Origin: Cavenderia fasciculata | Taxonomy: Eukaryota; Evosea; Eumycetozoa; Acytosteliales; Cavenderiaceae | Reading direction: 5' to 3' | NCBI RefSeq assembly: GCF_000203815.1 | Contig: NW_004457690.1 | Coordinates: 62,001 to 126,000, forward strand | Length of the DNA stretch: 64,000 bases | In this document: in pieces, positions 1 to 64,000 of the stretch | Layout: the number at the start of each line of letters is the position of its first letter | How positions within the stretch are numbered: position 1 is the stretch's first letter | Notes under the pieces: generated by a model | Seen by the model: the letters and a program-made list of their open reading frames with translations, nothing else | Told to the model about the DNA's origin: nothing | The model's database searches: none | Made by a program: the position numbers and the translations under genes

Positions 1-251
1 GATGTCGATGATGTAGATGGATTAGAGTTTGCTACAAATGAAGTATCTAGGATTGATTGAATATTGATTCTATTGTTGAGTAGTTGTAATCTATCATTAT
101 TAAACTTTCGATGAAGAAGAGATAGGAAACGCAATGAATCAACTGTAAGCACTGTTAGTCCAACGGTTGCACATGTCATTGATGATGCTGCTACTACACA
201 AACTCCATCATTCTTTAATGATTCATTTAATGTATCAAACATCCTCTTCAT
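1..251 (-). CDS. Unknown protein, N-terminal part only (cut by window edge)
   Basis: An open minus-strand frame starts with ATG at 251 (MKRMFDTLNES) and stays open for 83 codons to the window edge. It has a hydrophobic stretch around residues 16-46 (VCVVAASSM, VGLTVLTV) that could be a membrane segment, then a polar Asn/Arg-rich part. A second in-frame ATG lies nine bases downstream at 242. No family is recognised. A TGA lies upstream in frame, so the start is reasonable, but an upstream exon cannot be excluded. Confidence 0.45.
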   Translation of the reverse strand, partial: MKRMFDTLNESLKNDGVCVVAASSMTCATVGLTVLTVDSLRFLSLLHRKFNNDRLQLLNNRINIQSILDTSFVANSNPSTSST

Positions 252-1570
252 TCTTTTCTTCTTCTTCTTTTTTATATCTTTTAGTCAAAAGAAGATTAGT
301 GATTATTATTATAAGGTATGATTAATCAATGGGGTGGATTTTAGTCTGGTGCATTGAATCATACCAAATTAAAATTAAATTTTAAATTGATTTTTTGAAA
401 CAAATATCAATTAAAGAAAGGAACTTCACCGGTTTATATGCATTCGGCAAAATAAGAAAGAATAACCTTTGGTAAAAGATTTATTAAATGAAACTTTGAT
501 CTTTATTTCATTTCTTGTGTGTCTTTTGAATCATCTAAAGATGATTGAATAAGAATAGAATAACTAGTTATGATACTACATACTTGAGTTTCTTCAGCCA
601 GACTTTTACAATGATAACATGAGATGATGATACTCTATTATGATTAGGGACATTTGGTTGTTTCGTGTTTGGGCAACCGGGAACAACCGACTTTGGCATT
701 TTGCAGGTGCACGATCCTATTACCACCCCTAAATAAAGTTCCTATTTTTTTGTTATTTCCATCTATTTTAAGTATATAGGAAAATGTGAAAGATGTTGCA
801 TAGCACTGCTTCAAAACGGAGTAAGATGCACTCTCAAGACCTGGATTATATTTATCATTTGGTTCCATTCAAGTTTGACTGTTTTGCTATGGCTAGTAGT
901 TCTTTTGTATTCGTTAGTTAGTATTCTTTTCTATGTCATCTAATAGTTGTGGTGAAGATTTTTCTTATCAATCAATATATATATATTAATAATGAAGAAT
1001 AGTAAAGAATGAAATATGTGTGTGATGCGATATCGAACTGGTTGAACACTAAAAAAAGAAAGAAATGATGAGAGGGAAGATTTTTTTTTTTTTTTTTAAT
1101 ACCACAAGGATAGACATCGTTTGATGGATATTATCTCTTGGGAAAACAGGGATATTTATTTGTCTTTGTTTTAAAATTTCATCCACCCCTCAATTCACAC
1201 TACTATTTGTAAGTGATTCCTTTCTTTTTTTTTCATTTCTTTCTCCAACTTTAAGGTTTTCTTTCTTTCTTTATTTATTAGATCCATATTTATAGTTTAA
1301 TTTATAACTAAACCAGTTTTAATTAACGCAACGTTTTTTAAAAAATTAAAAAAAATTAAAAAAATCTAGAAAAAAAGAAGCAGCAACTTCCGCTTCTCCA
1401 CCTCAGCAACCAAAGTTATCGTCCAATTAATTTGTTCGTTGTGTTTTCGAAAAAGATAGATAGTTTAGAGTTATTGTAATTGCGTTCGTTTGTACTATAG
1501 TTAGTAGACAGAACAGAAATCATATATAGATTGATAGTAGTACAACAACAATAACACATCAACTTACAAA
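252..1570. other. Intergenic region, divergent promoter area
   Basis: AT-rich sequence between the minus-strand edge gene and the plus-strand 3-ketoacyl-CoA synthase. It holds a T-run near 1080 and a T/C-rich tract before the KCS gene. At about 648-690 there is a less AT-rich patch with an inverted repeat (GGTTGTTTC...GGAACAACC). No convincing gene is seen. Confidence 0.6.
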
Positions 1571-3234
1571 ATGACAGAAGAAAAGAAAGATAATGGAGCA
1601 GCCAAACCAACAACTGCCAAGACTGCATCAGGTGCAGCTTCAGCAGCAACAACACCACAAGAAGAAGAGGATATGAAGAGTTACTACTACCCAGAAAGAG
1701 AGGCCAACTTGGGAGAGGTAAAGAGAGGATACGGTGTGTGGCGTAGCAACACGATACTCAGCATGATTATGATTCTCGTGCCTGTTATCGCTGTCAACCT
1801 CTACTATGTCTATGGCAAGTCGGATCTCTTTGTTGACGTCTTTTACAAGTTTAGCGAGATGGTTTTACAAGAGTTTGAGTCACAACCCAAGACCATCTAC
1901 TTGATCATCTCGGTAGCATTCCTCACACTGATGTTGTTGGTACTCGTCATCTCGGTCGTCATGTCAAAGCGTCGTCGTCCAGTATACCTAGTAGACTTTG
2001 CCGTCTTCCAACCACCCGAACAATACAAGATCACCCACGAGTTCTTTTGCAAGCATACTGAACAGGTTGGATGGTTCGAACAAGAGTCAATCGACTTTCA
2101 AAAGAAGTTGTTGTATCGTACCGGTTTGGGCAATGACACCTACTTCCCAGGCGGTATCACCAAGGAGCAACCAGACACTAGTATGGCATCGGCTCGTGAA
2201 GAAGCCATGCTCGTCTTGTCGGGTTGTCTCGACGACCTCTTTGCCAAGACCAAGATAAAGCCACAAGACATTGATATCCTCATTGTCAACTGCTCTCTCT
2301 TTAACCCAACCCCATCTCTTGCCGCCATGATGATGAACAAATACAAGATGCGTCACGACTGTCTCTCTTACAATTTGGCTGGTATGGGTTGTTCTGCCGG
2401 TGTCATCTCGATCGATCTTGCCAAACAACTCCTTCAAGTTCACAAAAACGCTGTTGCCGTTGTCCTATCTACTGAAAATATTACTCAAAATTGGTATCGT
2501 GGAAATGATAGAGTAAGCAAAACAAAAAAGAAAAAGAAATAGAAAGAAAAAGATTTTACAATGAATGATACTAATAATTTTTATTTATTTTTAATTATTT
2601 CTAGTCAATGTTGGTAACAAATACATTATTTAGAATGGGAGGAGCAGCAATTATGCTTTCAAACAAACCAAAGTATTATTGGACTGGAAAGTACAAGTTG
2701 ATTGCATCGGTTCGTGTTACCAAGGCTTGCGTAGATGATTCTTATCAAGCAGTCTTCCAAATGGAAGATGATAAGGGTAACCGTGGTGTACGTCTTGCAA
2801 CTGGTCGTAATTTGTTGGTAGCTGTCGGAGACGCTCTCAAGACCAATCTTACTATTCTCGGTCCAATGGTGTTGCCATGGAGTGAACAAATCAAATTCTT
2901 TTTAAATTTGTGTCAACGTAAGCTTTCGTCTAAAAAGATTCAACCATACGTTCCAAACTTTAAAAAGGCGTTCCAACACTTTTGTATTCACGCTGGTGGT
3001 CGTGCCGTCATTGACGGTCTTGAGCAAAACCTCAACCTCACTCCACGCGATGTCGAACCATCACGTGCCACCCTCTACCGTTACGGTAACACCTCGTCTT
3101 CATCTATCTGGTACGAACTCAACTATATCGAAAAGCAACACCATGTCAAGCGTGGTGAACGTGCTTTCCAACTTGCTTTTGGTAGTGGTTTCAAGTGTAA
3201 CAGTGCCGTTTGGGAAGCTTTACACGATATCTAA
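1571..3234 (+). CDS. 3-ketoacyl-CoA synthase (FAE1/KCS-type very-long-chain elongase)
   Basis: Condenses malonyl-CoA with a long-chain acyl-CoA, the first step of ER fatty-acid elongation. Exons are 1571-2512 and 2605-3234 (GTAAGC/CTAG intron, phase 0), giving 523 aa. Two N-terminal membrane segments lie at about residues 58-80 and 108-130, as in plant KCS. The FAE1/CUT1 thiolase-fold region follows. The catalytic triad is visible: Cys274 in GMGCSAG, His443 in FCIHAGG and Asn476 in YGNTSSSS; their spacing closely matches plant FAE1. It is a plant-type enzyme, not the ELO type. The N-terminus is Ala/Thr-rich and low complexity. The start is the first ATG after a T-rich leader. Confidence 0.93.
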
Positions 3235-3383
3235 GAAAAAGAAGAAATTTCACAACAACAACAACAATTAATAATAAATCATTTTTTAAAAAGATATTAT
3301 TTTGTTTGGTATTCATTTTTATTTGATTTGATTTTTAATATTTAATAAGCTATTACATTGAAAGGGATATATAAACTATCTAT

Positions 3384-5290
3384 TTATGGATTGAATGCAG
3401 GTTGAAGCAAAGCAATACATATAGCAGGTTTACCACAACCACGACAAACCAATTTTGGAGTAGCGAGTGATTGTTTTCTTCCACAATTTCGACACATTGC
3501 AGTTGAGGAGAGACCATCAACCCAATACAAATAACCTTGACATGATGAACAACTGACATGATCTACCAAGGAATGTCCACCCTCACATTTTCGGTCACCA
3601 TGAGTTTGTACTGGAGCCTTCCACTGTGCTCGTTTTTCTTGGTCCTCCCATTTCTTTTTAATCAAGGGAACCTCTGCATCGTAGTGTTTGTAGAATGGAG
3701 TGTAATCTGGCGACAATTGAACGGCCTTTTGGAATTTGACAAGGTCAGCATTTTGACGATCGATAAAATATTCTTTTCCTGGTACATGGGTGTCACCAAA
3801 TTCCAAACCGCCAATGTAGACTGTAAGTTTTGACTTTGCTCTATCGTTGACTGATTGAACACACTCTTGAAATGCTTTTTTGCTTTTATCCAATTGTCCG
3901 GCGATTGCAAGTTTGGCGACTAGGTCAGTATGCTTGGAGTCGAATTGATCTCTGTAGATTGAGATTAATTCCTCTTGGGGAATGGTTACGACTGTTGGAA
4001 ATTTAGAATCTAGAACCCACAATTCACTCTTTTCCTTGACATAGAATGTAGATTTTGTTAAATCTACTTGGACAATGTTGCTAGTGTTATTATAAAAATC
4101 AGCAAAATTCATGGTTAAATAGGTTACAGATTTTGATTTGGCAATATTGGTATGCAATGATCTAAAGGCAGAAATGTTGACCAATACCATTCTCTCATAG
4201 TCTGCAATAAACATTGCTTAGCTTGTAGTATCCAGTTTGGTAAAATCTAACCTGTTGTAGGCCTCGAGAAGTTTTTGAATTGATTCTGCTTTTGATGCCA
4301 ATGCCTCGGTTTCTATTCTTGGAGTGATCTTATCGATAATACCAGTTTTGACAATGTTAACAAAATCTGGATGGAATGAAAGTGGTCTCTCTTTGGTTTT
4401 CATTTTATGAAGTTCTTTTAGTGAGTATCTGGGCAAGGCAAAAGGTGTGATCACCATACCGGGGAGTATGTTGGAGACCTCTCTTACGATTTGTTCGCCA
4501 AGTGCAACTTGTACGTCATCGTCTTCTATGGGCTCTGGCACAGTGACAAAGACTTGTTTGGTGATTGGACGGAGACCCAATACTTGTACCAGGTCATAAC
4601 CCTGCTTGAACTTTGTGATAGCATCAAACGCAACAGTTCCTCTAGAGTCAAAAACGAATACAACTCTTCGCATACAATAGCTAGAAGCATGGCCATCTTT
4701 AAACTTCTCTCCATCAAGCAGTCAAAACCTTCCATATCCATGACGTCCTTGTCGATTGATACTTTTATACCACTTCTTGCCTTGTCTGACATGGTGTACA
4801 TTCCAAGAGTTACTGTCTTTATTCCATCCCTTGCTACAAAGTATGACTTCTCTACACCATAAAGACAATTAACCATGGCATTGAAAAGGGTGCTCTTGCC
4901 ACTCCCTGGATATCCAGCAAAACCAATGCTAGAAGTTGTTTGACTAACGGCTCTTGGATCAGTTGTCAAAGTTTTTCCATCACTCTCAACCTTTATGTAT
5001 TGAGTGATGAATTCATTGTCAATTTTAGTTGTCGATAAATATCTTTTAATTGGGGTCTAAAAAAGAATTAAAAGTATTAATATTTATATTAATCTATCAT
5101 TTTTAATTATAACCATGGATTGATTGGTTTTTAAAGGACGCAATACATACCAATAAAATTACTCTTTCAACATTAAACTAATAATAATATTATTAAGTAT
5201 ATTAATAATATTATTATATTTATTTATATGTTTTACCTTTTCATTCAATCCTAAAAATTTAATACGAAAATATAGAGTCAGATTAATGTA
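3384..5290 (-). pseudogene. P-loop GTPase-like protein with C-terminal zinc ribbons, frame broken
   Basis: Three successive minus-strand reading frames look like one protein. The first part has a Walker A/G1 motif (GYPGSGKST) and a G3-like DMEGFD; the middle has VVFVFDSRG; the end has three Cys pairs (CSSC, CRNC, CRGC) typical of zinc ribbons. The frame changes once near 4730, just after DMEGFD. Once the frame returns it reads GEKFKDGHASS, which looks like protein. An in-frame TAA at 4218-4220 lies one codon before an ATG that continues the same frame to 3384. The exon at about 5056 has a good acceptor, and two short in-frame upstream exons (5151-5177 and above 5237) are possible, but no convincing initiator ATG is found. 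Either a decaying gene or a sequence with errors. No named family is assigned. Confidence 0.6.
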
Positions 5291-5351
5291 TTTGTAGATC
5301 TGATTCTATATAAATAGACTTTTTCTCTCTCTTTTTTATTTATTTCTCTTT

Positions 5352-6989
5352 TTAATTTAATTTACCAATGATAATTAATTCATTACCATGATTTAAAAGA
5401 TGACGTATTATATAATTTTTAACTTTACTATTATGTTTGGACATGATTTGATGTGTTTTATCAATTGCCTTTTTATAAGTCGTTGGGTCTGCGTGTGATC
5501 CAACAAATTTGAGTGTCCATAAAAAGGTGTCTGTGACATGTCCACCTGCAATCCAATTGTCTAGTACTTCTAAACTCTTTTCAGGTGGTATAGACATATC
5601 GTTGAACAACCATGAAACAGGTGACTTTGGTAACCAAACAGCTCCATTACCAATACTGTGTGTGAGTACTGGTGGTTTGTATTTCTTTGTTAGATTCGTG
5701 TCCAACGGTGATCGATCAACACTCTCTAATGAAATATTATCTGGTTTGTTTAGCGACAGCAATAGTGCGGTCCAACCTCCAGGACTACTACCCAACTCTG
5801 CACATTTATCACCTGGACCTGGAATACGTCCAGTTAGAATAAGAGCCTCCAGTAATTTAATATAGGCTCTTGATGGTGGAATTTTTGATTCTGGTAATGG
5901 TGCTACACCCAATTCAAATGGTAGTGGAAGTGTCCATCCTAGATCACTATCTTGTCCAACCTTTGATATACAAACTTGTAATGTTTGTTTTGAGGTCATC
6001 AGTATTTGACAAATGTATAAATTATCTTGTCTTTCACCAATGTTATTGTTGTTGAATTTTGTTAAATCTTTGTATAATGGTGAATCGGTTGTTACCATTG
6101 AATGATATAATTGTTTTCTTGTTTCTTTTAATTTCTCCATAATCTTGTCTCTAACTAATTCACATCTTGATGATAATGTATCCACTGCAACAATTGATGA
6201 AAATATAAATTTAAATGGTGTTGTATTGTTGTTATTATTGTCATTGTTATTGTTGATATGATGTTGTTGTAATAAAAATAATAATGGATATAAAACATTG
6301 AATGCATTGGTTGCTATTTCCTTGACCGATTCTCCTTTACATTCAATTGTATTTGGTAATATTTGTTGTGACCAAGTTAAAAATGGTGATCTTGTTGAGG
6401 ATGAAGATAAAGATGAAGATGAAAAAGGTAATGAAGTGGTAGTTGTAGATGATGATATTTGTTGTAAAATACGATCAATCAATTGTTTTGTTGTTTCTTC
6501 TTCTTCTTGTTCTTCTTGTTCTCCACTTTTTAGTTGTTGATTATCCGATACTATAGTGTCTATATCATTCTTTTCTAGAAACATTCTAATCTTATTTTCA
6601 CCAATTAAACGATCATTGATGATATTGAAATGGTCGGTCTTGTTTTTAGCAACACCTATACTTTGATTCAACTGTTGTAGTTGGTTTTGTTGATAGGTAT
6701 CATAGTTGATATAGTAATTTGTAACTGGTAGTGTATGAGGATCAAAGTTATATTTCTGTAATACATGTCTAATCGTTGTAATGTATCCTCCTCCTCCTTT
6801 TTTCTTGTTTGTTGTTGTATCGACCACCAATAAAGTACCATCATCATTTGATTCTTCTCGTTTACTCGTCGTTGAAGAGTATAAACGTGAAGTTAAACCA
6901 TTTCTGTTGTATACGAGACCACCACAATTTGTATTTCCAATCTTTGTATAAACGTTCTTCAAACGGTACAGATAATTATTTGCATTCAT
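5352..6989 (-). CDS. RlmM/FtsJ-like 2'-O-ribose RNA methyltransferase, probably mitochondrial
   Basis: Single-exon gene of 545 aa. The N-terminal third is Ser/Thr/Asn-rich and starts with a basic segment without acidic residues (MNANNYLYRLKNVYTK), fitting a mitochondrial presequence. The C-terminal 200 residues are an FtsJ-fold SAM methyltransferase: motif I CAELGSSPGG, preceded by PPSRAYIKL. The K-D-K-E catalytic tetrad can be read as Lys in RAYIKL, Asp in FNDMS, Lys in LWTLKF and Glu in NELIIIG. The order resembles bacterial RlmM (23S C2498). It probably methylates rRNA; the organelle is inferred. The C-terminus is intact. Confidence 0.8.
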   Translation of the reverse strand: MNANNYLYRLKNVYTKIGNTNCGGLVYNRNGLTSRLYSSTTSKREESNDDGTLLVVDTTTNKKKGGGGYITTIRHVLQKYNFDPHTLPVTNYYINYDTYQQNQLQQLNQSIGVAKNKTDHFNIINDRLIGENKIRMFLEKNDIDTIVSDNQQLKSGEQEEQEEEETTKQLIDRILQQISSSTTTTSLPFSSSSLSSSSTRSPFLTWSQQILPNTIECKGESVKEIATNAFNVLYPLLFLLQQHHINNNNDNNNNNTTPFKFIFSSIVAVDTLSSRCELVRDKIMEKLKETRKQLYHSMVTTDSPLYKDLTKFNNNNIGERQDNLYICQILMTSKQTLQVCISKVGQDSDLGWTLPLPFELGVAPLPESKIPPSRAYIKLLEALILTGRIPGPGDKCAELGSSPGGWTALLLSLNKPDNISLESVDRSPLDTNLTKKYKPPVLTHSIGNGAVWLPKSPVSWLFNDMSIPPEKSLEVLDNWIAGGHVTDTFLWTLKFVGSHADPTTYKKAIDKTHQIMSKHNSKVKNYIIRHLLNHGNELIIIGKLN

Positions 6990-7110
6990 CGTAGTTTAAA
7001 CAAATAAAAAAAGATAGAAAATCGAGTAAAACATCACTTTTATCTTTCGTAAGTACCTACCTACAATTATTGTTTTTCATCATATTTATTTATAATAGTG
7101 AGATGTTGAT

Positions 7111-7752
7111 TTAATGAGTATGATTAACATTTGGTAAAGTACGATTCTTGGATTGATAGAGTTGAACGTTGAGACTATCTTTGACGACCAATTGACCATT
7201 CTTTTTTAAGATGGTGGTGCATGGAGCCTTACCCTTGACGTTTTCTCCCAACTTTGTGTTGGTACTCCACAATGGCTTGCGGTGTATGTCATAGAGAACA
7301 CAATTTCCATCAGATTGTTGAATCACTCTATATGGTAGTGGGTGACCTATTTTGTGACGAGTATTTGATTCCCAAACAGCATTTTCTGCCGTAAACACTG
7401 ATCCATGGTATTATAAAGTTCTTTAAAAAAGAAAATAAATTAGTACGTAGATTATTTTAATCAATATACTTGATAAGTAAATATATATATATATATGTCC
7501 AACTTACTCCATCTTCTTGGAGGATAGCTGTGAAATGACCACCAACAGAGACTAATCTGTTGTGGAGTGGATCTAAAAGAAGTAGAAGAAAAAAGATAAG
7601 AAATTAAAAAATTTAGTAAAGTAGAAAAGATCTAGATCTAGAGAGATATACCAACCATTTGAGACAAGTAATTCTCCAACATGAAGTTTGTGTTTAAGTT
7701 TGAGTGGTACAAGAGGTGCAGGAGCATCAATAGGATTAGTTGGTTCAGACAT
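7111..7752 (-). pseudogene. Comitin-like B-lectin (bulb-type mannose-binding), frame interrupted
   Basis: Three exons are visible: 7752-7656 (MSEPTNPIDAP...), 7572-7508 (...VGGHFTAILQEDG) and 7420-7111. They encode a small B-lectin-like protein with one clear mannose-site motif, QQSDGNCVLYD, close to the Q-x-D-x-N-x-V-x-Y consensus, and a second degenerate one (LKKNGQLVVKD). Exons 1 and 2 join in phase, and exon 3 must begin with Asn-Phe-Ile. After that the frame slips: the lectin sequence (YHGSVFTAEN) continues in another frame, separated by a TAA. About one base too many or two too few near 7410 would explain this. Comitin binds mannose residues and actin on Golgi membranes. This copy is either a young pseudogene or carries a sequencing indel. 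Confidence 0.6.
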
Positions 7753-8503
7753 TTGTATATTTAATATGTTAGAGTTGATTATTGATGGATCGAATGATGA
7801 ATACAGAAGGTCTTCCGAGTGTGAAGATATTTCAACTCGAGTCATTCAAAAATTAAATCTATCCACAAGTGGATCACTGGCCTAGAAGAGTCGACTCTTC
7901 CCGACAAGGTAACTTTTGAAATTGATTTCTTTGAACTTTTTTGTCACAATTAATATTTTTTGTTATTATTAACATTATTATTATTATTATTATTATTGTT
8001 CTATTGTTAATAATTTGGGTCAATGTTTCTTAAAAAAAAGGAACTTGAGGAAAACATCACACTATAAACAAACTATAGTTTTCCATCTTGGAAGTAACCA
8101 ATTGTTTTTCCATCATACTGGTCTTTGATGAACCGATTCTTCCTCCCAACAAAGTAACTTTGCTATTCATTATTATTTGGTCAAATAGTAAAAAATAAAT
8201 AAATCTATCAATATTTTTAAAGTATTTTGGTTTAAAGGTGATATAGATATAAATAAATCAGAGATGTGTAAAATCAATACTAGAAAAAAAGTATTGTTAA
8301 CTGCTTGAAAAATTAAATTAAATTAAATTTTCAATTTCCTTGCCTTCAAAGACAAGGAAAAAATCTCTCTTTGATTCCCAAAATTCAACCAAACCAACAC
8401 AAATTTACTTACGTTTTCTTTCACAGTATTTTATCGTGTAATAGTTTGTAAAGTTAGTTATATTATAATATTATATATTATAGAAAGAGATAGATAGATA
8501 GAA
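7753..8503. promoter_or_regulatory. Divergent promoter region with palindromes
   Basis: Lies between the lectin (-) and Vps60 (+) start codons. It contains a perfect 16-base palindrome GAAGAGTCGACTCTTC at 7884-7899, preceded by ATCCAC-aa-GTGGAT at 7861-7874, and a CAAAGT-A-ACTTTG inverted repeat near 8150-8165. Two related blocks, CGACTCTTCCCGACAAGG and CGATTCTTCCTCCCAACA, each run into GTAACTTT about 260 bases apart. No open frame is convincing. The repeated palindromes may be transcription-factor sites. Confidence 0.4.
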
Positions 8504-9238
8504 ATGAAGAGATTTTTTGGTGCTTCAAAGACTCCTCAAGGTCCAACCTTGGATGAAGCAACAAAGAGAGTAAGTAGTTAGTTAATTAAACTTGTTCATG
8601 ACTTGCTGTGCTTGTGAGTTTACTTTACTTACTTACTTTCTTCTTCTTTCTTGTTCTTTCTTTTTTAGTTGGATGGTAGTATGGGATCAATTGATGATAA
8701 GATAAGAAAGATGGATCAAGAAATAGCAGTATATAGAGAACAGATGAAAAAGTGTCGTCAAGGAACACCAGCATACAACGGTATAAAGAATAAGGCCGTT
8801 AGAGTGCTGCAACAAAAGAAAATGTACGAAAGACAACGTGAACAACTCATGACACAACAATTTAATATGGAGCAAACCAAGTTTGTCACTCAAAACATGC
8901 AAGATACCATTACGACGGTCGCTGCCATGAAGCAAGGTGCAAAGGCGATGAAACAACAATTCAAACATTTAGATATCGACGATATCGACAATCTACAAGA
9001 CGATATGCAAGACATGGTCGATTTCAGCAATGAAGTACAAGAATCATTGTCACGTGCATACCAAACACCAGATACTCTAGATGAATCGGCTCTCGAAGAA
9101 GAGCTCATGTCTATGGACGATGAATTGGATATGGAATCTACACCATCTTATCTTTTGGCACCCTCTGCTCCAACTTCTGAACCATCACTTGATGAATATG
9201 GTCTTCCAGAACCTTCAGCTCAACATGCTGTTCATTAA
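8504..9238 (+). CDS. vps60: ESCRT-III protein Vps60/CHMP5
   Basis: Exons 8504-8569 and 8669-9238 (GTAAGT/TTTAG) give 211 aa. The start MKRFFGASKTPQGPTLDEA is the typical CHMP5 N-terminus (basic helix 1), and the small first exon decides the start. The Snf7 core is basic in the first half and acidic in the second (EEELMSMDDELDME), with a Pro-rich tail (GLPEPSAQHA). Length fits the family (about 210-220). Vps60 acts late in multivesicular-body sorting and binds Vta1/LIP5 through its C-terminal region to stimulate Vps4. Very confident from the whole-length pattern. Confidence 0.93.
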
Positions 9239-9578
9239 TATTTTAAAAATAGATAAATAATAATAGAACAATAATTTATATAATTTTTTAAAATAATAAT
9301 AATAATAAGGGAATAAGTAATAATAATCTATCCCTTTAAACTTTGATGGATCATGATACTGTTGTAAATAAAATAATAAAAGGAAGAAATAATAATAATA
9401 AATAATCCTTTTCAAAAATTTGTAATTTAGATTTATAGTTTTTAAAAGAAAAAAATAATAAGATTTATTATTAAAGAGAGGGATGTGGTGGGGATGTTAT
9501 AAGTTAGTTTGTTAGTTTATTATATTATTATATTATTATTATTATATTATTTATATATTTTGATTGATTTACTTTTGG
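9239..9578. other. Convergent 3' region
   Basis: Between the stop codons of Vps60 (+) and the ELMO-ankyrin gene (-). Only A/T-rich triplet runs (AATAAT) and likely polyadenylation sequence are seen; no gene. Confidence 0.7.
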
Positions 9579-12500
9579 TTATTTTAAAGAATTTAATAAT
9601 ATTTTACAATTTTTAATATTCTCTGTGGCACGTTTAATATTTTCTTTGTATTTGGTATCGGTTGGCGTGATTTGGTCGACGACAATAGTTGCCTCGCTAA
9701 GACATCGCTTGATGATATCCAATTTCTGTTGGGTGGTGTATCGCGTTGAATGCGATGAGAAGCTGTTGGTCAGTCTTCCACGACCGACAATAGAACTCAT
9801 GAGACTGCTGCCGGCACTGGTAGTGTGGTTTCCAGCAATACTGAGGTCAGATGGTGGACTACTCGATGGGTTATAGTCACTGCTATTGCTGTTGCTGTGG
9901 TGATGGGAGGTATAATTGTTTCGTTCCCTTCCAATTTGGATACTACTCTTATTACTTATACTAATGGGACTACTACCATAGTTTTGTAGACTTGTATGAC
10001 TGTGACTATAACTATGGCTAATCGATCCATTATTTTGGTTATGATTGTTGTAGTTATAGTGATTATTATGATTATTATTATGATTGTTATTATGGTGAGA
10101 TGGTGATGAAGCTGAAAAATTAGTCGGCGATGTAGGTGAGTCCATCATCAGGTATGAAGACAGTCCGATCATGCTGTTGGTGTGGCGGATGGGAGTGGTC
10201 GAGCTGCGAATCGACGGCGATGTCACACCGGGCGAAGTTGGCGGCGTGGGTGACAGCGAGCGGTTGGACGACGCCGGTGACCCCGATGTGGTCGTGTTGT
10301 TGTTGTGTGTGAGGTTGGACAAATTAGTCGACTGTGTTGATTCACGTGATATGCTCGGCCGCTTGGGCAAAGGTACCGGTTTTTTAGACAGATTGTTGTA
10401 GTTGCAGTCATCGGGCACTTTGTAGCGGTCCTTGCAAAAGCGAAGAAAGTTGATCAGCTCAATGTCGCCTTGGGCCAACCCTTCGCAAGACTCATTCGTC
10501 AAACAATTGTTCAACGAAACATCCGACCCATACTGTATCAACAATTGTATCAAATCTCTATTCTTTTGTCTAATTGATATATGTAATGAAGTTTCTCCTT
10601 TTCTAGAAAATAAATAATAAAAGAAATTAGATTAGTATCTTTTGTTATCATTAATCATTTATCTTTGTTTTACATACTTGTTAAATAGATTTGGATTTGA
10701 ACCATAATGAAGAAGGGATTTAACAACTTCTTCACAATTTTTAAAACAGGCAACGTGAAGAGGGGTATCTAGCGTTTCAAGGTTCTTAATGTCAATCTCT
10801 AGACCCTTTTCAACAAAGATTTTGATGATCTTGTGAAACTCTTCAGTGATCCATTTCCTCGCACACAGGTGGTGAATGGGCAACATACCATTCTTGGCCT
10901 GTGTCGTAAGGGAGATACCAGGTGTAGCGAGAATCAATTCGATCATTTGTGTGGTGCTGTTTGCACATGCCAAGTTGAGAGGTGTCATTCCATTGGCATT
11001 GGTGATGTTGAGCATATTGACATTGCTGAGGTAATGTGATACAATATCATATTGCAGACTACAAATAGCTACATGGATTGCCGTATTTCCTCCATTCTCA
11101 CCACCGCCGGCGGGTGACGATGATGCCGAAGACGAATAGATCGAATCAGTATTATTATTGTATGTCATACTAGCACAAGAATTGGTTGTATAACTATAAC
11201 TACTTCCACTACTATTTGTTAATCCATTTTCATCATCAACAGTTACTCTTGTTGCCAATAAATCATGTTGTGAATCAACACTTCTATTTATATAATCAAA
11301 TGCTAAAATAGAAATAGAAATAGAAAACAAAAATGGTCAATAAAAAAAATACATCAATATCTTTTTTTCATTATTTTTGTTTTCTCCATTTTACGTACAT
11401 TTTCTATCTTCATTAAAACTTTTAGATTGTCTACCTTGAGAACTTTTTTTAGTTGGACCTTGTTGAGGACTATCCATAAAAACCTTTTTCAAATCAACCA
11501 ATTTCTTGATGACATAGTTGTTTGATTTGAATTCTTGGATGGTCGATGATTTGATCAAGGATTCTGTGATTTGATTCTTTAAAAATACGATCACCTTTTT
11601 AAAGTCCATATACTTTGCATTTCCTTCATCCCAAACCATTGCAAATATTTCAATTACTACACAATATATTTGTTCCAAAGAGTTTTTAGATTCAAACAAC
11701 ATTGGATAAATTACAATTTGGTCATTTGTTAAATCTTGTGCTAAATAGAAAGAAAATAAAAAAAAAGATTAATTAGTTTATATTATTATGTTTTGTTATT
11801 TGTTGTTGTTTTGATTTTTCATACTATTAGTAGGAGGTTTCATTAGTTCTAGTAGCATACTAGTAATATGAATACCACAAACTGCAAGTGGATAATAACG
11901 ATCGCTTGAAATATTTTGAGGTAGAGATTGTTGTTGGAAAGCCAAATGTTTAAAAGTGTCTGTATGGTACTCGGCAAAGTATAGTAGGTGTTTGAGACCG
12001 GCTATTCCCATTCCTCTAAAGTCTGTAGATGGATCTTTTCCCTGAAACCCAATCAATTTCCATCTTTCATCGACTGGCTTGAAAACCTCACATGGGAACA
12101 TCAATTCCCATAATCGTTCTAATAATTTTTCGTGTGTTGGATCTTCTTTACTGTACATTGTAGTCGAATCGTGAAATATAGCTTGTAATTTAAGTATTTG
12201 TAATTTCAAAATTTGTTGTTTAAAATAATTATCTGTTGATCCTAATGTTGCCTAAATAATATATAAATTAAAAAAGGTATTAATAAATGGATAGATTAAA
12301 TTGATTGATTTTCTTTTCTATTTAGCACAAGATTTAACAAATGACTTGCCTTTAAAGTTAAAGATAAATTAAAATCTTCTAAATAATCTAAAATTTCAAC
12401 AGGATTATTTGAATATGAAATGATAGAGTTGATAAGTGTTAGAGAACATGTTTGAGTATTGATATCGTTGTTCTTTAAGTTATTGATGATATTGGTATAT

Positions 12501-13341
12501 ATGGCAGATTCATTTTTTGTTTTAATTGAATCTATCAATAGTCCATATCCATGTGAATGATTTGCCATTTTATTCTAGAAAATAATAAATAAAAAGAAGT
12601 TAAAGTATTAATAATTATTATTATTATTCTATTTTTGTTTGACATACCGCTATTTTTAAAGCAGGATTACTAATATTAATACTATTATGATCAAAAAGAG
12701 TAACTATTTTTTCAACAATTTTGATTGATAGCTGTGACCAATCAAATTCAGGAGACTTTAAAATTAATTCAAAAACACCCAATGAATAGGAAAGAGTATT
12801 TCCTACTTGATCCATAATGATTGATTGTAAAATATTTAATCCTCCTTTTCTTAAAAATTCCCCTGTAAATGTTGTATGCTTAAATAAAGAGGTAAAGTTA
12901 GTATTAGAGTTTAGTCAGTTGTCTCTTGATATCATCATACTTTTAAATGATTTTTCAATTCCATTAAACCTTTTTTAATCAATGTGTCACTATTTAAAAA
13001 CTCCATGACCAAGTCTACTTGATAGATTGGTGCCAACATTAATTCTACTCTTTCATTATCTGATAATTGAATTTCTGATTCATTTAATACCTATAATCAA
13101 AAATTTTGTTTGTTTGTTTGTTTGTCAGTCATTCATTCTACCAACCATCCTTTTTGTTCATTTATCATCATACCTCATCAGAGAGAAAATAATTCTTTTC
13201 TTTAACATATAAAACATATCTTGATGGGGAATCTTCAATCTTGAATATTTGACATATAACATCCAACTGTGTAACCATCTTGACTCCTTTTAATAAATAA
13301 TAATCTGCTGCGAGTTCGTTCCATTTTATAACTATTTTCAT
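9579..13341 (-). CDS. ELMO-domain protein fused to ankyrin repeats
   Basis: Eight exons join with consistent phases: 13341-13174, 13090-12941, 12878-12648, 12574-12329, 12251-11825, 11740-11399, 11302-10678 and 10602-9579. The result is 1070 aa. Residues about 1-210 are helical, like the ELMO armadillo region. The ELMO domain spans about 210-400 and contains DFRGMGIAGLKHLLYFAEYH, a family hallmark. Ankyrin repeats follow at about 560-740 (GMTPLNLAC, DTPLHVACF, GETSLHISI). A Ser/Asn/His-rich stretch and a helical tail (QKLDIIKRCLSEATIV) end the protein. ELMO proteins pair with DOCK GEFs to activate Rac in motility and phagocytosis. Exon 4 uses an unusual donor, GTGCTAA, chosen because it is the only one in phase. 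No PH domain was seen. Confidence 0.85.
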
Positions 13342-13799
13342 GTCTTGATTTCTTTTTTTTGATTTGACCTAGACTAGACTATTATTATTATCTCTGCTGC
13401 TTTAATTAATGATTAAATGATACTATATACTAAATATAAATATATATATATATATGTAGTAGCATAACAACAATGTTGTAAGTTTTAATGTCCTCCCAGC
13501 AACAACAACAACAACAAAACAATATAACTATAAATAATAATTGGTTGGATAGATAGTAAACTATAACTATAATATAATATTGACTAATTTAATTTATCTT
13601 TCTTTCTTTATCTCTTAATCAAAAGATTTTAATATTGGTTGGTTGGTTGTTTGGTTGGTTGGTTTGTTGGTATGCAGCAGTAAGCAGCAGCAAAGTACAA
13701 ATGCTGATGATGTTGATGTTAATGTTGGTGATGTTAATGTTGATGATGATGAGGTTGTTGGTTGATCACCAAGTTCCCTTCCTCTAATAGTAGACTTTT

Positions 13800-13832
<33 letters not shown>

Positions 13833-15113
13833 TCTCTATCTTTATCTCTACCAGTCTACCGCGCGCTCTCTATCTATCTCTCTCTTTATTTATGGATGCG
13901 AAAATATTTCTTCTCTCATCAGTAAAAAGTTTAACATAACAATGTGAAGAGGGAGGGAGAGAGAGAGAGAGATAAAAGAAGAGAAAGAGGAGGGTAAAGA
14001 GTGATAGAGTAGTTGAATAGAGTGAGCGTGAGTGTTGGAAAAACTTACTTGATCCACTTCTCACTCACTCACTCGCCCATCCATCCATCCATCCATCCAT
14101 CTATCATCCATTTAACACGCATACCAAAATATTAATGTGGAAAAAGAAACCCTACCCACTCTCTGTCTCTCTCATCTCACTCACTTCAACCCTAACCCTA
14201 AACCCACACATATTAAAGGCAACACACATACACACACTCACACAGACAGACCTAAACAAATACCTTTGGATGAGATCGGGGTCTCGTCAGAATGATGATG
14301 ATGATCCTCTTCCTCACAGACAATGTAAACCTGAGCAACCATCCATTTCTTTGGTAAAAATGGACTAGTTTAAAAAAAAAAACAAAAAGAGAGATGGAAA
14401 TTCATTTCATTGGTCGATTGCCAAAAATGGAACTATTCATTCAGTTTGGGTTTTGATTGGTACCTCTGACCTTTTTTTTAAAAATGTCAATGATTGGAAG
14501 AGACAGAGTCAAACCAACCCAACCAAGTTGCTGATGGGAGAGGTTGATTAAATTATAGACGGACAGACACAAGACACAGACAGACAGAGAGAGTGTTAAC
14601 TTTTTATATGCGACCCAACAACAATATTAAATCGATCCCACCACTATACAAGCTATAGCTCTCTGCCTTCCCCCCCCCCCCCCCCCACTCTCACTCGCGT
14701 TAACAAAGAAAGAAAAGACGACTGTCAACTTCTCATCATCCTCCTCCTCCTCTTTTTTTTTATTATTATTATATTCAATCAGGGACAATATTTTTAGAAA
14801 TTATTTTATTATTATTATATTATATTTTATTAAATTCTATTTTATTTTATTGTATTTATTATTAACTTAACCATCATCCAATCTTTAGCGATCGCTTTAA
14901 CAAAAAGGGGGGTTGGAGACTCAAAACTCAAAGCATATATATAATTTTATTTATTTATTGGATTCCCACTACTACTTCATCTTCTTCATCTTTTTATTCA
15001 ACATACAAATACAACACAAACAAATATTAAATAGTTTGATAAAATATTAGATAGATACATAGATAGATAGATAGACATTTATTTACAAGAGAGAGAATAG
15101 ATTAGAATACTTA
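13342..15113. other. Long low-complexity intergenic region
   Basis: Microsatellite-rich stretch of 1.8 kb: a TATA run near 13440, CAACAA near 13500, GGTTGGTTGG near 13640, GATGATGTTGATG near 13700, GAGAGA near 13955, CCATCCATCC near 14080, a 17-C run at 14670-14686 and GATAGATA near 15060. A short CCCTAACCCTAAACCC occurs at about 14190. Small frames such as 14135-14368 have repeat-like composition. The right part is probably the leader or promoter of the downstream genes. Confidence 0.55.
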
Positions 15114-16800
15114 ATGGATTATCACCGTTACCATAATAATACTTTATTTAATTCAACTACAACTACTAGTACCACTGGAGGCTGTAATACAACTACTTTA
15201 AAAATAGAATCGATTGTTGTTCAGCAGTGTAAACAACAACATCAAAAACTATTGACCTCTTTGTCACATTCAAAGATATTGGAGGAACAAGAACAGGAAA
15301 TAATAATCCAACAACAACAACAGCTCGAGGAAGAAAAGGAACAAGATTCCAAAAAGAAAAAGTGAGTGATACCCAAAAACAACAACAATAGGAACAACAA
15401 CAACAACATTGATTCTGGAATATAACAACTCAACATATATATCTAGATTCAATCATTTTTCATCTTTACAACTATTTTTTTGTTTTTGTTTTTTTTTATT
15501 GTTTTACAAAATCAATCGCCAAATCAATCAATCAATACTTTTCTTGTATAATCATGATTTTCTAAATTAATCTTGGTTTATTTTTAAACAATTACTTTTA
15601 ACCATTTTTGGTGGTTTTGTATTTTATTAAATGACCATCATCATCATCTTTTAAATCTTTATGTGTTTTGGTTATTTTAAATTATATTGTTGATGTTTTG
15701 GTTAATATTAGTGTTTATTTTGTGGGTGGGTGTTTATATGGTATTGACTGTCATTTGATTTTGTTGTTGTTGGCAGGTTGCCAGTCTGACCAATAAAAAA
15801 CAAATCAAAACAAAAAAAACCATGCATCTAACGATGATGGTTCAAGTTACTGTTGTATATCTGTAAGGGAAAAGAATTCCTATCACTATCGAGAGCATTC
15901 TCCCCTCGATCACCCACAACCACCAAATATCACCACACACCCACTACACACAATTGCATATAAAGAAAAAATGTGGTGTGTTTGTTTTTCAATTTCAAAT
16001 CAAGTGCAACCAAAATAAAAAAAACAATCATCATCATCACCACCAACAACAACAACAACACAACAACTACAACAACAAGAACAACAGCAGCAACAACAAC
16101 AACAGCAACACAACATCAAAAAAGCAGCAGAAGGAGGAGCAAAACACCGCGCAGTTATAGTATTGACAAATGAAGAGGATGTTGTCAAATTGGTCAATAC
16201 AATTGTAGGTGTGGGGGGTGTTGGATGCTTTTGGTGATTTATTATTTTATTTTTTTTATATATGTGATTACCATATACCACATTGTGTTTTTATTCATTC
16301 CATGACTATTATTATATGGACAGCATATATTGTCACCATTTTTTATAAATAGTACTTCTACCTCTCTCTCTCTCTCTCTCTCTACCTCTCTCTCACTCTC
16401 TGTGTGCGTGTGTGTTGATTTTCTTTTCTTTTCTTTTCTTTTCTTTTCTCCTCTCTTACTACTGCTTGCTGCTGCTGCATCGATACTACATCTTCTTACT
16501 TTTTGTTGTGCGACACACTCACTCTCTCTTTTTCTCTATTCTTTATATCCTGATTTATTTATTATTTATTTATTTATCGCACCCAGCAAACATTTCTTTT
16601 TAGTTTTGACACCTTATATTAACCATATCATCCCTCTGGTCAGCTCCCTCTTGAATTATTTTTATCGATTAGAACAGTTTTGCCAACGCGCATACAGTAA
16701 TAATATTAAACCAGACAACAACAACAATACTAGTAGTAGTAGTGGTGGTGGTAGTGGCGATACGATACACAAGATACATCTAGACTTTCTCATCGGGTAG
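15114..16800 (+). CDS. Putative multi-exon gene of unknown function, exon structure unresolved
   Basis: Several pieces look coding but cannot be joined with confidence. Piece one is 15114-15361 (MDYHRYHNN...), Gln/Lys-rich, ending at a GTGAGT donor. Piece two, near 16082-16205, runs from a CAA (Gln) tract into KAAEGGAKHRAVIVLTNEED, followed by VVKLVNTI and a GTAGGT donor. Piece three, 16644-16800, follows a TCAG acceptor and reads SLLNYFYRLEQFCQRAYSNN, then an Asn/Ser/Gly linker and HKIHLDFLIG before a TAG. The second and third pieces have charged/hydrophobic patterns unlike the flanking simple repeats. No family is recognised. Parts could instead belong to the long leader of the kinase gene downstream. 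Confidence 0.4.
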
Positions 16801-17101
16801 GAATTATGAATACACTATACTCCCTATCATATTCACACCCATTCTACTTTAAACAATCGCGATTTTCCATTTAAACTAAAAGTGATCCACCTTTCTCCAT
16901 TTAAATACCATTTTCCTTTTTTTTTTTCTTATGCATATTTTATTTTTAACTTGTTTATTTAAACAAAAAAAAAAAAATAATATCCCCAATTCATCACTAT
17001 AGTCCTCTTCTTTATAATAATAATAATTAATAATAATCTTAATATTAACAAAATATTATTTTAAATACCAATATTTATTTATTTATTTATTTTTTTAAAA
17101 A
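16801..17101. other. Promoter region of the GSK3-like kinase gene
   Basis: AT-rich with T-runs and A-runs (13 A near 16964) and ATTATTTATT immediately before the ATG at 17102. No further exon is seen. Confidence 0.5.
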
Positions 17102-18662
17102 ATGTTCAACAGAGCGTCTATCATGACCATTCCAGATACAATGAAGGGTACAACACAAAATGAAACTATTGGAGAAAAGAAGGAGTATCTTCACTTGAAG
17201 GAAAATACCAACAACCCAACATCGATCCATGGAAAGAGCATTCCATACGAAATTTTAAGAATTGTTGGACAAGGAACATTTGGAAAGGTTTATGAAGCCA
17301 AAAACATTGAAAACAAAAGAGTGGCAATCAAAAAGGTGGAAAAATCAACTCATTTCATCTCGAGAGAATATGATATCCTTAGAATTATCAATCACCCCAA
17401 TTGTTTGAAGATTTTAGATATGTACTTCACCTCTGAAGACAACAAAAGAATGCAAGTATGTAAAATACATAAAAAAAGAATTTAAAAAATATTTCAATTA
17501 ACATTTAAATATTAACGCTTTTTATTTAATATTTAGAATTTGGTATTTGATTTTATTCCTTATACATTGGCTACCCTATTGAAAAAGAAATACCTTTCAA
17601 TCAATTTTGTTAAAGTTCTATTCTATCAATTATGTCTGGCCATTAAACATATCCATTCCAAAAATATTTGTCACAGAGACATCACTCCAAACAATATCCT
17701 TTTGAACATCAAGGGTGAATTGGTACTCGCTGATTTTGGTAGTGCCAAAATACTTGAAGCAAATCATACCAGTATGTCTTATATTTGTTCTCGTTACTAC
17801 AGAGCTCCTGAATTATTGGTTGGTTGTGCAAATTATACAACAAAAATTGTAAGTCAAAAACAAAAAAAAAAACAAATCAATTATTTATATTCTAATAATC
17901 TTTATTTTTTTTATTTTATTTTTTTAGGATATTTGGTCAATTGGTTGTATTTTGGCCGAAATGTTACTTGGAAAACCAATTTTCCCAGGTACAAATTCAA
18001 TGGATCAATTGATTCGTATTTCCGAAATCTTGGGTAATCCATCACAAGAAGATTGGGAGGCAATGAGACCAAACAAGGCTCAAATGCCACCAGGAACTCC
18101 CAATAGAAAATTAGATGAAACTTTCTCTAGAATCGAAGACAAGGAAGTTATTGATTTATTATCAAAAATATTTTTATTTGATCCAACAAAGAGTATGTAA
18201 TATTAAATTTAATGAATCAAATATAAAAAGATTACTAATTGTTTTGTTTTAATTTCTTTTTTTCTTTTATTTTTTAAAGGAGCATCTATTGATGATATTT
18301 TAGCTCATCCATTCTTGCATGGTGTCAATTTGGCCAATTTGGAACAATTTGATGAAATGAAATGTTTCACAAAGGCTCCAACTTCGTCAACATCTACTTC
18401 ATCGTCATCCACTGCATCAAACAACACTGGGAACCTTGCCAATAGTACTGCCCCATCTTCATCGAGCAGCACCGCATCGGCTCACACCAACAAGGAAAAC
18501 ATGCTCTCGAGAATGTCAAGTGTTGTCACTAGTAGCACAAACTTGACAAATAACATCAGTCTAAACACAAGTTCTAGCGGAACCAACAAATCAAATACTA
18601 ATTTATCAACCAGTAACAACGCTGTTATTGGACAACCACCCCTTACCATCAACACTACATAA
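17102..18662 (+). CDS. glkA: GSK3-family protein kinase, GlkA-like
   Basis: Exons 17102-17455, 17537-17848, 17928-18192 and 18280-18662 join in phase to 437 aa. Kinase motifs in order: GQGTFGKV (P-loop), VAIKK (Lys), CHRDITPNN (catalytic loop, Ile and Thr where GSK3 has Ile/Lys-Pro-Gln), DFGSAK (Mg binding), then [10 protein letters not shown], whose Tyr is the activating phosphotyrosine in GSK3, and DIWSIGC. The kinase domain covers about residues 45-330. A Ser/Thr/Asn-rich tail of about 100 residues follows. GSK3 kinases act in developmental signalling in Dictyostelium. HRDITPNN differs from canonical GSK3 HRDIKPQN, which is why GlkA rather than GskA is preferred: the Lys that normally follows the catalytic Asp is Thr. 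Confidence 0.82.
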
Positions 18663-19002
18663 ATCGTACAATAATAATAACAAAAATTAAAAAAAGTTGG
18701 ACAAGGATATATGTGAATCCAACAATAACAATAACAACAAAGAATATATTATATTAATCACAACAATGGGGGTTAAAAAAAACAAAGAAACAAAAAACAA
18801 AAAAGGGGATAACATAATCATTGGGGAAAATCTAAAACTAAATAATAATAAAAACATTATTATTTGAAAATAACCTTTTGAATTTAAAAATAGTCTTAAT
18901 TGTATAAATGTTTCGAGTGTTGAAAAATTATCAAGTTTGATTTATAAATTAATTTATTCTATGTCTGTCTGTCTATTTTCTTTTTTTCTTTTTTTTTCTC
19001 TT
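18663..19002. other. Convergent 3' region
   Basis: Between the kinase stop (+) and the F-box/WD40 stop (-). A-rich sequence with CAATAACAATAACAA; no gene seen. Confidence 0.7.
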
Positions 19003-21069
19003 TTATCTAAAATCCCAAAGATGAGATATACCATTGTTAAATAGAACCATTACATTATAATTTGTCATTTGAATAGATACTACATTTGTTTTGGGTGGGT
19101 TCCATAGTTGTCCGATGGGTTTGGATAGATTACGAGGATCATAGTAGGAGAGATTGGATTTGGTGGCGCAAAGGACACGAGTAGTAGAGGTGTAGACACG
19201 ACGCACAGGCTCGGTTGTCACGATACGTTTGACATAATAGGGACCTCCTCTTTCGTCGTAAAATTTAACTGTACAATCTTTACTCGATGCCACTACGATA
19301 TCTTCATCGTCCAATACGTTGAGACTGGTGATTTTGTCAGTGTGACCCAAAAAGGTCAACACCTTGGATGCAGTGTTGATATCATACAGGTCGATAGGTC
19401 CACTGAATCCACCCACTCCAAGTCTACTCATGTTGAGATCGATTGCAGCAATCTCCTCGCCGCCTCTATCAAACGATCTGAGGTACTTTCCATCGGAGCA
19501 ACTAAACAAGTCAACGACAGTGTCATGGTCGTCGTTATTGTCTTGACAACTATTATAGTGTAGTGCTACGAGTTCTCCACTCTTACTATTACTGCATCCA
19601 ACTACGTCCCAGGCTGGATACTGTATTTTTGGATTAATCAAAGTTATATATTTTGGTTGTTGTAAGTGATCGGTGTTGCTATTGTTATTAAAGTCGCTAT
19701 TATTGTGTGATGATTGTTGTTCCATATCCTCCTCCATTAAATCATCAATTGATGTCAATGGTGGTTTTGAATGATTCGTATCAATCTTGTACAATCTTCT
19801 ATTGGCACATAAAGAAGTTAAAATTCCTCTTTCATTTAACCATAACTTTAAAGAATTGTTTGTTGAGTCTCCCATTTCTATATCATCTTGACCATTATCA
19901 ATACTATTATTATCAATATTATTAATTTCCTTTTCAAAATTTAATCTTTTAAACATTTTATCTGGAATGTTTTCATAAATATTTGCCTGAATAAAGTTAT
20001 TTTGATCAGTCGCAAAATAAGCTTTACTGTGATGTAAAAGACACGAAGAGATGGAATCTGATCGTGATTTTGGATAGATTGTAACCAATGAAGGATAGAT
20101 ACGATATGAACAGATGGTTACAGATGATAGAGGAATGGGATCTCTGTCGAGTGCCGATTTGTTGTTTGGATAGTAATTGAGACCATTGTTTTGCGGTTGG
20201 GTGTCTGTACATAGGCTCCACAAGGCTTCAGTTCTAATTTTGCAAAGAAATTTTTTCTTCCAAGCAGTAGGAATCGACTCAAACATGGTTTCCTTTGAGA
20301 GAAAATAGGATGATGTTGGGTCTTTGAGCGTAGATATGTTGGGAAACTCTGTCTTTCGATAGTCGTTCCATAGTGAGGAAAAAGTGCGTGGTGCAATGAG
20401 ACGATCCAACTTGTTTGGTTTGAAGCAACATTTTCCAAAACTACAAACAAATACAGGGTACCATAGGCTGTCAGACTCTGAAACCATTTTGAAATATTTA
20501 CAAGTACGCGATAGTCTACATAGCACGACATCCCCAAGAAATGAAAAAATATGATGTAACAATTCTTGTGGAAGCATGAGTATATATGGTTCAGAGTCAA
20601 TAGAAGTAGTAGTAGTAGTAGTAGTAGATGTTGTTGTTGTTGTTGTCGAGGTGTTGTTGTTGTTGTTGTTGTTGTTGGTTATTGCCGTATTGGATAATTC
20701 ATCAATCATATTATTATTAATATTATTATTATTGTTTAAACTAAAACCATCCAATGGCTTGCGTAAAAATAATTCTCCCATATTCTCTTGAGTTGGTTTC
20801 CAATAATGATTGGTTGGGAAAAAAGGTGGCAAGAGAAAAGAATCTGGTCGGTGAGAATCTAGGAATGATGGTTGACTGTTATTATTATTATTGTTGATCA
20901 TAGATATATCTCCTCCAATACTACAAACACTAGCTTTTCTACTATCTATAGTCATTGTAGTGTAGGTAGAGGAGAATGAACTTGATGATCTATCGGTTTG
21001 TTTTGTTTCGTGCGTCTCTTTTGTTCTCTTGCGTGTAGTTGGTGTGCCAATCATGTTGACATCGTTCAT
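19003..21069 (-). CDS. F-box/WD40 protein (possibly the C-terminal half of a START-F-box-WD40 protein)
   Basis: Open frame of 688 aa from ATG 21069. An F-box at about residues 165-205 reads LPQELLHHIFSFLGD...CRLSRTCKYF, ending in the SDSLW typical of F-boxes. The C-terminal third contains WD40-type repeats, the clearest being LGHTDKITSLNVLDDEDIVV followed by DCTVKFYDERG. Asn and Thr tracts separate the domains. F-box proteins recruit substrates to SCF ubiquitin ligases. The frame stays open upstream of ATG 21069 through SSFKRTNSASTIGHED, overlapping the 3' end of the START gene. This suggests the true start is further upstream and the two frames belong together; see the finding. Confidence 0.8.
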   Translation of the reverse strand: MNDVNMIGTPTTRKRTKETHETKQTDRSSSSFSSTYTTMTIDSRKASVCSIGGDISMINNNNNNSQPSFLDSHRPDSFLLPPFFPTNHYWKPTQENMGELFLRKPLDGFSLNNNNNINNNMIDELSNTAITNNNNNNNNTSTTTTTTSTTTTTTTSIDSEPYILMLPQELLHHIFSFLGDVVLCRLSRTCKYFKMVSESDSLWYPVFVCSFGKCCFKPNKLDRLIAPRTFSSLWNDYRKTEFPNISTLKDPTSSYFLSKETMFESIPTAWKKKFLCKIRTEALWSLCTDTQPQNNGLNYYPNNKSALDRDPIPLSSVTICSYRIYPSLVTIYPKSRSDSISSCLLHHSKAYFATDQNNFIQANIYENIPDKMFKRLNFEKEINNIDNNSIDNGQDDIEMGDSTNNSLKLWLNERGILTSLCANRRLYKIDTNHSKPPLTSIDDLMEEDMEQQSSHNNSDFNNNSNTDHLQQPKYITLINPKIQYPAWDVVGCSNSKSGELVALHYNSCQDNNDDHDTVVDLFSCSDGKYLRSFDRGGEEIAAIDLNMSRLGVGGFSGPIDLYDINTASKVLTFLGHTDKITSLNVLDDEDIVVASSKDCTVKFYDERGGPYYVKRIVTTEPVRRVYTSTTRVLCATKSNLSYYDPRNLSKPIGQLWNPPKTNVVSIQMTNYNVMVLFNNGISHLWDFR

Positions 21070-23556
21070 GTCCTCGTGACCAATCGTAGATGCAGAGTTT
21101 GTTCTCTTGAAGCTTGATTTTTTGTTTCTCTAGGTTGGCAATCATCATGTCATCCTGGTCGTCATACCGTGTTGGCAATTCGGCAAGTGGAGCAAGTTCC
21201 AAACTTTCATCAATCGTCAAAACCTTTAGATTCTCTAAAAATTCCGTCGACATTTGGAAATAAACTCCTTCAATCATTGTCTCAAACATTTGAACAATAC
21301 TAAAATAGTAAAAATCCTTTGTTTGTCTATTGCCTCCGCTACTTCCACCACTGCTACTTCCATTATCGTTGTGTTGAGATGATGGTGGTAAAAGTGGTTG
21401 TTGACTTTGAGAGGAATTTGAACCTACAGATGAAGTGGATGATGCCAAGTTGGGTGAAGTGGCCATTGGTGACAATTGTGGTGGTGGTGGTTTTGATTTA
21501 CTCTTTTCAGAACCTCCTAAAAATGATTTGATAGTCTTTCCAATTTGTTTTTCTTTGGACATGTTACTATAAATCTCCAACTTGTCCAACCAATTATTTT
21601 TATAAACAAGAAAGTATATATCTATTGCTGATAGTCCCTGGACTGTTTTTCTAATTAAATAAAAACATATATCTCCATTTTCTCTTTCCTAATAAAATAA
21701 AATTAAAATTAATAATTAATTCTATTTTCTTTTTCTTTTTGATTTTCTTTTTTAATATTTACTTCAATAGCAAATGGTTTACCATCTGAATAACCAAAAT
21801 ATCTTAAACATTGTAATTCAAAACTAGGAACATTATAATGAAGTTTCTTTGACATTGATCCACCTCCACCTGAAACGATGACCCCACGGTCAGCATGTCT
21901 TATAGTATGTACAAATTTATCCCAATTTATATAATTTTCTATCAATAATAAACTTAGTTTATCAATTGTACAATCATATTCTAAACTCTAATAAATTAAA
22001 AAACAAATTAATATCTTTTTCTTTTTTTCATTCTTTTTCTTTTTTGTTTTTTACTTACAGTTTTAATGAAAATTAGTTTTCTATCATTTAAAGTATGATT
22101 AAAATTATATTGAACAGTATATAGTTTTGAATTGGGATTGGAAGCAAGAGTTTTCCAATTAGTGTTGGTAGCTCTTTGAAGGATGAGTGTAACCCAATCA
22201 TTTGGAGGATTTGTAAAGTCAATAGTAATCTTTACACGTTTCTTTGCATCCTTTGATTGATGTGCCAATTTTTTACGGTTGATGCTATAGTGATGTGAAC
22301 TCGAACCAGACAACAATTGTGATAGTCCTTGTTTACCAGAATCCGATTTTGATTGAATCTCTTTTAATTTTGATCGAATAAAGAGTAACTTAAAGTAGGC
22401 ATTCAACAGTGGAAACTTTGGAAACATTGGTAATACAAAAATCTCTGCAATTGAAGAAGTGTCTCTTGCAAAATCAAAATTACATACATGTGTACAATGT
22501 GACGTTTTACCATCTCCAATAGGTTCGTACAACCAAGCCAACATTGAACATCCAGCCTTAAAATAAGATGGATGTGGTGGTGTTCCACTAAAATCGACTG
22601 TACATCCAACTGTAATAAATGTTTTTGGTCTTGTTGGATGTGGTCCTGAAACTCTAAAACAAAAATAACCAAAAAAAAAAATATTAGAGAAAGTTTAATA
22701 TATTTATATTATATTATCTTTTGACGACATACTGAATCATTGTAGCTTCTCTTGATTTTACCCAAATCATTTTGTTTGTTGTCATTCTAAGTAATATGAC
22801 ATCATAGTCAGAGTAAGGGATGTTATGTTTTTTGGCACGTGTTTTATCGTTACAAGTGTAATAGTAGAGTAGGTCGTAGTCATCGAGAAACTTGTCATAT
22901 TGGTATCGACATTGCCAATCACGGGTATAGGCCGTTCCGACAATGGGAGGACATTGAACGTTGAGTCGGGCAAGACAATTGCTAGAGGTGATATTACTGC
23001 TTGGTCGTGTTGACAATTGAACGTCCTTTTTATCGAGATACAACTTCCATTCCTTTCTTGATATCTCGATTTCAAAGTCTTCAATGAGTCGTTGGGCAAT
23101 ACGATCATAGATCACCCTCAGTTCTCGTAATTGTTCATCGCTCCATTTCGTATGGTTCACAATACTGTTGTTTTTCATTTCGATATTTTTAAGTAACACG
23201 TTTGACAAGAGCGACGAATTCGGCAATAGCGAAGGTAAAGGCAATAACTCGGCGGGGGCCGTCTGTCCAAGTAGAGGCGAGGTCGGTGGCGTCGACGTTG
23301 AAACCGACGAAGATGGTGATAATGGTGGTAACTCTCGATCATGACCTTGTAGATAATAGTTTTGTTGATTATTATAATATAATGATGTTGGTGTTGTTGA
23401 TGTCGTAGTCGATGTCGTTGTCGTTGTCGTTGTCGATGTTGTTGATGTCGTCGTTGTCGTATTATTATTATTATTATGTATCTGTTGTTGTTGTAGTTGT
23501 TGTAGTTGTGACGGCGGGATGGTGCGTTGGTCTGTAAAAGAAGTGTAAGATGACAT
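20990..23556 (-). CDS. START-domain lipid-binding protein (possibly the N-terminal half of a START-F-box-WD40 protein)
   Basis: Exons 23556-22733, 22653-22059, 21987-21763 and 21688-20990 join in phase to 780 aa. The first ~150 residues are Gln/Asn/Thr/Pro-rich. A START-like fold follows from about residue 160: RKEWKLYLDKKDVQL, TRDWQCRYQYDKFLDDYDLLYY, YSDYDVILLRM, SREATMIQY, SHCTHVCNFDF. START domains bind lipids or sterols in a hydrophobic pocket. The predicted 3' end (HERCQHDWHTNY...) is odd: it is read in a frame that overlaps the F-box gene and ends abruptly, with no similarity to the rest. Confidence 0.75.
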
Positions 23557-23578
23557 TCTAGAATATGTAACTGTAGTA

Positions 23579-23609
<31 letters not shown>

Positions 23610-24476
23610 GAGTGTGTTGTGCTAATAGCGTATCACGACGATGGCTACACTACTGCAACACTGCAACACTACTTTTTTGAGTTCTGTATGCTGTGCTGTG
23701 CTGTGCTGTGTACTCTGTCTTTGTCGTCTCGAGATGATATCCACAACAAACAAACAAACTATCAATTCAATTGGTTCGCGATATATATATATATAAGGTT
23801 GTCTAATTCATAATGGTGAATTTAAATATATAAAATATTAAAAACCTATAACTATGAATTCTATTGGTTGTTGTGGGGGGTGGTGCAGTTGGGGGTTTTG
23901 GATTATTACTGCTATATTATGTTTTGTCTTTTGTCTTTTGTTTTTTTTTAATATTATTATTATTATTATTCTAGTAGGAAGGAAAGAGATTATAGAGGAG
24001 AGGATGAGGGAGGGGGTAATAATGTGTCAAGTGTTGCATTCATTAGTCCAGATGTTGGACATGCCCTAGCTCTCAACTTTAAAGTTCAATAATATGAAAA
24101 ATCTATTTATATATATTTAATTTCATTTTCTCCAATAACAGTTCACCGCTTTGTTTTACTTCGACGAATTGATTTAGTTTTTTTGCTGAAACAGAACATG
24201 TCAAAATCCAGTTTTTTGTCGTTGTCATCCTTGACACAGAGCCACGAGACGAGTTTGTGTCTCACAATGCAACCCTTTAGACAAAGCAAACAGTCCGATC
24301 ACAGGGTGCGAATTTCTCATGAATCGTCGATCCACATGGTTTCCTTTTGGTTTATGAAATTGTTTCAAACAAAAAAGTTTATTTACATAATGTGAGCGAG
24401 GACATTCATCAAGCTCTTCCTCTTCAATCATTAAATTGGTCATATGAATTTTTTTTTAATCAACCGATATTTTTTT
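23557..24476. other. Intergenic region with one unusual small frame
   Basis: Holds a TC repeat at 23582-23609 and promoter sequence for the START gene. At 24170-24443 the composition changes to more GC and both strands have a short open frame; see the separate entry. The rest is AT-rich. Confidence 0.5.
24225..24443 (-). CDS. Small hypothetical protein (72 aa), uncertain
   Basis: The minus-strand frame starts MTNLMIEEEELDECPRSHY and ends LVALCQG. It has four Cys (in DECP, KLFC, GLHC and ALC) and many basic residues (KQFHKPKGN, DRRFMRN). The composition is more balanced than nearby noncoding DNA. The plus strand of the same stretch also has an open frame from about 24198 (MSKSSFLSL), so the coding strand is unclear. 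It lies 33 bases beyond the stop of condensin CAP-G on the same strand. No family recognised. Confidence 0.3.
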   Translation of the reverse strand: MTNLMIEEEELDECPRSHYVNKLFCLKQFHKPKGNHVDRRFMRNSHPVIGLFALSKGLHCETQTRLVALCQG

Positions 24477-27400
24477 TTACATCAACATACAATTCTTATT
24501 AGATCTGTTATTATTATTATTATTATTATTTGATTTTGTTTCTTCTTCTTCTTCTTCTTCTTGTTCTTGTTCTTGTTCTTGTTCCTCTTCTTCACTTGTC
24601 ATATTCTCTTGTGGAACATTTGTGTTTTTGGATTTCTTGTATGGACTTGGTTGTTGTATTTGTTGTGGTTGAACATAAGTTCTACTTGGTTGGTCATATG
24701 GATATACTTTTGTTGTTGTTGTTGTTGTTGTAGTAGTTGTAGTAGTTGTAGTAGTTGAATCGTTATCATCAAAAAGATCATCTTGTTTTCTTTTTGGTGA
24801 TTTGGTTGGTGTTTTTGGAGCTTCAGCTTGATCAACTGATACATCTTGATCATTCATAATTGGTGAAGAAACTTGGTCATCAACTGGTTCTTGACCATTT
24901 TGTTCCGGTTCAACTTCTACTCTTGGTCTTTCTTCTTGTGCCATTGATGTATCTCCTTGATTTTGGTGACCTTGATCATCGTTACCGTTGTTGGCGTGAT
25001 TGTCTTTGGGCATTTCAGGAGGAAGATCCGATCTATTATTTTCCAAATATTGTTCAAATTGCAAGAGCTCATCATTGATAGCTTCTTGATCGACAGTTTT
25101 TTCGGCCAGATGAGAAGAATTGACAAATTGGTTGACACTTTCTTCAAAATCTTTGAGTACGTCCTTTGCACGTTTTGGAAATGGGAATGGTTTGATTTCA
25201 ATGATGAATTGCTTGACTTTGAGCAAGTTGGCAGTGTCTTCTGGAAGAAATCCTTTAAAGAATCGAAGACAAAAACATAAATACTCTGTACAATCATTCT
25301 TTGACTTTTGCTTGTTTTCTTGGTTTCTCTTGGAATGACTCCAAATAGTCATTAATAAATTCAAAAGTATTTTGTCTCTTAAACTCTTTATAACTTTCAT
25401 TCTTGTTTTCCTAAAAAAAAAAGAATCAAATGGTTAGGGTATATTGTTGATGATTCTCTCTCTCTCTTTTGTTTGTTTCAACTTACTGATCTTCTGTTGT
25501 AGGTTTAATATAATCTAAAAACTTTGATACAACTCTTTCAAGTACTTCTTTTCTTTCACTTTTCTGACAACTATAATAAGAGAGGAAGTATTCCAATGTA
25601 GGACCAAAAGATTTAACAAACATTTCCATATGAATTCTTTTTTGATGGATAAAGTGACGAAGGAATAAATCTATTATTTGTTTACTTTGATTTAATGGTG
25701 ATTGTGATGAAAACTTTGTATATAATGGAATTTGTAATTTATCAAATGTCTACATTAAATAAAAATAAATATCATTAGTCTATTTAATAATTAATATGTT
25801 TTTTTTTATAATTTACCAACCTTTTGATCAAAAATATGAGAATTAAAAAATAATTTACAAACTCCTTCAATACATTTAAGTTGGAGTTTTTGATTGGAGG
25901 GGAAAAAGTTATGTTTTTGAATTGCCATTGTGAATTTGGAACAGAATTCTTGATGATATTTTGGTGGCTTTGATAAAATGACATCAAAACAAGTTTTAAG
26001 AGTAGATGATTTTACAATTTCCACATCAGTATCTAGTATTTTTAACAATAATGCATAACCTATATCTGCCAGTTTATGTTGTACATCTAAAATTGAAAGT
26101 AGTCCAAAACATCGTACACCCTTTTTTCTAACTTGTGGATCACCATTTGCAATCCAATCTTTGAGAATTGAAATTTCAAAACTAAGTAACATTTCATCCT
26201 AAAGTAAATTTTATAGATCGATATTAGTATTAAATAAATATTAATCACTTTGTTTATGTGTGTACATACTGGAATATTACTATATTCCAATAGATCTGTT
26301 AAAACTGTTAAAATATGAAGTTGTTGCATTGGCTCTGAAACATTTGGTGGTCTTTCTTCATCTCTAATGTTTGATATTATATAAATAACCATTTCTTCTC
26401 TCCAAATTGATTCTCTACCAGTATAAATTTTTCTAAGTGCTTGTAATAATATTCTTTTATCTTTTAATTCATATTCAAATGATGTTAATACATTTCCTAT
26501 AGTAAAATCAAATAAAAATAAATAATTAGTTAAGAATAATAACAACCTTTTTAAATTTCTTTTGTTAATAATTACTAAATAATTCTTCAAATTTTGAAAG
26601 TTTTAAATCTTCAATATCAGCATGACAAAGAATCAAACAAAGTTGACCAAATATAAAATGTTTGTTTTGATAAGATTCTAATAATTCCCAAAATAATTTT
26701 CCACTTGGCATGATTTTATCAATTTTATATTCATATTCTTCATCTTTGTGTTCTGCCTAAATGATTTAAAAAAAAAAAAAAAAAAAAGATAAGTAAATAA
26801 TATTTCTAAATTATTATTATATTATTTTTTACATACCTTTTCATCTTGTTCAAATAAATAATCCATATAAACTCTCCAAGAGAATATAATTTCGGGTGTT
26901 AATTGATCTTTTTGTTCTGCAATCTCGATAAATTTACATAAAGAAAACTTTTTAAGATCAAACAATGTACGAATTACATTTTCACATTGTTCTTGATGAT
27001 TCTCTACATCTAAAAGTTTTAAAAACGATTCAAAGTAATTTTCTTTTGGACCTTGTAAAGTATTGTTTTCCGATTGACCATCTTGATTTCCATTTTCATC
27101 AGGTTTGTCTATTTCTTTTTCTTTTTCTTTTTCCTTTTCCTTTTCTTCTTTAGGTTCCAACCATCTCAATAAAGTATTTTTACAAGACTCTTTAACCTTT
27201 GTTTCCTTGTCTCTTAATCCACGATGTATAATTGTAATTCGATCATTGGCAGATGCGATTAGCTTCAACTTGCATTTGACTCCCAAAAATTTAAAAACAT
27301 TTTCTCTAACCGTTTTATCCTTGTCCATAGTTCTTTCTAAAATCGGTGGTAATATTCCCTTTGATATATTCATTGTCTCTAATACTTCTGATCTAACCAT

Positions 27401-28593
27401 TCTAAAAATTAAAATAAATCGATTAATAAATAAATAAATAAATAAATTATATTATATTATATTTTCTATTTCTTCTTTACTTACTCTGATGGATCAAAAG
27501 AGAGAATGGAAAGAAACTTTCGAGTGATTGGATCATTTTCTCTTGGAAATTGGATTTTGACAGATGCACCAACAGCTTCTTTTCTTACCAATGGTGATTT
27601 ATCATTGAGACGACGGACAGCTGATTTTGTAAGTGCATCGTATAAGTTTTCGTCGATTTGTAACTCTGCTTTGCCAAAAACACATAAAATAGTTTTGACC
27701 AATTGACATGAACGATATCTGACAGTTTTGTCCTTTGATTCCATTGAAATAATTAATCGACGCAATAAGATATGAGTGAATGAATGCACCTCAAAATCAA
27801 ACAGTATATCCTTTTCCTCTCGTGCCTCGTCTAGTTTGTACAGTTCTTGAGCCAAATCAGCGATAAAGGAAAAGAATACGGCAACACTAGGTGAACCATC
27901 AAGGACCAATGAGCTGTCAATCAATGTCACCATCTCTTTATATCGTTGTTCTCTATTTTCATATGTCAATCGTTTATCCATTTCTAGAATCAATTTCTTT
28001 TGTGATGAATGATAGGTAGTTGCTTTTTGTGCCTTTGTAAATATATCCCTAATTACATCAATTATAGTTCTTGGTTTTGGTTGATCATTATTATCATTAT
28101 TATTATTATTATCATTATTATCATTATTATTATTGTTATTGGTTGGTGATGTTGTTGGTGATGGCGATTTTGTAGTAGGAGCTGCTTTTTTTGAAGAAGC
28201 AGGAGTTTTCCTTGCAGATTGTTTGGCTGGTTTAGGAGGAGGTGTTGATATTCTACTACTACTAGGTCCCTTTTTCTTCTTTGATGAAGGTTGATATTCT
28301 TCACCCGATGACATGTCTATATCAGATGAATCTGATGATTCTGATTCAGATTCTGATACTTCTGATTCTTCTTGACTACTTGATTGTGAATCGTCTTCTA
28401 TTGATATAACTTTAGATGGAGGAGGACGAGGAGGTGTCTTGTTTTTATTATTATTATTCTTCTTCTTTTTATTTTTATCTGTCTCTATTACTTCCTCTTC
28501 ATCATCGTCATCATCTGAAGATGAAGAAGATGAGTCTATGATTATTGCTGTTGCTTTCTCCTCATTGGCAATCTGTCTCCTTGTCTTTATCAT
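24477..28593 (-). CDS. ncapg: Condensin complex subunit 3 (CAP-G)
   Basis: Seven exons in phase: 28593-27485, 27401-26837, 26756-26576, 26496-26270, 26198-25821, 25749-25487 and 25410-24477; 1218 aa. Residues about 190-960 are HEAT repeats of the Cnd3/CAP-G type: RRLIISMESKDKTVRYRSCQ, AVRRLNDKSPLVRKEA, ILERTMDKDKTVRENVFKF, IIHRGLRDKETKVKESC. CAP-G binds the kleisin CAP-H in condensin I and loads on DNA for mitotic chromosome compaction. The N-terminus has an extra ~180-residue acidic/Ser/Lys-rich stretch, and the C-terminus is acidic with KSPKRKQDD, a possible NLS. The protein ends in CMLM, formally a CaaX box. A 16-codon uORF (28674-28624, MQDGPTPAKKRVVNIY) lies upstream. Confidence 0.9.
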
Positions 28594-29024
28594 TATTATT
28601 ATTATTCTTAGTATTGGTTTTTATTAATAAATATTTACAACTCTCTTTTTTGCTGGTGTCGGACCATCTTGCATAATTGATTTCTGCGATTACCACCCAT
28701 CAGTAAATTATTTGAATTCAAAAAATAATATTTATTAAATGAACTAATATCAACTAAGGAGGTATATCAGACACTCTCTCTTGAGTTCATTCTACTTTGG
28801 AAATAGTCGCTCACATGAATGAATGTTGTATAACCAACTCACTCTGAGTAAAATAGAAATATCTTAGATGCAATTTGTTTTTTTTTGTTAGATTAAACAC
28901 ATCATCAACATGTCGACCAACTGATCATTGCAGATATCTCTATCCATTTAGTAATAGTAGTATAGTAGTATAGTAGTATATATATATAATATAGTAGTAT
29001 ATATAATATTATAATATAACAAAT
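28594..29024. promoter_or_regulatory. Divergent promoter region containing a putative small RNA gene
   Basis: Lies between CAP-G (-) and an unknown gene (+). Contains the CAP-G uORF (28624-28674), a DUSE-like CCCATCA at 28696-28702, a candidate RNA and a TAGTAGTATAG repeat near 28955-29000. Confidence 0.5.
28760..28877 (+). ncRNA. Candidate DUSE-driven small RNA (about 118 nt)
   Basis: A CCCATCA box at 28696-28702 lies about 60 bases upstream of a purine-rich start (GGAGGTATATCAGACAC), and nine Ts at 28878-28886 could end transcription. Inside, TTCATTC (about 28796) and GAATGAA (about 28833) can pair, as can GAGTT and AACTC, making a hairpin. There is a CTGA near the 3' end but no clear C box, so a C/D snoRNA is not supported. 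It does not share the motifs of the 49 kb/59 kb family. The box is a variant of the D. discoideum consensus, so this is tentative. Confidence 0.35.
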
Positions 29025-30581
29025 ATGAATATGAATATGACAACATCAATTATATCAAAGCTTACAAGCTTACGATCAAATGATATCGTACCTTCGTTGA
29101 AGCAATTCATTCCTTTTGTAGTAGACAGATTTGAAAAGGTACCAAAGATGGATAAGATTATATTAAGTACTATATCTGGTTCATTATTTTGCTATTATGG
29201 TATGTAGTAATTTCATCAGCAGCTGACACGCTCTAATAACATTCAACTGACTGATCGATTTATGTATATTTAAAGCATATGGAGTACTTGTTAGTGATGA
29301 ATTACCTAGGTTCAAAAGAGAAGCACAGAGAATTATAGATGAAACACATGCCTTTGCTACATTGGGAGAAATGCCAGCTAGTGGTGCCGATGTCAATGAA
29401 TTGTTGGAGGATTTCAGAGTATTGTCAAGTGCTCTTCACAACCTTAGTTTGGTGAGAGCTATGGCCACTCGAGCCAATGCCATCAAGTTGACACAAATCA
29501 TCGATGTATCATTCCGATCAATGGCTCACATTACCTCTTGCGGTTTACCATTATCAGAATTACAAGTGGAATTATACTTTGAATCAATGATGCAAGATTC
29601 TAGGATTGCTGATGCATTTAATATTTTAGAGGAAATCATTTTAGAAAGTATGTCATCAAGACCAATTGATCAATCAATCAAAAAAAAAAAGGTAAACATT
29701 AATATTTTTTTTATTTATTTAGTTAAATTGACAAAGAATATACCAATCAAAGAAATGATAGAAATCTTTCAACAAATTCCATCTTATCCAATTTTAGTTA
29801 GATTGTGTTATGCTTTTTCTTCACTTATTATTTATCGTCCTGGTATGATTAAATATATATAAATATATAATGTTTTTGATTATTTATTAACCATCATTAT
29901 TTTCTTTTATTTTATTTTTTTTTAGAAACAATTCCATTATTAATGTCATGTAATGTTGGAAATGTTATGTATTTACTTATAGATGGTGAAAAGGATAATG
30001 AATTTTGGGATCTTAGAAAGGCAATGTTCACAGTTGTATCACATTATACAAACCAAGAAATTATATATCATGCCCGGGAACCGGTATTCCAAAAATCACT
30101 TTTAATTGCCAAAAAACAAAGTTGGAAACGATTCATTCCAACCATCATGGCACAGGCACCTCATCTCTATCTGGCAGATACACTTATCAAGGCTCTTGGT
30201 TTTTACAAGGGATGGTTGTCTGTCCCCGACCTATTCTTTCAGGTTTTATATATTATAGTCAATGATGGTCTGGTTGAAGCATTAGACTTTAATCGTGTAC
30301 TAAGAAGACTTGATGCTCCACTTTCATACGCAGCTGGGCAGTGGGTCTATACAACTGCAGTTCTCTTTGGTGCCTATATTGGTGTACGTAACAACCCAAA
30401 ATCTATCGGAATACTCATTGCCTCTAATTTTATTGGCTATGGTATAGCCCTTACCGTTCCCCAATTCTCTGCATCCTTTATGAGAAACTCTCATTACAAA
30501 GATTTTGCTTCTAGATTTATGGAAAATGAAAATATTGGTCAACAATTAACAAATTCATCTTTTCTTCAAAGAAATGAATAA
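29025..30581 (+). CDS. Unrecognised membrane-associated protein, four exons
   Basis: Exons 29025-29199, 29276-29647, 29723-29842 and 29936-30581 join in phase (1,1,1,0) to 440 aa. The sequence is well-behaved coding without homopolymers: MPASGADVNELLEDFRVL, NLSLVRAMATRANAIKLTQ, KAMFTVVSHYTNQEIIY. Near residue 50 there is a short hydrophobic stretch (IILSTISGSLFCYY). Two hydrophobic segments lie close to the C-terminus (QWVYTTAVLFGAYIGV and IGILIASNFIGYGIALTV). It may be an organelle-membrane protein; no family is recognised. The exon 2 donor GTATGT was chosen over read-through because only it keeps the frame. Confidence 0.75.
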
Positions 30582-30638
30582 AATTAATAATAATAAAAGT
30601 GTAATAATAATTATAATAATAATAATGTTGGTAGTAAT

Positions 30639-32798
30639 TTATTTAATAGACCAAATTCTAGTAGCAAAAAAGAATGGAACAAAAAATAGAATGAAAATAT
30701 GAAGATAAGAGTAAATCTCTCCCTCTTGTCCTTGTCTAGTGAAATATTTAAATGCGATATGAATGATTGAAAGTATAGCAGATAATACAAACAAGATGCA
30801 ATATGATCGTTCTATACTGTATGGACGACCCCATACTTGGTAGCGATAGGACAAGTCTTGAAATTGATTGACAAGCCTCTCAATGTCCCAATAACCATTT
30901 TGTAAGGCCCATTTGGATGAATCAAACAATTGACCGGCGTAAAAGGGACTGGGGTGTCTTTCAAGTGCGAGTATAAAGAATACAACTTGTTCGGGTCGAT
31001 TGGCAACCGATGATTTGTTTGCTAGCTCTTGTATTGCTTTGGCACTGAAATTGGAGAGTTTCAGTTGGTTGATCATCCAACGTATCACTGAAAATCGTCC
31101 AAAATAAGATGCATCTTCCAACGACACAAAATTAAAGTGTGGTCTAATAGATTTAATATCATACAACCATTTGAGAACGTCCAATTGCCCACCAATCGAA
31201 GCTCGAGTGATACATTTGGTAATACTCCACGACCCAATTGAATTCTTTCCAACCATCTGACCAAATAACCATTTTAACACTTTAAGATGACCTTGTTCAG
31301 AGGCAAGTTCGGCTAACGATTCAAGTATTTGTTTGGATAGTTTTAGATTGTATTTACCGACAAACCACTTGAGTACACGTAAGTGACCATTCTTTGTCGC
31401 CAATTTTAAAGCATCTTTGTATCCTTGGTTGCTGTAGTTTTTGTGTAACCATTCTAATACCTCTGTATGGTTGTTTTCTGCTGCACCATCCATAGCCAAA
31501 TGATTACATCCCTCCTTTCTATTGAGAAAAAGGAATTCCAAGACATTGAGATGGCCATTCTTTGCGGCTGAATTGATAGCATGGAAAGTGCATCCTTCAG
31601 TCCTGTTGAAATGAAGGAATTGGACAATTTGAAGGTGACCATTTCTCGCTGCAGAATTCATGGCTTGTGTACTACACCCTTCAGTTCGATTAACGTGAAG
31701 GAATCTAACAATATCTTCGTATCCTGCTTCCGCTGCCCCATCCATAGCCTCTTTAATGACACGTCTTGATTTAATGTTGGCGTGTAACCACTTGACCATT
31801 TCAAAGTGTCCTGCTGATGCAGCCCATGTCATTGCAGCTGATGATACACCTTCTTTACGATATTGATGTAGAAACTGTACAGTTGATAGTCTGTTATTGG
31901 CAGAGGCAAAGTCCATTGCACTTGTACTACATTTTACTTTACATTCAAAATGCAAGTATTTAATACTCTCCAAACTCCCACTGGCACATAGACTATCAAA
32001 TGCATTGGATGACGGTCTGCACCCGTGTTGGTATAACCATTGAATGATATCGAGGTGATCATTTCGACATGCCAATTCAATTGCTTGATCTGACCATCCC
32101 TCCTTTCTATTTTCATATAGCCACTGTACCACGTGTAAGTGTCCGTTCGCAGTAGCACCATCTAATGCCTTGGACGTTGCTCCAAGACTTCGTTTACTTT
32201 GGTGTAGGAACTTGACCAATTCCAAACATCCACTCTTTGAAGCATTTTCAAATGTTGTCTGGGTGTAGTGATGAAGAGGATAGTAGGTGTCAAGGTATTG
32301 AATGATTTCAATGTGACCGTGTAAAGCAGCCTTTTCAACCGATACATTTGATGGTTTAAAACTTGGATGCCAATCGATTAGTTTCTTTAATGTATCCAAT
32401 GTTGCATTTGGGTGTTGTACGTATCTATCAATTGCCAATGTTCTATGATACACTTGAAAATGTTCATTCACATCATCATACCAATCTTTGATAGGATACA
32501 TTGTACTCGGTAGATAATGCTTGATATAGTCGTATGGCATTGCAAACTTTGCAATCATGTCATAGTTTTCTTGTACATCTACATTAATCTCTCTTCCTTT
32601 ATATTGTATTCTCTTTCTTAGAGTTTCTATTCTCTTGCTATTGCTTGGTTCTAGAGGGTCGATTGCACTTAATTTTCTTTTGTCTTGTTCTGTCAATACC
32701 CAATCACGACCACTACACAATGCCCCAAAGATGTGTCTTCTAATGACCATTATTCTAAACACATCTTTAAATGTAATCTCTTCTCCTCCTTTTATCAT
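30639..32798 (-). CDS. Dictyostelid ankyrin-repeat protein with C-terminal membrane segments (paralogue 1)
   Basis: Single-exon gene of 719 aa. After a family-specific N-terminal module (about residues 70-170: KFAMPYDYIKHYLPSTM, DDVNEHFQVYHRTLAIDRYV) come about a dozen ankyrin-like repeats of the type AAxNGHLxxVQFLHxNRxEGC. The end is hydrophobic (CILFVLSAILSIIHIAF, HIFILFFVPFFF), suggesting a membrane hairpin or two passes. Such proteins are multicopy in dictyostelids and their role is unknown. Its stop is only 57 bases from the convergent gene at 29025-30581. The next paralogue lies 186 bases upstream in tandem. Confidence 0.85.
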   Translation of the reverse strand: MIKGGEEITFKDVFRIMVIRRHIFGALCSGRDWVLTEQDKRKLSAIDPLEPSNSKRIETLRKRIQYKGREINVDVQENYDMIAKFAMPYDYIKHYLPSTMYPIKDWYDDVNEHFQVYHRTLAIDRYVQHPNATLDTLKKLIDWHPSFKPSNVSVEKAALHGHIEIIQYLDTYYPLHHYTQTTFENASKSGCLELVKFLHQSKRSLGATSKALDGATANGHLHVVQWLYENRKEGWSDQAIELACRNDHLDIIQWLYQHGCRPSSNAFDSLCASGSLESIKYLHFECKVKCSTSAMDFASANNRLSTVQFLHQYRKEGVSSAAMTWAASAGHFEMVKWLHANIKSRRVIKEAMDGAAEAGYEDIVRFLHVNRTEGCSTQAMNSAARNGHLQIVQFLHFNRTEGCTFHAINSAAKNGHLNVLEFLFLNRKEGCNHLAMDGAAENNHTEVLEWLHKNYSNQGYKDALKLATKNGHLRVLKWFVGKYNLKLSKQILESLAELASEQGHLKVLKWLFGQMVGKNSIGSWSITKCITRASIGGQLDVLKWLYDIKSIRPHFNFVSLEDASYFGRFSVIRWMINQLKLSNFSAKAIQELANKSSVANRPEQVVFFILALERHPSPFYAGQLFDSSKWALQNGYWDIERLVNQFQDLSYRYQVWGRPYSIERSYCILFVLSAILSIIHIAFKYFTRQGQEGEIYSYLHIFILFFVPFFFATRIWSIK

Positions 32799-32984
32799 TT
32801 TCTTTAGCTTATTATATAATATAATTCTTTGTGCAAAGAAAATACCTAGGTTAACCTTTCCTTGTTGATGATATTAAAATTAATTATTTAATTATTTATT
32901 TAGATTTTTATTGACTAGTCTTATAATTGTTTGATCGTCATTATTCATTCATTTAATTATTTAGATATTTGTTGATTGATTTAT

Positions 32985-35369
32985 TTATTTAAATAAGGCT
33001 TCTAGGGGATTGCTAGTCTTATTGTTTTCGATGACTGCAAAGAAAAAGAAGCTAACAATAAAGATGAAAATGTGATGATAGGATATTGATTGATCTACAG
33101 GACCAACAATACACCCATAGAGTATTTGAAGCAATGAAACAATTGCAGGTATGACAAGTATGGCTATGACCCGGTTTGATGATGTTCCAAAACATAACCA
33201 CAGCCGACGGCGAAAGGAATCTCTAGGTCCATATAACATAATATCTGGCAAGAAACTATAGTCGTGTGTAGGTTGGCCCATCTTTAGAAGAGCAAATGTA
33301 TATGGACTCTTTTTAAATCCGTGTATACCTATTCTTTCAAGAGCAAGCATAAACAGAGCATATATTTCTGGGTGGTCACGCAAATAGTTTGAATCGAGAA
33401 TAGGAAGGAGATCGTTGGTGTTGGTATTTCCAAACACATCGTTGATGATATTGTTGTTGTTGTTATTATCTTTTTTCTGGTCCATGGCATCTTGAAGACG
33501 GTCAGTGTTGATTAACCACCTTAATACTTGTAGGCGACCATATTTCATTGTCTTTGTTAACAAGTTACCCAGTACCTCTTTTGCCAATACCTGAGTTCTT
33601 TCACTAGTTGCATTTTTATAAAACCATCTAATAACATCTACATTTCCCTCGGCTGCAGCTCTATCTACACATTTAACGAATATTCTTTCAATAATAGGTT
33701 CCAACTTGATGTGTGGATGTGTTTCAACGAGCCAATTGATGATTGCCATATGACCGAAACAAGCAGCTGCCTTGAGGCATGATTTCACTTGGTATTCTTC
33801 AAGCAATCCGTATTTGCCCAGAAACCATTGTAAAACACACAAGTTGCCCACTCGAGTTGCCATTTTCTGAGGGTCGTATGCATGACCTCTGTAATTTTCG
33901 TGTAACCACTCCAACATATCAATATTGTTTGAATAGACAGCACTATCCATTATATGACTATATTCATTACTATTTCTAATGATATGAAGGAACTTGAGTA
34001 TATCGAGTTGGTTTCCAGTAGCTGCTTGTTTCATTGCTATATCAATATCATACCATTCTGTTCGATTGAGATGAATGAATTGAACGATTTGAATATGACC
34101 ATTTTCTGATGCTTTGTACATGGCTCGTTTGGTACAACCTTCGGTTCGGTGGGTGTGAAGGAACTTGAAAATATCCTCGTGGCCTCTTTCCGCCGCCCCA
34201 TCCATGGCATTCACACTACACCCTTCGGTTCGGTGGGTGTGAAGGAATTTGAAAATATCCTCGTGGCCTCTTTCCGCCGCCCCATCCATGGCATTCACAC
34301 TACACCCTTCGGTTCTATTGAAATGTAGCCACTTTACAGTCTCGAAATGCCCATTTCGTGCAGCATAATCCATAGCTCTTGTAGTTGCACCTTCAGTACG
34401 ATGTTGATCGAGGAATTGAACAATTGATAAATACCCAGAATATGCTGCCCAATCCATTGCATATGTTGTGCATTTTGCTTGGCAGCATTCAAAGTGCAAG
34501 TATTGAATACCTTCCATACAACCCCTTGAAGATAATATATCCATTGCATCGGCTGAAGGTCTGCATCCGTGTTGATATAACCATTGAATCAATTCAACGT
34601 TGCAACTGTGGCATGCCAAATCTATTGTTTCAACCTTCCATTCCTTTTGCACCCGGTCATCATGGGGAAACAGCCACCTGACAATATTAAAATGCCCCTT
34701 TTGAGCTGCATTATTAATAGCTTTAATTCTTGATTGTTTTGAAAGGTAGAAATTGTGTGATTGAAGGATACGCTCGACCAACTCTAAACAACCACTTTGA
34801 GATGCGTTTTCCAATGCTACCTCTGTGTAGTATGATGAAAGCATATCGTACTTTCTACGATTGTACAACTGGTCGAGGTATCGAATGATTTCAATGTGAC
34901 CGTGTAAAGCAGCCTTTTCAACCGATACATTTGATGGTTTAAAACTTGGATGCCAATCGATTAGTTTCTTTAATGTATCCAATGTTGCATTTGGGTGTTG
35001 TACGTATCTATCAATTGCCAATGTTCTATGATACACTTGAAAATGTTCATTCACATCATCATACCAATCTTTGATAGGATACATTGTACTCGGTAGATAA
35101 TGCTTGATATAGTCGTATGGCATTGCAAACTTTGCAATCATGTCATAGTTTTCTTGTACATCTACACTATTATTAATCTCTTTTCCTTTATATCGTATCG
35201 TCCTCTTTAAGATTTCTTGTGCATCTAGGTTGTTCACTCTGTCACGGTCGTGTTCAATCTTTAACCTTTCAATTGATAAATAATAATCTTCATCTCTCTT
35301 GAATATTTGTGTTGTGATGACTTTACTCTTTAACACATCTATAATGGTTGCTCTTCTTCTTTCTTCCAT
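32985..35369 (-). CDS. Dictyostelid ankyrin-repeat protein with C-terminal membrane segments (paralogue 2)
   Basis: 794 aa from ATG 35369 (MEERRRATIIDVLKSK). This start is preferred over an in-frame upstream ATG at 35501 because the third paralogue also begins its homologous part at TIIDVLKSK and the upstream extension runs to the junction with duplicated DNA. Same N-terminal module and ankyrin array as paralogue 1, including an exact repeat unit (MDGAAERGHEDIFKFLHTHR twice in a row). An Asn tract (KKDNNNNNN) interrupts the C-terminal part. The end is hydrophobic (VIAILVIPAIVSLLQILYG and IFIFIVSFFFFAVIE). Confidence 0.85.
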   Translation of the reverse strand: MEERRRATIIDVLKSKVITTQIFKRDEDYYLSIERLKIEHDRDRVNNLDAQEILKRTIRYKGKEINNSVDVQENYDMIAKFAMPYDYIKHYLPSTMYPIKDWYDDVNEHFQVYHRTLAIDRYVQHPNATLDTLKKLIDWHPSFKPSNVSVEKAALHGHIEIIRYLDQLYNRRKYDMLSSYYTEVALENASQSGCLELVERILQSHNFYLSKQSRIKAINNAAQKGHFNIVRWLFPHDDRVQKEWKVETIDLACHSCNVELIQWLYQHGCRPSADAMDILSSRGCMEGIQYLHFECCQAKCTTYAMDWAAYSGYLSIVQFLDQHRTEGATTRAMDYAARNGHFETVKWLHFNRTEGCSVNAMDGAAERGHEDIFKFLHTHRTEGCSVNAMDGAAERGHEDIFKFLHTHRTEGCTKRAMYKASENGHIQIVQFIHLNRTEWYDIDIAMKQAATGNQLDILKFLHIIRNSNEYSHIMDSAVYSNNIDMLEWLHENYRGHAYDPQKMATRVGNLCVLQWFLGKYGLLEEYQVKSCLKAAACFGHMAIINWLVETHPHIKLEPIIERIFVKCVDRAAAEGNVDVIRWFYKNATSERTQVLAKEVLGNLLTKTMKYGRLQVLRWLINTDRLQDAMDQKKDNNNNNNIINDVFGNTNTNDLLPILDSNYLRDHPEIYALFMLALERIGIHGFKKSPYTFALLKMGQPTHDYSFLPDIMLYGPRDSFRRRLWLCFGTSSNRVIAILVIPAIVSLLQILYGCIVGPVDQSISYHHIFIFIVSFFFFAVIENNKTSNPLEALFK

Positions 35370-35489
35370 ATATATATATATTTGAATGTTTGATCTATGT
35401 TCCAGATAATGAAATCCGAAACTGAAACGAAACCACTGATACTTTTTAACATTAAAATAGGTTTGGAGTGAATGGCCAATGATCAACTT

Positions 35490-36400
35490 GTAAAAAACCA
35501 AGTGAAAAACCTCCTACTACTAGTACACCACTGGAGGATAAGAATGAAAATTTAAATGGAGATTTGGATGATGATTTGGATGGTGATTTGGATGGTGAAA
35601 CCACGATTACTTTGGAAGGTGATGATCGTAATGATAATATTAAATAGGTTGGAGAGGAGGAAATCTATAAAGAAACATTTACCAGAAAAGACAGTGTTGC
35701 AATTTTAAATACTGACAGAGAACAAGCTAATGACTCAAATGCATTTAAGGAAGATTTCCATTATGGAGGACCAGCTCATGGATTGTTCACATCAAAAACA
35801 TTTGATCTACCAAATGATTTCTATGGCTCAATCGAGTTTAAATCGGAAACGGGATTCATATCATCTGGAGTTAATATGCGTTATTTTCAGAATGAAATGT
35901 TAAAGATTGGTTTTGTTGAAATTTATGTTGAAAATAAGGTGTAGGTAAATAACTCTTATTTACTCTTTTTTCTTCAATGAAAATAATTTACCTCCCCCCA
36001 AAAAAAATAATCATTTTATTGTGACAATATCATATATGTGTATACATATATAATAGTATAAAAAAAATTATCATCCAATCTATAAATAATATAAATATAA
36101 TTAATACTTTATAAATCTTTTTGAATAATAATAATAATATTAAAATAAAAAAAATAGTTTTTCTTTTCATTAGAGTATTTCCATCATTGCATCATTTAAC
36201 ACAATTTAAATCTTTTTTTAGATGTGAAGAAGTCCCTGATGTACCATTGGCTTGGAACTGGAGAGCATTACATTTACCAAAGTCTCCTCGTTAATGGAGT
36301 TAGACAGAAAATGTTTGGTGAAAAGGATCCATCCTTCTATCTTGTATTGTTTAAAGTATTCTTAAATTATAAATGAGATAACTAGGTGAAAAAAAAAAAA
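35490..36400 (+). pseudogene. Fossil fragment of a delta-endotoxin-like gene and its 3' flank (copy A)
   Basis: Similar over its length to the 3' part of the fossil at 38616-40511, with its 3' flanking DNA. Only the C-terminal region (Thr-rich linker, acidic linker and last beta-rich part) and the downstream flank are present, so it is a broken remnant. It abuts the start of ankyrin paralogue 2. The high similarity to copy B, also outside the frame, suggests a fairly recent duplication. The ACT (Thr) tract is only a few units long here. Confidence 0.75.
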
Positions 36401-36446
36401 AATTATATATATTTTACATTACATTTACATTTACATTATTATTATT

Positions 36447-36477
<31 letters not shown>

Positions 36478-36496
36478 ATACAATATTATTATTTCT

Positions 36497-37859
36497 CTAC
36501 TCTATTATGAATCCTTCTTTATCTTTTGTCTTGAAATTTCTTTGTTTATTTCTTGATTTAATTTCCAACAAATAAACTATATGTGTTTGATATAAATGTG
36601 TAGTTGTCATGATCCACTCGACAAGTTCTGTTTGACCAGAAAGTAATGCTGCTACTGCATATGGTTTCCATCTGATAGTACTGATGAGAGAATGTGGATA
36701 CTTTTCAACAAACCATTTAAATACATTTAAATGACCGGATGAAGCAGCCTTGTGGAGACCTTCCAAACTATATTTGTTACATGTCAACCGTACAGAGGTG
36801 GTATATAGTTAGCTGCTATTTCTATAGCCTGTGATGATGGTGTCGTCGCAACGTCACTCTCTTGACACTTTGGATGGATGAGTTGAATGATTGACAACCA
36901 GCAAACGCTGCACATTCCAATGCACGTAAATCAAATCGATCGGGGTATCTACCAAACATATATTCAACACTTTCCAAGCTGGCTTAGGCGCATAGAGTGT
37001 AAATGGCACCAGCTGATATCGTACTCTTGTGTTTATCAAGCGATTGGATGACATCTAGATGATCATTCTGACAAGCCAACTCCATTCCAGAGAATGACCA
37101 TTGATCAGCGGCATGTTGAGTAGACGGTGCATGTTTATATAACCACTCTACCACTTGTAAATGTTCGTTTTCAATAGCACCATAGATTGCTAAATGACTC
37201 TTTGCGCCTTGTTGGTCAAATCTTGGACTAGACCAAATAAACTTGACCAATTCTAAGCATCCACTCTTTGCTGCATTATGAAATGTATTTAAAGAGTAGA
37301 TATGATGTTGATCAAGATGGAGAGGAATATGAAGAGGAAGATGGAGAGGATAGTTGGTGTCAAGGTATTGAATGATTTCAATGTGACCTTGTAAAGCAGC
37401 CTTTTCAACCGATACATTTGATGGTTTGAAACTTGGATGCCAATCGATTAGTTTCTTTAATGTATCCAATGTTGCATTTGGGTGTTGTACGTATCTATCG
37501 ATTGCCAATGTTCTATGATACACTTGAAAATGTTCATTCACATCATCATACCAATCTTTAATCTGGTGCATTGTACTCGGCAGATAATGTTTGATATAGT
37601 CATATGGCATTGCAAACTTTGCAATCATATAATCTTGTACATCTACACTATTATTAATCTCTCTGCCTTTATATCGTATCATCCTCTTTAAGATTTTTTG
37701 TGCCTCTAGGTTGTTCACTCTGTCACGGCCAATCTTTAACCTTTCAATTGATAATTGATAATCTTTATCATCTCTCTTGAATATTTGTGTTGTGATGACT
37801 TTACTCTTTAACACATCTATAATGGTGCTCTTCTTCTTTCTTCCATAATAATGGAACAT
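36497..37859 (-). pseudogene. Ankyrin-family pseudogene (paralogue 3)
   Basis: Starts like paralogue 2 (STIIDVLKSKVITTQIFKRD) and carries the conserved N-terminal module and the first ankyrin repeats. Near 36985 an in-frame TAA follows TLCA, after which the family sequence (LESVEYMFGRYPDRFD) continues. A frame change near 36850 leads to a last piece at 36787-36497 (GLHKAASSGHLNVFKWFVEK ... GFIIE). The whole is about 450 codons, against 719-794 in the paralogues, so most ankyrin repeats and the membrane end are missing. Host gene decay is clear. Confidence 0.8.
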
Positions 37860-38615
37860 ATTATTATGGAGAATGAATGAAAACTGAAACCGTAGCCCCT
37901 CCTCCTCTTTTTAACCAATTGGTTTGTAGTTAGGAATGGAAGATGATTATCCCAATTAATTAAATAAACGAATACATTAGGTTTATTTAATATATATGTA
38001 TGTAGGGAGTTAATGACTTTGTACCATTTGTATTTTACAACATTGATAAATCTAATCGAATAGAAGAAGAGTGTCTGTTCAATACTCTATTGTATTGGGA
38101 TGCTATATTAAAAATGAAACTATGCAATCTCCATTAAATCAATTATCTGTTAGCTAATATTCAAATCTAGATTTTATTGTCATACTTAATAGATCTGTTT
38201 TGTTCTTATTAATTATGAAGATGATTAGGGGCGTGTATTAAATACTATTTAAATATAGAGATTTGTTGGCTACACATATATATAATTATATATGCTATTT
38301 TTTTTTGTAATTTAGAATGAAAAAACTATCAACCCTAAAATTCATCATACATATTTATATCTGTTTACCTAATTTGAAATGGTTTGAAATGGAGATGAAC
38401 TGGTATTATAATCTAGAATGTAGTTTACAAAAAAACTATCTACCAAATTTAAAATATAGATAGTTTACAAAAAAACTACAAAATTTAACATATAGATAAC
38501 AGAACCCCAACTTTTTTACTCTTTTTGCCAATTCCACCATTTTAATTTAGTATAAAAAGAGGTGATCAAGAGTATTATTTAAAACAAGACAAATCAATTT
38601 TCTAATTCTAAAAAT
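37860..38615. other. AT-rich intergenic region
   Basis: No gene is seen. Near 38405-38500 a short element AGTTTACAAAAAAACT, itself partly palindromic, occurs twice in flipped context (GTAGTTTAC...CTATC and GATAGTTTAC...CTAC). The right end (TATAAAAAGAGG near 38560) looks like a TATA box for the fossil gene that follows. Confidence 0.5.
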
Positions 38616-40037
38616 ATGGATATCTTGCAAAAATTAAACACTTTTAAAGGACAATTACCTTTTGGAGACGTGGAAGATGCTAAACCACCAACGAAATTAG
38701 TTTCAGATAATGGAAAATTTTACGAATTTAATGATGATGCCCAACAGGTTTTTATTGGTGTAATTGGGTATTTATGAATGCTAAAAAAAACAGTGCAGTG
38801 GACCCCTATTTAATATTAATATTTTGTTTTAAAATTATATAGATGTATTCCAAACTTTGGAGCTGCCATCCAACCTTTTGTTGGAAGTATGTATTTGTAA
38901 AAAGAGGATAGAAAATTTCTTTAATTGGTCATTTTTAAAAATGTTTGTTTTTCTTTTTAGTTTTCTTTAAGCAGGTTTTTGGAAAAGAAGATCCAATGAC
39001 TACTCTAAGAAATGATTTAAACCAAAAGATTTATGAAGTTTACAAAAACACTGCCAAAGCATTGGGTGACCAATGGATGTTGAATTGCAAATTGAGAGTT
39101 GATGAAATGGCTGCAACATTTGCAACTTACAACAAATAAAAGATGTTGATACACGATGCTAAAAATGGAGAAGGTAATTTGCAAGAGGCCAAAGAATCAT
39201 TCAAGAACCATTTTAATATCACCCAAGATAAATTGACATCAATGTTGATATATCTAAGTGATAAGACGCACATCCATATCACTTGTGATCTGTATCTTGG
39301 TATCACATTCCTCAGTGCTGCTTTCTATGGAGATATTAATAGAAATGGTTTAGAGTATGGACTAAACCCCGCTGAAATTAAAGGAACCTCCAACTATAGA
39401 TAGGGCCAAAGAACGTAGTCGTGATGTTCTCCAATTAACATGGAATCAACTTTACAACAAAAATATTGTATCCCAAGAAACTCAAGAAAAGGTATTTTGC
39501 TACTTTTTAGATCTAGATTTGGCAAGATACCCAGAACCTCCAATCAGACCAACTTCAAATATTTTGACCCTTGATCAAAGATCAATTACAAGTTACTACT
39601 TGAAGTATGATCCACACCATCAAATTAAGAATTTTTCCTATGATGTTCAAAACTTCAACAATAGGATTGATATTTTCTCTGGTTGCAAAGGAATTACTGT
39701 TGGTACTAGTGGATATGTTCCATTGTCGTTTCAAAACATTGGTGCTAAATCGGTTCAAATTAGATTTCATTATATTGGAGCTCATTTTTTGGCAAACACT
39801 ATCATGACAATCGTTAAAAAGTATGATGGTATACTTCCTACAATTGATTCCTTCACCGATAAACAATTAGAGGAACATGTCAAGTTGAACGACCGTAATC
39901 GGATGTTTAGAAGTAGTCACGATGAACTTTTAGAAAAATTGGGAATTAAAAAAACAAAAGAACAAAACTATGCACAATGTAAGGAATACTTATCATTCCC
40001 AGTTGATAAATCAAGTAAAAAACCAAGTGAAAAACCA

Positions 40038-40108
<71 letters not shown>

Positions 40109-40511
40109 ACAAGTGGAAGAAAAGAATGAAAATTTGGATGATGATTTGGATGGTGATTTGGATGGTGAAACAACTATTACTTTTGACGGTGATGATGACG
40201 ATGATATCAAATTGTGTGGAGAGGAGGAAATCTATAAACAATCATTTACCAGAAAAGAAAGTGTTGGAATTTTAAATACTGACAGAGCAAAGGCCAATGA
40301 CTCTATGGCATTTAAGGAAGATTTCCATTATGGAGGACCAGCTCATGGATTGTTCACATCAAAAACATTTGATCTACCAAATGATTTCTATGGCTCAATC
40401 GAGTTTTCATCAGCAACGGGATTCATATCAACTGGGGTTAATATGCGTTATTTTCAGAATGAAATGTTAAAGATTGGTTTTGTTGAAATTTATGTTGTAA
40501 ATAAGGTTTAG
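38616..40511 (+). pseudogene. Fossil of a delta-endotoxin (Cry)-like gene (copy B)
   Basis: Family call: the N-terminal half is helical and resembles the pore-forming N-terminal domain of Cry endotoxins (a hydrophobic segment, then KEDPMTTLRNDLNQKIYE, a Cry helix-3-like pattern). The C-terminal half is beta-rich (ITVGTSGYVPLSFQNIGAK), followed by a Thr tract encoded by 23 ACT triplets (40038-40106), an acidic linker and a last conserved block. Short introns occur in the first third. The copy is broken, with about two breaks. Most of the sequence still reads as protein, so the decay looks recent. Similar domains are known in dictyostelid genomes; the assignment here is by eye and tentative. 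Confidence 0.6.
40038..40106 (+). repeat. (ACT)23 trinucleotide repeat
   Basis: Twenty-three perfect ACT units encoding Thr inside the fossil copy B. The duplicate at about 35514 has only two or three, so the tract changed length after the duplication. Confidence 0.95.
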
Positions 40512-41015
40512 GTACAAAACTCTTATTACAAAGAGTTACCTCTTTTTTCCTTTAAAAATAATTTATCACTCCAAAAAAAAAATAGTAATAATATTAAAAA
40601 AAAAAAAAAAAAAATTATCTTTATATACTTTATAATCTTTTTGAATATTAAAATAAAAAAACAATAGTTCTTCTTTCATTTTCTTATTAATAATATTAAT
40701 GTTGTTCTTAACTAAATTCAGTTAATTGAATATTATCCTTTTGTTGACTTGGCACCTGGAGAGCATTACATTTTACCAAAGTCTCACCGTTAATGGAATA
40801 GAGACAGAAAATGTTTGGCGAAAAGGATCCATCTTTCTATCTTGTATTGTTTAAAGTATTCTAATATAAATATATATATATATATATATTATATTATATA
40901 TATATATTATATTATACTAGGTGCAAAAAAAAGTTTATTTATTTTACATTACATATACATTTTATTATTATTATCATTATTATTATTATTATTATTATTA
41001 TTAATACAATATTAT
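40512..41015. repeat. 3' flank of copy B, duplicated from or to 35941-36496
   Basis: Same order of landmarks as 35941-36496: GAGAGCATTACATTT..CCAAAGTCTC, then AAAATGTTTGG.GAAAAGGATC, then CTTGTATTGTTTAAAG, then a long ATT microsatellite. Differs by TA-repeat growth near 40865-40915. Noncoding. Confidence 0.8.
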
Positions 41016-41110
41016 TATTTCTCTTCTCTATTATGAATCCTTCTTTATCTTTTGTCTTGACATTTCTTTGTTTATTTCTTGATTTAATTTCCAACAATTA
41101 TAAACTATAG
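41016..41110 (-). pseudogene. Remnant of an ankyrin-family 3' end
   Basis: The minus strand reads LEIKSRNKQRNVKTKDKEGF, then IIE, nearly the same as the end of the ankyrin pseudogene at 36497-36590 (one residue differs). The similarity stops at about 41106. It marks the right border of the duplicated block. Confidence 0.75.
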
Positions 41111-41183
41111 GTAGTTAGTGAGTGCACAACCATATATTTGTTAGTACTATTAGACTCTACTAATGATTGAACTACAACTACTT

Positions 41184-41408
41184 TCACATACTTAGATAGA
41201 TTAAACCTATTATGACCATTGAAAACAAAACACCAAATATGATGGGATGCTCCAAGAGTACCTTTATAACGACTGTTGACAATGGTTGTGGTCCGCATCC
41301 AACCGGTGCAGCTGATGCAGGTGATTGAAATACACCCAGTATAGTATCTTGTATTCCATGATTGTTGTTGTTGTTTACTGCTCCTCTCAATACTGATGAT
41401 TTAACCAT
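41184..41408 (-). CDS. Small membrane protein, 74 aa, unrecognised
   Basis: MVKSSVLRGAVNNNNNHG start, a Pro/Ala-rich middle (FQSPASAAPVGCGPQP) and one C-terminal membrane segment (IIFGVLFSMVIIGLIYLSM) with almost no tail. This is the layout of a tail-anchored protein. A GTATGT donor at the stop codon could extend it with ESNSTNKYMVVHS, but the intron would be only about 32 bases, so the simple frame is kept. No family assigned. Confidence 0.5.
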   Translation of the reverse strand: MVKSSVLRGAVNNNNNHGIQDTILGVFQSPASAAPVGCGPQPLSTVVIKVLLEHPIIFGVLFSMVIIGLIYLSM

Positions 41409-41689
41409 CTCTCTCTATATCTATATATTTATATATATATATCTATATATATTTATCTCTATATCTATGTCTCTATTAAAGAGTTGAGTGTTCAACAACA
41501 ACAACAACAACAACAAACAAACAAATTATATTATTATCATGATTTTCGCGATTAATCAAACCCAATCCGAAACCAAAGGCGTCATACATTCGTCGTCTTT
41601 TTATTAATAGTCATTTTATTAATTAAACGAAAAAGAGATAAATAGATCATTTGTCTCGATCGAGCATATAAAGAAGAAGAAGAAAGAGA

Positions 41690-42886
41690 ATGCCTTTAAT
41701 TGTAATGAGTGGTCCACCATCAAGTGGAAAGGTATGAATCAATGAATGAATCAATGAGCACAAGTTGTTATTAACAAACTCATCTTCCTAACTACTATCT
41801 ATACTATGTACAGACTACAAGAGCAAATGATATAGCTAAACACTTTTTAGAGATGGGTAAAAAGGTGATCATTATAAACGAAGAATCATGTCTCATCAAT
41901 AAGAATCAAGGTTATAAAGGTATCTATCTACCAACCACACACTACTATTAAGATGGAAGATATAATACATTATATTATACCTATTATACTAATACTATTA
42001 TTATTATTGTTATTACTCTCTGTCTATCTAAGACTCTGTATCAGAAAAGATGACAAGAGGAACATTAAAGGCAGCAGTTGAAAGAAGTTTGGCAAAGGAT
42101 ACTGTTGTCATTTCCGACTCACTCAATTATATTAAAGGGTATCGCTACGAGTTGTATTGTATTGCAAGAGCTGCTGGTACAAGATTACTACTCGTATACT
42201 GTGATACCCCAAGAGATCAAGCTAAACAATGGAATACTGAACGTGACGCAACCATATCTTTTACTGATGAATTGTATGTTTCAAACAACAACAACAACAC
42301 AACATTTAATTTAATGGTCTGATATTTATTTATTAAAATTAATTGATTTAATTATTTGTAGAGCAGAAGAATTAACAAATAGATTTGAAACACCAAACCC
42401 AAAGAATAGATGGGACTCTCCTTTATTTACACTTGAACCACATCATCAATTACCTTTTGAATTATTACATAAAACATTATTTGAAGTACAAGAATTGAAA
42501 CCAAATTTTGCAACTCAAAGTGTAAATATTATATATCAATATTATATACCCAAATCAAATCAATTATATCATTACTATTTTATTAATTCCTTCTTTTTTT
42601 TTAAATATTTTTAAAGCAAAATGTATCACCAACCAATTTTGTAAATCAATTGGATTCAGTAACACAAGAAGTTTGTAATGTTGTAATCGATGCATTACAA
42701 TCATCTTTAGTAGGCGATGCCATTAAAGTACCAGGCACTGAAAAGAGAGTTATGATTAGTAGTAAAATGAGTGTTGGTGAACTCCGTAACCAAAGAAGAC
42801 AATACTTTAAATTGGCTCAACTTCATCCTCCTCTTCCACACCAAATCGCTGATTATTTTGTTGATTTCTTAAATTCTCAACAATAA
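41690..42886 (+). CDS. kti12: KTI12 (Elongator-associated P-loop protein)
   Basis: Five exons in phase: 41690-41731, 41814-41919, 42033-42273, 42362-42521 and 42617-42886; 272 aa. The first tiny exon carries MPLIVMSGPPSSGK and the P-loop is completed across the splice (GKTTRAND). Other family features: INEESCLI, VISDSLNYIKGYRYELYC, VYCDTPRDQAKQWN, NRWDSPLF. The C-terminal part (RRQYFKLAQLHPP) is the KTI12/PSTK-like tail. KTI12 regulates Elongator and so wobble-uridine modification of tRNA. Length is typical. Confidence 0.92.
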
Positions 42887-43581
42887 ATTCTCAACAATTA
42901 ATAATAATAATCAAAATAATAATGATGAAAATGGACTGATTACTAAAGTAAGAATGCTTAATACCTAAATACGGATAAATGAAACTCCGACTGACCGACC
43001 GACCGAGTATTCACATAAAAAATTTGATTGATTACATCATCATCGATTGGTTTGAGCTGGGACTCGACCAAAAGAAGGTTTTTACACTTCTATAAAAGAT
43101 CTTTGGGGGGGAATCTGAAATTGAACGTTTTTTTGTTTCATTTTCCCATTCGACACCATTAGTGTGATTTTTGAGGGGAAGGTTCTGTCTCTCTCATTCT
43201 AACACAACCACAATAACATATATACACACACACACACACACATACACATACGCTCACTCCCTCTAACCTTATTTATTATTAAAATCTATTTATTATATTA
43301 CTACTATATTGAATTATTATTATTATTATAGTATTAGTCTTTTTCATTTGCTTTTTCAGTACTAGTCTTCTTTTTTCAAGTTTAACCTAGTTGCCTATAT
43401 AATTGAACAAAATACATTGCATTCAATATAATATCATCAATATACAATCAATTATACATACAACATATATACAATATACAAATACAATACAATATTTAAC
43501 AATCACCCGATATCATTATTATTCAATCAACAAACAAACAGTATTTTTCAACATTATCAACTCTTTGGTTACAACAAACAA
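42887..43581. promoter_or_regulatory. Intergenic region upstream of proline dehydrogenase
   Basis: Contains GACTGACCGACCGACCGAG near 42985, a CACACA repeat near 43225 and ATACAATATACAA leader-like sequence before the ATG at 43582. No gene seen. Confidence 0.55.
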
Positions 43582-45463
43582 ATGAACAAATTACAATCAA
43601 CATTGATAGTTGAAGGAAGTAGATATGGTTCAAGAATCCTTGGCAATCAACAAGTAGTAAAGTTTAAAAGTCTAAAAACTTCTACTTCAACTTTTTCGTC
43701 GTCGTCATCGTCAAATCAACAAATATTCAATTTCAAATCAAATACAAATAATCATATTGGCTCGTCATCATCATCATTGTCATCAAATAATAGAGTATTA
43801 TATTCTACAACTATTACACCACCGCCACCTCCGCTATTCAACCCGACACCGCCGCCGACTATTAATAATGATGACCAACAACAAGACGATGAAAAACAAC
43901 AACAACAACAACAAAACAAGAAAAAGAATTATAGTAAATATTTGTTATTAGGTACAGCAGCTGGATCTGTGATTGTACCATTATGGTATCTATTGGTAGA
44001 CAATGATAGTCTTGCACCAACTTTACCACACTCTCCACTCGATGCTTCACAACATGGCATTCTCTTGTCTCAAACTATCAATGTTGAGAAAATATATGCT
44101 TCACATTCGAGCTCTGATTTGCTCTTTTCCTACTTTATCTTAAAGTTGTGTACAATCCCTTTTCTTTCTGAAAATGGTTCACATATGATTGAATTGGCTC
44201 AAAAGTAAATATAATTATATATTTATATTATCTATCCTTCTTTTATAAGATCGATTTATTAACCTTTATCTCTCTCTTCTATTTCTATTTTGTTTATTTT
44301 TTAGATATGGATTAACAAAACCAATGTATTGGATTGTTAAACAAACATTCTTTAAACATTTTTGTGCAGGAGAGGTGATTGAAGAGACACCCAAGGTGGC
44401 TGACAAATTACATCAACAAGGTGTAGGTGTGGTGTTGGATTATAGTGTAGAGGATCAAGCTGGAACGAGCGAGGCATTTGACCATGTGGCAGCACAGATT
44501 ATTCAGACTGTGCACGTGTCGACCAAGACTCCAAGCTTGTCGTTTTCATGTGTCAAGGTGACTGGACTGACCAACCCAGAGTTGTTGGAAAAGTTGAATA
44601 CAATTGCTCAAAAGTGTGGTGTACAGCAAGTGACTGATGTTGCCTATTTAAAGGATCCAAAGTTATTGTATACCAACCCGTCATTGGTAGCTGCTACATC
44701 GGCTGCATTGTCACCACGCGAGCTTAAAGAGCTCAGTGAATTGGTCGAACGTCTCGACTCGATCTTTAGAGTGTGTCACGCACAAGGTATCCCCATCTTG
44801 ATCGATGCCGAGCAAACCTACTATCAACACTGTATTCACCATCTCGCCATGTCCTTTGCTTACAAGTACAACACTGACAAACCACTCGTCTACAACACCT
44901 ACCAGATGTACCTGGTCAATGGCATGGACACGCTCAACGAGCACATGCAAGTGGCCCAACAAAACGGTTTCAAGCTCGGCGCCAAGCTCGTGCGTGGTGC
45001 CTACATGAACAGCGAGCGTGCACGTGCCCAAAAGCTCAACTATGCCGACCCCATCCTCCCCAACATTCAAGAGACACACCACGCCTACTTTACGGCCATG
45101 GAACGCCTCCTCAACGAATTTGCAAAGAACCCCTCCCAACTCGGAGTCATGGTTGCCTCGCACAACGAGCAATCCATCTCTTATGGTGCCGAACGCGTCA
45201 AGCAACTCGGTATCGACGGCAAGTCACCCAACCTCCAATTCGGTCAATTGTATGGTATGGGCGACTATCTCACTCTCGGACTTGTCAACCGTGACCTGCG
45301 TGTCTTTAAATACGTCCCTTACGGACCCGTCAAAGACGTCCTCCCCTACCTCGTACGTAGAATGCAGGAAAACAAAGGTTTCATCGGTTCCAACAGTGCC
45401 ACTGAATTGGCATTCCTCAAAAAAGAAATCCAAAGAAGATTTAAATCATTATTCCAATTTTAA
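43582..45463 (+). CDS. prodh: Proline dehydrogenase, mitochondrial
   Basis: Exons 43582-44204 and 44305-45463, 593 aa. Oxidises proline to pyrroline-5-carboxylate with FAD on the inner mitochondrial membrane. The first ~110 residues are basic/Ser/Pro/Gln-rich, like a targeting and linker region, followed by a hydrophobic segment (YLLLGTAAGSVIVPLWYLL). The PRODH barrel has GVVLDYSVED, LIDAEQTYYQ, KLVRGAYMNSERA (the RGAYM hallmark), MVASHNEQSI and the C-terminal YVPYGPV..VLPYLVRRMQEN. From about 44700 to 45420 third positions become strongly C-rich, unlike the neighbours, which suggests high expression. Confidence 0.95.
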
Positions 45464-45837
45464 AACAAAATAACAAAACAGATAGTTTTTTTTTAATAAT
45501 AGTTTCAAATCATATGCAATATAATAATAATAATAATAATAATATTACAACACACAAATCACAATACATATAATTATATAATAATCTTATATAATATAAA
45601 TAGTATATACCCAATTTTTTTTTTGATTCAAATAAATAAATACAATCAATTTAAATTTCTTCTTATTATAAATATATTAAAGGTATTTTAAAAAAAAGAT
45701 ATCAAAGTGGATTGATTTGATTCTAGAATGATATATTATTTAAATAGGGAAAAACGGCTATAGATACCATTGGTAATTTGCATTTTAAAAGGATTCGTAT
45801 TTTATTTAAATAGAAATCATCAATTGTTGTATTAAAT
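45464..45837. other. Convergent 3' region
   Basis: AT-rich with AATAAT runs between PRODH (+) and the acyltransferase (-). No gene seen. Confidence 0.7.
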
Positions 45838-48114
45838 TTAATTTAATAGAGAATATTTGGTGACTGTTGGTTTTGGATGGAACAATAATTTCTCCAAATT
45901 GATTGCTGGCTTTTCAATTGTTAGATGAACTAAAAAGGCAGCGGCCATTGCAAATACAAGGTTGGAGATGGTTGTGGCGGCAACATTTACTGTGCTGTAG
46001 TGGAATAAGGTGACTCTACAAAAGGCTATAGTCCAAATGATCATTGGATGGACAATATAGGTCGAGTATGTGAGTTTAGAGAGGTTCTTAAAGATGGGAC
46101 GTTCCAAGAACCAAGCTACAATACCACCTCGACCAGCGACAGCAGTGAGGATAAAGAGACCTGCACCAATGACAAATCCAGTGTGTCCGCATGCATTGAA
46201 AAATGCATTTTGAAGAGTTGACCATCCATCACCTCTATAGGCATCGTAAGAGATGAATGAGAAAAAGGAGGTTAATCCAAGTGCGATGACATAGTATAGG
46301 TAACGAACTGGTGCTCTATTTTTAATGACACGCATAATGACTGGTGTGTCAATGATCATGGCCATGGCCAAACCGACGGCATAGGCTCCAACACGAGTCC
46401 ATGGTTTTTGGTAGATATCGGTTGTAAAGTTAGAGATTTGACCGCTCTCTTGAGTAAACTCGAAAAATGTAACCAAGTCATACTTCATGGTGATCCAGAA
46501 ATTAGTGGTAAAGGTGATGGCGATGAGCACCAGTACAAATGCAACACCATACTTTTTGTTCTTTTTGTAGAGTAGTGCGGCGAGGGGAGCGACAAAGATA
46601 TAGTAGATCATATCATTTCCTAAGTACCAAGACCAAGCCATACACTCGTTCCCCATTGTTGGAGGGTTCAATGTATTGATGTACAATAAATTGGTCCACC
46701 AGTATTGATCGCAACCAAATGTAACGGCATTGTATCCAAACCACCATGGTCCAAAGCCAAATTGTGGAGACAACTTCCAAAATACAAACAACATGAAAAA
46801 GTAGAGTGGAGACAGACGGATAAATCTGTGTACAACGTACTTTAGCCAAAACTTCCATTTGGCTCCATCAATGTACGACGCCTTTTCGAGTTGTTGCAAC
46901 AAGCTGTGGAACACCAAGAAGCCTGATAACATAAAGAAGGTGTCCACTGCAAATTCACCGGCACTGATCAAGGAGAATGGGAAAGATGAGATGACATTGG
47001 TCGTGACATACTCTAAATTATCGTAGCCCATTTGAATGTTGAAGAGGAGACTGTGACCCATAACAACCCAACAGGTACTGAAGAAACGAACACCATCCAA
47101 CACATCAAAGTGTTTCTTGTCGGAAGATGAACTAGAGAAACTATGGTAGTTTTGGATCAACGAAAATGCCAACAAGATTTGGAGTCCTGTACCAGCACCC
47201 TTCATTTCTTCTTGATAGCTAATTGGTGTATTGTGATAATGATCTTTAACCTGATTCTTGTCTGCACCAATCAAACCCCAATCATTACTATTACTACTTG
47301 TACGGTACGATGCACCAGCTTCTTCATCCTTTTTAGAAAGTGCTTTGTGAGTAAACAAAGCGTATTCGGCAAGTGTACCGGCAATGACAAAAGCAGCGAC
47401 AATCGACAATAAAACAATCATGACGATTGGACCAGCAGTCATTGGTAACTTGTCGGTATGATGGTCACCCGAGTAACAATGGATATCGAAACCTCCAGAC
47501 AACCCCATTGCATTCAAGTATGGTGTCATACCAGTCAAATTGAATAATGTTAACAATGCCATATTCACATCATCCTCTGAGCATGAAGAGGGTAGACACA
47601 ATGCAGACAGAGCAGTAACATATCTATTGTTTGTAGTGACCGCACAATATTGTGAAACATTGCTTGGTAAACTCAAACAATTGTCATAGTTTCCAAGATC
47701 AAAGAATCCTTTTCCACTTGCTTCAATTACTAAAAGAATAATAATAAAAAGAATAATAAATCGTTAGAATAAATAATAATACATTAATGTATTAATACAT
47801 TAATATTTCATACCTTCAAATGAACTTGGATATTTGAATTTTGATAGAGCGTATAAATCCGCTTCACACTGTTGTGAAATTGATTCAGATGATGAACCAC
47901 CAACACCAAATGTTGAATAAAGGTTATTGGTATTTTCGTCGGCATAGTTGTTTAATAATGATTGAATGCCCAATGAAGCACCAGATGCACGTGATTCTTT
48001 GGTAAAGTCAACTAGTTGTTGTAATTCTGGTAGAGATACTCTTGCTTCAATTGAAGCAACAAATACTAAAGCAATCAATGCAATTGCTATAGTCAATATA
48101 CGATGTAATCTCAT
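45838..48114 (-). CDS. Acyltransferase-3 / NRF-6-like membrane protein
   Basis: Exons 48114-47814 and 47729-45838 give 730 aa. A signal peptide (MRLHRILTIAIALIALVFVA) is followed by a Cys-containing extracellular NRF-like domain (YDNCLSLPSNVSQYCAV). A first membrane segment (IVMIVLLSIVAAFVIAGTL) leads to the acyltransferase-3 domain with about ten helices: DGVRFFSTCWVVMGHS (the family's conserved His), SAGEFAVDTFFMLSGFLVF, ECMAWSWYLGNDMIYYIF, YSTYIVHPMIIWTIAF. Relatives include C. elegans NRF-6 and bacterial O-acyltransferases. The substrate is unknown. It is probably in the plasma or endomembrane system. Confidence 0.9.
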
Positions 48115-49101
48115 CTTCCTATAACTATTATTACTACTATTACTATTACTATTACTATTATTATTTGATCGAGATTGGACTACTGATAAATGAATGAATA
48201 ATGATGAGGTTTAAATGTCGGAAAGGTAGTGTAGGTAGGGAAAAAAAAACGAATCAAAAAGCGTAAAAAATAAGCAATAAATCTAGATACTATAAGAGAT
48301 TTTGGTGGTTCTACAGATTTTGATGGTTCTATAGGTATTCTATAGATTCCTTATGGTTCGGTATATAGCCTCTTCGAATCGATTATATAAACAAAAAAGA
48401 ATATATCTCTAAGAATATTAATGGTAAATGGAATTCCAAAGAGAAGGAGTGATCCCTATGAATTCAATTTTAATTTCTTTTTAAACAATTTAAACATATG
48501 ACCATTTTTATTATTGTTGTCTTTGAAAGTCAAGAGAGGGAGTGATGTCGGGATCAGTATCACCTCGGATCAATACCAACAAATAAATCCTTTGTGCCGC
48601 CAGGGCTCACTCCTTGGTTGTCGAGAATTTAAAAAATATATTTCGGGGTTACGAAATATGGCTTTGATACCTTTGTCACGCATCATACAATCGAGATATT
48701 TTAAGATTTTCAATACAATGCGATGTCGATTATGACGCTTAACCTATAAATGGAAATATTAATATATTATATTATATTGAGGTTCTTATATTTCTCTATC
48801 TATCTATCTTTCCTTGTGGGCGCATCCAGGACAAAGTATTTATCATGTAACAAAAAAGAAGAAGATGTTGGACTGGGGATCCTCAATCGTGATGAACCAA
48901 CCTTTCGAAAGAGAGTGAAATGGGATATTGTTTGTTCATTGTTTGGATCCATTTTTACAAAACATTCCAAGAACATAAAAAAAAAAAACGGTGAATTACT
49001 TTTGTTGTACTTTTTACCAAAAAATCACCAATTCTCCCATCATTCAATAGAGCATTAAAACACCAACCTATTTATTAAATGATAGTTATAATATCACTTT
49101 T
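48115..49101. other. Intergenic region with coding-like remnants
   Basis: 48115-48500 is promoter-like. At 48528-48735 the base composition is more GC and the minus strand reads RIVLKILKYLDCMMRDKG, IKAIFRNPEIYFLNSRQP with one frame open for about 55 codons. At 48810-49050 the plus strand reads EDVGLGILNRDEPTFRKRVK and SLFGSIFTKHSKN. Neither is recognised. They may be relics of genes. A DUSE-like CCCATCA lies at 49036-49042. Confidence 0.4.
49036..49042 (+). promoter_or_regulatory. DUSE-like box (CCCATCA)
   Basis: Variant of the Dictyostelium upstream sequence element (A/T)CCCA(C/T)AA, 60 bases before the conserved 5' block of the ncRNA at 49102. The same variant precedes the ncRNA ending at 58982. 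Confidence 0.45.
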
Positions 49102-49281
49102 GGAGACGTGCAAAGGAACAGTGATACTTCGCAAATTTAACTAACTTCAGTCAGAGTAGCATACCTCAAATACTTTAATAGTATTTCCCGTAAACCTGTG
49201 TATACCATTGGTGCTTGGCAAACCTCTAGTGCCAGAGGGGTTTGTCAAGTACCATTACTCACTTTCCGCTATCACACTCTA
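49102..49281 (+). ncRNA. Putative structured ncRNA, same family as the 59 kb array (copy E)
   Basis: Shares the family's 5' block (GACGTGCAAAGGAACAG..ATACTTCGC), GTGTATACC at 49197-49205, and a 3' hairpin of 18 pairs (arms 49210-49227 and 49236-49253, three G-T wobbles, 8-base loop). The 3' end GCTATCACACTC precedes TTTT at 49282. The stem sequence is unrelated to those of the other copies, yet stem position and motif order are the same. It lies on the plus strand, about 9.7 kb from the array. Function unknown. Confidence 0.55.
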
Positions 49282-49966
49282 TTTTATTTAAAAGTGTAAA
49301 AAAAAGATATCTTTTTTAATAATTCTAAAAATAATAATAATAATTAGTGTACAGAGACACACCAAACAAGAGATAAATATATTTATTTAACAAACATTTT
49401 GAATTCGAATGGATGATTCCATTTCCTTAGCTACTAGATCTATCTAGCAGATTTGTAAATTTCATGTTTTGAGGGATCAGATGATTTTGTGCTCCTCTTA
49501 ACAAACAATGTGTGTATCAATGTGAACAATGAATTATAACAACCACATTGAGAAGAATCAGATCTGATCGCAACTCCTCAATTTGGCAAAGTTTCTACAA
49601 CTAGTACTAGTTGCAAAGTAGTCGTTCGGCGGCTTTGTTTTTTGTTGAAATTTACTTTACAGATATTATGGAGTAATGAATAGGTAGGTGTTTGGGATTT
49701 TAAAATGAAATTTTATTTTATTTAATTTTTTGAGGGGGTGCAGATGTGAAGGGTATGTCTCATTACTCCACATCTCTTCTCCCTCTTATATAACTTCATT
49801 CACTCTTCTCTTCTAGAATCATTCAATAATATAACTAGTAGTAGTAGTAGAATATTAGTATTTGTTTATTTACTATTCAAATTCATATATATATTTCACA
49901 AACTTATTAAAACTTTAATACTTTATTTATTTATAAATCTTCTTCTTAAAAGTAGTAGTAGTAGTA
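49282..49966. promoter_or_regulatory. Intergenic region upstream of homogentisate dioxygenase
   Basis: AT-rich; includes GGGGGTGCAGATGTG near 49735, a C/T-rich stretch near 49780 and TAGTAGTAG runs just before the ATG. No gene seen. Confidence 0.55.
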
Positions 49967-51625
49967 ATGCAACAAACACTTGCAAAGTATCAATACCAAA
50001 GTGGATTTGGAAACACCTTTGAGAGTGAAGCCTTAAAAGGTGCTTTACCAAAGGGTCAAAATACTCCACAAAACTGTCCAATGGGCTTGTATGCCGAACA
50101 ATTGTCTGGTAATGCATTCACTGTTCCAAGACATACCCAACAAAGATCGTAAGTTTAAAGAATGAATGAATGGATGAATGGGGAGGAAGAAATAAAGTAG
50201 CATACAACAACACATTACATTGTGTTTAGAGGATAGGGGAGAGAGAATTGAATTCTAATTATAATTAATGTGTGAAAAGATTAAAAGTGTCAACAAACAA
50301 ACACAATTATTATTATCATTATTATTAACCTACCACACACACACATCCAATCTATTAAACTCTTTTTGTTTATTTATATATTTATTATATAGTTGGTTAT
50401 ATAGAACAAGACCATCTGTTTGTCATACACCACTTGTACCATATAGCAAGGATACATTATTGGTAGATGTGAATCATTTAAATGCCAATCCAAATCAACT
50501 TAGATGGAAACCATTCCCAATCCCAGAGAGATCACATGATTTTGTTGATGGTTTGGTAACCATTTGTGGTTCAGGTCATCCATCTGTTAGACATGGTGTG
50601 GTTGTTCACATTTACACCGCCAACAAGGATATGTCTACTGAACGTCGTTCATTCTACAACAGCGATGGTGATTTCCTCATTGTCCCACAACAAGGTACAT
50701 TGGACATTCAAACAGAGTTTGGTTACATGGAAGTTCGTTCAGGCGAAATCTGTGTCATTCAACGTGGTATTTGTTTCAGTGTCAATATTCCAGATGGACC
50801 ATCCCGTGGTTACATCCTCGAGATTTTTGGTTCACATTTCCGTCTTCCAGACCTCGGCCCAATCGGTGCCAACGGTCTTGCCAATCCAAGAGACTTCCTT
50901 TCACCAGTTGCTGCTTATGATGCCGAACCAACTACACCAATCAACCCACCACCAACTTTCACAAAGATCAACAAATTCCTTGGCAAGTTATTCTCTGCCA
51001 CTCAAAACTCTTCTCCTTACAATGTAGTTGGTTATCATGGCAATTATGTACCATACAAGTATGATTTGGCTTTATTCTGTGCTGTCAATTCTGTTACTTA
51101 TGATCATCTTGTATGTGTCCAAAAAAAAAACAAACCAAACAAACAAACAAATATAATAATCCAATTAATCTAACCTTTTATTATTTATTTTAGGATCCAT
51201 CAATTTTTACAGTATTAACAGCACCAACCAATGAACCAGGTGTAGCAGCAGCCGATTTTGTTATATTCCCACCAAGATGGTTGGTTCAAGAAAATACTTT
51301 CCGTCCACCATACTATCATCGTAATTGTATGAGTGAGTTTATGGGTTTGATTCGTGGTGTATATGAAGCCAAAAAGGAGGGTTTCCTTCCAGGTGGTGGC
51401 AGTCTCCACTCTTGTATGACTCCTCACGGTCCAGATACCGATACTTTTAATGCTGCCATCAAGGCTGAACTCAAGCCAGCCAAGATTCCAGACGTTGCTT
51501 TGGCATTCATGTTTGAATCTTCCCTTATTTTTGGTATTTCAGATTATGCAAACAAGAACTTTATCGATGACGACTATTGGAAGTGTTGGCAGGGATTACA
51601 AGATAATTTTAACAAATCATCTTAA
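49967..51625 (+). CDS. hgd: Homogentisate 1,2-dioxygenase
   Basis: Exons 49967-50148, 50393-51110 and 51194-51625 join in phase to 443 aa, the usual length. Fe(II) enzyme that opens the ring of homogentisate to maleylacetoacetate in phenylalanine/tyrosine breakdown, cytosolic. Start [20 protein letters not shown] matches the family. Metal-site region near the C-terminus: [18 protein letters not shown] (His and Glu ligands), followed by [15 protein letters not shown]. The central cupin has [10 protein letters not shown] and [15 protein letters not shown]. Confidence 0.95.
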
Positions 51626-51856
51626 ATATATTATTATTATCTTGTCAATCAAACCAAACCAAACACAACACATCCTTTATAACACTCACACATTATTTAT
51701 AGAGTACTACACAATATTTGTTATCATTAATAAAATAATAATTTTAAACTTTTAAAAATTGCTTTTAACATTTAATGTCAATGATGAAAAACGAACGAAT
51801 GATTTTATTCATTAACAAGTTCCTTTTGATTTATTTTAGTAGTAGTAATAATAATA

Positions 51857-53419
51857 ATGTTACTATCTAGGTTAGGATTAGTAGGAGGAGGAGTAGGAAA
51901 TATATTTAAATCAACGTTAGTTGATCTATCTAAAAATCAAACTACTAGGACATGTAGTAATATACTATTAAAATGTAATCAGACTCGAATCAATTATACG
52001 TCATTGTTGTGTTTATCATTATCACAACATCAACAACAACATAATCTTGCAACTTCAAATTATGGTGGTGGTTATAGTGGCGGCGGTAGAAAGAAACCAA
52101 TACAATCAACAAGAGATAAAGAGAGATACAATAATAGAACATTAACAAAATATAGATATGAAAAGACATCTTCCTATGACAATGGTGAAGAAGACAAGTT
52201 ATTTGATAGATTTAAACCACAAACAAGAGAAAGAGAAAGAACATATAACAATAATAATAATGTAAACACCTTTAATAGTAATAATAATAATAATAATAAT
52301 CGTACTAGTAGTCCAATTGAAGAAAAGATTGATCCAAATCAAGTGTATGTGTAGACAATGAATGAACAACAAGATGAACAGTCTATTAACAATTAAAATA
52401 CAATTACAGTGAAAGATTACAAAAGAGATTATCAAGATCTGGTGTAACATCTAGAAGACAATCAGAGAGAATGATTATGGAAGGAAGAGTTTGTGTAAAT
52501 GGAAAAGTAGCATCAATGAAAAATGACTTGTTCGTTAAACCAACAGATATTGTAACAGTTGATAACAAGATTGTAAGTAGCAAAGAGAGAGAGACAACTA
52601 TATATATATTAATAATTTGATCTTTTTAGATTGAAGAATCAGTTCCAAAAATATGGTTACACAACAAACAAAAAAAGTATTGGTTAGTAATTTACAAGAT
52701 CCAGAAAAAGATACGTTGATTCCAATATTACAAAAAATGTTAAACAAGGATCATTTAATGTCTGTTGTATGTATAAATATATAAACAAACAAAATATATA
52801 TATATATTCATACTGATCTATCTATTTTTATATATTTTAGGGAAGATTAGATTATTATTCAGAAGGATTAATTTTAATTACAAATGATGGAGAATTATCA
52901 AGATATTTGGAATTACCACAAAGTGGATTTGAAAAGACTTATAGAGTTCGAATTTTTGGAAAGGTTACACCAGATATGAATATGGCATTGACACGTGGTC
53001 TAACCATCGATGGTATTAGATATGCACCAATGAAGATTTCAGTGGAAAGAGAGACAGATTCGAATACATGGGTTATTTGTACATTGACAGAAGGCAAAAA
53101 CAGAGAGATTAGAAGAATATTTGAACATTTTAATGTAAAGGTACTAAGAATTATCAGAACTCAATTTGGTCCCTACACTTTACCAGAAACTTTAAAACCA
53201 GGTGAAACTGTTGAAGTTCATCTCAAAGATGAAATTAAATCATTTAAAAGTAAATGGGCAAACAAAGAAAAATTAATTAGAAAGGCAAAAGAAGGTTTAA
53301 AAAAAATGAAATTAAATCAATCCATCAACAACAATATTAATATTAATAATAATGAAATTGAAGAAGATAATCAAGTTGAAGAAGAAGAAGAAGAAGAAGA
53401 AGAGATTATTGAAAAATAA
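51857..53419 (+). CDS. RluB/RsuA-family pseudouridine synthase with S4 domain, probably mitochondrial; one frame slip
   Basis: Exons 51857-52344, 52410-52572, 52630-52766 and 52841-53419. A basic, Asn/Gly-rich N-terminus suggests mitochondrial import. Exon 2 is an S4 RNA-binding domain (LQKRLSRSGVTSRRQSERMI, GRVCVNGK). The catalytic motif GRLDYYSEGLILITNDGEL with the active Asp lies at the exon 3/4 joint and exon 4 start. KNREIRRIFEH and LRIIRTQFGP follow, then a Glu-rich tail. Within exon 3 the protein continues as KVLVSNLQDPEK only if one more A is read in the A7 run near 52670, and exon 3 is one base short for its phases. Probably a sequencing gap in a homopolymer. It modifies rRNA uridine; the site is inferred. 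Confidence 0.8.
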
Positions 53420-53467
53420 ATGATTATAATTTATTTATTATTTTAATATTTGCTTTTGTTTTTTGTT

Positions 53468-55436
53468 TTAGAGTTTAGCTTGTTTTACATTAAGTACATC
53501 ATAGAGATACTTTTCCTTTCCTTGCTCTTCTTCTATGGTTGGCATGAGTTTTCTTGGATTGCAAATATTCTTTGGATCGATGGTTTCCTTGATCTTGCGA
53601 TAGACGTTGACCCAACCTTGAGTGACGTAACGACTCATCCATGGAGCGTGTTCGTAACCGACACCGTGGTGATGAGAGATGGCACCGCCGTGCTTCATGA
53701 TAATGTCACACATCAAACGCTTGCCTTCAATGTATGGGGTCATTTCCTTTTCGTCGTTTTGTCTACTGGCAAAGATAAAGTAGAGACAGACACCGTTGCT
53801 GTAGGTATGTGAAATGTGAGCGCAGATCCAAGCAGGGATGCCCTTGGCGTGATAGTGTTGGACAAAAGCCTTCTTGGCCTCCTTCCAGAGTGGAATGAGC
53901 GACGTGTAAGAGACGGTGGTCTCGGCGACATCGACCCACATGTTGTGATCGAGCAAAAAGTCACGAATGTATGGAAGATCGTAACGCTTCTCGGCCCAGG
54001 TCTTGCCGGGGGCAGTTCCCAATCCAAAGGCGCCATTCTTGGCGAGAATGTCAAAACATGACTTTTTGACAAAGTCTACTTGCTTCTTTGGACCCTCGAA
54101 ACCAATGATGCTGAGTGTCACCTGAGTCATGTCAAAGCTACGAATGTATTGCAAATATTTCTTGACGGCAGCCGAGAAAAACTCAGACACTGCGCCCTTG
54201 CTTGGCTTGGAGGCAAACGAGAGACGGGTCTCATCGGGATCGTAGATACGGACCATGGTTGGGATGATCTCTGAACGACGCATTTGCTCGAGGGCAGAGA
54301 TGGCGTGGTTAAACGATGGGAAGAGGAAACCATAGTATTCGGCAGCTTGTGGCACTGGATGAACCTTCATAACAGCCTCGGTAATAATACCAAGTGTACC
54401 TTCACTACCAAGAATAACATGTTTAAAGTTGAGACCGGCACCAGCACGTGCTCCATTTCTTAATTCCAATGTACCCATTGGTGTACATGTCTTGAATGAT
54501 ACACACATATCTTCGATATCTCCATACTAAAAAATAAATAAAAAGAATAGAATAGAAACAATTAAATAAATGTTTAAATTAAGATTTCTTATTCTTTTCT
54601 ATTTCTATTTCTTTTTTTACCTTATCAGATTGATGACCAGAAGAACAAGTAGCTAACCAACCACCAAGAGTAGAGAATTCAAAGGAATCTGGGTCATGAC
54701 CAAGAGAAACACCTGACTTGTGGAGTTCACGTTCGAGATCTGGACCCATGATACCGACTTGGATGCAAGCGGTCATTTCACGACGATCGACCCATAAGAC
54801 CTTGTTCATACGACGCATGTCGAGAGAGACAGTGTAACGGGTTTGGTCGATTGGTTCGCAGGCACCGACAATGTTGGAACCACCACCGTATGGGATAATG
54901 ATAACGTTGGCACGGTGAGCAGCCAAGACGAGCTTCTCAACCTCTTCGTGTGACTCTGGCAATACGACAACGTCTGGGGCATTCTCGACCAAACCAATAC
55001 GAAGACGAATCAAATCACGAAGTGACTTGCCATAGATGTGAGTGAGACGAGCAAACTTGTCCTCCTTGACTTGGTTTGGCTTAAAGATTGCACGGAGTTC
55101 ACGTGCAAAGTCACCTGGAGCTGCACGTGGAAGTGGCAACTTAATGTCTTCGACAGTGAGAGAGGGTGAGTTTTCGAGATCGGTTTGTCCTTGTCCGTTG
55201 ATGGTCAACTCGGTCAAGATGAACTTCTTCAACGATGGCAATGGTTGGCCAGAGACAGTTGGTGTCGTAATGGCAACTGTTCCCGATGGTTGAAGAGTAT
55301 GAATAAACTTGCGAGTGTCACCCCATCCATTCCATTTGATCTTTTGATAGTAATCTACATTCTCTTGTGGATAACTTGTCAATTCTTTACGTTCTTCAGT
55401 CGATGAAGTAGAAGTTGTAGAATCTTTAACCTGCAT
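53468..55436 (-). CDS. agps: Alkylglycerone-phosphate synthase (AGPS), peroxisomal
   Basis: Exons 55436-54621 and 54526-53468 give 624 aa. FAD enzyme that swaps the acyl of acyl-DHAP for a fatty alcohol, the key step of ether-lipid synthesis. FAD-binding PCMH fold: PDVVVLPESHEEVEKLV, IIPYGGGSNIVGACEP, LERELHKSGVSLGHDPDSFE, STLGGW, ARAGAGLNFKHVILGSEGTLG. C-terminal domain: SHTYSNGVCLYF, GGAISHHHGVGYEHAPWM (His-rich active region). It ends in AKL, a PTS1 peroxisome signal. Convergent with the pseudouridine synthase, 48 bases between stops. Confidence 0.95.
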
Positions 55437-55823
55437 TCTCTATCTCTCTATTGTATTAACTAGATTCTAATCTATCTATCTATCTATTACTCTTTAAAAA
55501 GTAAGTATATAAATATATATTGATAATACAAAAAAGTTTAAACAAAAGATAATGATGAACAATATCCCTTCTTTGTAAATACACTCAAAGTGAGAGGTCG
55601 TCGTTTGAGCGTGAGATAGCTCATGAAAAATCACCCTATTCAATTTGGGAAACAAAAAAAATCTTCGACCTCTTCTGTGCTAAAACATCGTGTCATTGCC
55701 ATGGGATTCGATAAGACGATGGTTGACCTTTTTTGGAATGAACACAATTGATGACGACTTACCTTTAAATTGAACATTTAGAGAGAAAGAAATCGGAGAA
55801 GTAATAAATTTTATTTACTTTAT
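55437..55823. promoter_or_regulatory. Region between TRM44 and AGPS (both minus)
   Basis: Promoter of AGPS: TATA-like TATATAAATATATAT, and a GC-richer block near 55590-55700 with GTCGTCGTTTGAGCGTGAG. No gene seen. Confidence 0.5.
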
Positions 55824-56871
55824 TTATTTTTCATCATTATTGTCAACTTGATTAGTATTTTGATTATTTTGATTATTAATCTTTTTTTTGTTTTTTTTGT
55901 TATCAGGCATGATAATACCTAAATGAGGATTAAATTGACCTGGTTTATATCTTTTTTGAGGTGCGTATTTGCCAACTTCACTTTCTCTAGCTGTAAATGA
56001 TTTATAGTTGCATTGATCCAATAATTTTTGACGACTTTTAATTAATTCATCAGTGTCTGTGATAGTTGTACAACTGGTAGAGATGATGGCAATATTTTTG
56101 GTTGATGGAATACGTAGAGCATCTTTGGTGACTGTAAAACCTAGTCTAGTAGAGATGTTTTCAATGTAATTTAGATAGGTTGCATATTGTCCAATCTTTT
56201 TATCATTGTCTTGAAACTTTTTAGAGAAATTGAAAAAGCAACATGGCAAGAGAAAGAATCTTTGATTGGGTGTCTTGCTAGCAATGAATGGTACCCATGG
56301 AGTCAATTCATCTGAATGATTTCCAATCAACCAGTCGTACGATGAATAGTCTACTTGATCGGGAATGACACTTTCAACAATCAATTTTGATTGTACCTTT
56401 TCATCATAGTATTTCCAAACTTTTCTACTTCTAATATCCACTCCAATACCATTGTATCCTTCCATATTTAATATATTTACTAATAGACCATTACCACATC
56501 CAAGATCTACAAATGATTGTTTTGTTGTCAATGATTTGCTAGTCTCTTCCATTTTCCACAAACATATCAAATAGGCTGCTATTGCAACATCTTCATATAC
56601 ATATTTCTGTGGATCACAACATGTCACTTCGTACCAATTCGTTGCCATTGATTTATATTTTTCTTTTAGTATTTCATATTGGTCGATATACACACTTCTC
56701 GGTACAACCCGATCATAATGTGCATGTTTTTGATAGGTTGTATAATTTGATCCCCATTTACCAACCTTGCATAACAATTCTTTACCTAGATTTTTTAAAA
56801 TCTCCAAATATTTTAATTGATATTCTCTTGAGAAATATTTAACTTCAAAATAAATGGTAGAGTTGGGAATT

Positions 56872-56906
<35 letters not shown>

Positions 56907-57716
56907 TTTGGTTGGGTTGTCGATTTCTTGATCAAACTTTCTTTTGTTATTATTATTATTTACAAATCGGTATCTAAATTCAACTACCTTTAAAAGAGAG
57001 AGAGAGAGAAAAAGTTAGTATTGTTTTATTAATGACAAAAAAAAATAATAATGAGTCTTGATATTATTTACCTTGGGATAAAAAAATGGTAAATATAAAG
57101 GTACCATTGATTCTTGGTTAGGAAACACTGGAGAATAGGTAGATGTAACATTTAAAAGATCATGTGTTATAATCTCATCGATTTCATTATCTTTTTCAAT
57201 AACTCTTGGTATTATATGACGTTTATAAATAATCTTTGAAATCTTTGGTTTCGATTCATCATCATCGACATTATCTGTTTCACCCAAATATTCTTCTGAT
57301 ATTAAACCTCCACCATTTTCTTCATTTTCATTTGAATGGTGTCTATCTTGAACATCATCACCCTCTTGTCCATCACTACTGATTGAGGTCGATGTAGTAG
57401 ATGTAGTAGTCGTACTACTAGTCGATGTAGTAGTCGTATCACTACCAGCTGTATTGTTGGAATGATAATGAACGGTTGAAATGGGATTATTACTATTCTG
57501 ATCATTTAACGTTGTTTTTGAGATCATATAGTATTTCTTTACAGGTTTCAATGTATGTTGAGGATTGTATGCCCATTTCTCCATCACATACCAAAATGCA
57601 AGATTGGTTATATTACAATCCAGTGATTGTATAATAGTCCATTCATTTGATGTCATCGTCGTCGTCATAGATGACCCATCATCTTTCTTTTGAGTATTGT
57701 TATTGATTGTATCCAT
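55824..57716 (-). CDS. trmt44: TRM44-like tRNA(Ser) uracil-2'-O-methyltransferase
   Basis: Exons 57716-57072 and 56987-55824 give 602 aa. SAM motif FVDLGCGNGLLVNILNMEGY; family features GKWGSNYTTYQKHAHYDR, CDPQKYVYEDVAIAAYLI, GVDIRSRKVW, DWLIGNHSDELTPWVP and FFLLPCCFFNF. These match TRM44, which makes Um44 in tRNA-Ser in the cytosol. Asn, Thr/Ser and Lys tracts interrupt the N-terminal half and the tail. Two exons with a GTAAAT/AAAG intron in phase 0. Confidence 0.88.
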
Positions 57717-57913
57717 CTATCGTTTAGTTTCTTTGTATCTGTACATATTTGTGATAAAGAGATAATATTATGTAAAAAAAAAAAATGAAGGAAGAGGAAC
57801 GTGAATGAATGAATGAATGAAGAGGAAGAGGAAAAATAAAAGAAGAAGAAGATTGATTTCTTTTTCTTTCTTTTTTTTTGTTTGGTTTGTTTTGTTTTGT
57901 AAAAAAGCCTGTG

Positions 57914-58599
57914 TTATAGATGTTTTATAGGATTATTATTTAAAATATTATTGCTACTGCTACTATTACTAAATTGAATTACTGGGTCTTTGACTGTAAA
58001 TGATTCACCACAACCACAAGTATTGGTTGCATTTGGATTGATAAATATAAACTCCTTTTTGATTGGTTCCTCTATATAGTCCATCTCTGTACCAATCACT
58101 GACATTAATGCTTTTGAATCTACTACAATTGTTATACCTACAAAGCATTAGATAGTAATAGTAATAGATGAGATGACGGGGAAAAAAAAGGTTAATAACT
58201 ATCTTTTGCACTTGACTCGTTCGTTTCATTCGTTCATTCATTCTATCTGTTTCATTACCTTTATCTGTTACTACTTCATCCAACTTGTTTGGAGGTTGAC
58301 TTGTAAAATCTAATGTATATTGTAAACCTGAACATCCTCTTTGTTTGACACCTAATCTTAAACCTTGACACTTTTCTCCTTCCTTTATCATTAATTCTTT
58401 AATCTTTGTTATTGCCGAATCAGTCTAGAGATACGTAGATTATTGTTGTTGTCGTCGTCGTCGTAATGATACAACGACATGATAGTACTGTTAGTGTATG
58501 CAACATCATTCTCTCAACGAACCATAACCATTACAAACATACCATTGAAAATACAGCCTTTTTAGATGGCTTGCCTAATCTTACTACACCTGATATCAT
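57914..58599 (-). CDS. isca1: A-type iron-sulfur assembly protein ISCA1
   Basis: Exons 58599-58543, 58424-58259 and 58137-57914 join in phase to 148 aa. The three family cysteines are present: GVKQRGCSG and NTCGCGESF. TEMDYIEEPIKKEFIFINPN is the ISCA1-type C-terminal signature. It helps to insert 4Fe-4S clusters in mitochondria. The start MISGVVRLGKPSKKAVFSM is short and basic, as in relatives that lack a long presequence. A Ser/Asn tail (SNSSSSNNILNN) is added. Confidence 0.9.
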
Positions 58600-58976
58600 T
58601 CTTATTTCTTCTGTATTCGTTTATTATATATTTATATAATATGTATATGTATTTTGAATATGTATGTATTATATATATTCTCTTTTATGATGATTAATTA
58701 ATTATGTATTTTATTTGCCTTTGCGTTCAACGTCTTGTTTCGACAAACCTCTTTTGGTAACAACAAAATCATTCATTCATTTTTTTTGTCTAAAAAGAGA
58801 GACATCATTATTTGTTGGTTGTTGTTTGGATCTGAAGATGAACATTCATTCCTTTCTTCTATTTCTATTTATCTGTTTCTATTTATCAAATCCCACCACC
58901 AACCAGCAATTAATATGTCTAGTCTGGTGGAGGAGGAGATGACATCACTATTATTACTATCATTCAAACCAACAAC
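58600..58976. promoter_or_regulatory. Promoter region of ISCA1 and 3' flank of the ncRNA array
   Basis: TATATATTTATATAATATG repeats next to the ISCA1 start, then T-rich sequence. Short plus-strand frames at 58715-58989 are not convincing. Confidence 0.5.
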
Positions 58977-58981
58977 AAAAA

Positions 58982-59118
58982 GGCTGTGATTGCAGAGCTT
59001 GACGGATTTGACAATTGTACATTGTCAAAGGTATACACAGAGACCATGTCAACTAGCAGCTGTTTTCATCAATAGCGATTAATATGTAGCAAAGTAACAA
59101 GCATCTTTTGCACAACCC
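58982..59118 (-). ncRNA. Putative structured ncRNA, array copy A (divergent, short)
   Basis: Minus strand: 5' block GGGTTGTGCAAAAGATGCTTGTTACTTTGC, broken here as GTGCAAAAGATG plus TTACTTTGC, then GTGTATACC, a perfect 9-pair hairpin (arms 59007-59015 and 59021-59029, loop 5), then CTCTGCAATCACAGCC and TTTTT at 58977-58981. A DUSE-like CCCATCA lies at 59177-59183, about 60 bases upstream. It is about 50 bases shorter than its neighbours between the 5' block and the hairpin. Box ACA-like ACAGCC at the end recalls H/ACA RNAs, but no H box was found. Confidence 0.5.
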
Positions 59119-59176
59119 ACCAACAAGTATACTCATCAAACTATTTATGTTGTATCTTTTAACACCACCATTCATA

Positions 59177-59183
59177 TGATGGG
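59177..59183 (-). promoter_or_regulatory. DUSE-like box (CCCATCA) of copy A
   Basis: Variant box about 60 bases upstream of the RNA start inferred for copy A. Confidence 0.4.
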
Positions 59184-59229
59184 TTGATATTCTACTTATC
59201 TACATATATGCATGGAGAAAAAAAAAAGG

Positions 59230-59416
59230 AAGGTGTTTGCAGAGTCTCTGGGTTTGTTAGGTATCCCCAGAAATCATCCAGGAATACCTAACAAGTGTAT
59301 ACACAAGTTAATCAGCTGACACGACTTATCGTTTCATTCTTTTCAAGAGAATTTGTTGAGGTAATTTTAAGATAAAATTTAGCAAAGTAAGAGACATCCA
59401 TTGCACCGAGCCCAGC
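59230..59416 (-). ncRNA. Putative structured ncRNA, array copy B
   Basis: Minus strand RNA of about 187 nt. The 5' block is GGGCTCGGTGCAATGGATG then TCTCTTACTTTGC; GTGTATACAC follows near the 3' end, then a perfect 11-pair hairpin (arms 59254-59264 and 59284-59294), and GAGACTCTGCAAACACCTTCC before a T-run (59221-59227). GGTG and GTCTCT of the 5' block can pair with CACC and AGAGAC of the 3' end, closing the molecule. A consensus DUSE (CCCATAA) lies at 59474-59480, about 60 bases upstream. The ending in T-run suggests RNA polymerase III. Confidence 0.6.
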
Positions 59417-59473
59417 ATCGATTATGTAATGATCAATAGATAATTTCGGATTATCAGTAGATGTGATATTTGC

Positions 59474-59480
59474 TTATGGG
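59474..59480 (-). promoter_or_regulatory. DUSE box (CCCATAA) of copy B
   Basis: TCCCATAA on the minus strand fits the D. discoideum DUSE consensus (A/T)CCCA(C/T)AA and lies about 60 bases upstream of the conserved RNA start. Confidence 0.6.
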
Positions 59481-59565
59481 AGGGGTTGCCACTTTTTGTC
59501 ATTGTTTGCAAAAATTATCTTGGATATTTCCATACTTTACACCTTTTAAATTAATAGTAAAAAAA

Positions 59566-59753
59566 GGAAGGTGTTTGCAGAGTCTCTGGGTTTGTTAGGT
59601 ATCCCCAGAAATCATCCAGGAATACCTAACAAGGGTATACACATACGTTATCATATGATACAAGCAATTTGTTCTTCACAAGAGAAAATTTGTTGGTAAT
59701 TAATTTTAAGTTAAAATTTATCAAAGTAAGAGACATCCATTGCACCGAGCCCA
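59566..59753 (-). ncRNA. Putative structured ncRNA, array copy C
   Basis: Nearly the same as copy B, 338 bases away: same hairpin (arms 59592-59602 and 59622-59632), 5' block and 3' end, with differences mostly in the middle. DUSE CCCATAA at 59813-59819 and a T-run at 59559-59565. The upstream 60 bases with the DUSE are also conserved between B and C. Confidence 0.6.
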
Positions 59754-59812
59754 GGATTGATTAGGTAATGATCAATAGATAATTACAATTTATCAGTAGA
59801 TGTGATATTGGC

Positions 59813-59819
59813 TTATGGG
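59813..59819 (-). promoter_or_regulatory. DUSE box (CCCATAA) of copy C
   Basis: Same sequence and spacing as for copy B. Confidence 0.6.
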
Positions 59820-59906
59820 AGACGAGCAAACTTTTTGGTGATACTCTTGAAAAAAATGATAATTCATGGAATACTTTTTGTTCCTTTGAAAAATGTTCCA
59901 CAAAAA

Positions 59907-60098
59907 GAGGTGTTTGCAGAGTCTCTGTTTATTGAAAGTATTCCTAAAGGAGTTTTGAAAACTTCCTCTTTGAACACTACCAATTGTTATACACAAGATA
60001 TGAAAGCGGAGCACGTCAGCCTAAATTTAAATTCCACGGAAATTCTAAATACTACAGATAGTTAAAAGTCAAAGTAAGAGACAATTCCTTGGCACCCC
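59907..60098 (-). ncRNA. Putative structured ncRNA, array copy D (divergent)
   Basis: Minus strand: GGGGTGCCAAGGAATTG then TCTCTTACTTTGAC at the 5' end, TTGTGTATAAC before an imperfect hairpin (arms about 59946-59956 and 59958-59971, different sequence from B/C), then AGAGACTCTGCAAACACC and TTTTT at 59902-59906. DUSE CCCATAA at 60157-60163, again about 60 bases upstream. Conserved ends with a changed middle suggest a functional RNA rather than a neutral repeat. Confidence 0.58.
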
Positions 60099-60156
60099 AT
60101 AAAGTGATAAACAGTACAATCACTTAACTTGGTTCAGTTGATAGGTAAATAAAATA

Positions 60157-60163
60157 TTATGGG
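60157..60163 (-). promoter_or_regulatory. DUSE box (CCCATAA) of copy D
   Basis: Same box and spacing although the flanking sequence has diverged from copies B and C. Confidence 0.6.
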
Positions 60164-60303
60164 AGAATTGATTGATTATTTTTGGAAATATTAGTTCCAA
60201 TGTTAAAAATAGAGGATTGATTACATTTATTAATTTACAAATAACAATTTGGTTAAATATATATAATATATAGATATATAGAGAGATAGAATAATGAGAT
60301 GCA

Positions 60304-62578
60304 TTAGTTTGATGGAATATGCATATTGTCAGAATTACTACCACCCAAAATAGAATTTAATGGAGAATTAAAATATTGTGGTTTGGCATTAAAACCAACA
60401 TGTTTCTCCAAGACGTAACCAGTGTACAATAGGAGATCTTCTTCCCACCATCTACCCATGAGTTGGAGACCGATGGGGAGATTGTTTTTATCGACACTGA
60501 CGGGAATGGTTAGGCCCGGGACACCGGTAATGTTGCCCAAGAATGCATATTTCATCAACTCGGCGACAGCAGTGAGATTAGACTCACCAGTGGCGAGAAC
60601 AGATGGACGAATCTCTGGCGAGGTGGATGCTGTAGATGGGGTGACAATGATATCGACATTTTCAAAGATTGCTTTGAGTTGGTTGATAGCATAGGTTCTA
60701 ATACGACAACTATGCAAGTATTCACCGCCACTGACAAACTCCATCATTGACAATGATGCTCTAGTATCCAAGTGGAATTGATTCTTGTATTTACCCATAT
60801 ACTTGCTCATCGAGTTATTCATCTCTGACAAAATAATAACAGCTTGTGCCAATCTAATATATAATAAATGATTAATCTTGATTGGTACAACTTGTGCTCC
60901 TTGTTCTACCAATATTTCAATTGATTCTAGAAAATATAAATAAATTAAAAAAAACAAATTAATAAATAAATATTTTCTTTTTTTCTTTTCCTTTTTCTTT
61001 TTTGTTTTGTTTTTCTATATATATTTACTTTTAAAAGAAATACGAATTTCTTCAGTACAATCATCGACATAATCTTGATAGATACCAATACGAAGACCGG
61101 TTAGAGGTTTTTCTTTTGGGATTTTACTAAAGTTGGGGATAAGGGGATCGGGTTGGACAAGTGTTTGATGATCACGTGGATCCTTACCTGCCAATGCAGC
61201 ATATCCAATAGCACAATCAATGACACTGCTTGCGATTGGACCGACATGACCAACTGAATAACAAAGGTCAAAACAACCAGTATGTGAAGTTCTTGCATAG
61301 GTTGGTTTTAATCCAACCACTCCACAAAGAGCAGCTGGTACTCTAATAGATCCTCCTCCATCACATCCAATACTAACTAAAAAAAGAAATACAAATATTA
61401 ATATTAATATTGTAATACAAATATAAATATATATTTTGGTTTATATAATTACTTGGATTTAAACCAGAAGAAACAGTTGAAGCAGAACCAGATGAACTAC
61501 CACCAGGATAATAATCAAGATTGAATGGATTACGAGTGAAACCATAATGAACATTGTACCCAAGTGTACTGATACCAATCTCATGCATATTATTCTTTCC
61601 TACCAGGATGGCACCCATATTTCGGAGTCGTTCAGCACAATCTGAATCTACTTGCCATACAGGACTGTCTCTAAGGAATGCAGTACCACAGGTAGTTCTA
61701 TAACCCTTCATATTCAATTCATCCTTGATTGAAATGGGGACACCGTCGAGAATAGAGAGTGGGGTGCCTGCTTCCCATCTCTCTTGACTCTTGGCAGCTT
61801 GCTCCAAAATGTCGTCTTCACGAACACTAATAAATGCCTTGAGTGGGATAGGTTGTGCATCGGAATGTTTTTGACACTCTACAAATGCCTTGGCCACAGC
61901 AACTGCATTGGTCGATTTGTCTACATAGGCCTTGTTGTATTTGAGAGCCGAATGCGATAGATTCAAAAGATGGTCATTCAACGAGAGCACTGAAGCATCC
62001 TTTAAAAACATTTCAGGTGAATAGGTCTCATAGGATGCAATTTGAATGGGAACATTCATCTTTTGTACATTTGGATAGGGTGTAACACCATCTTCAACCT
62101 TGAATTTAAACATTTCATCAATTCTATTCTTTTTAAACAAGAATGGTATGAAAAAGTTTCTAAAATCAAAAAAAGGGAAATAAATGAAAAAGAGGTGAAG
62201 GAGAAAGAGTTAATTAAATGAAATGTTTTGGTTCAATAAGAACAACAACAACTATGACTATTACTATCAAATGCAATTTACATACTTGAATGGATAAGAT
62301 TCACAAATGAATACAGTGAATGATAGTACAGCACCGGTTGCACAAGGTGTAACTACTTTAACCAAATCATATGATGGTTCATCTTGCTTTAATTTCTTTT
62401 TCTTATTAGCTTCATTTGTAGTTGCTATATAATGAGAATGAAGAATAAAGAATGAGTTGATATGATCTAGTAGTAGAGAGTAGTAGAGAGTAGGGGAGAG
62501 GAGAGAGATCTATTTACCCATGTATACAAGACCAATGACCAGTAAACCTGATATTACACTTCCAATATTATCCAACAT
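60304..62578 (-). CDS. faah: Fatty-acid amide hydrolase (amidase-signature family)
   Basis: Exons 62578-62518, 62424-62286, 62159-61453, 61376-61029 and 60926-60304 join in phase to 625 aa. N-terminal membrane segments (VISGLLVIGLVYM, AVLSFTVFICES) anchor it. The Ser-Ser-Lys catalytic triad of amidases is visible: Lys in VPISIKDELN, the first Ser in the GGGSIRVPAA motif, and the nucleophile in that region together with PGGSSSGSA. GFTRNPFNLDYYPGGSSSG and GVVGLKPTYARTSHTG are FAAH-like. It cleaves N-acylethanolamines and other fatty amides. Length matches plant-type FAAH. Confidence 0.9.
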
Positions 62579-63224
62579 AAATATTTAATTTAGATACTAC
62601 TACTACTATGTTCTGTTCTATTCTGTTCTTTTAACTGTAAATACAAAGCGAATGAATAATTTAATTAAAAATAATAATGAGATTAATTCATTTCAATTTA
62701 AAAGCCACAATGGTTTTTTTTTGGGGTAAGCTTCAAATCAACCAAAATGCATTTAGCGTAAGGGGTGGACTTTGAGCAAATTCGTTCAACTTTCCTCTTT
62801 GACCTTTGATTTGAGGGTGACAGATTTGATTTTTTAGAGTATGATAGAACCTATCCTATCTATCTATGATGAATTGGACAATAGTTTGTAACCACGATAT
62901 GTCTTTATTATTCTATTCTCTTCAGTATCATAATTTTGATTGAATATTTTTAAACCTTCCAATTAAGGTTTAAATTATTAATTTGGAAATGATCTGGTTT
63001 AATTTGATTTGATTTCATTCGATTTAATTTAATTATAATATTATTATATTGACACAACATGGTTTGATTTTATTATTGAATTTGGTTTGGTTGGTTTGTT
63101 TTTCTTTTTTCTTTTTCTTTTTTGGTTTATATTTAATTAATTTAGAATTTAATTAATTAATAAATATATTTGTTTGGTTGGTTTTTAGAAAAACAATTAC
63201 TATTTGATTACTGATATGATATGA
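62579..63224. promoter_or_regulatory. Promoter region of FAAH and 3' flank of CSN4
   Basis: TACTACTACTATG and TTCTGTTCTATTCTG repeats next to the FAAH start; a GC-richer block GCGTAAGGGGTGGAC near 62755; TTAATTTAATTTAA runs further on. No gene seen. Confidence 0.5.
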
Positions 63225-64000
63225 TTACACTGAATATTCTGGATTAATCTTTGAAATATATTCAGTAATTGAATTAATGTGAAGACAGACACTTTCAATA
63301 TTGTGGTCCCATTGTGAAAGACAATCACCAATTGTTTCAAACTCGATCAATCTGTCGATTTGATCGATGGAGCCCTTCATACGCTCCTCTTGCATCATTT
63401 TAGCGGCAACCTTTTCAGCCTTTTCGGGTGGGATTTCTAAAAGTGATCCAAGTTCGTCAAATGTAATGTTGTTGTAGAGTTTGCTAGCAGACAAGAGGTT
63501 GTGTTCAATCACAGCTCTATCCAATACAGTGCTTCCATCACTCAATACAGCCATTTGATGTGGTTTCAATTGTTCTGCAAACTTTTTAACTTCAACTTTA
63601 CGTAATACTCTTTCTAAAAACCTAAAAAAAGTAAATATAATCAAATTAAATATTAATATATGAACTGTTTGTTATATTTCTGTATATATATATATATATT
63701 CTATATATATATTTTTTGAATCTTACATCTTTTCTAAAATTGGATGAAGATCTGATTGTGAACTTCTTTCATCTTTGTACAAAGTGGCCAACATACGAGA
63801 TCTTTGTGGACCGGCCTTGTCCAGGATAGCACAAATGATGGAACAACCCAAAGCATATGAACGATCGTTCTCACCTGGGAGGATTTGAGACAATTCATAA
63901 TATTTGATGGCAGCCTTTAAAAACATACGCTTGTAATCCATGATACGAGCAAAACAAGTCTTGTGTGCCAAGATGAGCTTTTGTTTCTTTACTTGATGGA
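63225..64000 (-). CDS. csn4: COP9 signalosome subunit 4 (C-terminal part; cut by window edge)
   Basis: Exons 64000-63727 (continues beyond the window) and 63621-63225. The visible part holds [21 protein letters not shown], the PCI/winged-helix region ([37 protein letters not shown]) and the C-terminal helix ending INPEYSV. This is the CSN4 pattern. The COP9 signalosome removes NEDD8 from cullins and so tunes SCF ligases. The N-terminal half is outside the window. Confidence 0.92.

Follow-up and report, generated by a model that had tools for sequence, protein, structure and literature searches.

The vault is among the largest eukaryotic ribonucleoprotein particles, a large barrel whose function is unsettled, and the human vault RNA genes carry both a box A and a box B. 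D. discoideum is a current vault model, for which cryo-tomography and proximity labelling of MVP are reported; the labelling study gives the TEP1 orthologue Q54CB5 as enriched (PMC13100048). The TROVE domain of TEP1 is described as binding vault RNA, and the vaults of TEP1-knockout mice as being without it. The T. brucei vault RNA is reported to have been proposed from its structure and from short 5′ and 3′ stretches of the bulged terminal helix; the trypanosome RNA co-precipitates with TEP1, and one Leishmania vault RNA is given as about 190 nt (PMC9326685). Human vtRNA1-3 is drawn with an outer stem, a 5/5 internal loop (CUUUA / GCUCU) and an inner stem, GCUC-a-GCGG / CCGC-GGGC, that has one bulged base on its 5′ strand and is followed by UUACUUCG. 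The exact arrangement is that of vtRNA1-3 only, and the published folds of vtRNA1-1 and 1-2 have part of UUACUUCG drawn as paired (PMC10087102). No dictyostelid vault RNA was found named in the vault literature covered, for the most part open-access papers.

Two other kinds of small RNA come into consideration. Y RNAs are described as having a GUG-CAC element and, in the loop, the motif UUAUC (PMC4726728). The genes of dictyostelid class I RNAs (RF01414) are reported to cluster (PMC7919456). The genome of Cavenderia fasciculata contains eight class I RNA genes at five loci (L081, L084, L085, L086 and L087, on contigs 2, 3, 7, 14 and 18), and three of these loci hold a pair on opposite strands. 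The class I form here is AAGA..CCCUUMCURCAA ... AGGGAUCUGU; its terminal stem has an extra 5′-strand base in six of the eight RNAs, and a single bulge appears in four of the minimum-energy folds.

We analysed a 64,000-nucleotide window (positions 62,001–126,000 of contig 15) and made genome-wide pattern searches over the 31.0-Mb assembly of 21 contigs. The window contains an array (58,978–60,098) of four minus-strand small-RNA units that lie downstream of a gene for an amidase (the open reading frames at 60,307–60,957 and 61,376–62,140 match Pfam PF01425). We label the copies A to D in order of descending coordinate, corresponding to D, C, B and A of an earlier note on this DNA. Each unit has, in order, a 5′ block (GTGC.A.RGA or near), UUACUUUG, a GTGTATAC or GTGTATAA box, a hairpin, a CTCTGCAANCAC end and a T-run. 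The window has four mismatch-free occurrences of the 3′ block CTCTGCAANCAC, every one within the array, and the 5′ block occurs three times at up to three mismatches, with 0.07 expected; in copy A it has a two-base insertion relative to the common form. These counts confirm the four minus-strand units with shared blocks, hairpin and T-run that the earlier note had described, and the spacing of the 3′ parts is 338 and 339 bases, as it had stated.

Scores of the individual copies come from R1, a covariance model built from copies A–D, so named in what follows. Copy A is a predicted transcript of 197 nt with its U-run (59902–60098, minus strand; R1 163 bits with A in the model, fold and ends) and has the DUSE sequence CCCATAA at 60157–60163 (minus), with a GG-run at +58. 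Copy B (59562–59752, minus; 191 nt; R1 199 bits with B in the model, ends) has CCCATAA at 59813–59819 (minus) and a GG-run at +60; its 3′ hairpin, P3, is at 59592–59632 (minus), an inverted repeat with covariation. Copy C (59224–59413, minus; 190 nt; R1 211 bits with C in the model, fold z −4.2, ends) has CCCATAA at 59474–59480 (minus), again with the GG-run at +60, the motif UUACUUUG, predicted to be unpaired, at 59383–59390 (minus) next to the inner stem's 5′ strand, and P3 at 59254–59294 (minus), likewise an inverted repeat with covariation. Copy D is shorter (58978–59118, minus; 141 nt; R1 124 bits with D in the model, fold and ends) and has the DUSE variant CCCATCA at 59177–59183 (minus), with the GG-run at +58.

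The family extends beyond the array. A covariance-model search, proposed for dictyostelid genomes in the earlier note and made here on the window with the A–D model, finds copy E at 49,098–49,284 on the plus strand (50.1 bits, E outside the model; E-value 1.2e-8 over the window). Its predicted transcript is 184 nt (49102–49285, plus; fold z −4.1, ends), and the DUSE variant CCCATCA, not used in finding the copy, lies at 49036–49042 (plus), with a gap of 65 to GTG. Copy E is about 10 kb from the array, on the opposite strand, upstream of a homogentisate dioxygenase gene. Copy F, on contig 18, was found by a 5′-block pattern and is matched by R1 at 32.4 bits (E 1.3e-5 over 15 kb, filters off). 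A T-run ends all six copies. The family is thus both clustered and dispersed: the description as a tandem array holds for the four units, and has to be widened for E, 10 kb away, and F, on another contig.

We consider six copies a lower bound. A gapped pattern of DUSE plus 5′ block, derived from the known copies, occurs at five places in the whole genome, namely A, B, C, D and F (reversed control 0); it misses E, which has AUACUUCG. A looser 5′ pattern gives 31 places in the genome, of which five are family members, and its control gives 20; a 3′ pattern gives 17 rows at six places, four of which are A–D. Pattern loci L003, L019, L027, L043 and L044 were inspected by eye. R1 run over 63 loci with default filters returned four matches (best E 1.4), none convincing; this silence weighs little, because the run missed F, which is detectable only with filters off. 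Within the array, R1 also gives two plus-strand matches on the window (24.8 and 22.8 bits), which we take for the palindromic hairpins read in reverse.

Copies B and C are recent duplicates as judged by their sequences, with identities of 25/25 in the 5′ block, 71/72 in the 3′ block and 59/73 plus 11 gaps in the variable region (59,305–59,382 in C; 59,643–59,721 in B). Because the variable regions diverge more than the 5′ and 3′ blocks, relaxed or paralogue-specific selection is suggested for them. That the units are degenerate repeats or a SINE-like element and not RNA genes, as the tandem arrangement and the recent duplication of B and C might suggest, is scarcely credible in view of this pattern of conservation, of the compensatory changes in P2 and P3 described below, and of a 301-base copy-C query that matches only C and B genome-wide. 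On the result of that genome search a mobile element was rejected.

The sequence CCCATNA precedes all six copies, with CCCATAA at A, B and C and CCCATCA at D, as had been noted. CCCATAA is not enriched across the window (8 found, 9.4 expected), so that it is informative by position only. The distance from the box to GTG in copies A to F is 61, 67, 67, 63, 65 and 69 bases; the figure of about 60 bases to the 5′ block given earlier can be refined to 61–69 for the GTGC block, and what lies at a steadier 58–60 bases past the box in all six copies is the start of the GG-run (a regularity spotted post hoc, without a null). Copy D has a second GG three bases before its GG-run. Copies E and F provide an independent promoter test, since the box played no part in finding them; CCCATNA is present at each (gaps 65 and 69), in a band where its background is 45 of 18,226 sampled positions (0.25%).

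Other small-RNA genes of the same genome have the same spacing. The U6 gene has CCCATAA 58 bases ahead of its start, and the eight class I RNAs have the box 57–61 bases upstream (56–60 when counted to CAAG). Class I control loci were obtained with a pattern that requires the box, which gave seven matches, six of them class I by eye, against six for the reversed control. Two more class I genes, on the minus strand at L085 and L087, adjoin pattern loci and were found without requiring the box; one of them is among the two class I genes that reach the RF01414 threshold. In the minimum-energy folds of all six copies the GG-run pairs with the bases just ahead of the T-run and closes the outer stem. 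From the match of its spacing to the U6 and class I controls, the RNA probably starts at the GG-run.

A second U6-like stretch (L089, contig 12, 1,214,667–1,214,764, minus strand) lies 3 kb from the U6 gene (L088). It scores 32.7 bits, below threshold, and retains the 3′ part; a CCCA..A box was not found in the 200 bases upstream. It is probably a U6 pseudogene.

The copies share a common computed fold: an outer stem P1, an internal loop, an inner stem P2, the unpaired UUACUUYG, a variable region, a GUGUAUAC-like box and the hairpin P3, from which the chain returns to P2. P1 consists of GUG/CAC and flanking pairs, and the internal loop is C.A. / GC.A. (CCAA in copy A). P2 has a 5′-strand bulge, which is a single base in five copies and three bases in A. 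P2 and P3 vary in sequence and yet stay paired. In the alignment of A–D, 98% of cells are paired and 9 of 27 pairs have double-sided changes, against 3.0 in shuffles. With all six copies the values are 96.4% and 16 of 27, against 6.7 in shuffles, a count that leans towards the fold because the model itself placed E and F in the alignment; in controls with slid partners, pairing of the six copies falls from 96% to 38–48%. The individual minimum-energy folds of E and F contain P1, the bulged P2 and P3. Copy F has no P3 letters in the six-copy alignment, but folded by itself it forms a hairpin at that position. Folding energy is a weak argument alone: z is −4.2 for C and −4.1 for E, with nothing unusual for A (−0.8), D (−0.2) and F (−1.3; n = 5, B excluded).

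The sequence GUGUAUAC, nearly palindromic, adjoins P3 in B, C, D and E (sites in the window at 59,026–59,039, 59,292–59,305, 59,630–59,643 and 49,198–49,205). Its counterpart is GUGUAUAA in copy A and, by eye, GCGUAUAA in copy F.

The covariation, the presence of the box in E and F and the occurrence of the same box at the U6 and class I genes argue for what the earlier note had proposed, a DUSE-driven family of structured RNAs with genes of a Pol III-like type. As far as sequence can tell, the copies almost certainly represent a real gene family of this kind. The Rfam scan that had been suggested as a check gives no family at threshold in the whole window, nor in F; relaxed scans of A–D, E and F give chance-level matches only, and no tRNA was found in the search. 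A description of the family was found neither in Rfam 15 nor in the literature search, and "apparently undescribed" is upheld to that extent. As a claim to a new kind of RNA it probably fails, given that the terminal module is vault-like.

We propose that each unit is a gene for a small, structured non-coding RNA, about 141–197 nt long. Transcription would be driven by the external DUSE, start at the GG-run 58–60 bases downstream and stop in the T-run, as in the U6 gene. The ends of the RNA would pair into a terminal helix, made up of an outer stem, an internal loop and a bulged inner stem, that presents the unpaired UUACUUYG; in the remainder, a fast-evolving region would precede the GUGUAUAC-like box and hairpin. 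A TEP1-type TROVE protein may bind the terminal helix and motif and connect them to the vault particle, and the variable region would differ between paralogues. We lean towards regarding the family as one that functions in the manner of vault RNA and is a candidate for the vault RNA of this dictyostelid. The broader proposition, that these are dictyostelid vault RNAs whose bulged helix and UUACUUYG module are common to Amoebozoa and animals, with promoters that differ (DUSE versus boxes A and B), we put at an even chance.

The comparison is carried by the terminal module. A bulged terminal helix made of the 5′ and 3′ ends is present in the predicted folds of the copies. Directly 3′ of the 5′ strand of the inner stem, the position of UUACUUCG in vtRNA1-3, all six copies have seven of its eight letters. 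The vtRNA1-3 motif scores 12.25 on the matrix of the six copies, within the range of the members scored in sample (10.66–13.83). Leave-one-out scores are 7.34 for E and 11.37–13.43 for the other copies, and vtRNA1-3 scores 10.51 once E, which has the UUCG form, is left out of the matrix. The chance of at least 12.25 at that place is 3.5e-5 (uniform composition) or 6.5e-5 (AT-rich), for two registers and uncorrected for the number of families considered. Several other families had been considered before the vault comparison was made, and we estimate that this raises the effective chance to perhaps 1e-3 to 1e-2. In genomic DNA the motif occurs at 29 of 515,158 positions (window plus 64 loci, partly motif-selected).

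Other comparisons speak against the vault reading or add little to it. Between the internal loops, agreement is limited to C / GC (0.14 and 2.27 bits). The Rfam Vault model is absent among the matches reported at E ≤ 10 for A–D, E and F, and so the family is not filed under Vault in Rfam terms. The best matches to boxes A and B in the copies are no better than in shuffles. These results bear on the view that the family is lineage-specific, DUSE-driven and unrelated to vault RNA, the motif having arisen by chance or by convergence on a common protein-binding signal. The lack of any Rfam match beyond chance, the barely fitting internal loops, the restriction of known copies to one genome, and the GUGUAUAC-like box and 3′ hairpin, for which no vault RNA counterpart is known to us, would all be expected of such a family. 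We nevertheless hold it to be unlikely, at perhaps one chance among several, since the order of elements and the motif match vault RNA at the equivalent place, and dictyostelid vaults are reported to contain TEP1 (PMC13100048), a protein that has vault RNA among its known partners.

Class I RNAs share with the family the DUSE, its spacing and the clustering of genes, and copy D (AAGA-U-GCUUG-UUACU ... CAAGC-UCUG) resembles the class I form. A U-rich motif beside the terminal stem, which is often bulged, is common to both and may reflect a distant relation. The family could then be a long offshoot of dictyostelid class I RNA that kept the terminal stem and the U-rich motif, added an outer stem and enlarged the interior. 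RF01414 is below threshold for every copy, though among the eight class I RNAs themselves it reaches threshold for two only. A class I model of our own, made from this genome's eight RNAs of that class and run on the window plus L044, yields 23 matches at E ≤ 10. None of them covers the terminal module of any copy, and one lies in the interior of F (11.8 bits, E 2). At best, the copies match TTMCTRCAA with two to three mismatches, agreement with the class I motif is weak (4.33 bits, P 1e-2 to 2e-2), and its CAA is missing. The stem end is CUG in four of the six copies and the class I CUGU in none. Membership in class I (RF01414) was rejected, as the class I models miss the copies and the RNAs are predicted at 141–197 nt as against about 60. 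The offshoot, to which the same silence of both models and the same lengths apply, strikes us as improbable.

The remaining comparison is with a Y RNA-like RNA bound by the Ro60 protein. Bulged paired ends, a variable loop and oligo-U (in the family, as predicted from the T-run) link Y RNAs and the family, and GUG-CAC occurs in each; it forms the outer stem in the family but lies in the upper stem of Y RNAs. The Y RNA lower stem, with seven pairs, a bulged C and a three-base bulge opposite, followed by UUAUC, does not correspond to the family fold, which has no three-base bulge opposite a single one and has UUACUUYG instead of UUAUC. No Rfam match to Y RNA is reported for A–D, E and F. We judge a Y RNA-like identity to be very improbable.

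If the vault reading is true, the RNA of the vault particle is identified in a lineage that offers a genetically tractable model, and attention is drawn to the module bound by TEP1. With six members and a defined promoter, fold and motif, the candidate family opens the RNA component of the vault to testing. If the reading fails, what is left is a family of DUSE-driven RNAs, strongly covarying and unmatched in Rfam, to stand beside class I.

Set against known systems, the family is like the U6 gene of this genome in its promoter only, with CCCATAA 58 bases before the start and a T-run end, the RNA itself being unrelated. It is like class I RNA in DUSE and spacing, clusters, a short terminal stem that is bulged in some, a motif at the 5′ strand and a variable interior, and unlike it in that class I RNAs are about 60 nt, have no outer stem, and here have the motif CUUMCURCAA and the end CUGU. 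With Y RNA and nematode sbRNA it has in common the bulged paired ends, variable loop and, as predicted, oligo-U, and differs from them in bulge order, position of GUG-CAC and loop motif, again with no Rfam match. From vault RNA it differs by an external DUSE in place of boxes A and B, by an interior longer than the human one, and by the GUGUAUAC-like box and 3′ hairpin, for which we know of no vault RNA counterpart. The predicted lengths of 141–197 nt compare with vault RNAs given as 86–99 nt in human, 141 in rat and about 190 in Leishmania. Human vault RNA genes are described as originating by tandem duplication, comparable to the array here. Human and trypanosomatid vault RNAs and the family are alike in paired ends, a bulged terminal helix, an internal loop and, as predicted for the family, an oligo-U end, and vtRNA1-3 is further alike in having an inner stem with a 5′-strand bulge and UUACUUCG directly after it.
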